DNA of 64,000 nt from a bacterium (GTDB taxonomy: Bacteria; Bacteroidota; Ignavibacteria; SZUA-365): positions 271,572 to 335,571 of the forward strand of contig JAHLLD010000003.1 of the NCBI GenBank assembly GCA_020444325.1, written 5' to 3'. The notes under the pieces are model-generated. The model made no database searches. It was given only the letters and a program-made list of their open reading frames with translations, and had not been told where the DNA came from. The first letter of the stretch is position 1; every line of letters begins with the position of its first letter. The translations under genes were made by a program, and so were the position numbers. Of this stretch, positions 1-64,000 are shown one piece after another.

Positions 1-1
1 T

Positions 2-1204
2 GGAATCCCGCGCGCCTTGAATCACTATGCGCATGCACCGCTGCTCACTGCGTATTTACAGACGCTGGGCTTCCGTTTCGAAAACCTCGTGTTTTCAGAG
101 TCCACCACCGATACACTGTACCGTGAAGGCAGCAAGCGGGGCAGTATCGATCCCTGCTTCCCAAGCAAGCTGGCGCTGGCACATGTGCACAATCTGCTGT
201 ATCGCAAACATGCGGAGAAAGCGCTCGACTGCATATTCTTCCCGATGATCGATGATATGCCCACGGATCTTGTCGGCACACAGGCTGCGAAAGCATGTCC
301 CACCATTGTCGGCAGCGTGGAATCCGTCGAAGCCGCGTACACGAAGGAAGGCAACGTCTTCGCCCAGCTCAACATTCCTTACGTACACCCCTTCATCAAC
401 CTTGCGGATCCAGCCCTCGCATCGAGGCAGCTCTTCGAAGAAATGCATGTGCGTTTCGGTATCGGCCTCGAAGAGCATGCGGAGGCGCTCGCGAAGGGAT
501 ACGCCGCGTTGCAGCAATTCCACACCGCGCTTCGTGAACGCGCTGCGGTGACCCTGCGTGAACTCGAAGAGGAGCGGCGCCTCGGCATCGTCCTGCTCGC
601 GCGTCCCTACCACAACGACGAAGGTGTCAACCACGGGATTCTCGCCGAGTTCCAGAAGCTGGGCTACCCCGTGTTCACGCAGGACAGTCTGCCAACGGAT
701 GAGAAGTCGTTGCAGCGCGTATTCGGCCCGGATCTGCGCGAAGGCAGCATTGCACATCCGATGGAAATCTCCGACGTGTGGAAGAATTCGTACAGTGAGA
801 ATACCAATCGTAAGGTGTGGGCAGCAAAATACGTCGCGCGCCATCCGAATCTGGTGGCCCTTGAACTATCAAGTTTCAAGTGCGGCCACGACGGTCCGAT
901 CTACGCCATCGTGCAGGAAATCGTCGAGTGCTCAAACACACCGTATTTCAGCTTCAAAGACATCGACGAGAACCGTCCCACCGGCAGTATCAGAATTCGC
1001 GTGGAAACTATCGCCTATTTCCTGCGCCGGTATCGCGAAACCCTGGATACCCGTGCGATGATGGAATCCGCCGTCGATGCCAAGCTTCGTGAATACGAGG
1101 CAAAACTGCTCAAGGCACTGCACGAACAGCAACAGCAGCCGCATTTCTCAGGCACGGTGGACGCTCCTGTACCCATCGATCTTCCCGGACGACATTCTCA
1201 TTGA
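2..1204 (+). CDS. Acyl-CoA dehydratase activase-like protein, C-terminal part (5' end outside window)
   Basis: The frame is already open at base 2 (Gly-Ile-Pro-Arg-Ala-Leu-Asn), so only about the last 400 residues are present; the in-frame TTG at 17 lies inside the conserved block and is not a credible start. The blocks DPCFPSKLALAH, CPTIVGS and SSFKCGHDGP match the DUF2229 region that follows the BadF/HgdC-type ATPase domains in large activase-like proteins. Related activators energise electron transfer to 2-hydroxyacyl-CoA dehydratases or benzoyl-CoA reductases using an Fe-S cluster and ATP. The ATPase part cannot be seen. The stop lies 2 nt before the next ATG, so it appears to sit at the head of, or run into, the surface-glycan operon, which is an unexpected pairing. 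The family call is firm; the substrate is unknown. Confidence 0.8.
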   Translation, partial: GIPRALNHYAHAPLLTAYLQTLGFRFENLVFSESTTDTLYREGSKRGSIDPCFPSKLALAHVHNLLYRKHAEKALDCIFFPMIDDMPTDLVGTQAAKACPTIVGSVESVEAAYTKEGNVFAQLNIPYVHPFINLADPALASRQLFEEMHVRFGIGLEEHAEALAKGYAALQQFHTALRERAAVTLRELEEERRLGIVLLARPYHNDEGVNHGILAEFQKLGYPVFTQDSLPTDEKSLQRVFGPDLREGSIAHPMEISDVWKNSYSENTNRKVWAAKYVARHPNLVALELSSFKCGHDGPIYAIVQEIVECSNTPYFSFKDIDENRPTGSIRIRVETIAYFLRRYRETLDTRAMMESAVDAKLREYEAKLLKALHEQQQQPHFSGTVDAPVPIDLPGRHSH

Positions 1205-1206
1205 CC

Positions 1207-2199
1207 ATGCGGATTCAGTCCCTCATCGGCGGCTTCTGCGTGTTTGTTTTCCTTCTGACCGCCGGGGCCCTCGCACAGCAGCGGCTCTGCTGTTTCGGTG
1301 ATTCCATTGCGGAAGGATGGATCGACGCCGAGCGCAATCCGTCTGCCGCCTGGCCAGCGCTGCTCGATTCGATGCTGCGAACACAGGGACGGCAGGTGAT
1401 GCTCTCGCGCGTCGCGCACGGGGGAGAGACCACGGGCGATGCGCTCCGCCGCGTTGAGCACGAAGTACTTCCGCTTGCGCCGGACTGCTGCATCCTCGCC
1501 TTTGGAAGCAACGACATGTTTATCTGGGGAGATCCACCGGCGGTACGTGTACCCCTTCAGCAGTTCAGGGAACAGCTGCGTCTCGTCGTGCGAAAGCTGC
1601 AGGGAAGTGGCTGCCGTGTCCTGCTTCTCGGCATGCCGCCGATGCTCGAACATCGCTTTTATCATTATGCAGATTCTGCATATTTCGCTCCGTACGGGGG
1701 CGCCCGTCAGCTGCAGCAAAAGTATGAGCAGGTGATGATGGATGTGGCTGCAGCAGAACAGGCCGGATATGTTTCCCTCAACGACGCATTCATGAATCCT
1801 GAAACACTGCTCGGTTTTGATGGTGTGCATCCTTCGAAAGAGGGACACCGGTCCATCGCCTCAGCCTTGCTCACAGACACCGGACATCAGCTTGACGCCG
1901 ACGCACGAACATTCGCCGATGCGGCGCTGTCCGTTTTTCCTTCCCCATACATGCGCAAGAGCGAGGCATACCTGACACTGCAGGTTCGCGCAGCCGCAGG
2001 AATGCGTGTCTGCTTTACGATACTCGATCTCGCGGGACGCATGCGTCGAAAAATCGTATATTTCACGCAATCTGATGGTGTGCACTTCTACCGATGGGAC
2101 AGCAGGGGAGACGATGGAACTCTGCTTCCGCCCGGTGCATATATTGTGCATGTGCGCATTTCAGGGCGCTCATATTTGAAAAGCATTCTGCTGTACTAA
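1207..2199 (+). CDS. Secreted SGNH/GDSL esterase-like hydrolase with a type IX-like C-terminal tail
   Basis: The 330-residue protein starts with a signal peptide (about residues 1-24, cut after ALA). It carries the GDSL-family blocks: FGDS near residue 30 with the nucleophile Ser33, GSND in the middle and DGVHPSKEGH, which supplies the Asp/His pair. The last 90 residues, from FPSP to LPPGAYIVHVRISG, resemble a FlgD-Ig or type IX sorting tail. It probably removes acyl groups from an extracellular glycan or lipid, which is inferred. ATG at 1207 was preferred to TTG at 1201 because the signal peptide begins there. It directly precedes a secreted PIG-L deacetylase, suggesting joint work outside the cytoplasm. 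Confidence 0.8.
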   Translation: MRIQSLIGGFCVFVFLLTAGALAQQRLCCFGDSIAEGWIDAERNPSAAWPALLDSMLRTQGRQVMLSRVAHGGETTGDALRRVEHEVLPLAPDCCILAFGSNDMFIWGDPPAVRVPLQQFREQLRLVVRKLQGSGCRVLLLGMPPMLEHRFYHYADSAYFAPYGGARQLQQKYEQVMMDVAAAEQAGYVSLNDAFMNPETLLGFDGVHPSKEGHRSIASALLTDTGHQLDADARTFADAALSVFPSPYMRKSEAYLTLQVRAAAGMRVCFTILDLAGRMRRKIVYFTQSDGVHFYRWDSRGDDGTLLPPGAYIVHVRISGRSYLKSILLY

Positions 2200-2210
2200 T
2201 CCCCGCAGTC

Positions 2211-3371
2211 ATGAAACATACCACTGTTCTCATCGCACTCTGTTTTCTGCTTCAACCCGCGTTTCCCGCATTCTCACAGGATACGCCACCAGGACTGGAT
2301 CCTTCCAGGTATCGGGAGGGATACGACATTCCAGCAGGCGTGGATCATGGCACCTGGGACTTTGACGAATGGCCCGGCGTGGATCATGGCGCGGTGTATG
2401 TGCGTGATTTCATGTACGGGGATGCGGGCGATAAGGTGAAGATCGACTACACGCTCACCGTATTCGATGACGACGATCATACCGGTTACCTGCGCACACC
2501 GTCGGTACTTGCCGAGCGATTTTCCCCGATGTCGGATGTGCTTCGACGCGCGAAAAAGGTGATTGGTATTTTTGCGCATCCTGACGACGAAGTGCTGCTC
2601 GCCGGGGGACTCCTGGCCGCGGCAGCCGCGCAGGGAAAGGGCGGTGATGTTTTTCTGCTCTCCAACGGCGCCGATGGCTCTGCCGGTTTCGATGAGAACG
2701 AAACCGAGGGACTCGACGGATACAACTGTGCCGGGATCATGCCGGATGGGAGCATCCGTGTGGCGACGGATCTCAAAGGAATCGAAAAACCGCGCGTTGC
2801 ACGCCGGTACGGAAAATCACTTGGTGTCGACATCCGCATCCTGCCAGTGCGCTATGAACTCGATGGCCAGACCTGCGTACAGATCGGGGAGTATCCCGGA
2901 CTCGATTTCAAGAAAAGCTTTGGTCCCGGGACGGTGATGCGCCGCGCCATGGCGCGCAGTATCCTCGACCTGCTTCGCAGGGAGAAGCCGGACATCATCA
3001 TTACCCACGGCTCAGGCGGCGAATACGGGAATTACTTCCACGTGACTGTGCATGATCTCGTTGCTGATGCCGCACGCAGGGCTGGAAACGAGTTCATCCT
3101 TCAGCTCTTTACCGGTTTTCCCGAATACAATTACAGCGATCATATCACGCATTACCTCGATCTCGATGCGGATGGTGGAGTATTGAGAAAACGCAAGTTT
3201 GATGCCTTCAGGCATATCAGTTACATCTACCGGGCCGGCAACGACTACGACAAGCCCTGGAATCCGAACGACAAGCTGATGGACGGCGTGTTTGTCAAGG
3301 ATTACGGCTATACTCCCACCGAGGGCAAACCGCCGCGGTACGAGTTTTTCCAGCAGGTCAGACTCCGCTGA
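2211..3371 (+). CDS. Secreted PIG-L family N-deacetylase
   Basis: The product has 386 residues with a signal peptide (about 1-22, cut near AFS-Q). The zinc motif AHPDDE lies near residues 122-127, and a second histidine block, HGSGGEYGNYFH, lies past residue 260, as in LmbE/PIG-L deacetylases that hydrolyse the N-acetyl group of GlcNAc-type sugars. The roughly 95 residues before the catalytic domain contain two copies of GVDHG and are not a domain I know. Most PIG-L enzymes are cytoplasmic, so the signal peptide is notable; it would act in the periplasm or outside. ATG 2211 was chosen over upstream in-frame codons because it begins the signal peptide, 11 nt after the preceding stop. Confidence 0.85.
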   Translation: MKHTTVLIALCFLLQPAFPAFSQDTPPGLDPSRYREGYDIPAGVDHGTWDFDEWPGVDHGAVYVRDFMYGDAGDKVKIDYTLTVFDDDDHTGYLRTPSVLAERFSPMSDVLRRAKKVIGIFAHPDDEVLLAGGLLAAAAAQGKGGDVFLLSNGADGSAGFDENETEGLDGYNCAGIMPDGSIRVATDLKGIEKPRVARRYGKSLGVDIRILPVRYELDGQTCVQIGEYPGLDFKKSFGPGTVMRRAMARSILDLLRREKPDIIITHGSGGEYGNYFHVTVHDLVADAARRAGNEFILQLFTGFPEYNYSDHITHYLDLDADGGVLRKRKFDAFRHISYIYRAGNDYDKPWNPNDKLMDGVFVKDYGYTPTEGKPPRYEFFQQVRLR

Positions 3372-3375
3372 TCCG

Positions 3376-4485
3376 ATGCGCATCATCCACATCGTCAACC
3401 ATTTTCTTCCTTCGCCCGGCGGCGTTGAATGGAGCGTCTTGCGGACAGCCGAGGCACAGAGCCGGCAGGGTGACGATGTGACGGTGATTACCGAAACATC
3501 CCGCGGTGATTATAACGATGATGCGCTGCCGTTTCGTGTACTGCGCTTCCGGGTTCATCTGCTGCGACCTTTGACACGTGTGTTCTACTGGCAATGGATG
3601 TGGAAACATCGCGACATGCTCGCCGCAGCGGATGTGCTGCATTTCCACGACTACACACCGTTCTTCCACTGGTTTATCCCTCTGCGCTTTGTGCTGCGGC
3701 GTCCACTCTACGCGATCACCTTTCACGGTTTTGAACACTGGCCGGTAAAGTTGCGGCACAGGATGATGCGCGGCATCACCGCAAGACTCTGTCACCTGCG
3801 CTTCGCCGTAGGGGAATACGTAAGAAAAATCTACCGCCATCCGGTGGATGTCGTGTACCTGGGTGCCCCGGTGCGGAGCGTGCAGTCCCGGAGTCCTTCA
3901 CCCGATCCGGTATTCGTCTATGCCGGCCGTCTCGAAGAGGATACGGGTATTCTCGAAACAGCACGGGCGCTTTCGCGGACCGCTGCAACGCAGGGCATTG
4001 CCGTGCATCTCGAAATCGCAGGGGAAGGACGACAGCGTCACGCCCTCGAATCGCTACGGAGTCCGCATTTCCGTATCACATTTCATGGGCGCGTGGAAGA
4101 TCCGGAGCGGCTCTTCGCGCATGCGCGCTTCGTCATAGCAGCGGGCTTTCTCGGGATGTTTGAAGCGATGCAGAGTGGACTCCCCGTGCTGGTCCCTGCA
4201 CTGACGGACATCAGGAAAATGTACGCAGCTTCCATCCCTGACGTCGATGCGCTCATGACCGTCATGAGAAGCCCGGAAGGACTCGAAAAGACTCTCGCGG
4301 AAAGTCTGCAATCACCGTTGGCGGACGCCTTTCTGCGTCGTGCCGAAGCCGCCCGTATGTTTGTTTCTGAGCACACATGGAAGGATATTGCCGAGTTGCT
4401 CGCAGCGTCATATTCCGCCGCAATGAACGCACGGAATCGGAGCTCGGAACGCATGACAGGAGGGGGAGTAAAGACGGAGCACTGA
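3376..4485 (+). CDS. Glycosyltransferase family 4
   Basis: This 369-residue protein has a GT-B fold. The N-terminal Rossmann domain starts MRIIHIVNHFLPSPGGVEW, with the Gly-Gly acceptor-side loop. The C-terminal domain has AGEGRQRHALES and a nucleotide-sugar block ending in GMFEAMQSGLPVLVP, equivalent to the usual E-x7-E region. It should transfer a sugar from a nucleotide donor to a growing lipid-linked or surface glycan on the cytoplasmic face; donor and acceptor cannot be read from the sequence. ATG 3376 lies 4 nt after the PIG-L stop, and upstream in-frame codons would extend into that gene. Confidence 0.85.
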   Translation: MRIIHIVNHFLPSPGGVEWSVLRTAEAQSRQGDDVTVITETSRGDYNDDALPFRVLRFRVHLLRPLTRVFYWQWMWKHRDMLAAADVLHFHDYTPFFHWFIPLRFVLRRPLYAITFHGFEHWPVKLRHRMMRGITARLCHLRFAVGEYVRKIYRHPVDVVYLGAPVRSVQSRSPSPDPVFVYAGRLEEDTGILETARALSRTAATQGIAVHLEIAGEGRQRHALESLRSPHFRITFHGRVEDPERLFAHARFVIAAGFLGMFEAMQSGLPVLVPALTDIRKMYAASIPDVDALMTVMRSPEGLEKTLAESLQSPLADAFLRRAEAARMFVSEHTWKDIAELLAASYSAAMNARNRSSERMTGGGVKTEH

Positions 4486-4491
4486 TAACAC

Positions 4492-5676
4492 ATGCAGAAC
4501 GAATCCACATATCATTTCATTTTCTTCGGGCTGACCAGTTTCAGCAGTCTGCCGCAGCGTGAGCAGGGACTGGCGACGGAATGCGCAAGGCTTGGGCACC
4601 GGGTGGACTTCATCGAGATCGCGCCGTCCCTTGCAGGTCGTACGCATGCACTGAAAAACCGCATGTTCGAACCTCTCGCGAGAGACAGTGGATTTGAACG
4701 CAGCAACGGCATTCCCAATCTGCATATCCATACACCACCGACGCTGCCGACGGGGTTTCGCAACAGCCTGACGCCAGGTATCGATCGGACCGTGTTCCGC
4801 CGCTGGTTCCGTCGCCGTTTCCGCGACCTCGATCTGTCAGCCAGCATCGTCATGGTCATGATGCCGCTGTGGTGGGGAAACTTCATTGACAGGGACTTCC
4901 TGAATCCCCGCCTGCTCATCTACGATATCTGCGACGCGCTTGAAGTGCAGAGTCGCAGCCGAAGTACGCTCGAACGTCTTCGGGCAAGCGAATCCGCACT
5001 TGCCGCTGAAGCTGATCTCATTACCTACAGTGCGCGCGAAATGGAAACGGACATCAGCGAACGCTTCCCGGATACCTCCGCGTTTTTCCTGCCCAATGCG
5101 GTTTCACGTGATTTCATCGCCGCCATCGACGACGAGCCTGTTCGTTTCCGGAATGGTGACCCCAAGCACATCGGGTACATCGGCGCCACCAATGGAAAGT
5201 GGTTTGACGCGGATCTCGTCATCGAGACCATGAAGCGATTTCCCGACTGCAAAATTTCCGTTATCGGTCCGGTAGACAAACCGTTTGCCGACCGCTGCAC
5301 AGCCCTTCCTCATGTGACCCTGCATGGTTTCGTTTCCCATGATGCGCTTCCGCAGCATCTGCGTTCTTTCGATGTCGCACTCATTCCGTTCCGCGACAAT
5401 GATATCACCCGCGTGGTAAACCCGCTCAAGCTGTACGAGTATGCCTCGGCCGGACTGCCCGTCGTCGCTACACAAACGGCGGAGCTGCGGCATTACGATG
5501 CATACTGCTATCTCGCCGCAAACAGGGAAGACTATTTCTCGGGCATTCGGCGCGCACTGCAGGAGGACGATGACCACCTGCGTTTGGTGCGGCATCGTTT
5601 CGCCGCCGCGAATACCTGGGAGCAGCGCGTTTCCCAGTTGATCGCATTCCTCTACCGGCACGAGGCGGCAGCCTGA
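4492..5676 (+). CDS. Glycosyltransferase (GT-B fold, TuaH-like)
   Basis: The 394-residue protein begins with a Rossmann-like segment around FGLTSFSSLPQREQGLA. It ends in a Glycos_transf_1-type half with IGYIGATNGKWFD, HGFVSHDALP and NPLKLYEYASAGLPVVA; the last holds the conserved Glu for donor binding. The middle segment LLIYDICDALEVQ resembles teichuronic-acid or exopolysaccharide transferases. The same family often accompanies flippases, as here. It begins 6 nt after the previous gene and ends 1 nt before the flippase ATG (TGA-t-ATG), so the two are probably translationally coupled. The sugar specificity is unknown. Confidence 0.8.
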   Translation: MQNESTYHFIFFGLTSFSSLPQREQGLATECARLGHRVDFIEIAPSLAGRTHALKNRMFEPLARDSGFERSNGIPNLHIHTPPTLPTGFRNSLTPGIDRTVFRRWFRRRFRDLDLSASIVMVMMPLWWGNFIDRDFLNPRLLIYDICDALEVQSRSRSTLERLRASESALAAEADLITYSAREMETDISERFPDTSAFFLPNAVSRDFIAAIDDEPVRFRNGDPKHIGYIGATNGKWFDADLVIETMKRFPDCKISVIGPVDKPFADRCTALPHVTLHGFVSHDALPQHLRSFDVALIPFRDNDITRVVNPLKLYEYASAGLPVVATQTAELRHYDAYCYLAANREDYFSGIRRALQEDDDHLRLVRHRFAAANTWEQRVSQLIAFLYRHEAAA

Positions 5677-5677
5677 T

Positions 5678-6988
5678 ATGCGTCGACTCATCAACAGCAT
5701 TCGTGAACTGCTCCCGCATAGCGCCCGCGACGCCGGCGTGGTGTTTGGTGGTGACGTATTCGCGAAATCGCTGACGTTCCTGATTACACTGTTGATGATG
5801 GATCAGCTTACTCCGGACGAATATCGTCTGTACGGACTCTTCATCACCGTCCTTGCTGCGGTCAACCAGTTCACCGACAGTGGTCTGCATCAGAGCTTCA
5901 TCCGTTTCTCAGCGCTGTACAACAGGACAAATCCCTCCCGCGCACAGGCGCATTTTCATTTTGCCATCCGCGCCAAGACCATCATCATTCTCTTTACCGC
6001 GGCCCTTCTGTATTTCCTGGCTGACACCATCAGCAGCACGCTGCTGCGAACCCCCGAGCTCGGCGGACCGCTGCGTATCATGACGATCGCCATCATCGGC
6101 GGGGGAATGATGGAGTTTATCCTCGCCGTGCTTCAGGCGCGTCAGCAGTTCGTGCATTTCACCATCGTCCGCATCAGCGAAGCGGTGATCAAAACAGGAG
6201 CCATCTATGCAGGGCTCCTGGCCGGCGCATTCTCTCTGCTTCTCGTCTACTACTCCTACGCCGCCGCGCCGCTGATCGTCGGTTTTGTGGCGGCCTGGTT
6301 CGTCTCATCCCGTAACGGGGCAGCGGATGGCGTGAACTGGAAAGATGTCGGACGTGAAATCTGGGCATTCGGGAAATGGATGATGATTACATCCTTCGCG
6401 ACAATGTTCCTCATGCGACTCGACGTTTTCATGATATCCCCGCTGCTGGCACATCAGCCGGAGGAGGCAGGACTGTACATCGCTGCGGCGAGACTCTGTA
6501 CCCCGCTTATGGTTCTGGCGGGTTCGGTGTCCACCGTGTTTTTCCCGAAGGCCATGGAATTGCGTACGCTCGATGAAATGCGCCGGTACGTACGGCGGAC
6601 CTTCAGTGTGAGTCTGCCCGTCACGGGGATTGGTCTGCTGTATCTCGTCGCCATGTATTTCATCACGCCGCAGTATTTCCCGAATTACACCGCGTCGATG
6701 CCACTGTTCGCCGTGCTATTCATCGGATATGCGTGGACGATCATCGGCAATCCACTGACCATACTCATCCTCAGTCTCAACCGCGCGCGCATCGCGACAT
6801 ACATCGCGCTGGGGCAGCTCGTGCTGACTGTGGCTTCCCACTACTATTTCATCACCACACTCGGTTCCATGGGGGCCGCGATCAGCAGCGTCCTCGTCTG
6901 GTTCATCGCTGGCACCGTGTCGATGCTGTACATCTACAGGCATCGGCATGAAATCGTAAGCGCGACGAACACGGAGGCGGCGTCATGA
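5678..6988 (+). CDS. Wzx/MATE-like polysaccharide flippase
   Basis: This 436-residue polytopic inner-membrane protein has about twelve hydrophobic segments. It begins with an amphipathic stretch and [20 protein letters not shown], the typical first helix of the oligosaccharide flippase (RfbX/Wzx) branch of the MOP superfamily. It should move a lipid-linked oligosaccharide across the inner membrane so it can be polymerised or modified outside. Its TGA overlaps the next ATG by 4 nt and it follows two glycosyltransferases, which supports a role in exporting the product of this locus. Confidence 0.85.
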
Positions 6989-7557
6989 AATTGCTGATGG
7001 CGCGCATCGCTTCCTGGCTGTTTCGCAAAATGCAGGGCGCCGACCTGTTTCTCGCATTGCGGGATTTGCGCAGCCGCGGTCACGGAATTGATTCAACGGC
7101 CACGTTCGGTCCCCGCGTCCAACTGCAGATCGACGCATCCTCATCATGCCGTATCGGTGCCGGTACGGAGGTTCTGCATGACAGCTGGCTGATTACACAT
7201 CCAGGCGACACGATGGATATCGGCAGCCGGGTGTTCATTTCCCAGCACTGCACCGTATCCGGCAGTGTGCGCATCGGTGACGATACGCTCATCGGTGGCT
7301 TTGTTACCATCATCGACGGCAATCACGTCACCCGGAATGCAGAGCGCAGCATACGTGAGCAGGGAGGAAAGCAGGTTCCGATCGAGATCGGCAGTGACGT
7401 CTGGATAGGCAGCAATGCTGTCATCCTCCAGGGCGTAAACATCGGCGATCACGCCGTCGTCGCCGCAAACGCCACCGTGACGAAGGACGTCCCGGAATAC
7501 GCCGTGGTCGCGGGCACTCCCGCACGTGTGATCCGCGACAGGAGGGAGGAACGATGA
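6985..7557 (+). CDS. Left-handed beta-helix (hexapeptide repeat) acyltransferase
   Basis: The protein has 190 residues. From about residue 50 it shows hexapeptide-repeat turns ([47 protein letters not shown]) ending in [13 protein letters not shown], the hallmark of WbbJ/LacA-type O- or N-acetyltransferases. It would acetylate a sugar from an acyl-CoA donor in the cytoplasm. Both ends overlap neighbours by 4 nt (ATGA). Compared with sugar O-acetyltransferases of about 185-220 residues it is complete. The acceptor is unknown; a glycan intermediate made by the adjacent transferases is the obvious candidate. Confidence 0.88.
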
Positions 7558-8618
7558 CCGTTGCACGCACGGACTTCAGCGATCGCGAACTCCTCTCCTG
7601 GTGGCAGTCCGCGTATGACAACAATCGCCTGCTGCGCAACACCTTCTTTCAATCTCCCACCTGGAATCATGGCTGGCACCGGTGCTTCGTGGAAAATGAC
7701 GCGCGGCGGGAACTTCTGCTGCTGCGGATTGACGACAGCCATGGTATCGCGGCTGTCGCGCCGCTGTTTCTGCAGCAGCGCAGGACGGCCGGATTCGCCG
7801 TCTGGCGCTATGTGCTTTTTCTCGCCGACAGGTTGGCGCAGTACACCGATCTCGTCACGACGCGAAGCGATGTGGCGGAACTGTGGAAGGTTGTCCGCTC
7901 CTGGATCGCTGCCGAGCTGCCTGATACGTGGATTCAGCTGCACGACATCCTGCCTGAATCCTCAGCAAAGACGGCGGGAATTCATCCCGATGAAATTCTG
8001 CATGGTGATCCGTACCTGCGGCTCGTTCTTGAAGGACGCGATGAGGATTCTTTCCTGCAGCACTGCGCACCGCATATGCAACGGGAGATTTCCCGCGCCC
8101 GCAGACGCTTTGAAGCGGAAACAGACCTGACCTGGGAAGCCGTTTCCTCACCAACTCCAGCACTCGTCGAATCACTCATCTCTCTGAACCGTGCCCGCTT
8201 CGGATCAGCATCATGGTTTGAAGCCGCACAGGCGCGGGATTTTTTTCACAGTGTCTGCGCCAGGGCGGGCAGTGATGTCCTGTTCACGGTCCTCCGTCAT
8301 CGAAGCGCCGTCATTCATGTCATGTGCAGCTACGTCCACGACAGTGAAATGCTGTATGTGCTTTCTGGAATGAACGAGGATTGGAAACGGCTGAGTCCGG
8401 GAAGCATGAATCTCGACCTGAGCATCCGTCACGCCCTGCGCTCCGGATACCGCGGCTTCGACTTTCTGCGCGGTGACGAAGCATACAAGAGGGAATTCAA
8501 TCCCGCAGAGCGACGCAGCGAGCACTGGGTATTGCATACAGGCACAAGTGCGCGGCGGTATCGGCTGGCGACAGGATTGCGCCGCGCCGCCGGTATCGTG
8601 CAGGGAGGAGGCGCATGA
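7554..8618 (+). CDS. FemAB/CelD-like N-acyltransferase
   Basis: This 354-residue protein belongs to the GNAT-like Acetyltransf_6 group (CelD/BcsL, FemAB fold). The second half shows [19 protein letters not shown], typical of the helical arm, and ends with [18 protein letters not shown], the conserved C-terminal signature of this group. Members near exopolysaccharide loci transfer acyl or aminoacyl groups to amino sugars or peptides. ATG overlaps the previous stop by 4 nt and its own stop overlaps the following GNAT gene by 4 nt. With two PIG-L deacetylases in the locus it could re-acylate a freed amino group; that is inference. Confidence 0.8.
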
Positions 8619-9151
8619 AGCTGTTTTCCCGTCAGAGCCTGCGCTTCTACCGGCGAAGCTGTTTTCCCGTTGTGCTGCTGACGGGAAATCCATCCTATAC
8701 GATACTCGGAGCGGATGATTTTCCATGGGACGCGCATCCATTGCAGGAGTTTCTCGGTGTGTACCGCGAACGTTTCGCGCGTGGGGATCGCGCGCTGCTC
8801 GGTCATGATAATGGCGCGATTGTATTCAGTGCCTGGATCTGTTCAGGTACCCTTGAGATCGATGAGCTCAACTACACGTGGCACATCCCGGAAGGGGACG
8901 CCGTTGCGTATGACTGCATCACCATGTCCGAACATCGTGGCAAGGGGATATACACTGCCGCGCTCAGGCGTGTAAGTGGACTGCTGGCAGAGGAGGGCGT
9001 GCAGCATCTCTGGATTTATGTCGATGAAGCGAACACGGCATCCCGGCGTGGCATTGAGCATGCGGACTTCGAATACCACGGCAGCATCACATCGCGGCGC
9101 ATCCTAGGCCGCGTCTCGCTTGAGGGCAGCGTACCGGGAGTGAACGCATGA
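8615..9151 (+). CDS. GNAT family acetyltransferase
   Basis: The protein has 178 residues. The acetyl-CoA loop appears as CITMSEHRGKGIYTAALRRV (near residues 105-124), matching the Q/RxxGxG/A element of GNAT enzymes, and is followed by the strand LWIYVDEANTASRRGIEHADF, with the Asn-x-x-S-x-R/x-Gly motif usual near the acceptor site. It starts at ATG 8615 inside the stop of the CelD-like gene and ends inside the start of the PIG-L gene. It is likely cytoplasmic, acetylating an amino sugar or a precursor of the surface glycan; the substrate is not evident. Confidence 0.8.
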   Translation: MKLFSRQSLRFYRRSCFPVVLLTGNPSYTILGADDFPWDAHPLQEFLGVYRERFARGDRALLGHDNGAIVFSAWICSGTLEIDELNYTWHIPEGDAVAYDCITMSEHRGKGIYTAALRRVSGLLAEEGVQHLWIYVDEANTASRRGIEHADFEYHGSITSRRILGRVSLEGSVPGVNA

Positions 9152-9948
9152 TCGGGGTTCGTCAGTTGATGGACTATTTCACGGGGCGCAGGCTGCGTCT
9201 GCGTGTGCGTCAGATCGCGGCGCTGGCCGGGAACAGCAATGTGACGGTGTACCCGGTTCCGCTTGTTTTCGACGGACCGCCGCAGCGGGTCCTTGTGCTC
9301 ACGCCGCACGCCGATGACGAAACGTTCGGCATGGGTGGGAGCCTGCAGCTGCATCGTGAGAGGGGAGACGACATTCACGTCCTGCTCTTTTCCGACAATG
9401 CAGCATCCATCGACGCCCCCGGAATGGCGACCGCAGAGAAAATCTCCCTTCGGGCGGAAGAGTTTGCAGCGGCCATGCAGGCACAGGGGATTTCCTCGCA
9501 TCAGCATTTGCAACTCGGGAACCGCGACTTCGAAAAGGACGTATACCCGGAAGCGCTTTTTCAGTGCGTGATTGAGAAAGAACCCGAGGTTTTGTATCTT
9601 CCTTCGTTATTCGATAATCACCATGATCATCGGGTGCTGAATATCTGGTTACTGCGGGCGTTACGGACACCGTCCGGCGTTCGCCCCCTTATCAGAGGAT
9701 TCGAAGTCTGGAGTCCGCTTCCTGCAACTGCCGTTACTGATATCACGCAACACATCGAAATCAAGCGCAAGGCAATGCGCTGCTACGCGAGCCAGCAGGA
9801 GGCCATCGACTACGCGCATCACATTGAAGGACTCAATGCATACCGTGCGATGACATTTGGTGAGAAGAAGACGCGATACGCCGAAGCATTTCTTGAATTG
9901 CCTGCAGATGCGTATCTTGACCTCGTAGAAACAACATTGCTTCAGTAG
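9148..9948 (+). CDS. Cytoplasmic PIG-L family deacetylase
   Basis: This 266-residue protein lacks a signal peptide. The zinc site is visible as PHADDE (His54, Asp56, Asp57) and HHDH (158-161), the canonical LmbE/PIG-L pair. Typical members deacetylate GlcNAc linked to inositol, malate or lipid carriers. The gene is the last of five linked by 4-nt ATGA overlaps (flippase, hexapeptide transferase, CelD-like, GNAT, PIG-L), so it probably works on the same sugar that the acyltransferases modify. The locus also encodes a secreted relative at 2211-3371, giving one deacetylase on each side of the membrane. Confidence 0.88.
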   Translation: MIGVRQLMDYFTGRRLRLRVRQIAALAGNSNVTVYPVPLVFDGPPQRVLVLTPHADDETFGMGGSLQLHRERGDDIHVLLFSDNAASIDAPGMATAEKISLRAEEFAAAMQAQGISSHQHLQLGNRDFEKDVYPEALFQCVIEKEPEVLYLPSLFDNHHDHRVLNIWLLRALRTPSGVRPLIRGFEVWSPLPATAVTDITQHIEIKRKAMRCYASQQEAIDYAHHIEGLNAYRAMTFGEKKTRYAEAFLELPADAYLDLVETTLLQ

Positions 9949-9979
9949 ATCCCTGAATACGTTCCCAGGAGGAATTTCA

Positions 9980-10753
9980 ATGCGGAAATCGTCGAAAGCG
10001 TTTATGAGCATCATCTTGGCAGTCACGGCCTTTGTTTTTTGCACAGTGCAGGTGGATGCCCAGATCGGTCAGAACCTTGTGATCAACAGGTTCGTCTCCG
10101 ATCCTGACAACATCGAAACGCATGTGGTGATCAGCGACGTCGACGGCGTCGGTCCCAATCTGAAAATCACCATCTACAACGAGGAAGGCCGACTGGTGTA
10201 CGAGCGTTATGAGACGCTGAACGCATTCGGGAAAATCAACTACAATCCTCTGACCTACCTGAACGCCTATCAGCATGGCTACAATCAGAACCCCAAGTTC
10301 ACCGGTACCGTGCGCATCGAAAGTGACGGTGGCAATATCGCCGGACAGTACTGGGAAAAATACCGCAATATCGATCAGGCGTATCTGAACATCGCGGTGC
10401 CTGCAGCAGACGGCAAGGGATATGACAAGCTGGTGTGTCAGCACTTTGTCAGTGACAAGTCCGTCAACAGCCAGATCATCGTCAGCAACACCGAGGCAGC
10501 GCGTCCTGTGACCGTGGATGTGAAATTCTACAGTGATAACGGCGGGCTGGTCGGTGTCGAGAAGCGCGTCATTCCCGCCAACGGCGTGGTGGCTATCAAC
10601 CCGTACAAATCGCTCAAGGGTGTGCAGATGACCGGAACGGCATACATCGTTGTCGTCGGCGCCGGAAAGATCACTGGCGAATACTGGCAGCAGGCCGATC
10701 GCGAAAAATACCAGGTCGCACTTCCGCTTGAAGGCGTGACGAAGATCCGGTAA
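9980..10753 (+). CDS. Secreted two-lobe protein of unrecognised family (paralogue A)
   Basis: I do not recognise this 257-residue family. It has a signal peptide (about 1-27, cut after VDA) and then two copies of one domain. Lobe 1 (about 32-140) and lobe 2 (about 150-255) share a pattern: H/F-V strand, G-K/V-x-x-N-P, TGT (108-110 and 218-220) and G-x-Y-W (122-125 and 233-236), then a closing V/I-A-V/L-P strand. The 110-residue spacing is near-exact. It looks all-beta, perhaps an adhesin or glycan-binding module. AGGAGG at 9967-9972, 7 nt before ATG, is the best ribosome-binding site in this locus and suggests high expression. The next gene is a paralogue. Confidence 0.75.
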   Translation: MRKSSKAFMSIILAVTAFVFCTVQVDAQIGQNLVINRFVSDPDNIETHVVISDVDGVGPNLKITIYNEEGRLVYERYETLNAFGKINYNPLTYLNAYQHGYNQNPKFTGTVRIESDGGNIAGQYWEKYRNIDQAYLNIAVPAADGKGYDKLVCQHFVSDKSVNSQIIVSNTEAARPVTVDVKFYSDNGGLVGVEKRVIPANGVVAINPYKSLKGVQMTGTAYIVVVGAGKITGEYWQQADREKYQVALPLEGVTKIR

Positions 10754-10762
10754 GGACGCCCC

Positions 10763-11548
10763 ATGGCGGCATCCCTCCGCGGCATATTCCTTCTGACTTT
10801 TGCAATTGCGTGCGCAGTTTCTCCACTGCGCGCGCAATTTGCGTTTGAAGGTGATCACGCCCCGCAGCTGCGCGTCGGGGATCAACTGGTCGTCAACTAC
10901 TTCGAAGCAGACCCCGCAGTATTCGAAACGCATCTCGTCATTACGGATCACGAGGGCACGGGATCTGTCGTCAATGTGCTCTGCTACGATCTTGACGGCG
11001 CACTCGTGGATCAGCAGTCGTATTTCCTGCCCATCTTCGGGAAGGTAAACTATAATCCCGCAGAGCATATCGGGGACCGCAGCTTCAAGGGCACCATACG
11101 TATATACAGCGACGGCGGAAGCGTCTCGGCACAGTACTGGCAGTTCTATCGAGACTCCACACGTTCCGCGTTCAACACGGCCATACCGGCATCGGATGCG
11201 CACGGCGCACGAGCGCTGCTCTGCCAGCACTTTGTTTCTTCGCCCGATATTGATGCACGCCTGGTGCTGGTCAATCCTGCCGCCGACAGCGCCGTCACGG
11301 TTTCCGTCACCTTTTACCTCGATCGCGGGAAGCAGTTGACGCGGGACAAGCATGTCATTCCGCCCAACGGCATGAAGGTGCTGAATCCCTACACGGAGAA
11401 TGAAGGTTTGATCAAAACGGGACTCGCATACTGTGAGGTCGTTGGAGAGGGACGCATCACGGGGGAGTACTGGCAGTACAGTGAAGCTGAGCAGTACCAG
11501 GTTTCACTGCCGCTGGACATCATTCCCGTCCGCAAGAAACACTGGTAA
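10763..11548 (+). CDS. Secreted two-lobe protein of unrecognised family (paralogue B)
   Basis: This 261-residue tandem relative of the preceding gene begins 9 nt after its stop. It has a signal peptide (about 1-24, cut after LRA) and two lobes aligned with those of paralogue A: AQYWQFY (123-129) and GEYWQYS (234-240), LVVNYFEADPAVFETHLVI in lobe 1 and LLCQHFVSS in lobe 2. The linker IPASDAHG matches VPAADGKG of A. One Cys per lobe 2 (CQHFVS) is shared by both proteins. It is probably exported and works with paralogue A, perhaps as a heteromer; no function can be named. Divergence is moderate, so the duplication is not recent. Confidence 0.75.
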   Translation: MAASLRGIFLLTFAIACAVSPLRAQFAFEGDHAPQLRVGDQLVVNYFEADPAVFETHLVITDHEGTGSVVNVLCYDLDGALVDQQSYFLPIFGKVNYNPAEHIGDRSFKGTIRIYSDGGSVSAQYWQFYRDSTRSAFNTAIPASDAHGARALLCQHFVSSPDIDARLVLVNPAADSAVTVSVTFYLDRGKQLTRDKHVIPPNGMKVLNPYTENEGLIKTGLAYCEVVGEGRITGEYWQYSEAEQYQVSLPLDIIPVRKKHW

Positions 11549-11570
11549 CACCCGCGTGAAAGAGCAGCAC

Positions 11571-12335
11571 ATGAGCGAAGACGAAAACGTCAAATCCTTC
11601 ATCGTCGGCAAATACGATGGGGAAGCGGAGGAGAAGGATAACCCGCAATGGATGGAAAAAGGGAAGAGCGTTCGCGTCCCTGAGTCCACCGCCGCACATT
11701 ATTTCATCGACCGCAAGGTGGAGATGGCGCTGAAGCTGTCGCCGCCGGAGCCAGGGCTCCGCGTCCATGAAATCGGCTGCAGCTTCGGTCACATGACTTC
11801 GCTGCTCGCCAGGAAATTCGACCATCTCATCGCGTCCGACATATCTCCGAAAAGCGTGGAAATCGCTGCAGAGCGTTTTCGACACTACGGTATCGACAAC
11901 GTGGACTTTGTCGTTGCCGATGCGGAAAACATGCCGCAGTTCAAGGACGAGGAATTCGACCGCGTGTATTCTTTTTCCACCATTCGTTTCTGTCCCAATC
12001 CCGATCGCGCCATGGCGGAAATTTTCCGATCGATGAAAAGCGGGGGGACACTGGTGGTGGATTTTCCGAATCGCGTGTCTCCCTGGCATGTTCTGATCAA
12101 GGCGATATCGGGCATCAACAAACACGAGCACGACAATCTCTACACGAAGCGCACCGCCGTGCAGCTTGTGGAGGATGCAGGCTTTGTCAACGTCGAGGCG
12201 GTAGAGTTCCTGTTCACCACCAAGCGGCTTCCCAAAACGGTCCTGCCCATATTCAAACTCGCCGATCGCGTCCTTGAGAAAACCCCGCTGCGCCGTCTCG
12301 CCGGCATCATCATGATACGCGCCCGCAAATCCTGA
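11571..12335 (+). CDS. Class I SAM-dependent methyltransferase
   Basis: The product has 254 residues. Motif I is HEIGCSFGHMTSLLARKF, followed by an acidic strand end ASDISP (SAM ribose contact), then VVADAENMPQ and FDRVYSFSTIRFCPNPDRAM, the usual Methyltransf_11 order. GGTLVVDFPN is the post-catalytic strand. It would methylate a small molecule, lipid carrier or sugar. ATG 11571 (MSEDENVKSF) was chosen because the open frame upstream overlaps the preceding gene. The 22-nt gap from the paralogue pair suggests the same transcript. The substrate is unknown. Confidence 0.8.
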   Translation: MSEDENVKSFIVGKYDGEAEEKDNPQWMEKGKSVRVPESTAAHYFIDRKVEMALKLSPPEPGLRVHEIGCSFGHMTSLLARKFDHLIASDISPKSVEIAAERFRHYGIDNVDFVVADAENMPQFKDEEFDRVYSFSTIRFCPNPDRAMAEIFRSMKSGGTLVVDFPNRVSPWHVLIKAISGINKHEHDNLYTKRTAVQLVEDAGFVNVEAVEFLFTTKRLPKTVLPIFKLADRVLEKTPLRRLAGIIMIRARKS

Positions 12336-12395
12336 CTCGAACAGTAAACCCTGACTCTACGAAAACCAGTGCCATGATATCCGCAGCCTGCTGCA

Positions 12396-13769
12396 ATGAC
12401 TGACGTGTGCCTGATATGGCCTCCGGCGCCATACGCGTCCGGATTCTGCATCACCGACGATACGGATGCGGCCACCATGGAGCAGGTCCGCTCCGTCTAC
12501 AACTTTCTCTCGGATCGCGGATTCCCGACCACGAAAACCGTCTGGGCTGTTCCACCTGCGGAGCGCTGCGGACTGCCGCCACTTCCAGATTCCACGCTGC
12601 GCGGTATTACGCTGCAGGACGAAGAATACGCCGCGTACTGTGATGCGCTGTTTGCAAAGGGATTTGAAATCTGTCTGCACGGCGCATCCGCGGGAAACAA
12701 CAGGAGGGAGGTACAGGCGCAGGCACTGGATCTGATGCGCCACCGCTACGGGAATCCCTCAACCTACATCTGTCATTCAAAGAATGCCGACAACCTGTAC
12801 TGGGAAGAGCAGGTGACGCGTCTGCAACCGTTTCGCATGCTGTTGCAGCGGATGTCCCATCACCGCACGCTCGGCGCGGTTGAGGACAGTCCGTATTTCT
12901 GGGGAGACCTCTGCCGGGAGCATGTGAAGTACATTCGACTGCTGCGCACGCGTGCCACTGACACGTTGTCCGCCAATCCCTCCATGCCGTATTATGATCC
13001 ATCCCGGCCTTATGTAAAGTACTGGTTCAGCGCGACGAAGCGAGCACTGAAGGACTGTGCAACACCAGAGGCGCTGCGCAGTCTGCGCGAGAATCACGGT
13101 CTCACTGTGCTGTACCAGTATCTGCACCGATACGCGTATCCTGAGACGCTGGAGTTGAACCCGGATTTTGCAGCGTCCGTTGAGCGCATCCTGCAGAGCG
13201 GGGATATCCTCGTTGCACCCGTGGGACGCATGATGGACCGTCTGCGTCTCATGCAGGGTGTTTTTCTGCTTACTCATGGTGAAAGAAACTGGCTGCTGAA
13301 TATCAAGGATGAGGATGTGACGCATGTCCAGCTTGCGACTCTCGCAGCAAGCAGCAGTACTCTGGTACTCGAGTCCGTCCCTGCCGGTCATATGATCGAG
13401 ATAGAACTCCCGCGCGACTGGCGTCCCACCGGCCGCAACGTCATTGAGCTGCAATCCGATCTGACGGCCGTACACAGGAGCAAAGCGGGCACGCTCACAG
13501 TCAATTGCTCCGACACTGAACGCCGCGCTGCAGACCGATCCATCGGATCTCAGGCAGGCACGCTGCAGCCAATGTCATGGCATTACACATCGCATACCGG
13601 TGCCGCACATCGTCCGCTTTCCGTTCTCAGCCGGAAGGAAGAATTCTCCATGCTGGCCGCTCAGAGCTGGATCATCCTGAGGGAAATCCTGCTCAGACGC
13701 CGCCACATGAATCCCGAAAAACACCTCGGCGAAGAAGAAATCGCGCTCGAGAACCACGACAACTGGTAA
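12396..13769 (+). CDS. Polysaccharide deacetylase-like (NodB-fold) protein
   Basis: The 457-residue protein opens with FCITDDTDAATMEQVRSVY, resembling motif 1 of NodB/CE4 deacetylases (the Asp-Asp metal/base pair). Then come GFPTTKTVWAVPP and FEICLHGASAGNNRREV, with a HG-x-S block like the motif 2 region. The C-terminal 120 residues form a beta-rich extension. There is no signal peptide, so it may be cytoplasmic. If active it would remove acetyl groups from a polysaccharide or its precursor, but I cannot complete the metal-binding triad, so activity is uncertain. It ends just before an AT-rich spacer with two palindromes. Confidence 0.6.
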   Translation: MTDVCLIWPPAPYASGFCITDDTDAATMEQVRSVYNFLSDRGFPTTKTVWAVPPAERCGLPPLPDSTLRGITLQDEEYAAYCDALFAKGFEICLHGASAGNNRREVQAQALDLMRHRYGNPSTYICHSKNADNLYWEEQVTRLQPFRMLLQRMSHHRTLGAVEDSPYFWGDLCREHVKYIRLLRTRATDTLSANPSMPYYDPSRPYVKYWFSATKRALKDCATPEALRSLRENHGLTVLYQYLHRYAYPETLELNPDFAASVERILQSGDILVAPVGRMMDRLRLMQGVFLLTHGERNWLLNIKDEDVTHVQLATLAASSSTLVLESVPAGHMIEIELPRDWRPTGRNVIELQSDLTAVHRSKAGTLTVNCSDTERRAADRSIGSQAGTLQPMSWHYTSHTGAAHRPLSVLSRKEEFSMLAAQSWIILREILLRRRHMNPEKHLGEEEIALENHDNW

Positions 13770-13939
13770 AAACCGAAAAAAATATGCAGTTTCTGCATAT
13801 TCTGCTGTCTTGAATTATGCAGTTTCTGTATAATTCCCGGTCATCGCGGCTTTAAACGAAGGAACGATGCACCAGAGCAGGTGTCTTTGAGACAAGTACA
13901 GACCGCCGGATTGACAGTCATACAAGGGCTGGAGGGAAT
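13770..13939 (+). promoter_or_regulatory. AT-rich intergenic control region with tandem palindromes
   Basis: This 170-base spacer precedes the BNR-repeat gene. Two palindromes lie in it. The first, 13781-13801, has perfect 9-bp arms (AATATGCAG / CTGCATATT) around TTT. The second, 13812-13836, has 11-bp arms with one G-T mismatch around the same TTT. Both share the core ATGCAGTTTCTG. Their centres are 33 bases apart, roughly three helical turns. That fits a tandem operator for a dimeric regulator; no T-run follows, so a terminator is less likely. A ribosome-binding site GGAGGG (13931-13936) precedes ATG 13940. Confidence 0.5.
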
Positions 13940-15430
13940 ATGCACCCACTTTGTAAAATCACCATCGTCTGCGTCGCGATCGGAATCTGTGTTCCGCTGA
14001 CCAGTTCAGCTCAATGGACAGAAGTCGATCTTCCTCGTCCTGACTACCTTGCGACGCCCCCTGCGATTCCTAACCTTGGTCCCTTCGAATGGGCGGATTC
14101 CCTCAACGGCTTCGTATTTGAGATGAATGGCTCGTTCTACCGCACGCAGGATGGGGGAGAGTCCTGGTTGCGTGATTCGCTTAACATGGCCGGATACGAC
14201 AGCGTCCGCCACCATTTCACCGTCCGAACATGCGATTTCGCGAACGCGAGTTTTGGTGTCGTCACGATAGCGCGGTCATATGCTGATCGAGATAGTCTAT
14301 TGTTCATTACGACCGATGGGGGGAGCAGCTGGGAGCGAAGACCTCTTTCTGTTCCTGACAGGTACAAGATGATTGCAGAGCAGTTGCTGCCACTCGACAA
14401 CGGAAATCTGATTCACTTTCTGTCAATCCACGCACCGGACAGTCTCGGCGACTATAGCGTGCGACTGGATCTTATGCGGTTATCCACCGACCGGGGTAAG
14501 AACTGGTCCGTCTTTTCCATCGATACCGTGGATCGGCGGGTATCGTTTCTCCCAACTCGCTTCTGGATCCGTGTCGATTCTCTTCACTACTATAAAATCG
14601 AATACGGCTTCGAAACAGTCAGTGAGCATGTCGGATTCACGTCGTACAGTGCTGACGGCGGTCAAACCTGGATCATGCTCAAACATCCATACCCGAGCAA
14701 TCATCCACTGTACGTTGGCCGCATCTCAGGAAGTGCAGGGCACGTGGCGAGAGTGAACGATACCGGAATAGTCGTTTCATTTGGAGGCAGGACGCTCGTT
14801 ACCCGTGACGTAAAGCGTCATTATGCCGACTGGGGTTGGATTCGGTCAGAAGATGTTTTTCCTGAAACACCGGGTTACTATGTCACGGACATGTCCTATA
14901 TCGACGGTTGGCTGCTTTGTTTTCGCAAAAGCCCTTACAACTCAGACGCATCTGACACCGTGTGGATTGCCAACATGCAGGGAAATCGCAAACAGCATGG
15001 ATTCCCAGCTCCGAAAAAGAATCTCAATGAACCTCGACTTCACACTCCTGCGGCAACGCGCATTTTTCTCAAAGACGGTGCCCATATCTGGCGTTTCGAT
15101 CGCGACGTTGTGACCGTACAGCGCTTCGAAATTCCAGCCGAAATTGGACCAGGTTTCGAGATATATCCGAATCCACTTATGCTGCGAAATACATCAAGGA
15201 CACTACATGTGGATTTCAGCAGGGACGGAACGGGGTCGGATTTCGGTACGGTGCGGATCCATGATTTGCGAGGCAGGCTCTGCGCTGAACACAGATGGAA
15301 CTGGCACGGACAAACAAATCACGTTGTCGATATCACGCTTCCGGAATGGCTGCCGGCTGGAATGTATCTGGTCACAACCGAGACAAATAAATTTCAGATG
15401 GACACCAAGAGACTCATCCTGATGGACTGA
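13940..15430 (+). CDS. Secreted BNR-repeat protein with type IX secretion C-terminal domain
   Basis: The protein has 496 residues with a signal peptide (about 1-27). Four BNR/Asp-box-like turns are visible (TQDGGESW, TTDGGSSWERR, STDRGKNWS, SADGGQTWIM), indicating a beta-propeller like those of sialidases or photosystem assembly factor-like proteins. The last 80 residues start with FEIYPNP and end in LPAGMYLVTTETNKF, then K-x-L-I-L, a type A sorting domain recognised by type IX secretion. It is therefore probably a surface-attached or released propeller. GGAGGG lies 4 nt before ATG. It is flanked by its own spacers and is probably a separate transcription unit. Confidence 0.78.
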   Translation: MHPLCKITIVCVAIGICVPLTSSAQWTEVDLPRPDYLATPPAIPNLGPFEWADSLNGFVFEMNGSFYRTQDGGESWLRDSLNMAGYDSVRHHFTVRTCDFANASFGVVTIARSYADRDSLLFITTDGGSSWERRPLSVPDRYKMIAEQLLPLDNGNLIHFLSIHAPDSLGDYSVRLDLMRLSTDRGKNWSVFSIDTVDRRVSFLPTRFWIRVDSLHYYKIEYGFETVSEHVGFTSYSADGGQTWIMLKHPYPSNHPLYVGRISGSAGHVARVNDTGIVVSFGGRTLVTRDVKRHYADWGWIRSEDVFPETPGYYVTDMSYIDGWLLCFRKSPYNSDASDTVWIANMQGNRKQHGFPAPKKNLNEPRLHTPAATRIFLKDGAHIWRFDRDVVTVQRFEIPAEIGPGFEIYPNPLMLRNTSRTLHVDFSRDGTGSDFGTVRIHDLRGRLCAEHRWNWHGQTNHVVDITLPEWLPAGMYLVTTETNKFQMDTKRLILMD

Positions 15431-15613
15431 CTGGCTTTTCGTCTTTGACGCAATACGAAAAGAATGTAATTTGAGGGAATGAACCGTGTAAGGACAAAGT
15501 CTGCGCAACGATCGCCGCTCTCAGGACGTCTCTGAAAGCAGGGCACAGGCAGACATTATGTTACTTTACATAATATTTATTATCGGAAGTTAATACAGCA
15601 TATATAGAGCGTT
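15431..15613. other. Intergenic spacer with a short hairpin
   Basis: This 183-base AT-rich gap contains a perfect 8-bp inverted repeat, CTTTTCGT at 15435-15442 and ACGAAAAG at 15455-15462, with a 12-nt loop, just after the stop of the BNR gene. No T-run follows, so it is a weak terminator candidate. The last 70 bases before the methyltransferase ATG are very AT-rich and probably hold its promoter, but no convincing pair of boxes can be named. Confidence 0.4.
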
Positions 15614-16381
15614 ATGAAGGAATCCACTAAAAAGAACTGGGACGATTTCTGGGATCAGAAATCCGATACCAAGGAAGTTTATGCGAATACGGATCGCATA
15701 CGGCACAACCTTTCCCGCAATATGGATCTCGATGGCAAACGTATCCTTGAAGTCGGCGCCGGTACAGGTCGTGACAGTTTTTACATGTCACAGGACGGCG
15801 CGTCGCTCGTCCTTCTCGATTATTCAATGAATTCCCTGAAGATCATCCGGAACAATCTGCCGAACACGGACAATATTGGGGCTGTCGGCGGCGATGCTTT
15901 CGCGCTGCCGTTTCCTGATAATTCTTTCGATGCGGTGTTTCATCAGGGACTGCTGGAACATTTCCGCGAAACGGACGCGGAAAATCTGCTGAAGGAAAAT
16001 ATCCGTGTCCTCAAACCCGGCGGACTCCTGGTCGTCGACGTACCACAGCGCTGGCACATTTACACGGCCATCAAACACGTCCTTATAGCCCTGAATTCCT
16101 GGTTTGCGGGCTGGGAACGTGAATTTTCCGTCTCGGAGCTTCGTAAACTGCTTAAAAAGCTCGGAATGCAGCCCGTGGACGCCTACGGTGAATGGATGTA
16201 TCCCAGCCTCTTTTACCGGACCTTCCGCGAGGCATTCTACAAAATAGGCGTCAAACTCCCTCTCTATCCGCGTATGATTCCGCCAGTTTCGCGCCTTCGT
16301 GAGAAAATCCGCAAAGGAATGGACGGTTCCCCGCTCAAACTCAACACCTCGCTCTCCATCGGCGTCATAGCGAAGAAATGA
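15614..16381 (+). CDS. Class I SAM-dependent methyltransferase
   Basis: This 255-residue protein has motif I as LEVGAGTGRDSFYMSQDG, an acidic ribose-binding end LLDYSMNS, then GGDAFALPFPDNSFDAVFHQG (motif II) and VLKPGGLLVVDVPQ. This Methyltransf_11-type enzyme differs from the one at 11571-12335 outside these motifs. The stretch WDQKSDTKEVYANTDRIRHN near the start is typical of methyltransferases in O-antigen or exopolysaccharide loci. It stands alone between two spacers, with a glycosyltransferase downstream on the same strand. The substrate is unknown. Confidence 0.8.
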   Translation: MKESTKKNWDDFWDQKSDTKEVYANTDRIRHNLSRNMDLDGKRILEVGAGTGRDSFYMSQDGASLVLLDYSMNSLKIIRNNLPNTDNIGAVGGDAFALPFPDNSFDAVFHQGLLEHFRETDAENLLKENIRVLKPGGLLVVDVPQRWHIYTAIKHVLIALNSWFAGWEREFSVSELRKLLKKLGMQPVDAYGEWMYPSLFYRTFREAFYKIGVKLPLYPRMIPPVSRLREKIRKGMDGSPLKLNTSLSIGVIAKK

Positions 16382-16388
16382 CATACCT

Positions 16389-16430
16389 CAGATTGCAGAT
16401 GTCAAATTGCAGATTACAGATTGCAAACTT
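16389..16430. repeat. Heptanucleotide tandem repeat (CAGATTN x6)
   Basis: Six consecutive 7-mers can be read directly: CAGATTG, CAGATGT, CAAATTG, CAGATTA, CAGATTG, CAAACTT. The array begins 8 bases after the methyltransferase stop and is not part of any gene. It could be a decayed microsatellite or part of a dispersed intergenic repeat family. Confidence 0.65.
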
Positions 16431-16438
16431 GGCCGGAG

Positions 16439-16499
16439 CAGGGATTGCTTTCCCTGCCCTGTCCTCTGAAGCCTGTCAACTTCATGAAAGCAATCCCTG
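16439..16499. repeat. Perfect 14-bp inverted repeat with 33-nt loop
   Basis: CAGGGATTGCTTTC at 16439-16452 is exactly complementary to GAAAGCAATCCCTG at 16486-16499. It could form a stable hairpin in the transcript downstream of the methyltransferase, but there is no T-run. It may be a non-autonomous repeat element rather than a terminator. Confidence 0.65.
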
Positions 16500-16564
16500 G
16501 CTACGAATCCGGAATGGAAAAATGAAATGAGTCAACGATGGAAATATCACATCCACGAAGTATG

Positions 16565-16596
16565 TTTCCATCTTTCCATTCTTCAATCTTTCCATT
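16565..16596. repeat. Octanucleotide tandem repeat (TTTCCATY x4)
   Basis: Four 8-mers follow in register: TTTCCATC, TTTCCATT, CTTCAATC, TTTCCATT. Reverse-complement units (ATGGAAA) occur about 40 bases upstream in the same spacer, at 16513-16543. A similar array on the opposite strand lies at 24467-24490, so this looks like a dispersed intergenic repeat. Confidence 0.55.
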
Positions 16597-16636
16597 GTAA
16601 AGCTATATCTCTATATGCTATTATCAACATGAGATA

Positions 16637-17764
16637 ATGACAGATAACAAGCTAAAAATACTGGTATTTAACTGGCAGGACCTTACAAATCCGTTAGCAG
16701 GTGGGGCTGAGGTACATCTGCACGAAGTGTTTGAAAGGTTGGCTGCGCGAGGACATGAAGTGACGCTGTACTGTCACTATTTCAAAGGGGCAAAACACGA
16801 GGAAATACGAAACGGGATACGGATTATTCGTCAAGGGGGACGATTTTTCTTCAATTTCCACGTTCCACTGGCCTATTTTCGTCGTTTTCGCAGGGAGAAT
16901 TATGATGTGGTGGTCGATGACGTCAACAAAATCCCCTTCTATACGCCTCTTTTCTGCCGTGAACCCGTCCAGGGCGTAACGCATCACCTCTTTGGAAAGA
17001 GTATTTTCCTTGAGACCGTGTTCCCTCTGGCTGCCTATGTCTACCTGATGGAACGACTCATTAAACCGGTATATCGGAAGGTGCATTTCATCATCGGTTC
17101 TCCAAGTACATCGAAAGAATACCTGGAATGGGGCTTTCCCAAGGATCAGGTATCCGTTGTTAACTACTGTGTCAACAAGCAGATATACTATCTTGATGAA
17201 AGTAATACCTATCATCGTAATCGGATTGGGTATTTCGGAAGATTGAAGAAGTACAAGTCGGTCGATCACCTGATCAGGGCGATGGACAGGCTGCGTGACG
17301 ACTATCCGGATCTTCATCTCGACATCATCGGTGATGGTGATGACAAATCCAGGCTCGAGGCGCTCACAACGGAACTGAAGCTCGGGGAACGTATCACGTT
17401 TCACGGTTTCATTGATGAGGAAGCCAAGGCTCCCCTTCTGCAGCAGATGAACTTTGTAGTGAATACGTCTTCAAAGGAAGGCTGGGGACTCACCGTCGTC
17501 GAAGCCAACGCCTGTGGCGCTCCTGTCGTCGCCGCGAATGTACCGGGACTCAGGGATTCCGTCGTCGACGGAGAGACCGGGCTGCTTTACGATTTCGGCA
17601 ATATTGACGACCTGATCGCCAAAATGAAGGTGTTTCTCGACTCCACAGAAACGCGTGACGCGTTCCGTGAGCGCGCACTGGCCTGGGCTGCGAAATTCGA
17701 CTGGGAGCACGCTGCCACCGAAACCGAGCAGCTCATCCGCCGTACCATCGCCCGCTGGCGGTAA
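16637..17764 (+). CDS. Glycosyltransferase family 4
   Basis: The 375-residue GT-B enzyme has an N-terminal block FNWQDLTNPLAGGAEVHLHE with the Gly-Gly loop. Its C-terminal donor domain has IGYFGRLKKYKSVDHLI, IGDGDDKSRLEAL, HGFIDEEAK and SKEGWGLTVVEANACGAPV, which includes the E-x7-E motif. It would transfer a sugar to a surface glycan on the cytoplasmic side. The 5' part is less GC-rich than the upstream operon, and the gene follows a repeat-bearing spacer, so it may have been added separately. It converges on ribE with only 11 bases between the stops and no visible terminator. Confidence 0.87.
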   Translation: MTDNKLKILVFNWQDLTNPLAGGAEVHLHEVFERLAARGHEVTLYCHYFKGAKHEEIRNGIRIIRQGGRFFFNFHVPLAYFRRFRRENYDVVVDDVNKIPFYTPLFCREPVQGVTHHLFGKSIFLETVFPLAAYVYLMERLIKPVYRKVHFIIGSPSTSKEYLEWGFPKDQVSVVNYCVNKQIYYLDESNTYHRNRIGYFGRLKKYKSVDHLIRAMDRLRDDYPDLHLDIIGDGDDKSRLEALTTELKLGERITFHGFIDEEAKAPLLQQMNFVVNTSSKEGWGLTVVEANACGAPVVAANVPGLRDSVVDGETGLLYDFGNIDDLIAKMKVFLDSTETRDAFRERALAWAAKFDWEHAATETEQLIRRTIARWR

Positions 17765-17775
17765 CTGGTGCTGTA

Positions 17776-18414
17776 TCAGTAACCGAGATTCTTGAGGAAG
17801 CCCTCGGTGATACCAGACTCCCCGGTGCTGGAGCGAACGTAGTTCAGGACGTATTTCCCTATCATATCGAGTTCGATGTTGACGCGTGTGCCGCGGGTGT
17901 AGGTGTGGAACAGGGTTTCCGCAAAGGTATGCGGGATGACGGAGACGCGGAAACTGCCACCGAACTTTTCAGCGACGGTCAGACTGACACCATCGACCGC
18001 GATGCTGCCGACGGGAATGATGTTCGCGGAGGCCGATTCAGGGAATGAGACTTCTACCATCCAGCTGTCATCGCGCTTTTCCGTGCCCAGAATTTCTGAT
18101 GTGAAATCCACATGGCCCTGCACGAAGTGCCCGCCCAGCTTCCCATTCGCCCTGAGTGCGCGTTCGAGGTTCACGGCTGCGCCACGCTGTAATGCACCGA
18201 GGGTGGACTTCAGCATGGTTTCCTCAACTGCTTCGACAGTGAAGCTGCGGCCGGAAAATGCGACCACCGTCAGACAGACACCGTTGATGGCGATACTGTC
18301 CCCGATGCTGCAGTCCTCAAGCGCTGTGCTTGCCTCAATTTCCAGTTTCCTGCCCTTGCCGAACGGAAGCACTGTCAGGAGGCGTCCCTGCTCTTCAATG
18401 ATACCGGTAAACAT
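17776..18414 (-). CDS. ribE: Riboflavin synthase, alpha subunit
   Basis: This 212-residue enzyme dismutates two 6,7-dimethyl-8-ribityllumazine molecules to riboflavin and a pyrimidine, the last step of the pathway. The start MFTGIIEEQG is nearly invariant in the family. Two lumazine-binding barrels are visible, about 1-97 (with GDSIAINGVCLTV) and 98-195 (with GHFVQGHVD and GSIAVDGVSLTV). ATG 18414 was chosen because homology begins there although the frame extends upstream. It lies 1 nt beyond the stop of ribD, so the two are co-transcribed. The lumazine synthase and ribBA genes are not in the window. Confidence 0.96.
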   Translation of the reverse strand: MFTGIIEEQGRLLTVLPFGKGRKLEIEASTALEDCSIGDSIAINGVCLTVVAFSGRSFTVEAVEETMLKSTLGALQRGAAVNLERALRANGKLGGHFVQGHVDFTSEILGTEKRDDSWMVEVSFPESASANIIPVGSIAVDGVSLTVAEKFGGSFRVSVIPHTFAETLFHTYTRGTRVNIELDMIGKYVLNYVRSSTGESGITEGFLKNLGY

Positions 18415-18415
18415 C

Positions 18416-19525
18416 TCAATCCTCCCGTGCTGGTCTGAGAATAGTATAGACATCGTCGCCCATGCGAAGGACGTCCTCAACGCGGAAACGCCAGGCATCG
18501 GAGAGATGCAGGGGACGCAACGCGGAAAAAGCCCCTCTTCCCTGCCCAATGATCTTTGGAGCGGTGAACACGTCCAGTCGGTCCACAAATCGTGCCCGGA
18601 GAAACGCTGAAAAGATCTCGGCTCCTCCCTCGACAAGTATGGAGCGAATCCCGTACTTGCTGTACAGCGTCGTCAGAGCCGCCTTGAGGGATGCGAATTC
18701 CATGACGTCCGTCGTGGCTTCGAGCACCTGCACTCCACGCTTGCGGAAGCGCGCGACGGACTCCCCATGCTCACGTGCGCTTTTCTTCGAGGTCACCACG
18801 ATGGTTTCATCTTTTCGTTCATCACTGAATACAACCGCGGATTGCGGAAGATTCCAGGAACGCGTAAGCACGATGCGTTTCGGGTGCCGACCCTTGATAT
18901 GACGGACGTTGAGTGATGGATTGTCCTTCCGTACGGTTTCCGCGCCGACGAGGACGGCATCGTACAGCGATCGCAGGCGATGCACTTCCGTGCGGGATTC
19001 CTCGGAGGTAATCCAGTGCGAGGTGCCTTTCATCGCAGCGATGTAGCCATCCATTGTCTGCGCGACCTTGCAGAGCACGAAGGGACGCTTTTGCACGGCG
19101 TTTACGAGATACACTTCATTGAGTGCCTCACAGCGTTCGCGCTCGACATCTTCGACTACGGCGATGCCCGCCTGGCGAAGCCGTTCGGCCCCGGAGCCAG
19201 TGACGTCGGGATTCGGATCGGGCATGCCGATGACGACTTTGCGCACTCCTGCTTCAATCAGCGCTTCGCTGCAAGGTGGCGTTTTGCCGAAATGGTTGCA
19301 GGGCTCGAGTGAGACATACACAGTGCTTCCACGCGCCTTGCTTCCGGCGTCCCGCAGGGCCTCGACTTCCGCATGCGCACCGCCGTACTGCTGATGCCAT
19401 CCCTTGCCGACAATGCGTCCGCCATTGACGATGATGCAGCCAACCATGGGATTGGGTTCGACGCTGCCGCGTCCCCGCTCCGCCAGCTGCAGGCACTTCA
19501 TCATGTACTGGCTGTCTTTTTTCAT
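18416..19525 (-). CDS. ribD: Bifunctional riboflavin deaminase/reductase
   Basis: The protein has 369 residues. The N-terminal cytidine-deaminase-like domain (1-145) has GAHAEVEAL (His51, Glu53) and PCNHFGKTPPC (Cys76, Cys85), which bind the catalytic zinc. The C-terminal reductase domain (about 147-365) starts RPFVLCKVAQTMDGYIA and binds NADPH. It converts the GTP cyclohydrolase II product to 5-amino-6-ribitylaminouracil phosphate in two steps. Length and order are normal. It begins 2 nt after the stop of the phosphodiester glycosidase gene, placing both in one operon with dxs upstream. Confidence 0.96.
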   Translation of the reverse strand: MKKDSQYMMKCLQLAERGRGSVEPNPMVGCIIVNGGRIVGKGWHQQYGGAHAEVEALRDAGSKARGSTVYVSLEPCNHFGKTPPCSEALIEAGVRKVVIGMPDPNPDVTGSGAERLRQAGIAVVEDVERERCEALNEVYLVNAVQKRPFVLCKVAQTMDGYIAAMKGTSHWITSEESRTEVHRLRSLYDAVLVGAETVRKDNPSLNVRHIKGRHPKRIVLTRSWNLPQSAVVFSDERKDETIVVTSKKSAREHGESVARFRKRGVQVLEATTDVMEFASLKAALTTLYSKYGIRSILVEGGAEIFSAFLRARFVDRLDVFTAPKIIGQGRGAFSALRPLHLSDAWRFRVEDVLRMGDDVYTILRPARED

Positions 19526-19527
19526 GG

Positions 19528-20970
19528 CTACTCGAGTCGCATGATTTTCCGAATTTTCGGGAATTCCCGTCCCGTAACAATACCCAACCGCTCGTACACC
19601 ATCAAGGCCGTGGAAATTTTTCTGCTGCCGCGATTGCCGCTCAGTGGAACACGCGTTTCTCCTTCCACAACCATGGTGGCACTGCTGCCGCCGTCAAGGT
19701 TCATCGCCTGCCAGGCACCGCGTGCAATCTGCAGCCGGGCCAGTGTGGCGAGTGGAACGCCCCTGCGCCTGTGCCTGCGATTGTAAGGTTCGACAGTGAT
19801 GAGAATCAGCGTATCACCGCTGCGGGACACACCGATGCTGCTTCTGCCGTAATGTCCCTCGACGAAGCGTGTTTTCCGGAGTCCTTCTTCTTCCCATTCC
19901 ACACTCACTTCCCCGTCGCGGACGATGCGGGGCGTGCCGCCCGTCATCTGTACGACAGGTCCAGGAACGACGGGATCGAGCCGGCTGGCTATCGAAAAGG
20001 TGTCGCCCACGAACAGTGAGGAGAACAGCGGGAAAGGGCCTTTCCCGAATGAGAGTACGCCACCGTTGTCGGGTATGGCAACGAAACCGGTGTCCATTCC
20101 CGTCACCCGACATGGGATGATCGTGTTCGCCGCAGGCGGATACAGGTAAGTGAACTGCAGTTTCAGCGTGCCGGATTCGGGACTGATCGACCACACGCTG
20201 TCCATTTTCGCCATGATCAGCGTATCGATGGCGGATTCGGAATCATCGGTGATGGTGTCACGTGAGGATTCCCGTATGCCGAGTGTGTCGATGAACGGGA
20301 CGCTGGGACCAAAAAATGACGTGTACAGTACGACTTCGGCGGAGTCGACCCTGCGGTTGAGGCGGCTGACAGGGATATCCCCGAGCCGCGTCTGCATTGT
20401 GACGTCCATGCGGAAGGTGTCAATGACCACGGTGTTGTTTTCCGTGAAAGCGACAGACGACCAGTTCTTGTATTGCCGTGCTATCAGCAGTTCTCCGTCG
20501 CTGACGGTGGGACCCATGGGATGAATCGTGCCGGCCTTCCAGAAGTTTGCGTTGCAGCCTGCCAGCACACGCACAGGGGCCACAATACTGTCGTAACGAT
20601 GCAGTATGCTGTGTACCTGTTCGAGTCCTGAAATGTGATCGAGTCCCTTCCCCAGTCTCACACCAACGAGAGGGTTTTTGAGGTCAATCTGCAGGGTATG
20701 CACGGAGAGCCGGGTCTTCGGTACGTACGCATGCGAATACAATACGCCCGGGGCCAGCTCGCGGCTGCTGTCAGGCGGCAGCGCCGTTTCGCGGTCCGGC
20801 TGAGCCTGCGCCACTGAAGGCGTCAGCAACACGGCGCAAAGGAGCATGACAGAGACAATGCTCACATGTCGCAGAAAGTGTTTTTGTGATGAGCTGCGCA
20901 CGCCATGGAATATGCGGGCCGCGAGTGTCGATGGGGCTACAGCGCGTAAAGATACGGTATGAGGATTCAT
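19528..20970 (-). CDS. Exported phosphodiester glycosidase (NAGPA-like) domain protein
   Basis: This 480-residue protein has a long N-terminal region and a hydrophobic signal segment at about 38-56 (VSIVSVMLLCAVLLTPSVAQA). The catalytic-like domain has LAGCNANFW, WSSVAFTENN and the family signature QAMNLDGGSSATMVVEG near residue 430, as in the NAGPA/DUF2233 family. Known members uncover mannose-6-phosphate or act on phosphodiester-linked sugars in bacterial envelopes. The insertion between about 190 and 310 is longer than usual. It lies between dxs and ribD with 12- and 2-nt gaps; a functional link to either pathway is not obvious. Confidence 0.8.
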   Translation of the reverse strand: MNPHTVSLRAVAPSTLAARIFHGVRSSSQKHFLRHVSIVSVMLLCAVLLTPSVAQAQPDRETALPPDSSRELAPGVLYSHAYVPKTRLSVHTLQIDLKNPLVGVRLGKGLDHISGLEQVHSILHRYDSIVAPVRVLAGCNANFWKAGTIHPMGPTVSDGELLIARQYKNWSSVAFTENNTVVIDTFRMDVTMQTRLGDIPVSRLNRRVDSAEVVLYTSFFGPSVPFIDTLGIRESSRDTITDDSESAIDTLIMAKMDSVWSISPESGTLKLQFTYLYPPAANTIIPCRVTGMDTGFVAIPDNGGVLSFGKGPFPLFSSLFVGDTFSIASRLDPVVPGPVVQMTGGTPRIVRDGEVSVEWEEEGLRKTRFVEGHYGRSSIGVSRSGDTLILITVEPYNRRHRRRGVPLATLARLQIARGAWQAMNLDGGSSATMVVEGETRVPLSGNRGSRKISTALMVYERLGIVTGREFPKIRKIMRLE

Positions 20971-20982
20971 CCTTCCGCGCGG

Positions 20983-22905
20983 TCAGGCAATATTTTCAAC
21001 AGCTGTACTGAGCGTGACACCGGCAAGATCGGCTGCAGTACGCGCAATCCCGAGCGCATCGAGATTGAGACTGCGATGCAGTTCCTCCTGCGAGCCCTGC
21101 TCGATGAACTCGTCCGGCAAACCGTGGACGCGGAGATGCATGTTCGGAAGCTTCTTCTGTGCAAAATACTCCGCAACTGCCGAACCGAAACCACCGAGCA
21201 CGGCATTGTCCTCAACAGTAAGAACGTACTGGAAGCGCGTCGCGATATCGTCAAGCAGATCGGTATCAAGTGGTTTGACGAAACGCATGTTTACGATCTC
21301 GGCGTTGATGCCGCCGTTCTGCAGCAGCTCGGCAGATTTCATGGCATACGACACCATATTGCCGACAGCGAGAATGGCAACGTCCTCGCCTTTCCGCAGA
21401 CAGACGGCTTTGCCGATCTGAACCTGCTGGAATTCCTTGCGCAATTCGAGTCCTGACGCCTTGCCGCGCGGATAGCGCAGTGCAATGGGACCCTTGTGCT
21501 CCACAGCGGTGTAAAGCATGTCGCGAAGTTCCTGTTCGTCAGCAGGCGCCATGATCACCAGTCCCGGTATGACGCGCAGATAGCTGAGATCGTACGCCCC
21601 ATGATGCGTGGGCCCATCAGCACCGACGAGTCCGCCCCGATCAATGGCGAACACGACGTGCAGATCCTGGATGGCGACATCGTGAATAACCTGGTCGAAC
21701 GCGCGCTGCAGGAACGTTGAGTAGATAGCGGTCACGGGAACGTAGCCTTCGGTGGCCATTCCGGCCGCGAAGGTCACCGCATGCTGTTCGGCGATGCCGA
21801 CATCGAAATATTTATCGGGTTCCTCACGCTGCAGTTTGTCGAGTCCGGTACCTGAAGACATCGCGGCCGTAATCCCGACGACCCTGTCGTTCTCCCGAAC
21901 GAGGTCCACCAGTGCATCGGCAAACACCGCGGTGTAGCTCGGTGCGACCGAAGCGCTTTTCGGCGACTTGCCGGTCATCTTGTCAAAGGGACTCACACCG
22001 TGAAGGTTCATGCCGTCCTTCTCAGCCGGCGCATAGCCTTTGCCCTTCTGGGTGATGACATGCACAAGGACGGGACCACTCCAGTCCTGCACTTCCTCGA
22101 AAATCTTTGTAAGCGTCACCACGTTGTGTCCGCTGATGGGACCGAAGTAACGGAAACCGAGCGCTTCAAAAAGCATTCCGGGGGTAAGAACGGACTTGAT
22201 TCCTCCCTCGAGTCGCGCTGCGACCTTACGGAGACGGTCGCCGATATGGTCGAGCTTCCCGGCGAGATCCCAGATGTTCGCGCGGAAACGGTTGTATGTC
22301 GGTGAGGCGATGATCTCGTTGAAATAATTGGAAATCGCCCAGACATTCGGTGCGATGGACATGTTGTTGTCGTTGAGGACCACAACCATATTCTTTTTCA
22401 GCAGTCCGCAGTTATTCATGGCTTCATACGCCATTCCTCCCGTCATGGCGCCGTCACCGATGACGCTCACCACACGGTAGTCTTCTCCCTTGAAATCACG
22501 CGCAACGGCGATGCCCAGCGCTGCTGAAATGGATGTGGTGGCATGTCCCGCACCAAAGACGTCGTATGGACTCTCCTTCCGCTTGAGGAAACCACTGATA
22601 CCGCCATACTGGCGAATCGTATGGAAACGATCCTTGCGTCCTGTGATAATTTTGTGCGGATACGCCTGATGGCCGACATCCCAGATAATCTTGTCTTCCG
22701 GTGTCTGGAACGCGTAATGCAGCGCGACCGCCAGTTCCACGGTTCCGAGCCCTGCACCCAGGTGTCCACCCGTACGGGCGACATTATCGATCAAAAATGT
22801 GCGGATATCCGCACAGAGCTGCCGAAGGTCGTTTGCTTCGAGCTTCCGGATATCGGAGGGATCGTTTACCCTGTCAAGAATGGGTGTATGTGATGAGGTG
22901 GACAT
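20983..22905 (-). CDS. dxs: 1-deoxy-D-xylulose-5-phosphate synthase
   Basis: The 640-residue thiamine-diphosphate enzyme condenses pyruvate and glyceraldehyde-3-phosphate in the first step of the MEP isoprenoid pathway. Visible blocks are DVGHQAYPHKIITGR, GAGHATTSISAALG, GDGAMTGGMAYEA plus LNDNNMSIAPNV (thiamine-diphosphate/Mg site), GIAEQHAVTFAAGMA (catalytic Glu) and DRGGLVGADGPTHHG. ATG 22905 (MSTSSHTPILDRV) gives the normal length; the open frame upstream runs back into xseB. It follows xseB by 25 nt, the widespread xseA-xseB-dxs order. Confidence 0.96.
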   Translation of the reverse strand: MSTSSHTPILDRVNDPSDIRKLEANDLRQLCADIRTFLIDNVARTGGHLGAGLGTVELAVALHYAFQTPEDKIIWDVGHQAYPHKIITGRKDRFHTIRQYGGISGFLKRKESPYDVFGAGHATTSISAALGIAVARDFKGEDYRVVSVIGDGAMTGGMAYEAMNNCGLLKKNMVVVLNDNNMSIAPNVWAISNYFNEIIASPTYNRFRANIWDLAGKLDHIGDRLRKVAARLEGGIKSVLTPGMLFEALGFRYFGPISGHNVVTLTKIFEEVQDWSGPVLVHVITQKGKGYAPAEKDGMNLHGVSPFDKMTGKSPKSASVAPSYTAVFADALVDLVRENDRVVGITAAMSSGTGLDKLQREEPDKYFDVGIAEQHAVTFAAGMATEGYVPVTAIYSTFLQRAFDQVIHDVAIQDLHVVFAIDRGGLVGADGPTHHGAYDLSYLRVIPGLVIMAPADEQELRDMLYTAVEHKGPIALRYPRGKASGLELRKEFQQVQIGKAVCLRKGEDVAILAVGNMVSYAMKSAELLQNGGINAEIVNMRFVKPLDTDLLDDIATRFQYVLTVEDNAVLGGFGSAVAEYFAQKKLPNMHLRVHGLPDEFIEQGSQEELHRSLNLDALGIARTAADLAGVTLSTAVENIA

Positions 22906-22930
22906 GCGAACCAGGGTTGTTTCTGGGGTA

Positions 22931-23164
22931 CTATTCTTCGTCGACGTCGAGCAGTTCGAATACGCCGTCAGACCGCTTACGTAATTCCTTGATTTTCTGT
23001 CGAGCTTCAGACAGATACGTAACACATTTTTCGACGATAACAATCCCTTCCTCGTAGAGTTTCATGCTTTCTTCGAGAGCGGTGTCATCGTCGTCCAGCT
23101 TCTGCACGATCTCGTTCAGCCGCGCAAGCTGCTTTTCGAAGGTTTCATTTGTCTTTTTCGCCAT
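22931..23164 (-). CDS. xseB: Exodeoxyribonuclease VII small subunit
   Basis: This 77-residue helical protein has the family core FEKQLARLNEIVQKL, then a Leu-Glu-Glu turn ALEESMKLYEEG and a second helix ending LSEARQKIKELR. Several copies bind each large subunit to make the single-strand exonuclease. ATG 23164 (MAKKTNETF) was chosen over an upstream in-frame ATG at 23203 because homology starts there. It overlaps the end of xseA by 20 nt, so translation is probably coupled. Confidence 0.93.
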   Translation of the reverse strand: MAKKTNETFEKQLARLNEIVQKLDDDDTALEESMKLYEEGIVIVEKCVTYLSEARQKIKELRKRSDGVFELLDVDEE

Positions 23165-24449
23165 GGTCTTCCGTTTGAAGAATATTGGCCTGCGCATTTC
23201 CATCGCGCAGAGTGAGTGAGATAAAATCGCCGGGCTGCAGCTGATGGACGGAGGTGACGGGTTCGTCGCCGCGACGTATCAACACGGCGCCCCTGCGGAA
23301 GAAGTGGGCGGGATTATGCGCCGCGAGACGCTGTTTGAGCACCTCTACGGTGTGCGTTCGTTTCTCAATGCTGCGCTCCTGAGCAGCGAGTCGCTGAGCC
23401 GCGAGCTCGATGCCATGCCGTCTGCTGTCAAGCGCCTGCTTCACGCTGCGGCGCATACGTTCGTGTCTGTCGTCAACCGTCTGAACGGCGCTGCTCAGCT
23501 GTCCTTCAAGCCGCGAAAAGGCACGGTCTCCGAGAAGCAAACGAAGCTGTTGGCGACGCGCATACAGACTGGAATCTACGAATTTCCATGCAGTAAACGT
23601 AATGTTTTCAAGGTCCCGGAGCAGTTCACTTCGTGAAGGCACCACGATCTCGCCGGCGACGGAGGGTGTGGCCGCGCGTCTGTCCGCAGCGAAATCCGCG
23701 ATGGTATAATCGACTTCATGTCCTACCGCACTGATAACGGGGATATGCGATCGAGCGATAGCACGGGCAACGATTTCCTCGTTGAATGCCCAGAGATCCT
23801 CGATCGATCCGCCTCCCCTGCCCGTAATGATGACGTCGATACCGGTATCTTTCGCGCTCAGATTATACTCATTACAGAGGTCGAGGGCGTCCGCGATCTG
23901 CTGTGCCGCGACAGCGCCCTGTACCTGGACAGGCAGCATGACCAGCTGCACGCTGGGATTCCTCCTGCGAATGACACTGATCATGTCTCGCACCGCAGCG
24001 CCTGTTTTCGATGTCACGAGCGCCACCGTGGAGGGATACGGAGGCAATGCCCGTTTCCGCGCGTCGTCGAACAACCCTTCGTCATGGAGTTTCCGCTTCA
24101 GTTTGTCAAACGCGATCTGCAATGCACCTGCGCCGCGTGGCTGCATGGCGCTGACGACAATCTGGTAATTCCCACGAGGTTCGTAGACGGTAAGACGCCC
24201 GGTGCACACAACTTCCATCCCGTTTTCCGGGCGAAAAAACACGCCTTGCGCGCTTCCGCGAAACATCACGGCTGAGAGCTGTGCGTCCACGTCCTTCAGC
24301 GTGAAGTACCAGTGGCCGGAGGAATGCCGATGAAAATTGGAGATTTCCCCGGCGACGGACACCGTGCCGAACTGGCGTTCAAGCACATCCTTGATCTGCC
24401 GCGTCAGCTGCGATATGGTGAGGATATGTTCGTCCCTGTTAGACTGCAT
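23145..24449 (-). CDS. xseA: Exodeoxyribonuclease VII large subunit
   Basis: The 434-residue protein has an N-terminal OB-fold (about 8-105) with VAGEISNFHRHSSGHWYFTL. The catalytic region follows with GRGGGSIEDLWAFNEE, PVISAVGHEVDYTIADFAADRRA and a long coiled-coil arm. It degrades single-stranded DNA in both directions, acting in mismatch repair and DNA processing with XseB. It starts the xseA-xseB-dxs-ribDE transcription unit; the 72-base gap upstream, which separates it from nadB, contains an octamer repeat. Confidence 0.95.
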   Translation of the reverse strand: MQSNRDEHILTISQLTRQIKDVLERQFGTVSVAGEISNFHRHSSGHWYFTLKDVDAQLSAVMFRGSAQGVFFRPENGMEVVCTGRLTVYEPRGNYQIVVSAMQPRGAGALQIAFDKLKRKLHDEGLFDDARKRALPPYPSTVALVTSKTGAAVRDMISVIRRRNPSVQLVMLPVQVQGAVAAQQIADALDLCNEYNLSAKDTGIDVIITGRGGGSIEDLWAFNEEIVARAIARSHIPVISAVGHEVDYTIADFAADRRAATPSVAGEIVVPSRSELLRDLENITFTAWKFVDSSLYARRQQLRLLLGDRAFSRLEGQLSSAVQTVDDRHERMRRSVKQALDSRRHGIELAAQRLAAQERSIEKRTHTVEVLKQRLAAHNPAHFFRRGAVLIRRGDEPVTSVHQLQPGDFISLTLRDGNAQANILQTEDHGEKDK

Positions 24450-24466
24450 TTATCCATTATAGGAAA

Positions 24467-24490
24467 AATGGAAGGATCGAATGATGGAAA
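24467..24490. repeat. Octanucleotide tandem repeat in the nadB-xseA gap
   Basis: Three 8-mers in register, AATGGAAG, GATCGAAT and GATGGAAA, closely match the reverse complement of the array at 16565-16596 (AATGGAAA, GATTGAAG, AATGGAAA, GATGGAAA). The array lies just upstream of xseA, in the place where its promoter would be expected. Confidence 0.5.
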
Positions 24491-24521
24491 AATCGCTGGG
24501 TACAGAGCGCAGGCAACATCA

Positions 24522-26132
24522 TCAGTCGAATAATGATAGTGTGGTGTCGATGCGATCGAGTGAGGCATCCGTCTCCGGATAGTCCGTGGTGTAATGCAAT
24601 CCCCTACTTTCACGTCTCCGTAGAGCGCTGTTGATTATCAGACTTCCCAAAAGGGTGATATTGCGCAGCTGAATGAGCTTTTCAGAGACGTGTGTGCGTT
24701 TGTAGAAGTCCTCGACTTCCTTTGTCAGGAGATCCATCCGACGCCGGGCCCGCTGAAGGCGGAGATTGGAGCGTACAATGCCCACATAATCCCACATCAG
24801 GGTGCGGACTTCCCGGCGGTTGTGAGAGATCAGTACCCATTCTTCCGTGTTATAGGTGTCGCTGTCGTCCCACGGAGCGATATCGTCAACCGGAGGAGCC
24901 GGACAGTCTTCACGCACAGTTGCGAGCGCAGCACGATTGGCAAACACCAGCGCTTCAAGAAGAGAATTGCTGGCGAGACGATTTGCTCCATGCAGGCCCG
25001 TCATCGCCGCCTCCCCGGCAACAAAGAGTCCATTGATGGTCGAGTGTCCGTCTTTATCGGTAACAACACCACCACAGGTATAATGCGCTGCTGGAACAAC
25101 GGGAACGAGATCCGTTGTAATATCGATGTTTACCTGCTTACATCTCTCGTAGATACTAGGGAATGCATCGCGTATGCTGTCAGCATCGAGATGTCGCAGA
25201 TCCAGGAATACACTCTCCTCGCCGCGTCGCTTGAGCTCGCTGTCAATGGCGCGAGCCACCACATCACGAGGGGCGAGTTCGAGACGGTCGTCGTATTTCT
25301 CCATGAATCGTTCACCCGAGCGATTTCGCAATACGGCACCGTAGCCTCGCACGGCTTCCGAGATGAGAAATGACCGTGCCTGAGGATGATGCAGTGTCGT
25401 TGGATGGAATTGGATGAATTCCATGTTGGCGACTTTTGCGCCGGCGCGGTAGGCCATGGCGATGCCGTCACCCGTTGCGATCTCAGGATTCGTCGTATGC
25501 TGATACACCTGCCCGCAGCCCCCGGCAGTGATTACCGTTGTTTTCGCCAGGTAAGGATGTACCAGGCCGGTATCCTTGTCAAGCACATACGCCCCCCAGC
25601 AATGGATATCGTCCCCCGGCATATCCGGCCGGTCACGCAGGTTGTGTTCGGTGATCAGATCGATGGCGATATGATCTTCGTACACGGTGACGTTCGGATG
25701 ATTGCGCACCGTTTCCACGAGGACGCGTTCGACTTCCCTGCCGGTATAGTCCCGGGCGTGGACGATGCGGTTGCGCGAGTGTCCGCCTTCCCTGCCCAGA
25801 TCGAGATCACCTGTGGTGCCGGAGGTAAATCCAACGCCGAGATCCAGCAGTTCCCGCACGAGAGCGGGACCTTCGCGTACCACCATTTCGACCGTGTCGG
25901 GGTGACAGAGCCCCTTCCCCGCCTGCAGCGTGTCTTCCATATGCAGCTGCATGGAATCGTCATCAGCGAAGACGGATGCAATCCCGCCCTGCGCATAATT
26001 GGTGTTCGACTCCACCGTTTCTTTCTTGGTCACGAGTGCGACGCGGCAACTGTCCGCTACCTTGAGAGTGTAGAACAGTCCGGCGATACCGCTGCCGATA
26101 ACAAGGACGTCGCTCTGATACGCTGCGTTCAT
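24522..26132 (-). CDS. nadB: L-aspartate oxidase
   Basis: The 536-residue FAD enzyme oxidises aspartate to iminoaspartate for NAD synthesis. The dinucleotide site is VLVIGSGIAGLF (about 9-20). SNTNYAQGGIASV, GREGGHSRNRIVHARDYTGRE and LHGANRLASNSLLEALVF are characteristic of NadB/fumarate-reductase flavoproteins, and the helical C-terminal domain (about 430-530) is complete. Its ATG overlaps the stop of coaE by 4 nt. NadA and NadC are not in the window. It is the last gene of the long thrS-to-nadB run on this strand. Confidence 0.95.
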   Translation of the reverse strand: MNAAYQSDVLVIGSGIAGLFYTLKVADSCRVALVTKKETVESNTNYAQGGIASVFADDDSMQLHMEDTLQAGKGLCHPDTVEMVVREGPALVRELLDLGVGFTSGTTGDLDLGREGGHSRNRIVHARDYTGREVERVLVETVRNHPNVTVYEDHIAIDLITEHNLRDRPDMPGDDIHCWGAYVLDKDTGLVHPYLAKTTVITAGGCGQVYQHTTNPEIATGDGIAMAYRAGAKVANMEFIQFHPTTLHHPQARSFLISEAVRGYGAVLRNRSGERFMEKYDDRLELAPRDVVARAIDSELKRRGEESVFLDLRHLDADSIRDAFPSIYERCKQVNIDITTDLVPVVPAAHYTCGGVVTDKDGHSTINGLFVAGEAAMTGLHGANRLASNSLLEALVFANRAALATVREDCPAPPVDDIAPWDDSDTYNTEEWVLISHNRREVRTLMWDYVGIVRSNLRLQRARRRMDLLTKEVEDFYKRTHVSEKLIQLRNITLLGSLIINSALRRRESRGLHYTTDYPETDASLDRIDTTLSLFD

Positions 26133-26773
26133 GCCGCCGGCCGGGTACCCAGGCTATTGAGGATGGTGAGAATGGCGTTGGTACTGCGGCGAAGATCTTC
26201 TTCGCTGCCGTTGTTGCGTATGACGAAATCGGCCAGGTCGGCCTTTTCCTCCGGTGGGAGCTGTACGCGCATGCGCCGCTCGACTGCGGCGGCATCGACG
26301 TTGTCACGCTTCATGACGCGCTCCCTGGCGATCTGCACATCTGCGATCACGGCGACGATGAAGGCGAACTGTTCATCGAGTCCCGCTTCGAAAATCAATG
26401 CGGATTCAACGAAGACCATGCGCTTCCCTTCAGCATGCAGTTCAGCCGCGCGTGCATTGACCGCATCCACTGTAGGAGGATGTACGATGGCATTCAGATC
26501 GGCGAGTTTTTTCGCGTCTTCGAAAACCAGCTCCGCGAGGAAACGCCTGTCGATCGAGGCGTCCGAAAGATAGGCCTGCATGCCGAAGCGGTCGATAATA
26601 GCATCACGGACCGCATCGTCCTGCTCCATAATGTCGCGGGCAATGCGGTCCGTGTTCAATACAGGGTACTGTTCCTCGATGATGGAGGCGACGGTACTCT
26701 TTCCCGCTCCGATGCTGCCGGTGAGACCGATCAGCAGATCGGGAGCGTTGTGCTGTTTTTGCTGTTCACTCAT
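26129..26773 (-). CDS. coaE: Dephospho-CoA kinase
   Basis: The 214-residue kinase phosphorylates the 3'-hydroxyl of dephospho-CoA, the last step of CoA synthesis. The P-loop GSIGAGKS (residues 19-26) follows LLIGLT. NTDRIARDIM contains the conserved Asp that takes the place of the usual Ala-Asp pair, and VFVESALIFEAGL and RERVMKRDN are further family blocks. ATG 26773 is 15 nt beyond the stop of rny. A 4-nt overlap couples it to nadB. Confidence 0.94.
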   Translation of the reverse strand: MSEQQKQHNAPDLLIGLTGSIGAGKSTVASIIEEQYPVLNTDRIARDIMEQDDAVRDAIIDRFGMQAYLSDASIDRRFLAELVFEDAKKLADLNAIVHPPTVDAVNARAAELHAEGKRMVFVESALIFEAGLDEQFAFIVAVIADVQIARERVMKRDNVDAAAVERRMRVQLPPEEKADLADFVIRNNGSEEDLRRSTNAILTILNSLGTRPAA

Positions 26774-26788
26774 GCCTTTCGATCCGCG

Positions 26789-28357
26789 TCAGCGGGCAAA
26801 TGCGATGGCACGTTTTTCCCGGATGACAGTCACCTTGATCTGTCCGGGGTATTCCATTTCGCTCTGAATCTTTTCGGCGATGTCGTTGGCAAGCTGATCG
26901 GCAAGCGTATCGTCGATACGGTCGTGTTCGACCATGACGCGCACTTCGCGACCCGCCTGGATGGCGTAGGTCTTCGCCACGCCCTCGAAACCGGTAGCGA
27001 TGTTCTCCAGTTTCTCGAGCCGTTTGACATAGCCTTCAAGCGATTCACGCCGGGCACCCGGACGCGCGCCACTGATGGCGTCAGCCGCCTGCACGAGCGG
27101 AGCGTACGGGGACTCCATCTCGATATCGTCGTGATGGGACCCGACGGCATTGACGATAATCGGGTGTTCGCGGAATTTCTTCGTGATTTCCATACCGAGC
27201 AGCGCGTGGGGACCTTCGACATTACGATCCACCGTCTTGCCGATATCATGCAGGAGTCCGGCACGCGTGGCGATCTTCGGATCCAATCCGAGTTCCGTCG
27301 CCATGATGCCGCAGAGCCACGCCACTTCGACGGAGTGCTGCAACAGATTCTGGCCGTAGCTGGAACGGAACTTCATCTTACCGACCATGCGCTTGATTTC
27401 ATTATGCGCATTGTGAATGCCAACATCGAGAAGCGTGTTTTCGCCGACACGGAAGATTTCCTCTTCCAGGTCTTTGCGCACCTTTTCGACCACTTCCTCG
27501 ATGCGTGCGGGATGGATGCGACCGTCGGCCATCAATGTTTCGAGGGCGATACGTGCGACCTCACGGCGGAAAGGATCGAAGCCCGAGAGAATGACGGCTT
27601 CCGGCGTATCGTCGACGATGACGTCGATACCCGTCGCCGCTTCGAAGGCGCGGATATTGCGTCCCTCGCGACCGATGATGCGGCCCTTCATATCCTCGCT
27701 CGCCAGGTTGAGTACCGACACCGTGGTTTCGACAGAGTGATCGGACGCCGTACGCTGAATGGCCTGCAGAATCACACGCTGTGCTTCCTTCTTGGCCGTG
27801 GATTTCATCTCGTCACGGATTTCCTTGAGCTGCTGAGCGGCCTGCAGCTTCGCGTCGCTCGTAAGCGTCTCGATCAGCATGTTGCGTGCATCGTCACGGG
27901 AAAGACCGGAAACGCGTTCGAGTTTTTCGGTCTGCTCGGCGATGATCTCATGGACACGCTGGCGGCGCTCGTCGAGTTCAGTCTGCTTTTCAAGGAATTC
28001 CGCTTCAGACTGCTTGAGCTCGACTTCCTTTTTGCTGACCAGCTCGAGCTTGCTCTTCAGATTGTCTTCACGGTTGCTGAGCTGCTTCTCACGATTGTGC
28101 AGTTTATTGCGCTGCCGGTTCAGGTCCTTTTCCGATTCCTGCTTCTTCCGGAACCACTCGTCCTTCACCTCCAGCAGCTTTTCTTTCTTCAGATTCTGGG
28201 CCTCCTTTTCGGCCCCTTCGACGATCTCTTGCGCACGCTGTTCAGCGACGGAGATCTTGTTCTGGCTGACGCGTGCCGCGATAAACCAACCGAGAAAAAG
28301 GAATGCCGCACAGAGCGCGACCACGGTTGGCAGCAACCAGTAAAGTTCTACTTGCAT
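26789..28357 (-). CDS. rny: Ribonuclease Y
   Basis: This 522-residue membrane-anchored endoribonuclease starts mRNA decay. Domains in order are a transmembrane helix (about 6-28), a long coiled coil (about 35-200), a KH domain with GRIIGREGRN (225-234), and an HD domain (about 335-430) with LLQHSVEVAWL and GLLHDIGK, which supplies the metal-binding His-Asp pair. A strong site GGAGGT (28373-28368) lies 10 nt before ATG 28357. The leader upstream carries a large structured RNA, a 6S-like candidate. Length is normal for the family. Confidence 0.96.
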   Translation of the reverse strand: MQVELYWLLPTVVALCAAFLFLGWFIAARVSQNKISVAEQRAQEIVEGAEKEAQNLKKEKLLEVKDEWFRKKQESEKDLNRQRNKLHNREKQLSNREDNLKSKLELVSKKEVELKQSEAEFLEKQTELDERRQRVHEIIAEQTEKLERVSGLSRDDARNMLIETLTSDAKLQAAQQLKEIRDEMKSTAKKEAQRVILQAIQRTASDHSVETTVSVLNLASEDMKGRIIGREGRNIRAFEAATGIDVIVDDTPEAVILSGFDPFRREVARIALETLMADGRIHPARIEEVVEKVRKDLEEEIFRVGENTLLDVGIHNAHNEIKRMVGKMKFRSSYGQNLLQHSVEVAWLCGIMATELGLDPKIATRAGLLHDIGKTVDRNVEGPHALLGMEITKKFREHPIIVNAVGSHHDDIEMESPYAPLVQAADAISGARPGARRESLEGYVKRLEKLENIATGFEGVAKTYAIQAGREVRVMVEHDRIDDTLADQLANDIAEKIQSEMEYPGQIKVTVIREKRAIAFAR

Positions 28358-28374
28358 ATGTATTCAAACCTCCA

Positions 28375-28597
28375 GAATAAAGAAACCGCACTACCCCGTT
28401 TCGCTGGGGAGGGTGAAAAAGAACCCTGCCAAGCACAGTGGGTAAATGCCTTCACATCTTTTGCTTCCACTGTCCACCGCCGTTGCGGCGGAATCACGAG
28501 GATTGAGGCCTGCAATTGATGGAAAGAGTCAGATTCCCAGATAAAAAGTGTTGGTTCTTTTTAACGCGACCAGCGATCGGATTGTAGTGCGGTATTC
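28375..28597 (-). ncRNA. ssrS: Structured RNA between zapA and rny, candidate 6S RNA
   Basis: Read on the minus strand, the gap folds as a long rod. Outer stem 28593-28584 pairs perfectly (10 bp, ACCGCACTAC / GTAGTGCGGT) with 28394-28385. A 7-bp stem pairs 28576-28570 with 28407-28401. A 10-bp stem, AAAAAGAACC / GGTTCTTTTT, pairs 28562-28553 with 28425-28416. Small, nearly symmetric internal loops separate the stems. Inside are about 125 bases with a CCGCC/GGCGG hairpin and an ACAGTGG/CCACTGT hairpin. Size (about 210 nt), closing rod and position directly after zapA fit 6S RNA, which sequesters sigma-70 polymerase. The branched centre is atypical, so it could be another leader or sRNA. Confidence 0.5.
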
Positions 28598-28611
28598 TTC
28601 CGTTTCGTCTC

Positions 28612-28899
28612 TCAGTCCCCGTCCATCGCCCTGTCAAGAAGCGAGCTGATGGAACGGATTTCCTGTTCAACTTTTTGGTGAAGTTGCTGCCTGTCCTTAT
28701 TGGCATGGAAAAGCTCTTCAGAGACGTTGAGTGCGGAGAGCACAGCGAGCGTCACGGGGGGTTGGTCAGGAATCTGCGTATGCAGATCCTGCATCATCTT
28801 GTCGAGATGCCCGGCTGCGCGAGTGGTCAGTTCTTCATCGTCAACTCTGAGCGGATACTCTGATCCGTATATGCGTACTCGTATGCTTTTCGATTCCAT
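28612..28899 (-). CDS. zapA: Cell division protein ZapA
   Basis: This 95-residue protein starts SIRVRIYGSEYPLRVDDEE, the beta-hairpin head of the ZapA family, followed by a helix with the pattern HLDKMMQDL and a long C-terminal coiled coil ending LLDRAM. ZapA tetramers cross-link FtsZ filaments at the Z-ring. It lies between a coiled-coil protein of unknown role and the candidate 6S RNA, the same neighbourhood seen for zapA-ssrS in other bacteria. Confidence 0.88.
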   Translation of the reverse strand: MESKSIRVRIYGSEYPLRVDDEELTTRAAGHLDKMMQDLHTQIPDQPPVTLAVLSALNVSEELFHANKDRQQLHQKVEQEIRSISSLLDRAMDGD

Positions 28900-28955
28900 G
28901 TCTCAGAACACGTATGGGGATACAATCAATAACGATCGGATGAAAGCGTATTTAT

Positions 28956-29318
28956 TTATCTGGTATCAGTTCCGAGATGCGCGTTGATGCGCGCAATCAG
29001 ATCATCGATCTGACGCTCCAAAGCCTCTCTTTCATCTGGCGAAAGATATAAAAGTCCCTCGCCAACATCAACAGATGAGAGCGTCGTAGATTTTTCCTGT
29101 AACTCCTTAACTTTGTTGTCTCTATCGGTGAGCGTCGCCTGCTGGTCACGCATGGCGGTCTCAAGTTCTTCAACACGAGCCTGCAATTCCCTGTTGTGAG
29201 AACGCAGCTCTGTGATCATGTCCGCCGCCTTCTGGGCGCGATCCCACAGACCCTGCAGGGCCTGCTGTACCGGATTCTGAGCATCTCCGCCCTGCGGCGG
29301 CATGTCGTCTTGCACCAT
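28956..29318 (-). CDS. Small coiled-coil protein of unknown function (pheT-zapA gap)
   Basis: The 120-residue acidic protein has no signal peptide. Residues about 18-75 form a predicted coiled coil (heptads such as LWDRAQKAADMITEL and LQARVEELETAM), followed by LSPDEREALERQIDDLIARI, a second helix. It is placed between pheT (29-nt gap) and zapA. Its size, acidity and coiled coil recall ZapB, the partner of ZapA, but I see no sequence signature that proves this, so I leave it unnamed. Confidence 0.7.
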   Translation of the reverse strand: MVQDDMPPQGGDAQNPVQQALQGLWDRAQKAADMITELRSHNRELQARVEELETAMRDQQATLTDRDNKVKELQEKSTTLSSVDVGEGLLYLSPDEREALERQIDDLIARINAHLGTDTR

Positions 29319-29347
29319 CGGAACATCCGTTTGAATGAACGAAACCG

Positions 29348-31723
29348 TTAAATGCGCAATTCAGCGCCGAGTTCCTTTTTCGCAGCGTCGACAACAGCAT
29401 TGACAGCCGTGCTGATTTCCTCATCCGTGAGCGTGTGATCTTCCGCCTGGAAGCTCATCGTAAATGCCACGCTTTTCTTATCCGTCCCGAGGCTCTCATG
29501 TGTGAACACATCGACGATGCGCATGCTGCGCAAATGGGCCGGATTCACGGAACGCACGACGTCTTCAATCTGACGGGCCTGCACTGAAGTACTCAGAACC
29601 ATGGCCAGGTCGCGCGTGACGCTTGGATAGCGCGGAACGGGACGATACATCTGCCGGTCAGGAAGTGCAGCTTCCAGTTCCGCTATTTCAAACTCTGCAT
29701 AGTAAACAGGCTGGTCAATGCCGAATCTTGCGAGGATCGCATCAGAAACTTCAACAGCTTGACCTGCATATCTTCCTTTGACTTCAAGCGTTAGAACTTG
29801 ATCACTTAAAGTACTGGTTCTATCATAGTAAAAGATACTCTCTTTGTCAAGATAGAGCGCGGAGAGCAATTCTTCGAGTATCCCTTTGAGATCATGGAAA
29901 TCCGAGGGACGTTCATCCTCGTTCCAGGCGCGCGCAACAGCATTGCCCGTGATGGCGACGCCGAGCATTTTCTTTTCGCTGAAGCTGTTCTCCCCTTCCT
30001 TTGCAAACACGCTGCCGATTTCAAACACGCGCAGTGCGGGATGACCATTGCGAATGTTGACGTCTACAGCTTCGAGCAGTGAGGTGAGCATCCCCGTGCG
30101 AAGAGCGGGACGCTCCTTGCTGACGGGATTCTGAACGAGAGCAACACGGTCTTTCATCTCTCCGATAGCAGCGTGATCACGCGGAACGAGACTCGATGAA
30201 AGGACTTCATCACAGCCGAAGCCGAGCAGAAGCTGGCGCAGCCTGTTCTGAAAGGCCGATGCGTCAAAACCATCACCCACATGCATTTCGATGCGTCCCG
30301 GAACGGGGATGTTGTCATACCCGTGAATACGGGCGACTTCCTCGACGAGATCGATTTCACGTTCCAGATCGCTGCGGAATGTGGGCACCAGGCAGCGCCA
30401 GCTCTCGCCTTCATCATTCACTTCAATATCCAGCGCTTCGAGAATGCGCTTCTGTTCGTCGGCGGGAATATTGATGCCGAGTATGCGATTCGTGAATGCG
30501 GGACGCAGGGATACTTCCCGTTTGTCAATGGCTTTGGCCACGTTGTCGTAGACGCCGCGAACCGTGCCGCCGCAGGTGGACTGTATCAGCTCCACTGCAC
30601 GCTGCAATGCCCAGACGGTAATGCCAGGATCCGAACCGCGTTCGAAGCGGTAGCTGGAATCGGTGGACATCTGGAGCAGCTTGGCAGTGCGTCGCACGGA
30701 GGAAGCGTTGAAATGCGCGCTCTCCAGGAGAATGGTGGTCGTATCATCGGATACCGCGGAATTCTGTCCGCCCATCACTCCGGCCAGCGCAACAGGTTTC
30801 TCACCGTCACAGATCAGCAGCGACTGATCCGGCAGTTCATGTTTTTCATCGTCGAGCGTCGTGAATTGCTCACCCGGGGCTGAGGGACGCACCACGATGC
30901 GGTTGCCGGAAAGCTGACGAAAATCGAAGGCATGCATGGGCTGTCCGATTTCCATCATGACATAATTCGTGACGTCCACGATGTTGTTTATCGGACGAAT
31001 ACCCACCGCCGTCAATGCCGTAGCAAGCCAGTCGGGTGAATCCTGTACGGTGATACCCTCGAGTATCGCCGCGGAATAGCGTGGACAGAGTTCTTCTGCT
31101 TCAATCGTAATTTCAAAGTCCATCGCATCCGGCACTTCGAGTGCGGGAGGCTGCGGACGATGCAGCGGGGTATTCTTCACCGCCGCGATGTCGCGAGCGG
31201 AACCGATGTGGCTCAGTGCATCACCGCGATTCGGCGTGGTGCCGATGCCCAGGATCACATCGTCGTAGGAGAGATGTTCGGAAAGCGGCATGCCCGGTTC
31301 AGCGGATGCGGGCAGAACGGCGATTCCATCATGATTCTCATCGAGACCGAGTTCAGAGCTTGAACAGATCATGCCGGCAGATTCCACACCACGCAGCTTC
31401 CGCCGATCGATGGTGAAACCAAGCTTGTCCATCACGGCTCCGACGCGTGCGAAAATCACCTTTTGTCCAGCAGCGACATTAGGTGCACCGCATACCACGG
31501 TGTGCTCCCCTTCTCCGTCGCCGACGGTACACACCGAGAGCTTGTCAGCATTCGGATGCTTCTCGCAGGTGAGTACTTCACCAACGACAATATTCTTGAA
31601 GGCATCGCGGCGATCTTCAATGGATTCAACCTCAAGACCGACATCAGTTAACAGAGCGTCGAGTTCTTCCACGCTCTCGGGAAGCTCGACATATTTTTGC
31701 AGCCAGTTCTTAGATAAAAGCAT
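29348..31723 (-). CDS. pheT: Phenylalanine-tRNA ligase, beta subunit
   Basis: This 791-residue beta chain belongs to the alpha2-beta2 enzyme charging tRNA-Phe. Domains in order: N-terminal segment, EMAP/tRNA-binding domain (about 40-150, with HPNADKLSVC), B3/B4 editing domain, B5 DNA-binding-like domain (about 400-470), core fold, and the anticodon-binding FDX-ACB domain (about 697-790, starting VPRYPSVTRDLAM). It starts 2 nt after the stop of pheS. Full length for the bacterial long form. Confidence 0.96.
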   Translation of the reverse strand: MLLSKNWLQKYVELPESVEELDALLTDVGLEVESIEDRRDAFKNIVVGEVLTCEKHPNADKLSVCTVGDGEGEHTVVCGAPNVAAGQKVIFARVGAVMDKLGFTIDRRKLRGVESAGMICSSSELGLDENHDGIAVLPASAEPGMPLSEHLSYDDVILGIGTTPNRGDALSHIGSARDIAAVKNTPLHRPQPPALEVPDAMDFEITIEAEELCPRYSAAILEGITVQDSPDWLATALTAVGIRPINNIVDVTNYVMMEIGQPMHAFDFRQLSGNRIVVRPSAPGEQFTTLDDEKHELPDQSLLICDGEKPVALAGVMGGQNSAVSDDTTTILLESAHFNASSVRRTAKLLQMSTDSSYRFERGSDPGITVWALQRAVELIQSTCGGTVRGVYDNVAKAIDKREVSLRPAFTNRILGINIPADEQKRILEALDIEVNDEGESWRCLVPTFRSDLEREIDLVEEVARIHGYDNIPVPGRIEMHVGDGFDASAFQNRLRQLLLGFGCDEVLSSSLVPRDHAAIGEMKDRVALVQNPVSKERPALRTGMLTSLLEAVDVNIRNGHPALRVFEIGSVFAKEGENSFSEKKMLGVAITGNAVARAWNEDERPSDFHDLKGILEELLSALYLDKESIFYYDRTSTLSDQVLTLEVKGRYAGQAVEVSDAILARFGIDQPVYYAEFEIAELEAALPDRQMYRPVPRYPSVTRDLAMVLSTSVQARQIEDVVRSVNPAHLRSMRIVDVFTHESLGTDKKSVAFTMSFQAEDHTLTDEEISTAVNAVVDAAKKELGAELRI

Positions 31724-31725
31724 GA

Positions 31726-32736
31726 TCAGTTGAATTGATGGTTGACGCGCATGTCGTTTTCAAAAAGAAGGCGGATGTCATCGAGTCCATGCCGCAGCAT
31801 GGCGGTACGTTCGATACCGATACCAAAGGCGTAGCCGCTGTATTCTTCCGGGTCGACGCCGACGGAGGCGAAGACGTTGGGATCCACCATACCGCAGCCG
31901 AGAATTTCCAGCCAGCCCGTATGCTTGCACACGCGGCAGCCTTTCGCGCCGCAGAGATAGCAGCTGATATCCATTTCAGCGCTGGGCTCGGTGAATGGGA
32001 AGAAGCTGGGACGAAAACGATATTTCAGCGCACTGCCGTAATACATTTTCGCGAAGGTGACGAGGGTGCCTTTCAGATCGGCGAAGGTGACATCGCGATC
32101 GACAAAGAGTCCGTCGACCTGATGAAACTGCACGTGACTGCGCGCGGAAATCACTTCGTTGCGATACACCTTTCCCGGGAAGATTGCACGAATCGGCGGC
32201 TGATATTTCTCCATGAGCCGCACCTGCACCGGCGTGGTGTGCGTGCGCAGCAGGTGATCATCGGTCAGGAAGAACGTATCCTGCATATCGCGTGCGGGAT
32301 GATCCGCAGGAAAATTCAGTGCCTCAAAATTGTAATGGTCTGTCTCAATCTCGGGTCCATCCGCGACACTGAAGCCCATGCGGCGAAAGATCGCACTGAT
32401 TTCATCCACCGTCTGTGAAACGATATGCATGTGCCCCCTGCCCGGCCGTCTGCCCGGCAGCGACAGGTCGACGCCTGTTCCACCTTTCGATGTCTGCTCC
32501 AGAGCTGCGGCAGCGGCATCAAGAAGCTGCTGTGCAGTCTGACGAAGCGTGTTCAGCGCCTTCCCGGTTGCCGGTTTTTCTTCTTTCGGCACATCTTTGA
32601 GCGCTTCGAACATCTGTGCGATTTTGCCTTTACGGGACAGGTACGCGATGCGGTAACGTTCGACGGCGTCGGTGTCTTTCAATTCATTGGCCGCCTGCCG
32701 GACCTCCTCCAGCATGGCTTCGATGCGTTCTTTCAC
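31726..32736 (-). CDS. pheS: Phenylalanine-tRNA ligase, alpha subunit
   Basis: The 336-residue catalytic chain begins with an N-terminal coiled coil (about 1-85) that binds tRNA. The class II core follows, with FRRMGFSVADGPEIE (motif 1 region), HTTPVQVRLM and FHQVDGLFVD (motif 2), and GIGIERTAML (motif 3 Arg). The start is GTG at 32736, preceded by AGGAGAAGG, which fixes it. The gap before it carries a terminator-like hairpin at 32766-32812, probably an attenuator after rplT. Confidence 0.96.
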   Translation of the reverse strand: MKERIEAMLEEVRQAANELKDTDAVERYRIAYLSRKGKIAQMFEALKDVPKEEKPATGKALNTLRQTAQQLLDAAAAALEQTSKGGTGVDLSLPGRRPGRGHMHIVSQTVDEISAIFRRMGFSVADGPEIETDHYNFEALNFPADHPARDMQDTFFLTDDHLLRTHTTPVQVRLMEKYQPPIRAIFPGKVYRNEVISARSHVQFHQVDGLFVDRDVTFADLKGTLVTFAKMYYGSALKYRFRPSFFPFTEPSAEMDISCYLCGAKGCRVCKHTGWLEILGCGMVDPNVFASVGVDPEEYSGYAFGIGIERTAMLRHGLDDIRLLFENDMRVNHQFN

Positions 32737-32765
32737 TATCCTTCTCCTGTCGGATCAGCGGAAAT

Positions 32766-32812
32766 AAAAAAACGGGCACAACATGTGAGAACGACGCTCC
32801 ATGCAATGCCCG
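32766..32812 (-). terminator. Terminator-like hairpin between rplT and pheS (possible attenuator)
   Basis: On the minus strand CGGGCA (32812-32807) can pair with TGCCCG (32778-32773) across a 28-nt loop, followed at once by seven T residues (32772-32766). The stem is short but GC-rich and the T-run is convincing. In enterobacteria pheST is controlled by attenuation at this very junction; no leader peptide rich in Phe is visible here, so the mechanism is open. Confidence 0.5.
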
Positions 32813-32831
32813 CCATACGGTCGAGAATTGT

Positions 32832-33179
32832 TTACTGAGTCGCCAGCTTCACGATCTCGGCAAATGCGTTGCTGTCGTGAATGGCGATGTCCGCCAGCAT
32901 TTTGCGGTTGATGTCAATATTGCTCTTGTTCAGGCCGTCAATCAGACGCGAGTAGCTGACACCGTGCATGCGCGCGGCGGCATTGATGCGCGTAATCCAG
33001 AGACTGCGCATGGTACGTTTTTTCACGCGACGGTCGCGGTATGCGTATTGCAGCGACTTGTCAACGCGGTGTTTAGCAACAGAGATCAGCTTGCTGCTTG
33101 CACCGTACATGCCCTTCGCGCGCTGCAGTGTTTTCTTCCTGCGACGATGCGAAGCGACCTTATTGGTTGAACGGGGCAT
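32832..33179 (-). CDS. rplT: 50S ribosomal protein L20
   Basis: The 115-residue very basic protein starts [16 protein letters not shown] and contains [18 protein letters not shown] and RINAAAR, the L20 core that binds 23S rRNA early in large-subunit assembly. It follows rpmI by 23 nt, preceded by AGGTGA. In other bacteria L20 represses its own operon by binding the mRNA; no matching structure was identified here. Confidence 0.97.
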
Positions 33180-33202
33180 GAATTCACCTGTGTTCTATGG
33201 TA

Positions 33203-33391
33203 TTAGATAATCGATTTGATACGCTTCTCATCAGCCTTGTCTACCATCGTCGCCTGGCGCAGATTGCGTTTGCGCTTGGTCGACTTCTTGGTGAGGATAT
33301 GGCTGCGGTATGCTTTGACGCGCTTGATCTTGCCCGTGCCGGTCACTTTGAAACGCTTCTTCGCGCCGGACTTCACTTTCATCTTGGGCAT
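33203..33391 (-). CDS. rpmI: 50S ribosomal protein L35
   Basis: This 62-residue basic protein, [20 protein letters not shown], followed by [20 protein letters not shown], is the standard L35 pattern, slightly shorter than in some bacteria. An AAGGAG site (33405-33400) lies 8 nt before ATG 33391. It sits between infC and rplT as usual. Confidence 0.97.
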
Positions 33392-33469
33392 GTCTGCAAC
33401 TCCTTGTTGGATTCGATCGAACTATAAAGCTAAGTAATATACAACTTTTTCAGGACTTGATCCAGTGGC

Positions 33470-34033
33470 CTAATCTTCCTGTTCTTCCTGAAGATCTTCC
33501 TGAAGATCTTCCTGGGCCAGTTTCTCCAGGTCGGATATTTTCTTTTTGTCCGGGGCAAAAATGGCAATCATGGAACGACCTTCCATGTTGGGGTCCTTTT
33601 CGACGATGGCGATATCTTCGAGTGCGGCTTTGAGCTTCTGAATGAGCTCGAGCCCCAGCTCCTGATGTGCCATCTGCCGGCCACGGAAGACAACCGACGC
33701 TTTCACCTTGTTCCCGTCGAGCAGGAACTGACGCGCATGACGAAGCTTGAAATCGAAGTCATGCGTGTCTGTAGTCGGGTGATAACGCACTTCCTTGACG
33801 GAAACGGTTTGCTGCTTTTTCTTGAGCGCTTTTTCTTTTTTCTGCTGCTCGTAGCGATACTTGCCGTAATCCATGATCTTGCACACAGGCGGGGCTGCCT
33901 GCGGTGCGATTTCGACAAGGTCCAATTCCTTTTCCTCCGCGATGCTGAGCGCTTTGCGCGGAGAGACGATCCCGAGCTGGGAGCCGTCGTCGTCGATCAG
34001 ACGAACTTCTTTCGCCGTGATTTCGTCGTTAAT
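33470..34033 (-). CDS. infC: Translation initiation factor IF-3 with a non-AUG start
   Basis: IF-3 binds the 30S subunit and checks the start codon. The conserved N domain RINDEITAKEVRLIDDDG and QLGIVSPRKA lies upstream of the first TTG in frame (33925). Between the in-frame TAA near 34099 and this homology there is no ATG, GTG or TTG, only near-cognates such as ATT (34033) and ACG (34078). ATT, the classical infC start, is used here (187 residues); ACG at 34078 lies 4 nt after a strong GGAGG (34087-34083) and would give 202. The C-terminal domain ends with an unusual acidic tail containing two copies of QEDL, encoded by a 12-base direct repeat (33488-33511). Confidence 0.85.
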   Translation of the reverse strand: MNDEITAKEVRLIDDDGSQLGIVSPRKALSIAEEKELDLVEIAPQAAPPVCKIMDYGKYRYEQQKKEKALKKKQQTVSVKEVRYHPTTDTHDFDFKLRHARQFLLDGNKVKASVVFRGRQMAHQELGLELIQKLKAALEDIAIVEKDPNMEGRSMIAIFAPDKKKISDLEKLAQEDLQEDLQEEQED

Positions 34034-34093
34034 GCGTGTCTTCCGTCTTGTCCTCTGGGGACGATTAAAAGTACCCGTGTTGCCTCCGGAATG

Positions 34094-36013
34094 TTAAAGT
34101 GACTTCATTTTTATTTCTGAGAGAATTTCGCTGCTGAATTCCTCAAGCGACTTTGAACCGAGGTCGCCTTCGGTATGCCGCCGCACGGATACGCTCCGGC
34201 TGCTCATCTCCTTTTCACCGACGATAAGCATATACGGCACCTTCTTGGTTTCCCAGTCGCGAATCTTGTAGCCCACCTTTTCGTTCCGAGCATCACGTTC
34301 GGCACGAATGCCTGCGGCAGAGAGTGTGGAAACAACCTCGTCCGCATAGTCAAGGAAGTTGTCGCTGATCGGAAGTACGGCAACCTGCACGGGAGCCAGC
34401 CAGGTCGGGAAGAACCCGCCGAAATGCTCAATGAGCACGCCGATGAAACGCTCCATCGAACCCATGATGGCCCGGTGAATCATGACGGGACGCTGCCGCT
34501 CATTGTTCTCATCGATGTATTCCAGTTCGAAGCGCTCGGGCATCTGGAAATCCAGCTGTATGGTGGCAAGCTGCCAGGAACGCCGCAGCGCATCGCGTAC
34601 GCTGATGTCGATTTTCGGACCGTAGAACGCACCGTCGCCGGGATTGAGTTTGTAGTCGATACCGTTCGCATTGAGCGCGTCGGCCAGACTCTTTTCCGCC
34701 GTATCCCACAGCTCCTGCGCACCCATGGCGTCTTCAGGACGCGTGGATAGTGCATACATCGGCTCGAAGCCGAAAAGCTTGTAGAAACGATCGACCAGCT
34801 TCATCAGTGCGGTAATTTCGTCGAAAATCTGATCGGGACGCACGTAGAGATGCGCGTCGTCCATATGGAACTGACGCACACGGAACATGCCGTTGAGCGC
34901 ACCGGAAAGTTCATTGCGATGATTGGTGCCGATCTCGGAATAGCGCAGCGGCAGATCGCGATAACTGCGCACCTTGTGGCGGTACACGTAGGTGCTCTCG
35001 GGACAGTTCATCGGCTTGAGACTGTAGATCTGATCTTCCCCGTCTTCAACGAGGAACATGTTCTCTTTGTAATGCTGCCAGTGACCGGACTGCTCCCAGA
35101 GATCCTTCTTGACGAGGATCGGGGTGAGAATCTCATCGTACCCGGCCCCGTCGAGCATTTCGCGAATCAGCTTCTGCAATTCACGGAACAGCAGCATGCC
35201 GCGCGGCAGCCAGAACGGCGCGCCCGGAGAAACGTCATGGAAACTGAACAGTTCGAGTTCCCTGCCCAGCTTGCGATGGTCACGCTTGCGAGCTTCCTCG
35301 AGAAGCTCGATGTACTCTTCCAGTTCCTTTTTCTTCGGGAAGCTGATGCCGTAAATGCGCTGCAACTGCTTGTTCTTTGCATCGCCTTTCCAGTAACTGC
35401 CCGAAACATTCAGCAACTTGACGTACTTGATGTACCCGGCGGACGGCAGATGAGGACCGCGGCAAAGATCGGTAAAGTCACCCTCGCTGTAGCAGCTTAT
35501 GACTTCCTCGTCTTCGTCAAAGCCTTCGATAAGCTCAATTTTGTACTCGTCCTTCCCGCCCCACATGCTGAGGGCTTCCTGCTTGCTGATTTCCTTGCGC
35601 TGGAAGGCATCGTCCTCTTTCGCGAGAGCGAGCATGGTTTTCTCGATTTTCTCGAGATCCTCGGGGGTGAACGTGTGGTCGACGTCGATATCGTAATAGA
35701 AACCTTCATCGATCGCCGGACCAACGCCGAATTTTGCGCCGGGATACAGCTTCTGCACAGCATGCGCCATGAGATGACTCGAGCTGTGCCAGTACACTTC
35801 CTTCCCTTCTTCGTCTTTCCAGGTAAGGATGCGCACTTCCGCGTCGGACGTGATCGGCTGATTCAGGTCACGTACCTTGCCGTCGACCATGACGGCCAGG
35901 GCCTGCCGGGCAAGACCTGCAGAGATATTCTCCGCGACCTCGCGTCCGGTAACACCGGCGGCGAATTCTCGGGAATCGCCGTTCGGGAAGGTTATGTGAA
36001 TCATGTCAGCCAT
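34094..36013 (-). CDS. thrS: Threonine-tRNA ligase
   Basis: The 639-residue class II synthetase starts with a TGS domain (about 3-65). An editing-like second domain follows with HSSSHLMAHAVQKL, then a catalytic core with MNCPESTYVYRHKVRSYRDL (zinc Cys), RVRQFHMDDAHLYV and GSMERFIGVLIEHF. The anticodon-binding domain (about 540-635) closes it. The infC ribosome-binding site lies immediately after its stop. ATG 36013 (MADMIHITF) is used; ATG 36004 is possible. Confidence 0.96.
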   Translation of the reverse strand: MADMIHITFPNGDSREFAAGVTGREVAENISAGLARQALAVMVDGKVRDLNQPITSDAEVRILTWKDEEGKEVYWHSSSHLMAHAVQKLYPGAKFGVGPAIDEGFYYDIDVDHTFTPEDLEKIEKTMLALAKEDDAFQRKEISKQEALSMWGGKDEYKIELIEGFDEDEEVISCYSEGDFTDLCRGPHLPSAGYIKYVKLLNVSGSYWKGDAKNKQLQRIYGISFPKKKELEEYIELLEEARKRDHRKLGRELELFSFHDVSPGAPFWLPRGMLLFRELQKLIREMLDGAGYDEILTPILVKKDLWEQSGHWQHYKENMFLVEDGEDQIYSLKPMNCPESTYVYRHKVRSYRDLPLRYSEIGTNHRNELSGALNGMFRVRQFHMDDAHLYVRPDQIFDEITALMKLVDRFYKLFGFEPMYALSTRPEDAMGAQELWDTAEKSLADALNANGIDYKLNPGDGAFYGPKIDISVRDALRRSWQLATIQLDFQMPERFELEYIDENNERQRPVMIHRAIMGSMERFIGVLIEHFGGFFPTWLAPVQVAVLPISDNFLDYADEVVSTLSAAGIRAERDARNEKVGYKIRDWETKKVPYMLIVGEKEMSSRSVSVRRHTEGDLGSKSLEEFSSEILSEIKMKSL

Positions 36014-36040
36014 TGATCCTGCCTCTGCGTGTGTATAACG

Positions 36041-36067
36041 AAAAAATCGGATGCGCTCCGATTTTTT
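36041..36067 (-). terminator. Strong intrinsic terminator between tRNA-Val and thrS
   Basis: The arms AAAAAATCGGA (36041-36051) and TCCGATTTTTT (36057-36067) are perfectly complementary over 11 bp around a 5-base loop. Read on the minus strand the stem ends in TTTTTT, giving a classical, bidirectional terminator. It should end the tRNA-Val transcript, or act as an attenuator if thrS is read from the same promoter. Confidence 0.8.
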
Positions 36068-36080
36068 CCTCTTGCGAGAA

Positions 36081-36157
<77 letters not shown>

Positions 36158-36233
36158 GACGAAAGGTCTCCAAATATATGCAGGGACTACGGATAAAGCA
36201 ATAGTACTTAAAGAAAAATGTGAGAAAAAACGG

Positions 36234-36950
36234 TTAGAATCCGCGCACGAGACGCACCATGTCTTCCACCGCTGTGGGGAGACCGACAAAGAGGGCGCGT
36301 GAAACCAGCGAATGGCCTATACTCACCTCTTCGATTTCCCGAATCGGTGTGATGTAGCGCACATTATGATAATCGATGCCATGGCCGGCGTTCACGCCGA
36401 GACCGAGTGTCCTGGCAAACGCGGCGGACGCCTTGATGCGCTCGAGATGCTCTGCCATTTCCTCCATGCTGCGTGCGTTGGCGAATTCTCCGGTGTGAAT
36501 CTCGATGATATCGGCTCCCGTCTCGGCAGCCGCTTCGATCTGCTCGTCAATGGGATCGACGAAGAGACTGACTTCGATGTCGTTTTCATGCATCATGCGC
36601 ACGGCCTGGGCGACTTTCTCCGCTTCACGCTGCACGTCGAGACCGGATTCCGTCGTCAGTTCCTTGCGTTTTTCGGGAACGAAAGTGACCAGGTCGGGCA
36701 GCGTTTCAACAGCGATTTGCAGGATTTCATCGGTAATGGCCATTTCGAGATCGAGTTTCGTCTTGACCATCTCCCTGAGCAGACGCAGGTCGCGATCGTT
36801 GATATGTCTTCTGTCCTCACGCAGATGACACACAATTCCTTCGGCCCCATGCAGTTCGCATATCTGCGCTGCGGTGACCGGATCCGGTTCGAGTCCGCCC
36901 CGGGCTTCCCGCAGCGTTGCGAAATGATCGATATTGACACAGAGACGCAT
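36234..36950 (-). CDS. pdxJ: Pyridoxine 5'-phosphate synthase
   Basis: This 238-residue TIM-barrel enzyme condenses deoxyxylulose-5-phosphate with 3-amino-2-oxopropyl phosphate to give pyridoxine phosphate. Signature blocks are VNIDHFATLREARGG (start), CHLREDRRHI, VTFVPEKR and HTGEFANA, and GHGIDYHN. Length is typical. DXP is shared with the dxs product made elsewhere in this window. It is flanked by tRNA-Val (76-nt gap) and, upstream on the same strand, by a CPBP protease gene 86 nt away. Confidence 0.96.
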   Translation of the reverse strand: MRLCVNIDHFATLREARGGLEPDPVTAAQICELHGAEGIVCHLREDRRHINDRDLRLLREMVKTKLDLEMAITDEILQIAVETLPDLVTFVPEKRKELTTESGLDVQREAEKVAQAVRMMHENDIEVSLFVDPIDEQIEAAAETGADIIEIHTGEFANARSMEEMAEHLERIKASAAFARTLGLGVNAGHGIDYHNVRYITPIREIEEVSIGHSLVSRALFVGLPTAVEDMVRLVRGF

Positions 36951-37036
36951 GTTTTTACCTCTTCATCGAACTGGAAACACTCGGTTGCAGGGTACGCGAT
37001 GTCCCTGAAACGATACTCATGTACAAATATAGGAAT

Positions 37037-37861
37037 TCAGGCGAAGAGTGCCGAAATCGCGGCCAGGAAATCTGCAGGTGAGATGCCTTCCACCCCGCTG
37101 CGGAAGCGCAGTGTTGCGAAGGTGTCAATGGTGAGCATGACGCTCCAGTGCAGCAGCACGGCATACCAGAACGATTTCGTCCTCACACCGAGCGCGCCAA
37201 GTGCGATGCCGGCCGCAATGGACCCGAAGGTTTCCGGAATGGGCTTCCCAAAATGGAGGATGACGAAAGGCAGCATCTGCACGAGCACGGCAACAGCGGC
37301 GCCGGTGTGTTTCAGCAGACCGAAAAGGACGTACCCGCGCCAGATGAATTCCCAGCCGATGAAATACAGGATGAACGCGGCTTCGTAGATGAGGAAAAGG
37401 GTCCAATCGCCTCGCACGAGCTGTGCGTGGGGGTAGACGGATTGAAAGGAAGCGGCACTGCTCGCCACCCAGAGTATGGGAAACATGACGAGGTAAAAGA
37501 TCCCGGAAACCTTTAGTCCGAAACGCCAGTCCCCCACCCCGAGTCCGAACGACCCGAGCGTTCTTCGGTGCAGGAAAAGGATGACCGGCAGAAGCAGGAG
37601 AAAATAAATGAGGAACTCACTGCCGAACCAGTACAGATACTGATAGAGTTCATACAGCGGGTCACGCCCCAGCTGCTGATACCACTGATCGAAAAAGAAG
37701 CGTTTGCTGCCGAATTTGCTGGAGATGATTCCGGCCACGGCGGTGACAAGGAAAACCAGGGTGACGTCCCGCGGGGTAAGCCGCACTTCCGCGATAAACG
37801 TACGAAGAGCGTTCCGCAGGGAACGCTCTTCAATTTTCGTTTTTTCTTCAGGACTCCACAC
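37037..37861 (-). CDS. CPBP family intramembrane metalloprotease-like protein
   Basis: The 274-residue polytopic membrane protein has about seven hydrophobic segments after a charged N-terminus. The Abi/CPBP motifs are GWEFIWRGYVLFGL (motif 1), LPFVILHFGKP (motif 2 His) and LLHWSVML (motif 3 His). In motif 1 the first Glu of the canonical Glu-Glu pair is Trp, a variant also met in the WEFFFRG-type subgroup. Substrate and activity are unknown; family members cleave prenylated or exported peptides. GTG 37861 is a tentative start, 14 nt after the PorV/PorQ-like gene. Confidence 0.78.
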   Translation of the reverse strand: MWSPEEKTKIEERSLRNALRTFIAEVRLTPRDVTLVFLVTAVAGIISSKFGSKRFFFDQWYQQLGRDPLYELYQYLYWFGSEFLIYFLLLLPVILFLHRRTLGSFGLGVGDWRFGLKVSGIFYLVMFPILWVASSAASFQSVYPHAQLVRGDWTLFLIYEAAFILYFIGWEFIWRGYVLFGLLKHTGAAVAVLVQMLPFVILHFGKPIPETFGSIAAGIALGALGVRTKSFWYAVLLHWSVMLTIDTFATLRFRSGVEGISPADFLAAISALFA

Positions 37862-37875
37862 GGGTGACGGCCCGG

Positions 37876-38823
37876 CTACAGTGTTGCGGAAATCGAGAAG
37901 CGATGCATGGACCCGATTTCACCGAAGGAATTATACGCGTAATCAACGACGTAATTCGAGATGAGGATACCGAAGCCGCCAGAAAAACCGGCGAGCTTGG
38001 CCGAATTCCCGATCTTCAATTCGCTGCGCTGCTCGTTGTTGTATCCCACGCGCGCGAGAAGCACGGAACTCAGTTCGAATTCTCCACCAATGGAAAATTT
38101 CTTGAAACGTGCGAAGAAATCGTCTTCTTCCTCATTGAGCTTGTGGAAATTCAGCATGACGGTGAGTGGGAGATGCTCGAGCTTTTTTCCGATACCGAGA
38201 CGCACGTCGAATGGCAGCGTTTCGTTTTCTTCGCCGAAGCTGCTGATCTGTGTGCCCGCATTGAAAATACCCGCAGCCAGTACCATCTGCTGATCCGGGA
38301 TGTAGTACGAAACGCCGGCATCCACCGCGACTCCGCTCGCACTGTAATCTTCAATGTAGCTGTAGATCATTTTCAACGCGCCGCCATAATGGAGATTCCC
38401 CGTGCGGTTTCCGTAACCGAGACTCAGCGCAAGATCCGAAGCACCGAAACTGCCGAGCGTGTTGCCGAACTTGTCGGTTTCGTCAAAGGAGCCGTAGTTC
38501 ACATACGTGATACCGGCGCTGACCCAGCCAATGTCCTTCATCTCCTGCGCATAGACCGCATACCCGGCATTGATATCGAGCAGATGCTTGACAAAGCCCA
38601 CGGAGGCCTGCGGACCCTCGATGGAACTGAGCGCACCCGGATTGCTGAACAGCATGCTGGCGTCGTTGCGAGCGGTGAGATAGGTATTGCCCAGTGCGGC
38701 CGCACGGGCGTTCATGGGCATACGAAGAAAATCGAACACTGCATTTTCCTGTGCACTTGCCTGTCCCGCCATAGTGATAACAAGCAGCAGGGGCAGCAGG
38801 GATCGCAACGCGTGTGATTTCAT
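37876..38823 (-). CDS. PorV/PorQ-like outer membrane beta-barrel protein
   Basis: The product has 315 residues with a signal peptide (about 1-24, cut after ASA). The mature N-terminus VFDFLRMPMNARAAALGNTY and ARNDASMLFSNPGALSS is the typical start of PorV/PorQ proteins, FadL-like barrels that act in type IX secretion. Alternating strands continue to the final aromatic-x-aromatic-like end HRFSISATL. It probably works with the type IX cargo encoded at 13940-15430 and 1207-2199. ATG 38823 was preferred over an in-frame ATG 60 bases upstream because the signal peptide begins there. Confidence 0.78.
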   Translation of the reverse strand: MKSHALRSLLPLLLVITMAGQASAQENAVFDFLRMPMNARAAALGNTYLTARNDASMLFSNPGALSSIEGPQASVGFVKHLLDINAGYAVYAQEMKDIGWVSAGITYVNYGSFDETDKFGNTLGSFGASDLALSLGYGNRTGNLHYGGALKMIYSYIEDYSASGVAVDAGVSYYIPDQQMVLAAGIFNAGTQISSFGEENETLPFDVRLGIGKKLEHLPLTVMLNFHKLNEEEDDFFARFKKFSIGGEFELSSVLLARVGYNNEQRSELKIGNSAKLAGFSGGFGILISNYVVDYAYNSFGEIGSMHRFSISATL

Positions 38824-38895
38824 CTGGGGATTTCCTTGGCTAACGGATAATGAGGCAAATCTACATGGAATCAGCGACAGCATGCAAGGGTAAAA

Positions 38896-39855
38896 TCATG
38901 ACTGCGTCTCACCGCCGAGAGCGGAAAGTCTTTGCCGTGCGTCGAAATATTCACCGAGCATGCGCTGCAGTACTTCGGAAGCGGACGGGATGTCGCTGAC
39001 CAGCGCGCAGCTCTGTCCCGATTCGAACTCTCCTTCTTCGACGTTGCCCTCGAACATGCCGAGCATCTCACGTTTGCGGCCAAGCAGCTCTCGCTGTTCC
39101 TCCGCCGATGCGCCGGACTGCTCCGCTTCGACGGCTCGCAGCGCGAAGGGCGTACGAATGAGGCGCACGGGAGCGACTTTCTTCATGGTGAGGACTGTCG
39201 CGCCGTCACCCGCCTCGACGATTTTCTGCTTGAACACATCGTGGGCGGAAGACTCGGTCGTTGCAGCGAAACGCGTGCCGACCTGCACACCGTCTGCGCC
39301 CATGGCTATGGCAGCCGCCATCTGGCGTCCATCTGCAATACCCCCCGCTGCTATGACAGGTATGGAGACCGCATCGGCGACCTGGGGAATCAGACAGAGC
39401 GTCGTCGTCTCCTCGTAGCCATTGTGTCCCCCCGCCTCGAAGCCTTCGGCGACAACGGCATCGCAGCCGACGCTCTCGACCTTGCGTGCATGTTTGACCG
39501 ATGGCACAACATGGGCAACGACACAGCCCGCCTTCTTCATGGGTTCGAGGTATTTCCCGGGATGGCCAGCGGAGGTGAAGACGATGCGGATTCCTTCTTC
39601 GATGACAGCGGAAACGAGTTCGTCAGCATCTCCGCGCAGTAACGGAATGTTCACTCCCAGCGGAGCATCGGTCGCTGCCAGCGCCTTGCGAATATGCTCG
39701 CGCAGCAAGTCAGGTTTCATCGACCCTGCGCCGACCAGTCCCAATCCCCCTGCTTCGGAAACGGCCGAAGCCAGCCGCCAGCCCGACACCCAGACCATGC
39801 CGGCCTGGATGACGGGATAGCGGATCTGAAAGAGTTCCGTGACGCGTGTCTGCAT
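38896..39855 (-). CDS. FMN-dependent nitronate monooxygenase / FabK-like oxidoreductase
   Basis: The 319-residue TIM-barrel flavoprotein shows YPVIQAGMVWVSG at the start, EGFEAGGHNG near residue 145 (flavin/His block) and IPVIAAGGIADGRQMAAA plus GADGVQVGTRF, the FMN-phosphate loop. The family includes nitronate monooxygenase and enoyl-ACP reductase FabK, which cannot be separated from sequence alone; the latter would fit a genome lacking FabI. It starts 3 nt after the stop of the lipoprotein gene, so the two are probably co-transcribed. Confidence 0.87.
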   Translation of the reverse strand: MQTRVTELFQIRYPVIQAGMVWVSGWRLASAVSEAGGLGLVGAGSMKPDLLREHIRKALAATDAPLGVNIPLLRGDADELVSAVIEEGIRIVFTSAGHPGKYLEPMKKAGCVVAHVVPSVKHARKVESVGCDAVVAEGFEAGGHNGYEETTTLCLIPQVADAVSIPVIAAGGIADGRQMAAAIAMGADGVQVGTRFAATTESSAHDVFKQKIVEAGDGATVLTMKKVAPVRLIRTPFALRAVEAEQSGASAEEQRELLGRKREMLGMFEGNVEEGEFESGQSCALVSDIPSASEVLQRMLGEYFDARQRLSALGGETQS

Positions 39856-39858
39856 GGA

Positions 39859-41343
39859 TCAGTACTCGAATTGCACGAGTGTGAAGCCGCCGTTCGAAGC
39901 ACCGACACCGCCCTTCGAGGCGAAGTTCTGCACGCCGAGCGTGCTGTTGTTGAATTTCACCTGCGTCTGATGATTCGAGGGCTGGCCGATCAGGTAGGCA
40001 TCAAAACTGTTGATGCCGAACATGTTTATTCCAGAAGCGGAGATGGGACCTGTACCGTCGCTCTGATTCATGTCATAGTCCAGAATGGCGAGCACTGTCG
40101 TGTTGCCGGCCATGGCGCTGACGCCAGCAGCCGGTGCGTTGCCGGGTGTGAGAACGGAAACCTCGCCGATGGGTTCAAATGCCGGGTTGAAGCGCGTGAG
40201 CGTCAGATTGTCCTCCGCCGACTGCATGGCCTCGTTGAGTGTATGCACGAAGAAGTTCGCGTGATCACCGGTGCGCATTGCCGTGCTCAGTGTGGTAAGA
40301 GGCTGGCTGCCGGATGGTGAGCGCGGGATCATGCGGAAACGCAGCGTGTTGACGTTCTCACGAAATGCCTGCACATAGACATGCATGTCGTAGTAGCTGC
40401 TGTTCAGATTCTGAATGCGGAATTCGTAATGCGTTTCCGGCGAAAGTGTGATGTCAAAGGAGAAATTTCCCCCGGCATCGGTTTCAACAGGTGAACCGCC
40501 GATCTGCCTCTGGATTTCGCCGTTGCTGAGCGTACGAATCGGGATGGCAGTTACATACACGCCCTGCACGGGCCTGTTGTCGATGAATTCAATCACCTTT
40601 CCGCTGACGGTATAGGTCTCACCGGGACGCGGTGCGTGCAGTGAAGTCTGACCAGGATTCTCGCCAGTGAAGAATTTGTACACTTTCGCGAACACGGCGG
40701 GATCCGTGGCGAGTTCGACATTGTCCAGTCCGGCCATCTGCTCGTTCGACGCACCATTGAGCTCGCCGTACGTGCTGTTGCCACCCTGCAGCTCGTCGCT
40801 TCCGTCGCTGCGCACGGTCATGTAATCGCAGGGACCTGGAGTAACATCACCGTTCACCGCAAGCGAGAGATCATACAATCCGCCGGTGTAGACGACATGC
40901 GCCAGTTTGTCGGTGCCCTGCATGTTGGCGATGTAATGCATGACGGCGTTCACACCGATCCCGTGGGCAACAATGTCAACGCGGGACTCTCCACTTGAGG
41001 AAATCAGTGCATCGACTGCGGCACTGATCTGGGTGGCCATTTCGGCGACATCAGGGTCACTTCCGTTGATGTAGGAAACGAGATCGATGGCGTCGAGCTG
41101 TGCATCGGTATATCCATTGCGAGCAAAAAGCTGGGCCATCTGTGTGTACAGATCGCCGGCTTCAAACTGACCGTGGACGAACACGACGGGACGCACTTTC
41201 TCATCCATGTTGGATGTGCTGCCCGTGTCGTTCGTGCCGGGATCAACCGGTCCATCATCGTCCGAGCAACCGGTTGCAGCGATTGACGCGGCAATGAACA
41301 ACAGCGTAAATACATACATCGTACTTTTGAAAAAACGTTGCAT
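39859..41343 (-). CDS. Lipoprotein with a nucleophile-less alpha/beta-hydrolase domain
   Basis: This 494-residue protein has a lipoprotein signal ending in AATGC with Cys26 as the lipidation site. An alpha/beta-hydrolase domain follows: VVFVHGQFEAGD (oxyanion loop, His57-Gly58) and, at the nucleophile elbow, VAHGIGVNAVMHYI. The expected G-x-S-x-G Ser is Gly128 (codon GGG at 40962-40960). From about 255 there is a carboxypeptidase-regulatory-like beta-sandwich (YTVSGKVIEFIDNRPVQGVYV), then a C-terminal beta region. It may be a binding protein rather than an enzyme. ATG 41343, preceded by GGAGG, was chosen. Confidence 0.72.
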   Translation of the reverse strand: MQRFFKSTMYVFTLLFIAASIAATGCSDDDGPVDPGTNDTGSTSNMDEKVRPVVFVHGQFEAGDLYTQMAQLFARNGYTDAQLDAIDLVSYINGSDPDVAEMATQISAAVDALISSSGESRVDIVAHGIGVNAVMHYIANMQGTDKLAHVVYTGGLYDLSLAVNGDVTPGPCDYMTVRSDGSDELQGGNSTYGELNGASNEQMAGLDNVELATDPAVFAKVYKFFTGENPGQTSLHAPRPGETYTVSGKVIEFIDNRPVQGVYVTAIPIRTLSNGEIQRQIGGSPVETDAGGNFSFDITLSPETHYEFRIQNLNSSYYDMHVYVQAFRENVNTLRFRMIPRSPSGSQPLTTLSTAMRTGDHANFFVHTLNEAMQSAEDNLTLTRFNPAFEPIGEVSVLTPGNAPAAGVSAMAGNTTVLAILDYDMNQSDGTGPISASGINMFGINSFDAYLIGQPSNHQTQVKFNNSTLGVQNFASKGGVGASNGGFTLVQFEY

Positions 41344-41368
41344 TCCGTCCTCCATAATGAAGAAAAAA

Positions 41369-41752
41369 CTACGCATCACTATCTTCTATCACGACCATGG
41401 CCGTTACATAACTGCCGCCGTGCGAGAGCGAAAGGTGTAACCGCATCGTACCAAAGCGTTCCTGCAGGCTGTTGTGCAGCAGCAGCTCCGGTTTCCCCAG
41501 CTCATCATTGCGCACTTCGACGTCACTCCAGCGAAAGGCCCCTGTCCATCCTGTCCCGATGGCTTTCGCGAACGCCTCCTTTGCAGCAAAACGCGCGGCG
41601 AAGTGCTGTGGGGGAAGCGTCTTCCCTTCGCAGTACGCGATTTCTTCTGCCGTGAACACCTTTTCCTCAAACCTCCTGCCCCACTTCCCGGTCAGTTCCT
41701 CGAAACGCCGGATCTCCTCGATATCGACACCGATGCCGTAAATCCGACTCAT
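41369..41752 (-). CDS. acpS: Holo-[acyl-carrier-protein] synthase
   Basis: The 127-residue enzyme transfers the 4'-phosphopantetheine arm from CoA to acyl carrier protein. Blocks YGIGVDIEEIRRFEE (Asp10 binds Mg) and FAARFAAKEAFAKAIG (Lys58-Glu59) define AcpS, and LHLSLSHGGSYVTAMV closes the fold. ATG 41752 overlaps the HAD gene stop by 4 nt, and it is the last gene of the rpoN-hslVU operon run. Confidence 0.95.
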   Translation of the reverse strand: MSRIYGIGVDIEEIRRFEELTGKWGRRFEEKVFTAEEIAYCEGKTLPPQHFAARFAAKEAFAKAIGTGWTGAFRWSDVEVRNDELGKPELLLHNSLQERFGTMRLHLSLSHGGSYVTAMVVIEDSDA

Positions 41753-42438
41753 GCGCTGTTCCTGTTCATGCCACGGATAATTTCGATGAGATCGCGTATG
41801 GAGCGTAGATCGAAATCTGCCGTTGTGTCACCGGTATTGAACGTGTCTCCGTAACGTGCGAATGCGGTATGCATGCCGATTCCGCGGGCACCGATGATGT
41901 CGCGCTCTTCCCAGTCGCCGATCATGATCGATTCCGAAGGACTGACACCCAGCAATCCGAGTACGCGCTGGAACGGTATCGGACTCGGTTTGCGCTCGCC
42001 TGTATCTTCAAACGTCACCACGGCATCGAAAATGTGATGCAGGTTGAGGGAGCACAGCCGCAGCCAGGCTTCGAGCTTGGGAGCATCGGAGACAACGCCG
42101 AGTTTGAGTCCCATCCGCGCCAGCGTGAACAGCGTCATGTGCACATGCGGATACGGAACCAGGTTTGCTTCCCGCGCACGCCGATAGCCGATGATGCCGG
42201 CTGCGAGAATCTTGTGATCGTCCTCCCCCGTGAGTTCGGTGAGGACCTGATTGAACACACGCTGATACTCGATTCCCTGTTCGCCGTACACCCGGTCGAC
42301 GACCTCGTTCACTTCTTCGAAACTGTACTTGAGTCCGGCATCAATCATGGCCCTGATGCCTGCTTCGACAGCATTGCGTTTCATGAGCATGAAGTCGACA
42401 AGCGTGTTGTCCAGATCGAAGATGACGGCGTCAATCAT
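41749..42438 (-). CDS. HAD-superfamily hydrolase
   Basis: The 229-residue phosphatase-like protein has motif 1 VIFDLDNTL (Asp8, Asp10), a helical cap, GVVSDAPK (motif 2 Ser), ERKPSPIPF (motif 3 Lys) and MIGDWEERDIIGA (motif 4 Asp). The pattern is that of the YjjG/haloacid dehalogenase-like group, cleaving phosphate esters of small molecules. It is tied by 4-nt ATGA overlaps to both the metallo-hydrolase upstream and acpS downstream. The substrate cannot be named. Confidence 0.85.
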   Translation of the reverse strand: MIDAVIFDLDNTLVDFMLMKRNAVEAGIRAMIDAGLKYSFEEVNEVVDRVYGEQGIEYQRVFNQVLTELTGEDDHKILAAGIIGYRRAREANLVPYPHVHMTLFTLARMGLKLGVVSDAPKLEAWLRLCSLNLHHIFDAVVTFEDTGERKPSPIPFQRVLGLLGVSPSESIMIGDWEERDIIGARGIGMHTAFARYGDTFNTGDTTADFDLRSIRDLIEIIRGMNRNSA

Positions 42439-43238
42439 GGCTGTTCCTCTGATACGGTGACCAGTTGTCCATCATACGAAAATTCCATGTCTTCCGGAAG
42501 GAGCACGGAGTCGCGGGCATGCTGAATATTGTGCGCGATATGCGTAAACAGCGTGCGCCGGGCGCCTATGCGACGCGCCATGCCGACGGCTTCTTCAAGG
42601 GAGAAATGGGTCGGATGCGCGTGATGACGAAGGGCGTCGAGAACGAGTACGTCGAGTCCTTCAAGCATGGCCATCGACGAATCCGGGATCTCGTTCGTGT
42701 CCGTCAGATACGCCATGTTGCCGATGCGGTAGCCGAGTATGGGAAGGACGCCGTGCATCACCGGGACAGGGAGAATCTCGATGTCGCCAACGGTAAACGC
42801 TGACCCGCCTTCCACAGCACAGAGTTTTGCACTGGGGAGTCCCCCACCCGTCTGTTTTGCCTCTCCGAATGCATAGCGGAAGGTGATACGGATCTCGTCG
42901 AGGGTTTCCTGCAGACCGTAGACCGGCATTTCAGCACTCTGAAGAAAATTGTATTGCCGCAGGTCGTCGAAACCACCGATGTGGTCAAAATGATGATGCG
43001 TGTACAGCACCGCGTCGATGCGTATCACGCCGTGGCGAAGCATCTGCTGGCGAAAGTCGGAAGACGTGTCGATCAGCAGCTGTTGCTCTCCTGCCTGAAC
43101 CAGGATGGACGCGCGAAGACGCGTATCCCGCGGATCCGATGATCTGCAGGTTTCACAGTGGCAGCCGATGGCCGGCACTCCCTGCGATGTTCCCGACCCG
43201 AGTACGATAAAGGAGACATCCATTCCGTCGGCACTCAT
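42435..43238 (-). CDS. PhnP-like MBL-fold metallo-hydrolase
   Basis: The 267-residue beta-lactamase-fold enzyme shows GSGTSQGVPAIGCHCETC, whose Cys26, Cys28 and Cys31 match the structural zinc site of PhnP, and THHHFDHIGG (His81, His83, Asp85, His86) for the catalytic metals. AYLTDTNEIPD and FTHIAHN complete the site. PhnP is a cyclic-phosphodiesterase of phosphonate metabolism, but no phn gene is visible here, so a general phosphodiesterase role is safer. ATG overlaps the stop of the 91-residue gene by 4 nt. Confidence 0.87.
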   Translation of the reverse strand: MSADGMDVSFIVLGSGTSQGVPAIGCHCETCRSSDPRDTRLRASILVQAGEQQLLIDTSSDFRQQMLRHGVIRIDAVLYTHHHFDHIGGFDDLRQYNFLQSAEMPVYGLQETLDEIRITFRYAFGEAKQTGGGLPSAKLCAVEGGSAFTVGDIEILPVPVMHGVLPILGYRIGNMAYLTDTNEIPDSSMAMLEGLDVLVLDALRHHAHPTHFSLEEAVGMARRIGARRTLFTHIAHNIQHARDSVLLPEDMEFSYDGQLVTVSEEQP

Positions 43239-43510
43239 GCGTTCTGCTGTTTGTCGCGTTCGCGATCTATGAGTTCGCGTACCGCGGGTTTGACGAAAAT
43301 CGCATCGACACCGAGTTCACCGAGCGCCGCGGCGACCGTGTTGATTTTCCGCTCGATGGTGAATTTCTTGTTGACAACGAGGAGACGCTTCTCCTTGAGA
43401 ATGCAATGTCCCCCGTCGAAGTCCCCTTTCTCGTAGCGAATCTGATACCCGAGCTGTTCGCAGGTCTCACGCAGCTCTTCCAACATCATTTCTTTGTCCA
43501 TTTTCGCCAT
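43235..43510 (-). CDS. Small conserved-looking protein of unknown function
   Basis: I do not recognise this 91-residue protein, MAKMDKEMMLEELRETC. It is charged, has no signal or membrane segment and shows an alpha-beta pattern: YQIRYEKGDFDGGHCILK, LLVVNKKF and VDAIFVKPAVRELI. The start ATG 43510 was chosen over an upstream codon because the gap to the preceding gene is then 2 nt. It is coupled by a 4-nt overlap to the PhnP-like gene; the tight packing suggests a real gene. Confidence 0.7.
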   Translation of the reverse strand: MAKMDKEMMLEELRETCEQLGYQIRYEKGDFDGGHCILKEKRLLVVNKKFTIERKINTVAAALGELGVDAIFVKPAVRELIDRERDKQQNA

Positions 43511-43512
43511 GA

Positions 43513-44109
43513 TCAGGCCTCCTGTTTCGCCGGAATCTTTACGGTTTTCCGCATCGGCTGCCATATCATCACAATCAGCGCGGTGAGATAGCAGAACACC
43601 GCCATGACCGGGAGTCCGCTCAGTGCCCCGATGCGATGCGACAGCGTGGCCTGGAGTTCGGATCGGACATCGATGAAGGCTTCCAGTCCATGTGCCGCGA
43701 TCATGTCGCGCGTTCCCTCCCAGAGCAGGATAAAGCGTATGTCCAGGTAGGCAGTGAACAGTTCCACCGGTACGAACATGAAGATGAGAATTGCGGCCAT
43801 GAGCAGCCAGCCGTGTTCCTTGCAGCGCAGGGGAATCGTGCGAAACACGACCACGGCTGCGATGATGGCGACACCATAGGCGATGATCACAACCAGCGAG
43901 GATGCGGCGATAAGCTGAAACAGCATACTCTCCTGCGCCGGGAGAATGGAAGGATCGAAATCCAGTGTCCCGGAAATGAAGAGTTCATTGGCGATAAGCG
44001 CCCGGTAGACGATGCCTCCGAGCCAGAGGACACCGGCGATGGTGAAGACAGTCATGCCGATGCGGTATGGCAGACTGCGCCAGGCTGACGATGCGGAAAG
44101 ATCGGACAT
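43513..44109 (-). CDS. Membrane protein of unknown function
   Basis: The 198-residue protein has four hydrophobic segments, the first at about 17-36 (GMTVFTIAGVLWLGGIVY) and others around 67-90, 102-122 and 170-188. It contains no domain I recognise. It lies 7 nt after hslU and 2 nt before the 91-residue gene, on a continuous transcript with both. ATG 44109 (MSDLSASSAW) avoids overlap with hslU. Confidence 0.68.
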   Translation of the reverse strand: MSDLSASSAWRSLPYRIGMTVFTIAGVLWLGGIVYRALIANELFISGTLDFDPSILPAQESMLFQLIAASSLVVIIAYGVAIIAAVVVFRTIPLRCKEHGWLLMAAILIFMFVPVELFTAYLDIRFILLWEGTRDMIAAHGLEAFIDVRSELQATLSHRIGALSGLPVMAVFCYLTALIVMIWQPMRKTVKIPAKQEA

Positions 44110-44116
44110 GCGGGAC

Positions 44117-45475
44117 CTATAAAATGTACTGACTGAGATCGCGGTCTTTAACGATGCTGGCGAGCTTCTCTTCGACCATCGCGGCATCGACGCGGACCTT
44201 CTTCTCCCGGATCTGATCGGGGACTTCGTACAAAATCTGCTCGAGCAGCGTCGTGAGAATGGTGTGGAGGCGACGGGCGCCGATATTCTCCACGCGCTCG
44301 TTTACTTCGGCGGCAATGCGTGCGATTTCCGCGATGCCGTCGTCGGCAAACTGCAGTTCCAGTCCCTCTGTTTCGAGCAGCGCCGCATACTGTTTGAGCA
44401 ACGCATTTTTTGGAATGGTGAGAATCTTGACGAAATCATCTTCCGTCAGACTGTCGAGCTCGACACGGATCGGGAAACGTCCCTGCATTTCCGGAATCAG
44501 GTCGCTGGGCTTGGAGACATGAAAGGCGCCGGACGCGATAAAGAGAATATGATCGGTGCGGACGACCCCGTATTTCGTGTTGACGCTGCTGCCCTCGACG
44601 ATGGGAAGCAGGTCGCGCTGCACGCCTTCACGGGAAACGTCCGCAGTGCCGTTGCTGCTTTTTCCACCTGCGATTTTATCAATTTCATCGAGGAAAATGA
44701 TGCCCGCGTCCTGCACGCGTTCACGTGCAATCCGCGATACGGCGTCCGGATCGACGAGCTTCTGCGCTTCTTCCTGCTGCAGCAGTTCACGCGCTTCAGC
44801 AATGCTCACCTTCCGCTTCTTGCGCTTCTTCGGCATCATGTTGCTGAGCAGATTCTGTATGTCCACGCCCATATCTTCGAGTCCCATCGGACCGAAGACC
44901 TGCATGTTCGAGGACGATTGCACGGTAGTATCAATCTCGACCATGCGTTCGTCGAGATTACCGGATCGCAGCTGTTCGCGCAGTTTCTCCCGCGTCTGCG
45001 ACTGCACTTCTTCCTCGGTCTGCTGTGCGGTGGGACGCGGAAATATGATGTCGAGAATGCGTTCCTCGGCCATCTGTGCGGCACGTTCCTGCACTTCAGC
45101 GGTCTTTTCGGCGCGGACCTGGTTGACCGCAATCTCCATCAGATCGCGAATCATGGATTCGACATCGCGTCCCACATACCCGACCTCGGTGAATTTCGAG
45201 GCTTCCACTTTCATGAAAGGTGCGCCGGACAGACGTGAAAGACGTCGTGCGATCTCCGTTTTTCCAACACCGGTGGGACCGATGAGAATAATATTGTTTG
45301 GCATGATTTCATCGCGCAGGGTTTCATGCACGTTTTGCCGGCGCCAGCGGTTGCGCAGAGCAATGGCTACCGAGCGTTTCGCGTTATCCTGTCCGATGAT
45401 GTATTTGTCCAACTCCTCGACAATACGTTTTGGAGTCAGGCTGTCCTGCAGGTAATGAAATGAGTCTTCCGTCAT
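44117..45475 (-). CDS. hslU: HslUV protease ATPase subunit
   Basis: This 452-residue AAA+ unfoldase feeds proteins to HslV. Walker A is GPTGVGKT (66-73), Walker B IIFLDEID, sensor region [11 protein letters not shown], and [13 protein letters not shown] marks the C-terminal domain. The last residues QYIL insert into HslV to activate it. The I domain (about 110-240) is present. ATG 45475 lies 1 nt after the hslV stop; an in-frame codon 18 bases upstream would overlap hslV. Confidence 0.96.
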
Positions 45476-45476
45476 G

Positions 45477-46022
45477 CTAATCCAGTTCTTCAATCACAAT
45501 ATTGCTGTTCGTATAAATACAGATTTCCGCGGCGGTGCGGAGGGCTTCTTCCACGATCTCCCGAGCGGAAAGATCCGTGTGCTTCATGAGCATGCGCGCG
45601 GCGGCGAGTGCATAGCTCCCGCCTGAACCAATGGCGACGATACCGTCATCGGGTTCAATGACATCGCCCGTACCTGAAATAATCAGCGCCTGATCCTCGT
45701 TCACCACGGCAAGCAATGCCTCAAGCCTCCGGAGGTACTTGTCCGTCCGCCACTCTTTCGCGAGTTCCACTGCAGCACGCTGGAAATTCCCCCGAAACTC
45801 TTCGAGCCGGGCTTCAAATTTCTCCGAGAGCGTGAACGCATCCGCCGCCGAACCGGCGAAGCCCGCGAGCACGCTGCCCTTGTACATCTTGCGGATTTTT
45901 TTTGAATGATGTTTCATCACGGTATTTCCGACCGTCACCTGACCGTCGGCTCCCAGCACCGCTTTTCCGTTTCGTATCAATCCGAGCACCGTGGTGGCGC
46001 GGATGGTTTTCTGATCGTTCAC
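45477..46022 (-). CDS. hslV: HslUV protease proteolytic subunit
   Basis: The 181-residue threonine protease has the catalytic core [19 protein letters not shown], where the first Thr becomes the nucleophile. GTG 46022 gives a short propeptide MNDQKTIRA before it, as in other non-proteobacterial Hsl[15 protein letters not shown] and the C-terminal [15 protein letters not shown] are family marks. The larger open frame upstream runs into rpoN and is not used. Processing would be autocatalytic. Confidence 0.93.
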
Positions 46023-46041
46023 TATGCACGTTCCATTCGTG

Positions 46042-47535
46042 TTATACAAGTCTTTTACGCAGGCGGGAAACCGGAATGCCCATGGCTTCACGGTACTTCG
46101 CGATCGTACGGCGCGCGATATTGAAACCTTTGTCCTGCAGAATTTTCGTCAACGCCTGATCGCTGAGTGGTTTACGCGGATTTTCCTCGTCGATGATGCC
46201 CTTGAGTATCGCTTTGACTTCCTTGTTTGCGACTTCCTCGCCCGAATCGGTCGCGATCCCCTCGCTGAAATAGTAGCGCAGCTCATACACGCCCCACTCC
46301 GTCTGCGCATACTTGCCATTTACCACGCGGGAAATGGTGGAAATGTCCATCCCGATTTCATCGGCGATGTCTTTGTAAATCAGGGGTCGCAGGTGGCCTG
46401 TGCCGTGTTCGAACCAGTCCTTCTGCTTCTCTATTATAGTACTCATCACAGCCATCATGGTCTGTCGGCGCTGATGGATGGACTGAATGAACCATTTCGC
46501 GGCTTCCATCTTCTGACGCAAGAACTGCTTCGTATCGCTTGACAGCGCCTTTCGCTGATGCATCAGCATGTTTTTATACGCTTTGTTCACCCGCAGGGGC
46601 GGAACACCACGCTCGTTGAGTGTTATGACGAACTCTCCTTCATCCTTTGTAACAAAGAAATCGGGAATGATATAGTTCACGGAGTCGAGGCTTTCCCCTT
46701 CGCCGGGTTTTGGATTGAGCGCCTTGATGATATCGAAGGCCTTTTTCAGCATGTCTTCGCTGATATGCAATTCCTGGCGAATGCGATCGAAGTGTTTCTT
46801 CTCGAAATGCTCCCAGGTTTCACGCAGAATGCGCATTGCCACGATGCGGGCGGTGGACGTATTCGGCTGCAGATCCAGCTGAACGAGAAGACATTCACGC
46901 AGATTTCGTGATCCGATGCCCGGAGGATCGAGACGCTGGATGCGGTGCAATACCTCCTCGGCCCGTCCCATCGTGAAAGCCAACCCATTCTGGAGATTGA
47001 CATCCTCGACAATATCCCCGAAGTCTGCGTGGAGATATCCGTCGTCATCGATGTTCCAGATAATGGCTTCCGCCAGCTTGAACTCCGCTTGATCGAGGTT
47101 GAGAAGGACGATCTGATCGATCAGATCCTCGCGCAGCGTCACACGGGCCGGCGTGGGAATCTCCCTGTCATCCTCCCCGTCATAATACTGGTTGACGCTC
47201 GCCGATCCCTCATTATTCTCGAAAAACTCTTCCCAGGAGTACTCTTCGTCGCTGTTCTCGCGGATTTCCTTTTCGAGATATTCGTCATCCGCCGCGCTCT
47301 CCTCCTTCTGACCGTCCTCACCGGGCACATCATCGTCCGTGCGCTGCTCGAGTTCCTGGCTTTCCTCCTGGTCCTCGAGCTGCTCGAGTCCCTCCTCCAG
47401 TAACGGATTCATCTCGAGTTCATCCTTAATCTTCTGCTCGAGCTGAAGCACCGGAAGTTGAAGTATTTTAAGGTATTGCACCTGCGCAGGTGAGAGTTTT
47501 TGTTGCAGGCGTTGAGTCTGAGTCAGATGCAGCAT
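46042..47535 (-). CDS. rpoN: RNA polymerase sigma-54 factor
   Basis: This 497-residue factor recognises -24/-12 promoters and needs AAA+ activators. Region I is [20 protein letters not shown] (Gln- and Leu-rich), region II is the acidic stretch (about 55-105), then come the core-binding region, a helix-turn-helix and the RpoN box [10 protein letters not shown] (474-483). All are complete. Its ATG shares one base with the stop of the DUF3109 gene. Being first in line before hslVU, it may share control with protein-quality genes. Confidence 0.96.
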
Positions 47536-48185
47536 CAGTCTGTCTCACCTCCGGCAGATCCCTCCGCGCCGCTTCTGCTTGCTTCCGCGCCGCTTCTGCT
47601 TGCTTCCGCGCCGCTTCTGCTTGCTTCCGCGCCATTCGCGTTTCCATGGACCTCTTCCGCATGGCGGCGTAGTCCCTCGTAAAACGGCGCACCGAATCCG
47701 CGTTCGAGTGGCTCCTTGAGAAACTCGATCAGCGAAACACCCTGCTCCTCCCCATGTTCAAAGGCGGGGGCACATTCTGAAAACGTTTCAAAACGCAGCT
47801 GATCCCGCTTTTTGCCCCGTACGCGAATCGGGAACAGGTGGCATGACAGCGGTTTTGGCCAGTGAAAGGCCTTCTCAAAGTAGGCCTGCTGTATCGCGCA
47901 TTTCGCCACGGTGCCGTCGTAGCGCACAAAAACGCAGGCCCTGTCATCCACACAGCGCAGCGTGATGTCCTCGCCGTCGTGGTCGAAGAGTCCATGCGCC
48001 TCAACTTCCTGGCGGTGCGCACGCGGAACGTCCTTTTTGACCGTTTCCCAGGCCTCGCGCAGCACATCCTGCTCGTCAGGGAGCACGGGAGCCCCGCTTC
48101 CACCGGGAAAGGTGCAGCAGGCGCCCTTGCAGGCGGCAAGGTCGCAGGCGAAGCGGGTCGATATGATCTTTCGGTCTATGCGCAT
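47535..48185 (-). CDS. DUF3109-family cysteine-rich protein with heptapeptide repeat tail
   Basis: The 216-residue protein has Cys14, 19, 23, 24, 78, 84, 96, 115 and 138 in a CxxxxCxxxCC start typical of YkgJ/DUF3109 proteins, which probably hold a metal or Fe-S cluster. Role unknown. The C-terminal 32 residues repeat GAEASRS three times plus a partial fourth, encoded by 21-base units at 47571-47633. It overlaps rpoN by 1 nt (TGATG) and is the first gene of the nine-gene operon. Confidence 0.82.
   Translation of the reverse strand: MRIDRKIISTRFACDLAACKGACCTFPGGSGAPVLPDEQDVLREAWETVKKDVPRAHRQEVEAHGLFDHDGEDITLRCVDDRACVFVRYDGTVAKCAIQQAYFEKAFHWPKPLSCHLFPIRVRGKKRDQLRFETFSECAPAFEHGEEQGVSLIEFLKEPLERGFGAPFYEGLRRHAEEVHGNANGAEASRSGAEASRSGAEASRSGAEGSAGGETD
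47571..47633 (-). repeat. In-frame 21-bp tandem repeat (three copies)
   Basis: Three exact copies of a 21-base unit (47571-47591, 47592-47612, 47613-47633) with a flanking partial copy at 47563-47570 encode the heptapeptide GAEASRS in the tail of the DUF3109 protein. Since 21 is a multiple of three, copy-number change would not alter the frame. Confidence 0.9.
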
Positions 48186-48234
48186 GATGCTGGCAGAACG
48201 CTCAAAACACTGGCACGGTTTTTATTCCGCATTT

Positions 48235-48267
48235 CAAAACTTATTGAAAAGAACTGCGCAGTGCAAC
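48235..48267 (-). promoter_or_regulatory. Candidate Bacteroidota-type promoter for the DUF3109-rpoN operon
   Basis: On the minus strand GTTG (48267-48264) and TAAGTTTTG (48243-48235) lie 20 nt apart. This is close to the -33 TTTG and -7 TANNTTTG elements of Bacteroidetes housekeeping promoters. The ATG lies 50 bases downstream. The match is imperfect. Confidence 0.3.
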
Positions 48268-48290
48268 TTGATTTTTACCGGATTTCTCCC

Positions 48291-48319
48291 TTGCGCCGTG
48301 CCGGATCGGGGTGTAATAT
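48291..48319 (+). promoter_or_regulatory. Candidate sigma-70-type promoter for dprA
   Basis: TTGCGC (48291-48296) and TAATAT (48314-48319) are separated by exactly 17 bases and lie 26 bases before ATG 48346. They share a 160-base divergent spacer with the promoter of the rpoN operon. No ribosome-binding site stands out. Confidence 0.35.
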
Positions 48320-48345
48320 GGGGCTTCAGGGAATAAACTCTTCAA

Positions 48346-49473
48346 ATGTTCATGAAATCAGACTCATTCGACCATTTTCGCGTATCATTGCTGCCCGGTG
48401 TGGGACCGCGACGGGGACGCAGCCTGCTCCGGTATTTTTCAACATTCACTTACCTGCTGTCGGCCACTGAGGAAGATCTCTGCCAGGTTGAGGGCTTCAG
48501 CAGGCAGATGTCACGGAATATCCGTGCAGCCCTGCAGGCGGAGAAAAGGCATGGAGACATCGCCCGCCTGACCGAGAACAATGCAGTGAAAGCGGAGCGC
48601 AAACAGATTCGCTACCTCTCCTGCGAAGATCCCGGCTATCCGCAGCGACTGCTTTCCATATACGACCCACCCCTGTATCTGTTCATGAAGGGGAGGATTC
48701 AGGAGGAGGATGACCCGGCGGTGGCTGTGGTTGGCACACGAAATCCATCAGATTACGGGCGGCGCTGCACCGAGGAGTACTGCCGCGCATTCGCCGCGGT
48801 GGGGATTACAATCGTCAGCGGACTGGCGATGGGAATAGACACCGTGGCGCATCGGTGCGCCCTGCGATTCGGGACGCGCACGATCGCGGTGCTAGGCAGC
48901 GGACTTCTCCGCATTTATCCTGGCACGAATCACGAACTGGCAGAGGCAGCAGCCGAACACGGGGCCTTGCTGTCCGAACTGCCGCTTGAAGCCAAGCCGG
49001 ACGCGCAGAATTTCCCGAGACGGAACCGCATCATCAGCGGACTCGCGCAATCGCTTGTCGTCATGGAAAGTGCCGTCAGCGGCGGCGCAATGATCAGTGC
49101 AAGTATTGCGCTCGATCAGAACCGCGATGTGTTTGCGGTTCCCGGTCCTGTACACAATGCGATGAGTGCCGGACCGCACAAGTTGATCAGGAAAAGCATG
49201 GCACAGTTGGCCGCGAGTCCGGAGGATATTCTTGCCGAGCTTCACCCCCTGGCAGCGTCCGCACCTGCGCCGCCCCCTCTGCAGCTTTCGCTGCTTGAGC
49301 AGCAGATTGTTGACGCGATCGGACAGGAAACAGTGCATGTCGATGAGTTGTCGGCCCGCACCGGCATGCCTCTTCCCTCCCTGCTCTCTGAACTCCTGCA
49401 AATGGAATTCCGTGGCGCCGTGCGTCAGCTGCCCGGGAAATACTTCATCTGCGAAACGTCACAGCGAAATTAA
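48346..49473 (+). CDS. dprA: DNA-processing protein DprA
   Basis: The 375-residue protein loads RecA onto incoming single-stranded DNA in natural transformation. An N-terminal SAM-like region (about 10-80) is followed by a Rossmann core: AVVGTRNPSDYGRR, IVSGLAMGIDTVAHRCAL, AVLGSGLLRIYPGTN and NFPRRNRIISGLA, the Smf/DprA signatures. A C-terminal winged helix (about 310-370) matches the DML1-like domain. It heads a run of + strand genes that are otherwise transport and envelope related. Confidence 0.95.
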   Translation: MFMKSDSFDHFRVSLLPGVGPRRGRSLLRYFSTFTYLLSATEEDLCQVEGFSRQMSRNIRAALQAEKRHGDIARLTENNAVKAERKQIRYLSCEDPGYPQRLLSIYDPPLYLFMKGRIQEEDDPAVAVVGTRNPSDYGRRCTEEYCRAFAAVGITIVSGLAMGIDTVAHRCALRFGTRTIAVLGSGLLRIYPGTNHELAEAAAEHGALLSELPLEAKPDAQNFPRRNRIISGLAQSLVVMESAVSGGAMISASIALDQNRDVFAVPGPVHNAMSAGPHKLIRKSMAQLAASPEDILAELHPLAASAPAPPPLQLSLLEQQIVDAIGQETVHVDELSARTGMPLPSLLSELLQMEFRGAVRQLPGKYFICETSQRN

Positions 49474-49517
49474 CCGTATATTTGACGCTTAACCAACGAA
49501 ATGCCTGGATATCGCTC

Positions 49518-50789
49518 ATGTCTCCCAAAACACTGTTTTCCGTTCTCGGTGCCTCCGTCATTCTCCTGCTGCTTCTGATCTGGCTCTGGCCGAACGCCGC
49601 TCGCGATGTTCCTTCATACACCGCGAAGCAGGGTGATTTTGAAATCTACGTCATCGAAAGCGGCGCGATTCGTGCGAAAAACTCCGTTACCATCACTGCT
49701 CCGCGCATCCTTTCCGGCGGAACGCTGCAGGTGGTGGAGCTGGCTCCGGAAGGAAGCACGGCCAAGGAAGGAGACCTGCTCGCACGATTCGATCCAAGTT
49801 CAGCCCTCAAGCGTATGCAGGACAAACAGACGGAGCTGAAAACTGCACTGGCGGACCTTGCAAAACTCAAAGCGCAGCAATCGGCTGATGAATCTCAGGC
49901 GCAGACGGAATTCGAAACCGCCAAGCTGAATTTCCAGCTTGCAAAACTGGCGAAAGAAAAAATGCAATTCGAACCCGAGGCCAGGAAGCGTGAAGCGGAA
50001 ATCGAGTTCGAGCGCGCACGCCTGACCTTCGAACAGGCCAAGCTGAACCTTGAGAACAAGAGCATTGTCAGGAAATCAGAACTCGGGAATCTGCAGCTGC
50101 GCATTGAGCAGATTCGCAGCGATATCGCAGTCTCACAGAAGGAAATGGAACAGCTCACGTTGCGTGCACCGATCAGTGGACTCGTGGTGTACGAAAACAA
50201 CTGGTCAACGGGACGAAAAATTGCCAAGGGGGATCAACCCTGGCCGGGTATGCCTATCATCAGTCTGCCCGACCTCTCCGCCATGCAGGTCGAGGTCTCC
50301 ATTAACGAAATGGACATCTCCAAGGTCGAGAAGGGGCAGAAAGTGCATATCATTCCCGATGCCTTTCCCGACAAATCATTTACAGGCACCATCAGCAGCG
50401 TTTCGCAGATCGGACGCCAGAAAGGACAGGGATCCAACATCAAGGTTTTCGACATCATCGTGGATCTCGATGAAACGGATGACGTACTCAAACCCGGTAT
50501 TACCACCACCAATAAAATCATCGTCGACAAGGTTGAGAATGTGGTTTCCATTCCCATCATCAGCGTTTTCGAGGAAGACGGGAAAACCATGGCATACGTC
50601 GGTGACGGCAGCTCCTTCGAAAAACGCGAAGTGGAACTGGGGTCGCGCAATGACAATTTCGTCGTTGTGAAAAATGGCGTCGAGGAAGGTGAGCAGGTGG
50701 CATTGAGGAATCCCGAGAAAGATGCGAACGCAGAAGAGGCTGCCGCGCAGGGTGGCATGTCGGACGGGACTAACGGGTTGTCACAGTGA
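49518..50789 (+). CDS. MacA/HlyD-type periplasmic adaptor protein
   Basis: The 423-residue protein has a single N-terminal membrane anchor (about 5-22). A biotinyl-lipoyl half-motif and a long coiled-coil hairpin (about 95-215, rich in Glu, Lys and Leu) are followed by LRAPISGLVVY and a beta-barrel/membrane-proximal domain. It would join the downstream permease to the TolC-type channel. ATG 49518 (MSPKTLF) starts at the anchor. The stop overlaps the GTG of the permease by 4 nt. Confidence 0.87.
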   Translation: MSPKTLFSVLGASVILLLLLIWLWPNAARDVPSYTAKQGDFEIYVIESGAIRAKNSVTITAPRILSGGTLQVVELAPEGSTAKEGDLLARFDPSSALKRMQDKQTELKTALADLAKLKAQQSADESQAQTEFETAKLNFQLAKLAKEKMQFEPEARKREAEIEFERARLTFEQAKLNLENKSIVRKSELGNLQLRIEQIRSDIAVSQKEMEQLTLRAPISGLVVYENNWSTGRKIAKGDQPWPGMPIISLPDLSAMQVEVSINEMDISKVEKGQKVHIIPDAFPDKSFTGTISSVSQIGRQKGQGSNIKVFDIIVDLDETDDVLKPGITTTNKIIVDKVENVVSIPIISVFEEDGKTMAYVGDGSSFEKREVELGSRNDNFVVVKNGVEEGEQVALRNPEKDANAEEAAAQGGMSDGTNGLSQ

Positions 50790-52093
50790 AACACCTGATC
50801 ACGAAATACCGGGAAGCGTTCTCCATTGCCACACAGAGTCTTACCCTGCACAAAACCAGAAGCTTCCTCACCATGCTGGGCATTGTGTTCGGTGTCGGCG
50901 CGGTCATCGCCATGCTCTCCATCGGCGAAGGTGCAAAGCAGGAATCCCTCGAACAGATCGAAGTGCTCGGAGTACGCAACGTCATCATACGTTCGATTCC
51001 TGTAGACGAGGAAGGAGATGACGAGGGTCCCTCCTCCGTTCGTCCCCTCGGCATTTCACGCAAGGACGCAGGTGCGATCCGCCTGGTCTGCGACTTCGCG
51101 GAGCGTATAGCCGTGAACTGGGAAGCCGACATCGAGGCAAGAACCTATGAGGGAAGCAGCAAGGTGGTACTCGTCGGTACGACGCCATCCTACGCCGCGA
51201 TATTCAACATCCGCCTGGCGGAAGGTGGTTTCCTCCAGCAGGATCATCTTGACCGCACGGTGAACGTCTGTGTCATCGGCAGCGAGATCAGGCAGAAGCT
51301 CTTCGGCTTCCGTGATCCCGTGGGCGAGCTGGTCAAGCTCGATGATCAATGGTTTCGCGTCATCGGCGTGATGGAAGAAAAGAAGGCCGCTGTGACGGGC
51401 AGCATCGCGCTGCCACCAATGAACAGCAGCATTCTCATCCCCCTGACCACGGCCATGTCGAAATTTCCCCGTGTAGAGCAGGGGTCTTCGCGGTCACGTC
51501 GTGGACGCAGATGGCGCAGCAGCGAAGGAAGCTATATCGATCGCAGTACGATCGATCAGATCGCTGTGCAGGTGCGCAGGGACACTGACATCGCCGTAGC
51601 CTCAAATGTGCTTCGCAGACTGCTGCAGCAGAGACATAACGGACAGGTGGATTTCTCAATAACCATTCCAGAGCAGCTCATCGAGCAGAGTCAGAAAACA
51701 CAGGGCATTTTCAATATTGTCATGGGAGCCATCGCCGGGATTTCACTGCTTGTCGGCGGCATCGGCATCATGAACATCATGTTGGCCAGTGTACTCGAGC
51801 GCACACGTGAAATCGGCGTTCGTCGCGCCATTGGCGCAACACGCGGTATGATCGTCACACAATTCCTGGCCGAAGCCACCATGCTTTCCGTACTGGGTGG
51901 CATCGCCGGCATTCTTCTCGGATGGGGACTGACGGGAATGATCACTGCATACGCCGAATGGCGTACCATCATCAGTCTCTGGTCCATTCTTCTCGCTTTC
52001 ACCGTCGCTGCTGCCACGGGTATCGTCTTCGGATACTATCCCGCCAAGCGTGCCGCGGACAAGGACGTCATTGAATCGCTACGCTATGAATAA
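50786..52093 (+). CDS. MacB-type ABC transporter permease (no ATPase domain)
   Basis: The 435-residue protein has one N-terminal transmembrane helix (about 24-45), a large periplasmic MacB_PCD domain, and three C-terminal helices (about 310-425) with TREIGVRRAIGA and the FtsX signature. It starts at GTG 50786 within the adaptor stop. Unlike MacB it has no nucleotide-binding domain, and no ABC ATPase gene is present nearby, so the partner must be encoded elsewhere. A basic insert, RSRRGRRWRSSEGS, lies near residue 235. Confidence 0.87.
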   Translation: MKHLITKYREAFSIATQSLTLHKTRSFLTMLGIVFGVGAVIAMLSIGEGAKQESLEQIEVLGVRNVIIRSIPVDEEGDDEGPSSVRPLGISRKDAGAIRLVCDFAERIAVNWEADIEARTYEGSSKVVLVGTTPSYAAIFNIRLAEGGFLQQDHLDRTVNVCVIGSEIRQKLFGFRDPVGELVKLDDQWFRVIGVMEEKKAAVTGSIALPPMNSSILIPLTTAMSKFPRVEQGSSRSRRGRRWRSSEGSYIDRSTIDQIAVQVRRDTDIAVASNVLRRLLQQRHNGQVDFSITIPEQLIEQSQKTQGIFNIVMGAIAGISLLVGGIGIMNIMLASVLERTREIGVRRAIGATRGMIVTQFLAEATMLSVLGGIAGILLGWGLTGMITAYAEWRTIISLWSILLAFTVAAATGIVFGYYPAKRAADKDVIESLRYE

Positions 52094-53600
52094 CACAACA
52101 CCCCGCACCTTCGCAGCGCTTCGACGCTGTCTGTTTGCAGTACTTCTGTTTGTCCTGCCCTTCCCTGCCACTGCGCAGGTCCACGACATGGACCTCGAAA
52201 CAGCGCTGTCATTTGCCTTCGAAAAAAGTTATACGGCACGAAACTACCGTCAGCAGCTGCGTGCTTCCGAAGCCGCCGCCGAAGCGGCACGACTCGCACT
52301 CTACAGTACTGTCGACCTGGAATTCGATGTGCCGCAATACAGTCAGACCCTGCTCTCACAGTTCAACACCTCGACACGGAGATACGAGTACTATCCATTC
52401 GAACAGCTGCAATGGAGTGGCAGACTCGACATCAACCAGCCGGTGATATGGACAAACTCCACACTGACGCTGTCGGGACTGGTGTACCGTCAGGATCAGC
52501 AGGACCGTTCTCCCGGCGGAGGATTCAATCGCGACTACTACACTGACCTCGCCGTGCAGCTCCGACAGCCGATTTTCGTGCCGAACACGCAGCGCATTTC
52601 ACTTCGCAATGCGGAAATCGACTACGAAGAAGCCATGGCAGATTTCGTGCGCAACACCCTGGAGCTGCGCTATACCGTGACACAGGAGTTCTACACACTC
52701 TATGCCGCACAGCAGCGTATGAAGATTCAGGAAGACCGCGTGCGCCAGGCGGAGGAATCCCATACCACCGCACAGCGGAAGTTCCGTGCCGGACTCATTG
52801 CGGAAGTCGAAGCGCTCCAGTTCGAAGTCGACCTGGCCGCAGCGCGCAACGATCTCTACGCCGCCGAGAACACGTTGATTTCCCAGGCGAATCAGTTCAA
52901 GCTGCTCGTCGGTGTACCTGTTCGTGATTCCGTACACTGCCTGCTTCGAGACACCACCGTTGTTGATGTGCACATCGATGAACCAGAGGCTGTCGCGCGT
53001 GCGAAGCGCACACGGGTAGACCTCCAGCGCGCGGTCAATAACATTGAGCGCAGTGAACTCTCGATGGATCAGATTGATGCGCAGCGAAGCATCCGGGGAG
53101 ATCTGTTTCTCAGTTACGGACTGAACAACAACGCACCGACGTACCGTGGATTATACAACGACCTCCGCGATACCCGGCGGGCGGTGTTCACACTGAGTAT
53201 CCCGGTATTCGACTGGGGCAAGCACGCGCGCGACATGGAAGCCGCGGAAGCCCGTCTTCGCAGCGCCGAGCTTACGGCAGAGAACCTCGAACTGCGCATC
53301 GAGCAGGAGATCATCGACCTGGTCCGCAGCATTGGCTCTTCCGCACGTCGCGCCCAGGTACTACAGAAATCCCGTCTCATTGCCGAGATCGCAAACGACA
53401 TCAGCACCAAACGCTACGAAGTCGGAACCATAGGCTCGACCGAACTGGCGCAGGCACGCAGCAGACTGCTGCAGGCACGGCTGACGGCGCTCGAGGCCGT
53501 CATCGACTATTACCTTTCGCTCGCAGACCTCAGTCGCCGAACAGCTTTCGATTACCGTTTCGGAAAGGAGATCGGCATCCCTGAAATACCGCAGCGCTGA
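52086..53600 (+). CDS. TolC-family outer membrane channel
   Basis: The 504-residue protein has a signal peptide (about 1-31, cut after ATA). Two outer-membrane-efflux repeats run through the rest, with long helices such as RVRQAEESHTTAQRKFRAGL and GTIGSTELAQARSRLLQARL, the repeated N-terminal-half and C-terminal-half marks of TolC. It would form the outer-membrane exit of the adaptor-permease pair. ATG 52086 overlaps the permease stop by 8 nt. Confidence 0.88.
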   Translation: MNNTTPRTFAALRRCLFAVLLFVLPFPATAQVHDMDLETALSFAFEKSYTARNYRQQLRASEAAAEAARLALYSTVDLEFDVPQYSQTLLSQFNTSTRRYEYYPFEQLQWSGRLDINQPVIWTNSTLTLSGLVYRQDQQDRSPGGGFNRDYYTDLAVQLRQPIFVPNTQRISLRNAEIDYEEAMADFVRNTLELRYTVTQEFYTLYAAQQRMKIQEDRVRQAEESHTTAQRKFRAGLIAEVEALQFEVDLAAARNDLYAAENTLISQANQFKLLVGVPVRDSVHCLLRDTTVVDVHIDEPEAVARAKRTRVDLQRAVNNIERSELSMDQIDAQRSIRGDLFLSYGLNNNAPTYRGLYNDLRDTRRAVFTLSIPVFDWGKHARDMEAAEARLRSAELTAENLELRIEQEIIDLVRSIGSSARRAQVLQKSRLIAEIANDISTKRYEVGTIGSTELAQARSRLLQARLTALEAVIDYYLSLADLSRRTAFDYRFGKEIGIPEIPQR

Positions 53601-53710
53601 TCATTTCCCCCTTTCGACACCCCAGAGACATCCTTGCTTTTCGCGGGGTCGCGGACTAACTTTTTACGACTGGTTTTACCGTTTTCTCACCCTAGCGACT
53701 GACTGACTCC

Positions 53711-57266
<3,556 letters not shown>

Positions 57267-57281
57267 TTCGCAGGAATTCCC

Positions 57282-57626
57282 ATGACATTTACCGTTGACA
57301 AGGAAAACGGCCTGGCCATTTTCCACCTGCACGAAGAGCGACTCGACTCAAATAACGCGGCCGAGGCGAAGAGCGAGTTTCTCATTCTTACCCAATCGAG
57401 CATCGACGTCCTCATCCTCGATCTCTCGGAAGTCACCTTCTGCGACAGCAGCGGACTCAGTGCCATTCTGCTTGCCGACCGGCAGCTGCGTGAGCGTGAG
57501 GCAGGACTGATTGTCGTCGACATGCACGGCAAAGTCCGGTCGCTCTTCGAGATCACCAAGCTCACTGACGTCATTCCGCTGGTAGGATCCATTGATGAGG
57601 CACGCGCCCTCATCGTCGAAGATTGA
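57282..57626 (+). CDS. STAS-domain anti-sigma factor antagonist
   Basis: This 114-residue single STAS domain (SpoIIAA/RsbV type) carries the phosphorylatable Ser block FCDSSGLSAILLADRQ in the middle and the flanking strands VLILDLSEV and GLIVVDMH. Such proteins release a sigma factor by binding its anti-sigma kinase. No kinase or sigma factor gene is adjacent. It lies 15 nt after ligA and 20 nt before the symporter gene. Confidence 0.87.
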   Translation: MTFTVDKENGLAIFHLHEERLDSNNAAEAKSEFLILTQSSIDVLILDLSEVTFCDSSGLSAILLADRQLREREAGLIVVDMHGKVRSLFEITKLTDVIPLVGSIDEARALIVED

Positions 57627-57646
57627 TCAGATAACACAGGCAGCGC

Positions 57647-59149
57647 ATGACCTTTGGTATCGTTGACGGGATCATCGTTCTCCTCTATCTCACGGGCATC
57701 GCCCTCTTCGGCGTACTCATGGGCGGGAAACAGACATCCGTTCGCGACTATTTCATCAGTGACCGTGCCATGCCATGGTGGGCTGTCTGCGGTACCATCG
57801 TTGCGACCGAGACCAGTGCGCTCACCTTTCTTTCCCTTCCCGGCTTGGCCTATGGCGGATCCATGCTTTTTCTGCAACTCGCCATCGGCTATATCCTCGG
57901 CCGCATCGCCGTAGCCGTATTTCTTATTCCCCGCTATTTCGAAGGTGAAATCGGGACCGCGTACACCGTACTCGAGCGGTATTTCTCTCCTGCACTTCGC
58001 CGTTCCGCTTCCGGAATTTTCATGGGCACGCGTCTTTTCGCAGACGGTGTGCGGCTGTACACCACAGCGATTCCCCTGGCATTGCTGATGGAGGGATTTC
58101 AGCTGTTTCCCGCAAGCAGCAGTTTCGAAGTCTATCTCGTGGCCATGGCGGCGCTCACCGTCCTCACCCTGCTCTACGTGTATTTCGGTGGAATTCGCGC
58201 CGTGATATGGACGGATGTTGTGCAGTGGTTCATTTACATTTTTGGCGCCGTGGTTTCACTTGTTCTGCTCTTCTCGCTTCTTCCGGACTCTCCACTGGAA
58301 ACCCTGCGCGTGCTCGCGAATGAAGGCAAGCTGCAGATATTCAAGCTGTGGCCGGATGATGGACTGGCCGGTTTCCTCACCGAACCGTACACACTGCTCG
58401 GCGGCGTTCTCGGCGGTGCGGTACTTTCCATGGCATCACACGGCACCGATCAGCTCATCGTGCAGCGCGTGCTTACCGCCGGCGCCGTGCGTCCCGCACG
58501 CCGTGCGATGGTACTCAGCGGCTTTGTCATCTTCGTGCAGTTCGCACTCTTCCTTCTCGTCGGCGCGCTGCTTTCCCGCTATCTCCCTGCCGGCGACTTC
58601 ACCGCGAACGAAGTGTTCGCCGTGTTCATCCTGCGGGAACTGCCTGCCGGGGTGACGGGACTCATCGTTGCCGGTATCCTCGCGGCGGCGATGTCCACAC
58701 TCAGCAGTTCCATCAGCGCGCTCAGCTCCGCCACGATGCTCGATTTCATCCTTCCGCGCCGGATGGATCACGTCGATGACGCACGCGCACTCCGGTGGTC
58801 ACGCAGACTCGCGTTCTTCTGGGCCATCGTGCTTTATTTCACCGCTATGCTCTTCATTCGCACCCCGGATGTCGTCGTCGAGCTGGCGCTGAGTATCGCG
58901 TCCTACACCTACGGTGGCTTGCTCGGACTGTTCATCCTCACGCTGCTGCCTGGCAGGGTTCCATCCCGAACCGCAGGCATCGCGTTTTTCGCCGGCATCG
59001 CAGGCAATGCACTGATCATCCTGCTGACACCGCTGGCATGGACCTGGTATACGCTCACCGGATCCCTCATCACCATACTGATCGCACAATTGCACGGCCG
59101 TGCCGGTCATGCAAGCACCGAAAATGCAGCAGGTGAGGAACAGCCTTGA
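57647..59149 (+). CDS. Sodium:solute symporter family transporter
   Basis: The 500-residue protein has about thirteen transmembrane helices. Helix 1 region VRDYFISDRAMPWWAVCGT, the motif ATETSALTFLSLPGLAYGG, VYFGGIRAVIWTDVVQWFIY and LPAGVTGLIVAGILAAAMSTLSSSI are SSS-family marks. It would import a solute with sodium; the substrate is not predicted. Its stop overlaps the TTG of the next symporter by 4 nt. Confidence 0.88.
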   Translation: MTFGIVDGIIVLLYLTGIALFGVLMGGKQTSVRDYFISDRAMPWWAVCGTIVATETSALTFLSLPGLAYGGSMLFLQLAIGYILGRIAVAVFLIPRYFEGEIGTAYTVLERYFSPALRRSASGIFMGTRLFADGVRLYTTAIPLALLMEGFQLFPASSSFEVYLVAMAALTVLTLLYVYFGGIRAVIWTDVVQWFIYIFGAVVSLVLLFSLLPDSPLETLRVLANEGKLQIFKLWPDDGLAGFLTEPYTLLGGVLGGAVLSMASHGTDQLIVQRVLTAGAVRPARRAMVLSGFVIFVQFALFLLVGALLSRYLPAGDFTANEVFAVFILRELPAGVTGLIVAGILAAAMSTLSSSISALSSATMLDFILPRRMDHVDDARALRWSRRLAFFWAIVLYFTAMLFIRTPDVVVELALSIASYTYGGLLGLFILTLLPGRVPSRTAGIAFFAGIAGNALIILLTPLAWTWYTLTGSLITILIAQLHGRAGHASTENAAGEEQP

Positions 59150-60924
59150 GTACCATAGACTGGATCATTCTCCTCGCGTATTTCCTTCTCAGTCTCGGGA
59201 TCGGGGTCGTCTTCTCACGGAGGGCTGGACGTAGTACGGCCGACTTTTTTCTCGGTGGACGCAGTCTGCCCTGGTGGCTGGCAGGGCTTTCCATGGTCGC
59301 AACGACATTCGGTGCGGACACCCCTCTGGCTGTCACCGAACTCGTCGCATCGAATGGGATTGCCGGGAACTGGTTATGGTGGAACATGGCTATCGGCGGC
59401 ATGGTCACGGTGTTTTTCTATGCCCATCTCTGGCGGCGCGCCGGCGTGATGACGGACCTCGAGCTGATTGAAATACGGTATGACGGACGCGCGGCCGGTT
59501 TTCTCCGCGGATTTCGCGCGGTCTATCTCGGCCTGTTCATGAACGCAATTATCATGGGATGGGTAAATGTGGCAATGGCCACCATCCTCGAGGGCATGTT
59601 TGGCATTCCTGCATCCGAGGTGTTCTGGTATATCGCGGCTGCCATGCTGTTTTCCGCGCTGTACTCGACACTGTCCGGACTCTGGGGCGTTGCCGTCACC
59701 GACGCCGTGCAATTCGTCATTGCCATGGTCGGCTGCATCATCCTCGCCATCCTGGTGATCGACTCTCCTGAGATCGGCGGACTCTCTGCACTGCATGCCG
59801 CACTTCCTGAAGGCACATTCAACCTTCTGCCTGTTATCGGCAGCGCGCGTGATGGAGCTGTCGGCGTGTTTGCACTGTCCGGCGGCGCATTTCTCGCGTA
59901 TGTCGGCGTGCAGTGGTGGGCATCCTGGTATCCCGGTGCGGAACCCGGCGGAGGTGGGTATGTGGCACAGCGCATGCTCAGCACAAAGAACGAAAAGCAC
60001 TCGGTGTTCGCGGTCTTGTTTTTCCAGATCGCCTTTTTCTGCCTGCGTCCCTGGCCCTGGATTCTCGTTGCACTTGGCGCCCTGCTGCTGTATCCCGATC
60101 TCGGTGCGGCTGATGCAAAGCTCGGGTACATCTATGCCATGAACGATTTCCTGCCATCAGGACTCAAGGGCGTGCTGGTGGCCGCCTTTTTTGCCGCGTA
60201 CATGTCGACCATCTCGACGCATCTCAACTGGGGCAGTTCCTATCTCGTGCACGATTTCTGGCGACGTTTCGTTTCACCGAACCGTGACGAAAAACATTAT
60301 GTGCTGATTTCGCGCATCACGACGGTGCTTCTGATGCTTCTCTCGCTCGTGCTCACGCTGTTCATCGACAGTATTGCAGGTGCCTGGCAGTTCATCCTCG
60401 AATGTGGTGCCGGACTCGGGCTGGTCCTGCTCCTCCGATGGTACTGGTGGCGTGTCAACGCGTGGAGTGAAATCACCGCCACCATCGCTCCCGGCATCGC
60501 GTACGCATCCATCGCACTGTACAACGCCGGCAGCGCTGATCCCGTGATCGTATTTCCCGAAAGCATGTTCCTCATCGTCGGATTCACGACAGCGAGCTGG
60601 CTGCTGGTGACATTTTTAACCGCACCGACGAAGATGGAAACGCTCACGGCATTTTACCACCGCGTCAGGCCATCCGGGTTCTGGCGTCCCCTGGCGGAGA
60701 CGCATCCAGACGTGAAGCCGGATGGCGGGATCCTTTCACGCCTGTTCGGTTGGCTTCTTGGGGTTATACTCATCTATTCCGTACTTTTCCTTGTCGCCGC
60801 AATGCTCTTCGGATCGACATCTGAAATGCTGCTCTGGTTCGCCTGCGCCGGAGCCGCCCTGCTTCTTCTCTGGTACATACTGGCGCGCCTGATGCGCGAT
60901 ACCGCCCATGATTCGCCTGTTTGA
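59146..60924 (+). CDS. Second sodium:solute symporter family transporter
   Basis: The 592-residue relative of the preceding symporter starts at TTG 59146, which overlaps the stop before it (TTGA), so no other start fits as well. Marks are FFLGGRSLPWWLAGLSMV, YVGVQWWASWYPGAEPGGGG, LKGVLVAAFFAAYMSTISTH and LNWGSSYLVHDF. The long C-terminal part adds about two helices. The pair may form alternative transporters. Substrate unknown. Confidence 0.88.
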   Translation: MSTIDWIILLAYFLLSLGIGVVFSRRAGRSTADFFLGGRSLPWWLAGLSMVATTFGADTPLAVTELVASNGIAGNWLWWNMAIGGMVTVFFYAHLWRRAGVMTDLELIEIRYDGRAAGFLRGFRAVYLGLFMNAIIMGWVNVAMATILEGMFGIPASEVFWYIAAAMLFSALYSTLSGLWGVAVTDAVQFVIAMVGCIILAILVIDSPEIGGLSALHAALPEGTFNLLPVIGSARDGAVGVFALSGGAFLAYVGVQWWASWYPGAEPGGGGYVAQRMLSTKNEKHSVFAVLFFQIAFFCLRPWPWILVALGALLLYPDLGAADAKLGYIYAMNDFLPSGLKGVLVAAFFAAYMSTISTHLNWGSSYLVHDFWRRFVSPNRDEKHYVLISRITTVLLMLLSLVLTLFIDSIAGAWQFILECGAGLGLVLLLRWYWWRVNAWSEITATIAPGIAYASIALYNAGSADPVIVFPESMFLIVGFTTASWLLVTFLTAPTKMETLTAFYHRVRPSGFWRPLAETHPDVKPDGGILSRLFGWLLGVILIYSVLFLVAAMLFGSTSEMLLWFACAGAALLLLWYILARLMRDTAHDSPV

Positions 60925-61783
60925 AAAGCCCGTCCACCGCCGCCGCCGTCTGCCCCGCGTTCGCTGCGTGTTCTGTGATCTCGACGGCACGCTGCTCAGT
61001 CCGGGGAATGAAATCCTCGACGAGGTGCGAGACGCCGTCGCGTCGTTGAAGCAGAGCGGGGTTTCCGTGGTGCTCGCATCAGGTCGAACCCATGGTTTTA
61101 CTCTTGGATACGGGAAGGAGCTCGAATTGCAGACTCCGGTCATTTCACTGAACGGAACACTGGTCAAGGACGCAGCCGGGACCTTGCTGCACAGCTCTCC
61201 CCTTCCTCCGAATATCGTCGAAGTTCTCGAGGAAACGCATCGCTCCATACTCGGCGGCGCGGTTTCCTTTTCGCTTTTCACCGACGAAGGCATTGTCAGT
61301 CTCGACGAACGTCCCATACTTCCCCGCTACCTGCGTGCCGGGGAAGACGAGAGTCTCCGTGTGGATTCCCTGCAGCCGTTTGCCAGTCGCGCGGTCACAC
61401 TCTGTGCGGGCGGGTCCTATCAGGCGGTGCAGAAACTGTCCGTGCAGCTGGCGAAGAAATTCGGCAAGCGGCTCATGCGCGTGCTCTACCAGAGCGGATC
61501 GGGAACGGACAGGTATTATCTCGAAGTGCGTCTGCGGAACGTGAGCAAGGCAACCGGTGTGCGTGTCGTCCTTGAGCGGCTTGGAATACCGCGCAACGCT
61601 TCCGCAGCCATAGGTGACTATACAAACGATCTGGAAATGTGTAAATTCGTGGGTGTGTCGGCCGCCATGCGCAACGGCAGCAAGGAATTGCGTGCTGCCT
61701 GCGATATCATCACCACCCGGGGGAATGAAGAAGGAGGCGCCGCGGATTTCTTCCGGATGATCGGCCGTCGAACGTACGGATGA
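60908..61783 (+). CDS. Cof-type HAD-IIB phosphatase
   Basis: The 291-residue hydrolase has motif 1 FCDLDGTLL (Asp24, Asp26), VVLASGRTHGFTLGY (motif 2), a C2-type cap and AAIGDYTNDLEMCKFVG (motif 4, Asp). VSKATGVRVVLERLGI holds the usual Lys of motif 3. Such enzymes act on sugar phosphates or nucleotides. The ATG lies inside the symporter gene, overlapping by 17 nt. Confidence 0.87.
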   Translation: MIRLFEKPVHRRRRLPRVRCVFCDLDGTLLSPGNEILDEVRDAVASLKQSGVSVVLASGRTHGFTLGYGKELELQTPVISLNGTLVKDAAGTLLHSSPLPPNIVEVLEETHRSILGGAVSFSLFTDEGIVSLDERPILPRYLRAGEDESLRVDSLQPFASRAVTLCAGGSYQAVQKLSVQLAKKFGKRLMRVLYQSGSGTDRYYLEVRLRNVSKATGVRVVLERLGIPRNASAAIGDYTNDLEMCKFVGVSAAMRNGSKELRAACDIITTRGNEEGGAADFFRMIGRRTYG

Positions 61784-61798
61784 CCAGGAATAATCATC

Positions 61799-64000
61799 AT
61801 GACAGATACAGAGCATAAACAGGTTACAGACGTAAAGAGCATCGGGCATTTTCTGAAGACCAGCCTTACGATGAAAATCGTTCTTGCTGTCGCCCTGGTC
61901 TTTACAATCTCCATGCTGTTTCCGAGCGGACTCGAGCATCAGTACGAGTACAAGGAAGGCAACATCTGGATCCAGGATGACCTGATTGCCCCGTATTCGT
62001 TCAGCATCTATCGAGATCCGCTCGTCGTCGAGAAAGAGCAGCACGAAGCTGCCATGGGGACACCGTTGAGCTTTGACCGGTATCAGAATGTTGACCGGAC
62101 AGTACTCGATACGCTGCAACGCATGTTCCGAATTCTCGAGCGCAGTGCGCAGCAAGCAACAGCTGAGCTGCCACGCAGTGGCCGTGCCCTCCGACGAAAC
62201 GCCCTCGCCGACAGTATGGCGCGATCCGCTGCCGCTGACGCGGCAAATCCCGTCACACTCTCGGGACGCTACTGGCGATACTGGCTGCGGAGCTGGGATC
62301 AGCAGCAGGGCAAAGCGCTGCTGAGTGACTTGCGCAGTGTGCTCACCACTGCCGTGCGAAAGATATACGGGAAAGGCTTCGTCGACAGGGAGAAGGCGCG
62401 ATTCGAGCAGAACATTCTGGCAATCCGTATCGACAGCACAACAGAAGCGCGACGGCCCGTTTCCGAGTTTCTCGATCAGTCTGAAATGCTGCAGTACCTG
62501 CAGTCCTCCCTCAGAGACGAATTCGGACAAGACACAATGGCAGTGGAATTCGGCATTGCCCTGGTCTATCCCCTGATGCAGCCGAACATCGTGTACAACG
62601 ACGCACAGACGCAGTTCGCAATTCAGTCCGCCATCAACAACGTGCTCCGCACCAACGGCATCGTCAAGGAAAACGAGCGGATCGTCAGCAGGCATGAGCG
62701 CGTGACGCCGGAGATCAAAGCCAAACTGGATTCATACATGCGCGCCAAGGCTGCGAAATCAGACGGCGGAAACGTGATCCTGCAGTATATCGGTCGTGTC
62801 GGACATACGATCGCGATTCTGTTTCTTCCCGTGATCTACATCGCGCTGTTTCGCAAGCGCATCATGGCCGACAATTCGCGGCTTCTGCTGATAAGCACCA
62901 TCATCCTCCTGATCGCATTCCTGTCGTACCTGACCTTTACCCTGCCGGTGTCGGGTCCGGTAGAATACCTGATCATCGTTCCAACCGCGGCGATGCTGAT
63001 GACGGTCATCTTCGATTCACGCATCGCCTTTTACACGACAGTCTCGCTCAGTCTGCTTGTCGGAGCACTGCGCGGCAACGAATATTCCATCATCCTCGCT
63101 TCCATCGTCGCGGGATCGCTGGCAATTTTCACCGTGCGCGACATCAAGAACCGCACGCAGATTTTCCGCTCCCTCGCATTCATTTTCCTGGGCTACGCGT
63201 TCACGATCATCATCGGTGGTTTGCAGCGTTCCCTGCCCGCGATGGATATGGTTGAAGCGGGGGTGTATGCACTGGCGAACAGTGTGCTCTCCCCCGTCAT
63301 CACCTTCGGCCTGCTGATTTTCTTTGAGAAGGTTTTCCGTATCACGACGGAGCTGACGCTGCTGGAGCTTTCGGATTTCAACCACCCGCTCCTCCGCGAT
63401 CTTTCTTCCCGCGCTCCTGGCACCTTCCATCACAGTATCGTGATGGGAACGCTTGCGGAAGCCGCTGCGACCGCCATCGGCGCGAATGCAACGCTTGCCC
63501 GCGTCGGTGCGTACTACCATGACATCGGGAAAATGCTGGAGCCGGAATATTTCGTCGAAAACCAGATCGGCAATCAGAATCTGCACGACAAGCTCGAGCC
63601 GAAGGATAGTGCCCGGCATATCATCAACCATGTGATCAAGGGCATCGAGCTCGCGCGTGAACACAATCTCCCTGACAGGGTGATTGATTTCATTCCCGCA
63701 CACCACGGCACCACGCTGGTCAGCTATTTCTACGAAAAAGAGAAGAATCTGACCGATGGCGATGTCAACCGTTCCGATTTCCAGTACGGCGGACCCAAAC
63801 CATACTCGAAGGAAACTGGCATCGTCATGCTCGCCGATACGATTGAAGCAGCGACGCGTGCAATTGAAGAACCCACCATTGAAAAGATTCGCGAGCTGAT
63901 TGATCGTATCGTGTCGAAGCGGTTGGCGGACGGGGAGCTTGAGAACTGCGATTTGACCTTCCGTGAAATCACCACGGTCAAGCAGAGCTTCCTCAATATC
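61799..64000 (+). CDS. 7TM-HD (PgpH-like) phosphodiesterase, 3' end outside window
   Basis: The frame runs from ATG 61799 to the right edge (734 codons, no stop seen). Order: N-terminal helix (about 25-42), a periplasmic 7TMR-HDED-like region with VVEKEQHEAAMGTPLSFDRY, seven helices (about 335-530), then the HD domain with TFHHSIVMGTLAEA (near 542) and VGAYYHDIGKM (near 573), and IPAHHGTTLVSYFY. Such proteins degrade cyclic-di-AMP. AGGA (61786-61789) lies 9 nt before the ATG. Confidence 0.9.
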   Translation, partial: MTDTEHKQVTDVKSIGHFLKTSLTMKIVLAVALVFTISMLFPSGLEHQYEYKEGNIWIQDDLIAPYSFSIYRDPLVVEKEQHEAAMGTPLSFDRYQNVDRTVLDTLQRMFRILERSAQQATAELPRSGRALRRNALADSMARSAAADAANPVTLSGRYWRYWLRSWDQQQGKALLSDLRSVLTTAVRKIYGKGFVDREKARFEQNILAIRIDSTTEARRPVSEFLDQSEMLQYLQSSLRDEFGQDTMAVEFGIALVYPLMQPNIVYNDAQTQFAIQSAINNVLRTNGIVKENERIVSRHERVTPEIKAKLDSYMRAKAAKSDGGNVILQYIGRVGHTIAILFLPVIYIALFRKRIMADNSRLLLISTIILLIAFLSYLTFTLPVSGPVEYLIIVPTAAMLMTVIFDSRIAFYTTVSLSLLVGALRGNEYSIILASIVAGSLAIFTVRDIKNRTQIFRSLAFIFLGYAFTIIIGGLQRSLPAMDMVEAGVYALANSVLSPVITFGLLIFFEKVFRITTELTLLELSDFNHPLLRDLSSRAPGTFHHSIVMGTLAEAAATAIGANATLARVGAYYHDIGKMLEPEYFVENQIGNQNLHDKLEPKDSARHIINHVIKGIELAREHNLPDRVIDFIPAHHGTTLVSYFYEKEKNLTDGDVNRSDFQYGGPKPYSKETGIVMLADTIEAATRAIEEPTIEKIRELIDRIVSKRLADGELENCDLTFREITTVKQSFLNI

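Follow-up and report, generated by a model that had tools for sequence, protein, structure and literature searches.

What do two small exported proteins do for a bacterium when their genes follow an operon for glycan synthesis? This question is raised by SpA and SpB, neighbouring genes in the 64,000-nucleotide stretch of DNA that was analysed (the window). A sequence-only reading had described them as tandem secreted paralogues with a duplicated domain of no known family, strongly expressed, surface-exposed and possibly glycan-binding. The genes and the export signal of the first are the following.

9980..10753, + strand: SpA, exported two-lobe protein of 257 aa (ORF, alignment, AlphaFold2 model)
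9980..10060, + strand: signal peptide of SpA, predicted cleavage after ...QVDA and before Q28 (by eye)
10763..11548, + strand: SpB, exported two-lobe paralogue of SpA, 261 aa (ORF, alignment, AlphaFold2 model)

Both genes are on the + strand with a spacer of 9 bases, and their products are 42% identical. Each product begins with a Sec-type signal peptide ending in A-Q, as judged by eye, and the Gln at the predicted cleavage site (Q28 of SpA) does not vary in the family alignments. The description as adjacent exported paralogues was thus borne out. Surface exposure was not. SpA has no lipobox Cys, and the PROSITE-type lipobox match in SpB is patchy, being present in some orthologues, including that of the window, and absent from others. 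No type IX sorting domain was found: the match of SpA to CHU_C (PF13585) reaches 19 bits against a cut-off of 27, lies at residues 35-84 rather than at the C-terminus, and was dropped as an identity on both counts. The conservation of SpA is also too strong for a surface protein of the usual variable kind. The idea of a conserved disulfide was abandoned, as mature SpA has one Cys and the two Cys of SpB lobe C are not always kept together.

Is each protein internally duplicated? Four lobes can be delimited.

10061..10402, + strand: SpA lobe N, residues 28-141 (lobe alignment, model, profile comparison)
10403..10750, + strand: SpA lobe C, residues 142-257, TM1070-like sandwich in the model, Z 14.3
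10871..11188, + strand: SpB lobe N, residues 37-142 (lobe alignment, model)
11189..11545, + strand: SpB lobe C, residues 143-261, TM1070-like sandwich in the model, Z 14.2

The N and C lobes of SpA were aligned with a score of 100 (best of 1000 shuffles, 50) and those of SpB with a score of 48 (best of 1000 shuffles, 46). Lobe pairs taken across the two proteins score 69-273 against shuffle maxima of 48-60, and the family profiles of the N and C lobes match over 91 columns in a profile-profile comparison (probability 99.7%, E 1e-26), which confirms two homologous lobes per protein. The TGT...GxYW pattern that had been assigned to every lobe at a spacing of about 110 residues stood for SpA, in which the exact string is present in both lobes and TGT occurs at 108 and 218, 110 residues apart; in SpB it is degenerate (KGT...AQYW and TGL...GEYW). 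In a tree of 78 lobes, a fully supported split separates all N lobes from all C lobes, and the lobe duplication is therefore older than the gene duplications. A C-x-H motif lies at the start of lobe C of SpA (residues 153-155, 10436-10444) and is kept in nearly all members across all four paralogue groups.

To which fold do the lobes belong? Sequence searches of NCBIfam and the PDB with SpA/SpB gave nothing meaningful. Pfam listed no fibronectin or cohesin family for either protein, and these identities, which the sequence-only reading had named as examples of characterised families, were dropped. AlphaFold2 models were built from 38 (SpA) and 36 (SpB) related sequences and have mean pLDDT values of 90.4 and 89.2. 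Foldseek alone was uninformative on the two-domain chains. With a second structural aligner, the modelled C lobes matched one solved structure far better than any other, Thermotoga maritima TM1070 (1nc7), with Z 14.3 and 2.3 A over 106 residues for SpA and Z 14.2 and 2.1 A over 106 residues for SpB. The match covers 106 of 116-117 residues at 8-12% sequence identity and concerns the C lobes; the N lobes are reached through the homology between N and C. The next-best structures have Z 5.9 (SpA) and Z 5.5 (SpB). GH2 sandwich domains, IBDV VP2 and a fungal lectin, next in the ranking at Z <6, were set aside as background. On the predicted models, SpA and SpB have a TM1070-type fold.

TM1070 is a member of PF07100 and the reference structure of the ASRT/ASRAH superfamily, for which sugar binding is a prediction (PMC2739507). 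In this superfamily, a secreted actinobacterial ASRAH branch consists of dyads (two domains per protein) whose genes adjoin one for a glycosyltransferase, and solo members form tetramers (PMC2739507). The ASRT of Anabaena has been investigated as a DNA-looping protein (PMC8660804). When the lobe C profile was compared with twelve ASRT sequences, 40 columns aligned in the register that strand order predicts; the score of 25.7 was matched by 1 of 200 column shuffles, and the HH probability, only 18.5%, is weak. The lobe N profile gave no signal against ASRT (30 of 200 column shuffles reach its score). The weak lobe C alignment places N170 of SpA (strand 163-170) on the near-invariant Asn of ASRT strand 2. 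This strand-2-end Asn is present in the C lobes of SpA and SpB; the N lobes have an invariant Asp at the position (D53 of SpA), and the C lobes of the paralogue 2A, described below, mostly have Asp. The ASRT strand-1 Trp is absent from the aligned members, which have Leu, Val, Ile, Tyr or Phe, and the SHEshChhN His/Cys cleft signature is replaced by ETHVVISD in SpA lobe N and NSQIIVSN in SpA lobe C. No Pfam match to PF07100 was found in SpA, SpB or their relatives, and the window's own genome is without any. A second family, DUF5719 (PF18986), was matched by 15 of 38 relatives at E up to 1; two paralogues exceed its cut-off of 26.2 bits (30.6 and 26.9), and SpA and SpB fall below it. DUF5719 probably corresponds to the secreted actinobacterial ASRAH dyads; no mention of it was found in the literature searched.

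Since the sequence link is weak and both the strand-1 Trp and the His/Cys signature are absent, the lobes are, as judged on the models, a divergent relative of the ASRT/ASRAH superfamily and are not filed in PF07100. The claim of no known family therefore stood only in part: the classical ASRT signatures are missing, but a TM1070/ASRT fold match and a remote DUF5719 link were found. With the ASRT family (PF07100; TM1070 1nc7; Anabaena sensory rhodopsin transducer 2ii7), SpA/SpB share the one-lobe beta-sandwich and the C-lobe strand-2 Asn, but they are exported and duplicated whereas ASRT proteins are cytosolic and solo. They are like the secreted actinobacterial ASRAH dyads (De Souza et al., 2009; PMC2739507) in being exported, in having two ASRAH-like domains and in being encoded beside a glycosyltransferase. 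Unlike these, they are two dyads in tandem, in another phylum, without a conserved lipobox, inside a full flippase-type glycan operon and with an OmpA-fused sister pair. Could the resemblance to TM1070 be due to chance, an unrelated Ig/fibronectin-like beta-sandwich having merely the same common arrangement? The 8-12% identity, the weak profile evidence and the sub-threshold CHU_C match in SpA alone would fit. A Z of 14 in two separate models, a gap of >8 to the next structure, the coverage of the lobe, the same strand register in sequence and the independent DUF5719 matches speak against it, and we regard it as very improbable.

How closely is the pair tied to glycan synthesis? Two sets of neighbouring genes are relevant.

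2226..9948, + strand: upstream glycan operon (Pfam, synteny)
15614..17764, + strand: methyltransferase and GT4 glycosyltransferase, 3' of SpA-SpB in most relatives examined (Pfam, synteny)

The upstream operon encodes a PIG-L deacetylase, two GT4 glycosyltransferases, a Wzx-type flippase, a hexapeptide acyltransferase, a FemAB-like GNAT, a GNAT and a PIG-L; the two genes for PIG-L type deacetylases lie at 2226-3371 and 9148-9948. In the neighbourhoods read, the gene order flippase, (acyltransferase), FemAB/GNAT, PIG-L, SpA, SpB recurs with minor changes, also in families of the order other than that of the window. SpA-SpB were found beside glycan genes in every first-pair neighbourhood read, and a PIG-L gene is directly 5' of the pair in nearly all loci read; in one (L035) its call was masked by an antisense ORF, and the gene was found by tblastn. 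The position after glycan genes was accordingly upheld by Pfam and synteny. The downstream methyltransferase and glycosyltransferase are separated from SpB by a variable stretch; they were not found next to the pair in G006 (L033), a single-contig genome. Within the window, a 457 aa ORF without a Pfam family (12396-13769) follows a methyltransferase at 11571 and was not found in the relatives' loci compared. An exported BNR/Asp-box repeat protein is encoded at 13940-15430, with a weak type IX sorting domain of 18.6 bits, below the cut-off; no counterpart was found in the loci of the five relatives compared.

Of the genes in the neighbourhood, SpA is the most conserved. Identity to two related loci (L032 and L034) is 92-93% for mature SpA and 84-89% for SpB, with values of 45-73% for the upstream glycan genes and 82-89% for the downstream methyltransferase and glycosyltransferase. 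For SpA, dN/dS is about 0.05-0.09; many of the genes compared have a dS close to saturation.

Expression signals are unequal for the two genes.

9967..9972, + strand: AGGAGG ribosome-binding site of SpA, 7 bases before the ATG (sequence, RBS scan)
10751..10756, + strand: TAAGGA, Shine-Dalgarno of SpB, overlapping the SpA stop codon (sequence, RBS scan)

The AGGAGG of SpA had been called the best of the locus; the site is there, but in the RBS scan it is tied with those of two operon genes, the FemAB-like one at 7554 and the GNAT gene at 8615. Codon usage independently supports high expression of SpA, whose CAI of 0.757 is the highest of the 29 window genes scored and lies inside the range of ribosomal operon genes of the same genome (0.67-0.83). 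The CAI of SpB is ordinary (0.649), and equal stoichiometry is therefore not implied. Given the overlap of its Shine-Dalgarno with the SpA stop codon, translation of SpB is apparently coupled to that of SpA. No convincing promoter was found directly 5' of SpA.

Conservation and codon bias bear on the leading rival explanation, in which SpA/SpB would form an abundant periplasmic or outer-membrane scaffold whose sandwiches make protein-protein contacts and bind no sugar, their place in the operon reflecting co-regulation. In favour of this are the conservation of SpA, the highest in its neighbourhood, its codon bias, the strongest among the window genes scored, the much greater variation of the upstream glycan genes, and the existence of an OmpA-fused paralogue. 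Such a purely structural role is nevertheless doubtful, given order-wide synteny with the same flippase/acetyltransferase/deacetylase set and a fold superfamily predicted to bind small ligands (PMC2739507).

How widespread is the family? A profile search detected it in 16/16 genomes of the order, and the SpA-SpB pair itself, whole or partial, is present in nearly all 16. In one incomplete genome (G310, 70%) a single family gene of the 2A type, cut by the contig end, was seen, and in another (G309) SpA runs off the contig end. Most relatives have a second tandem pair, 2A-2B, at a separate site. In 2A (about 367 aa) the two lobes precede an OmpA peptidoglycan-binding domain (PF00691, E 2e-25), and 2B (about 236 aa) consists of two lobes alone; this C-terminal domain is absent from SpA, SpB and 2B. 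At the otherwise syntenic site in the window's genome, between the gene for a probable FAD-type protein (6210-7508 of L126) and a DUF92 gene, the pair is absent; this genome has lost it. The DUF92 protein there (L126 7508-8482, contig C1) has 259 aa instead of the usual ~500 and is without its N-terminal half.

The second pair also weighs on a further alternative, that SpA/SpB are an accessory factor, a periplasmic carrier or chaperone presenting the glycan to modifying enzymes rather than the final scaffold. The position directly 3' of a PIG-L deacetylase gene in nearly all loci read, the apparent translational coupling and the export of both proteins agree with this. 2A-2B, however, lie outside any glycan locus and are tied to peptidoglycan by OmpA, and the high codon bias of SpA fits a bulk component better; a carrier or chaperone role thus appears quite unlikely.

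Returning to the proteins' own function, we infer an exported ASRT/ASRAH-like pair in the cell envelope, a four-domain unit that binds the operon's glycan or peptidoglycan, and we give this proposal an even chance of being correct. SpA and SpB would cross the inner membrane by Sec and remain in the envelope. There SpA at high copy and SpB as its operon partner would jointly supply four sandwich domains, equal to the domain number of a TM1070/ASRT tetramer. Together they would bind the glycan made by the same operon, or a piece of peptidoglycan, and may link glycan and envelope as a scaffold or tether. In relatives, 2A-2B may do the same job, anchored to peptidoglycan by the OmpA domain. Sugar binding, put forward as a possibility by the sequence-only reading, is the best-supported predicted function because both models match the fold of a superfamily predicted to bind sugars. 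Against it, divergence is much faster in the glycan genes than in SpA, an odd pattern for a protein with a specific glycan ligand. The conservation of SpA beside fast-changing glycan enzymes suggests that its target is an invariant part of the glycan or envelope, or that its role is mainly structural.

In a stronger version, the two dyads would be co-expressed and assemble into a mixed lectin unit of four domains on the cell's own glycan, duplicated into a free and a peptidoglycan-anchored set, as an envelope complex that defines the lineage, an uncultured order of the Ignavibacteria type; this is unlikely in our judgement. If true, it would represent a new kind of glycan-to-peptidoglycan tether. 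The fold assignment adds an uncultured order of Bacteroidota/Ignavibacteria to the range of a predicted sugar-binding superfamily that has been little studied; in this order, double dyads are linked to glycan synthesis and, through the OmpA fusion, to peptidoglycan. SpA and SpB are small, confidently predicted and strongly conserved, and they are suited to a direct check of the sugar-binding prediction for ASRAH.

Beyond the order, hardly any members were found. Viral contigs and phages held no relatives of SpA/SpB, plasmids gave one match only (21.5% identity, E 0.04), and no further matches from outside the order appeared in phylum samples of 296 and 395 genomes. The named contigs that carry the family are MAGs labelled Ignavibacteria, Bacteroidetes or Chlorobiota; one with the label Ectothiorhodospiraceae has probably been misassigned, because its family genes occupy the same syntenic locus. 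The one convincing match outside the order (G312, about 300 aa) is from another order of the same class. It is encoded by a single two-lobe gene (L099 1495-2406) that adjoins a gene for an unannotated exported protein, has a proline-rich linker after the signal peptide, and also has C-x-H at the start of lobe C.
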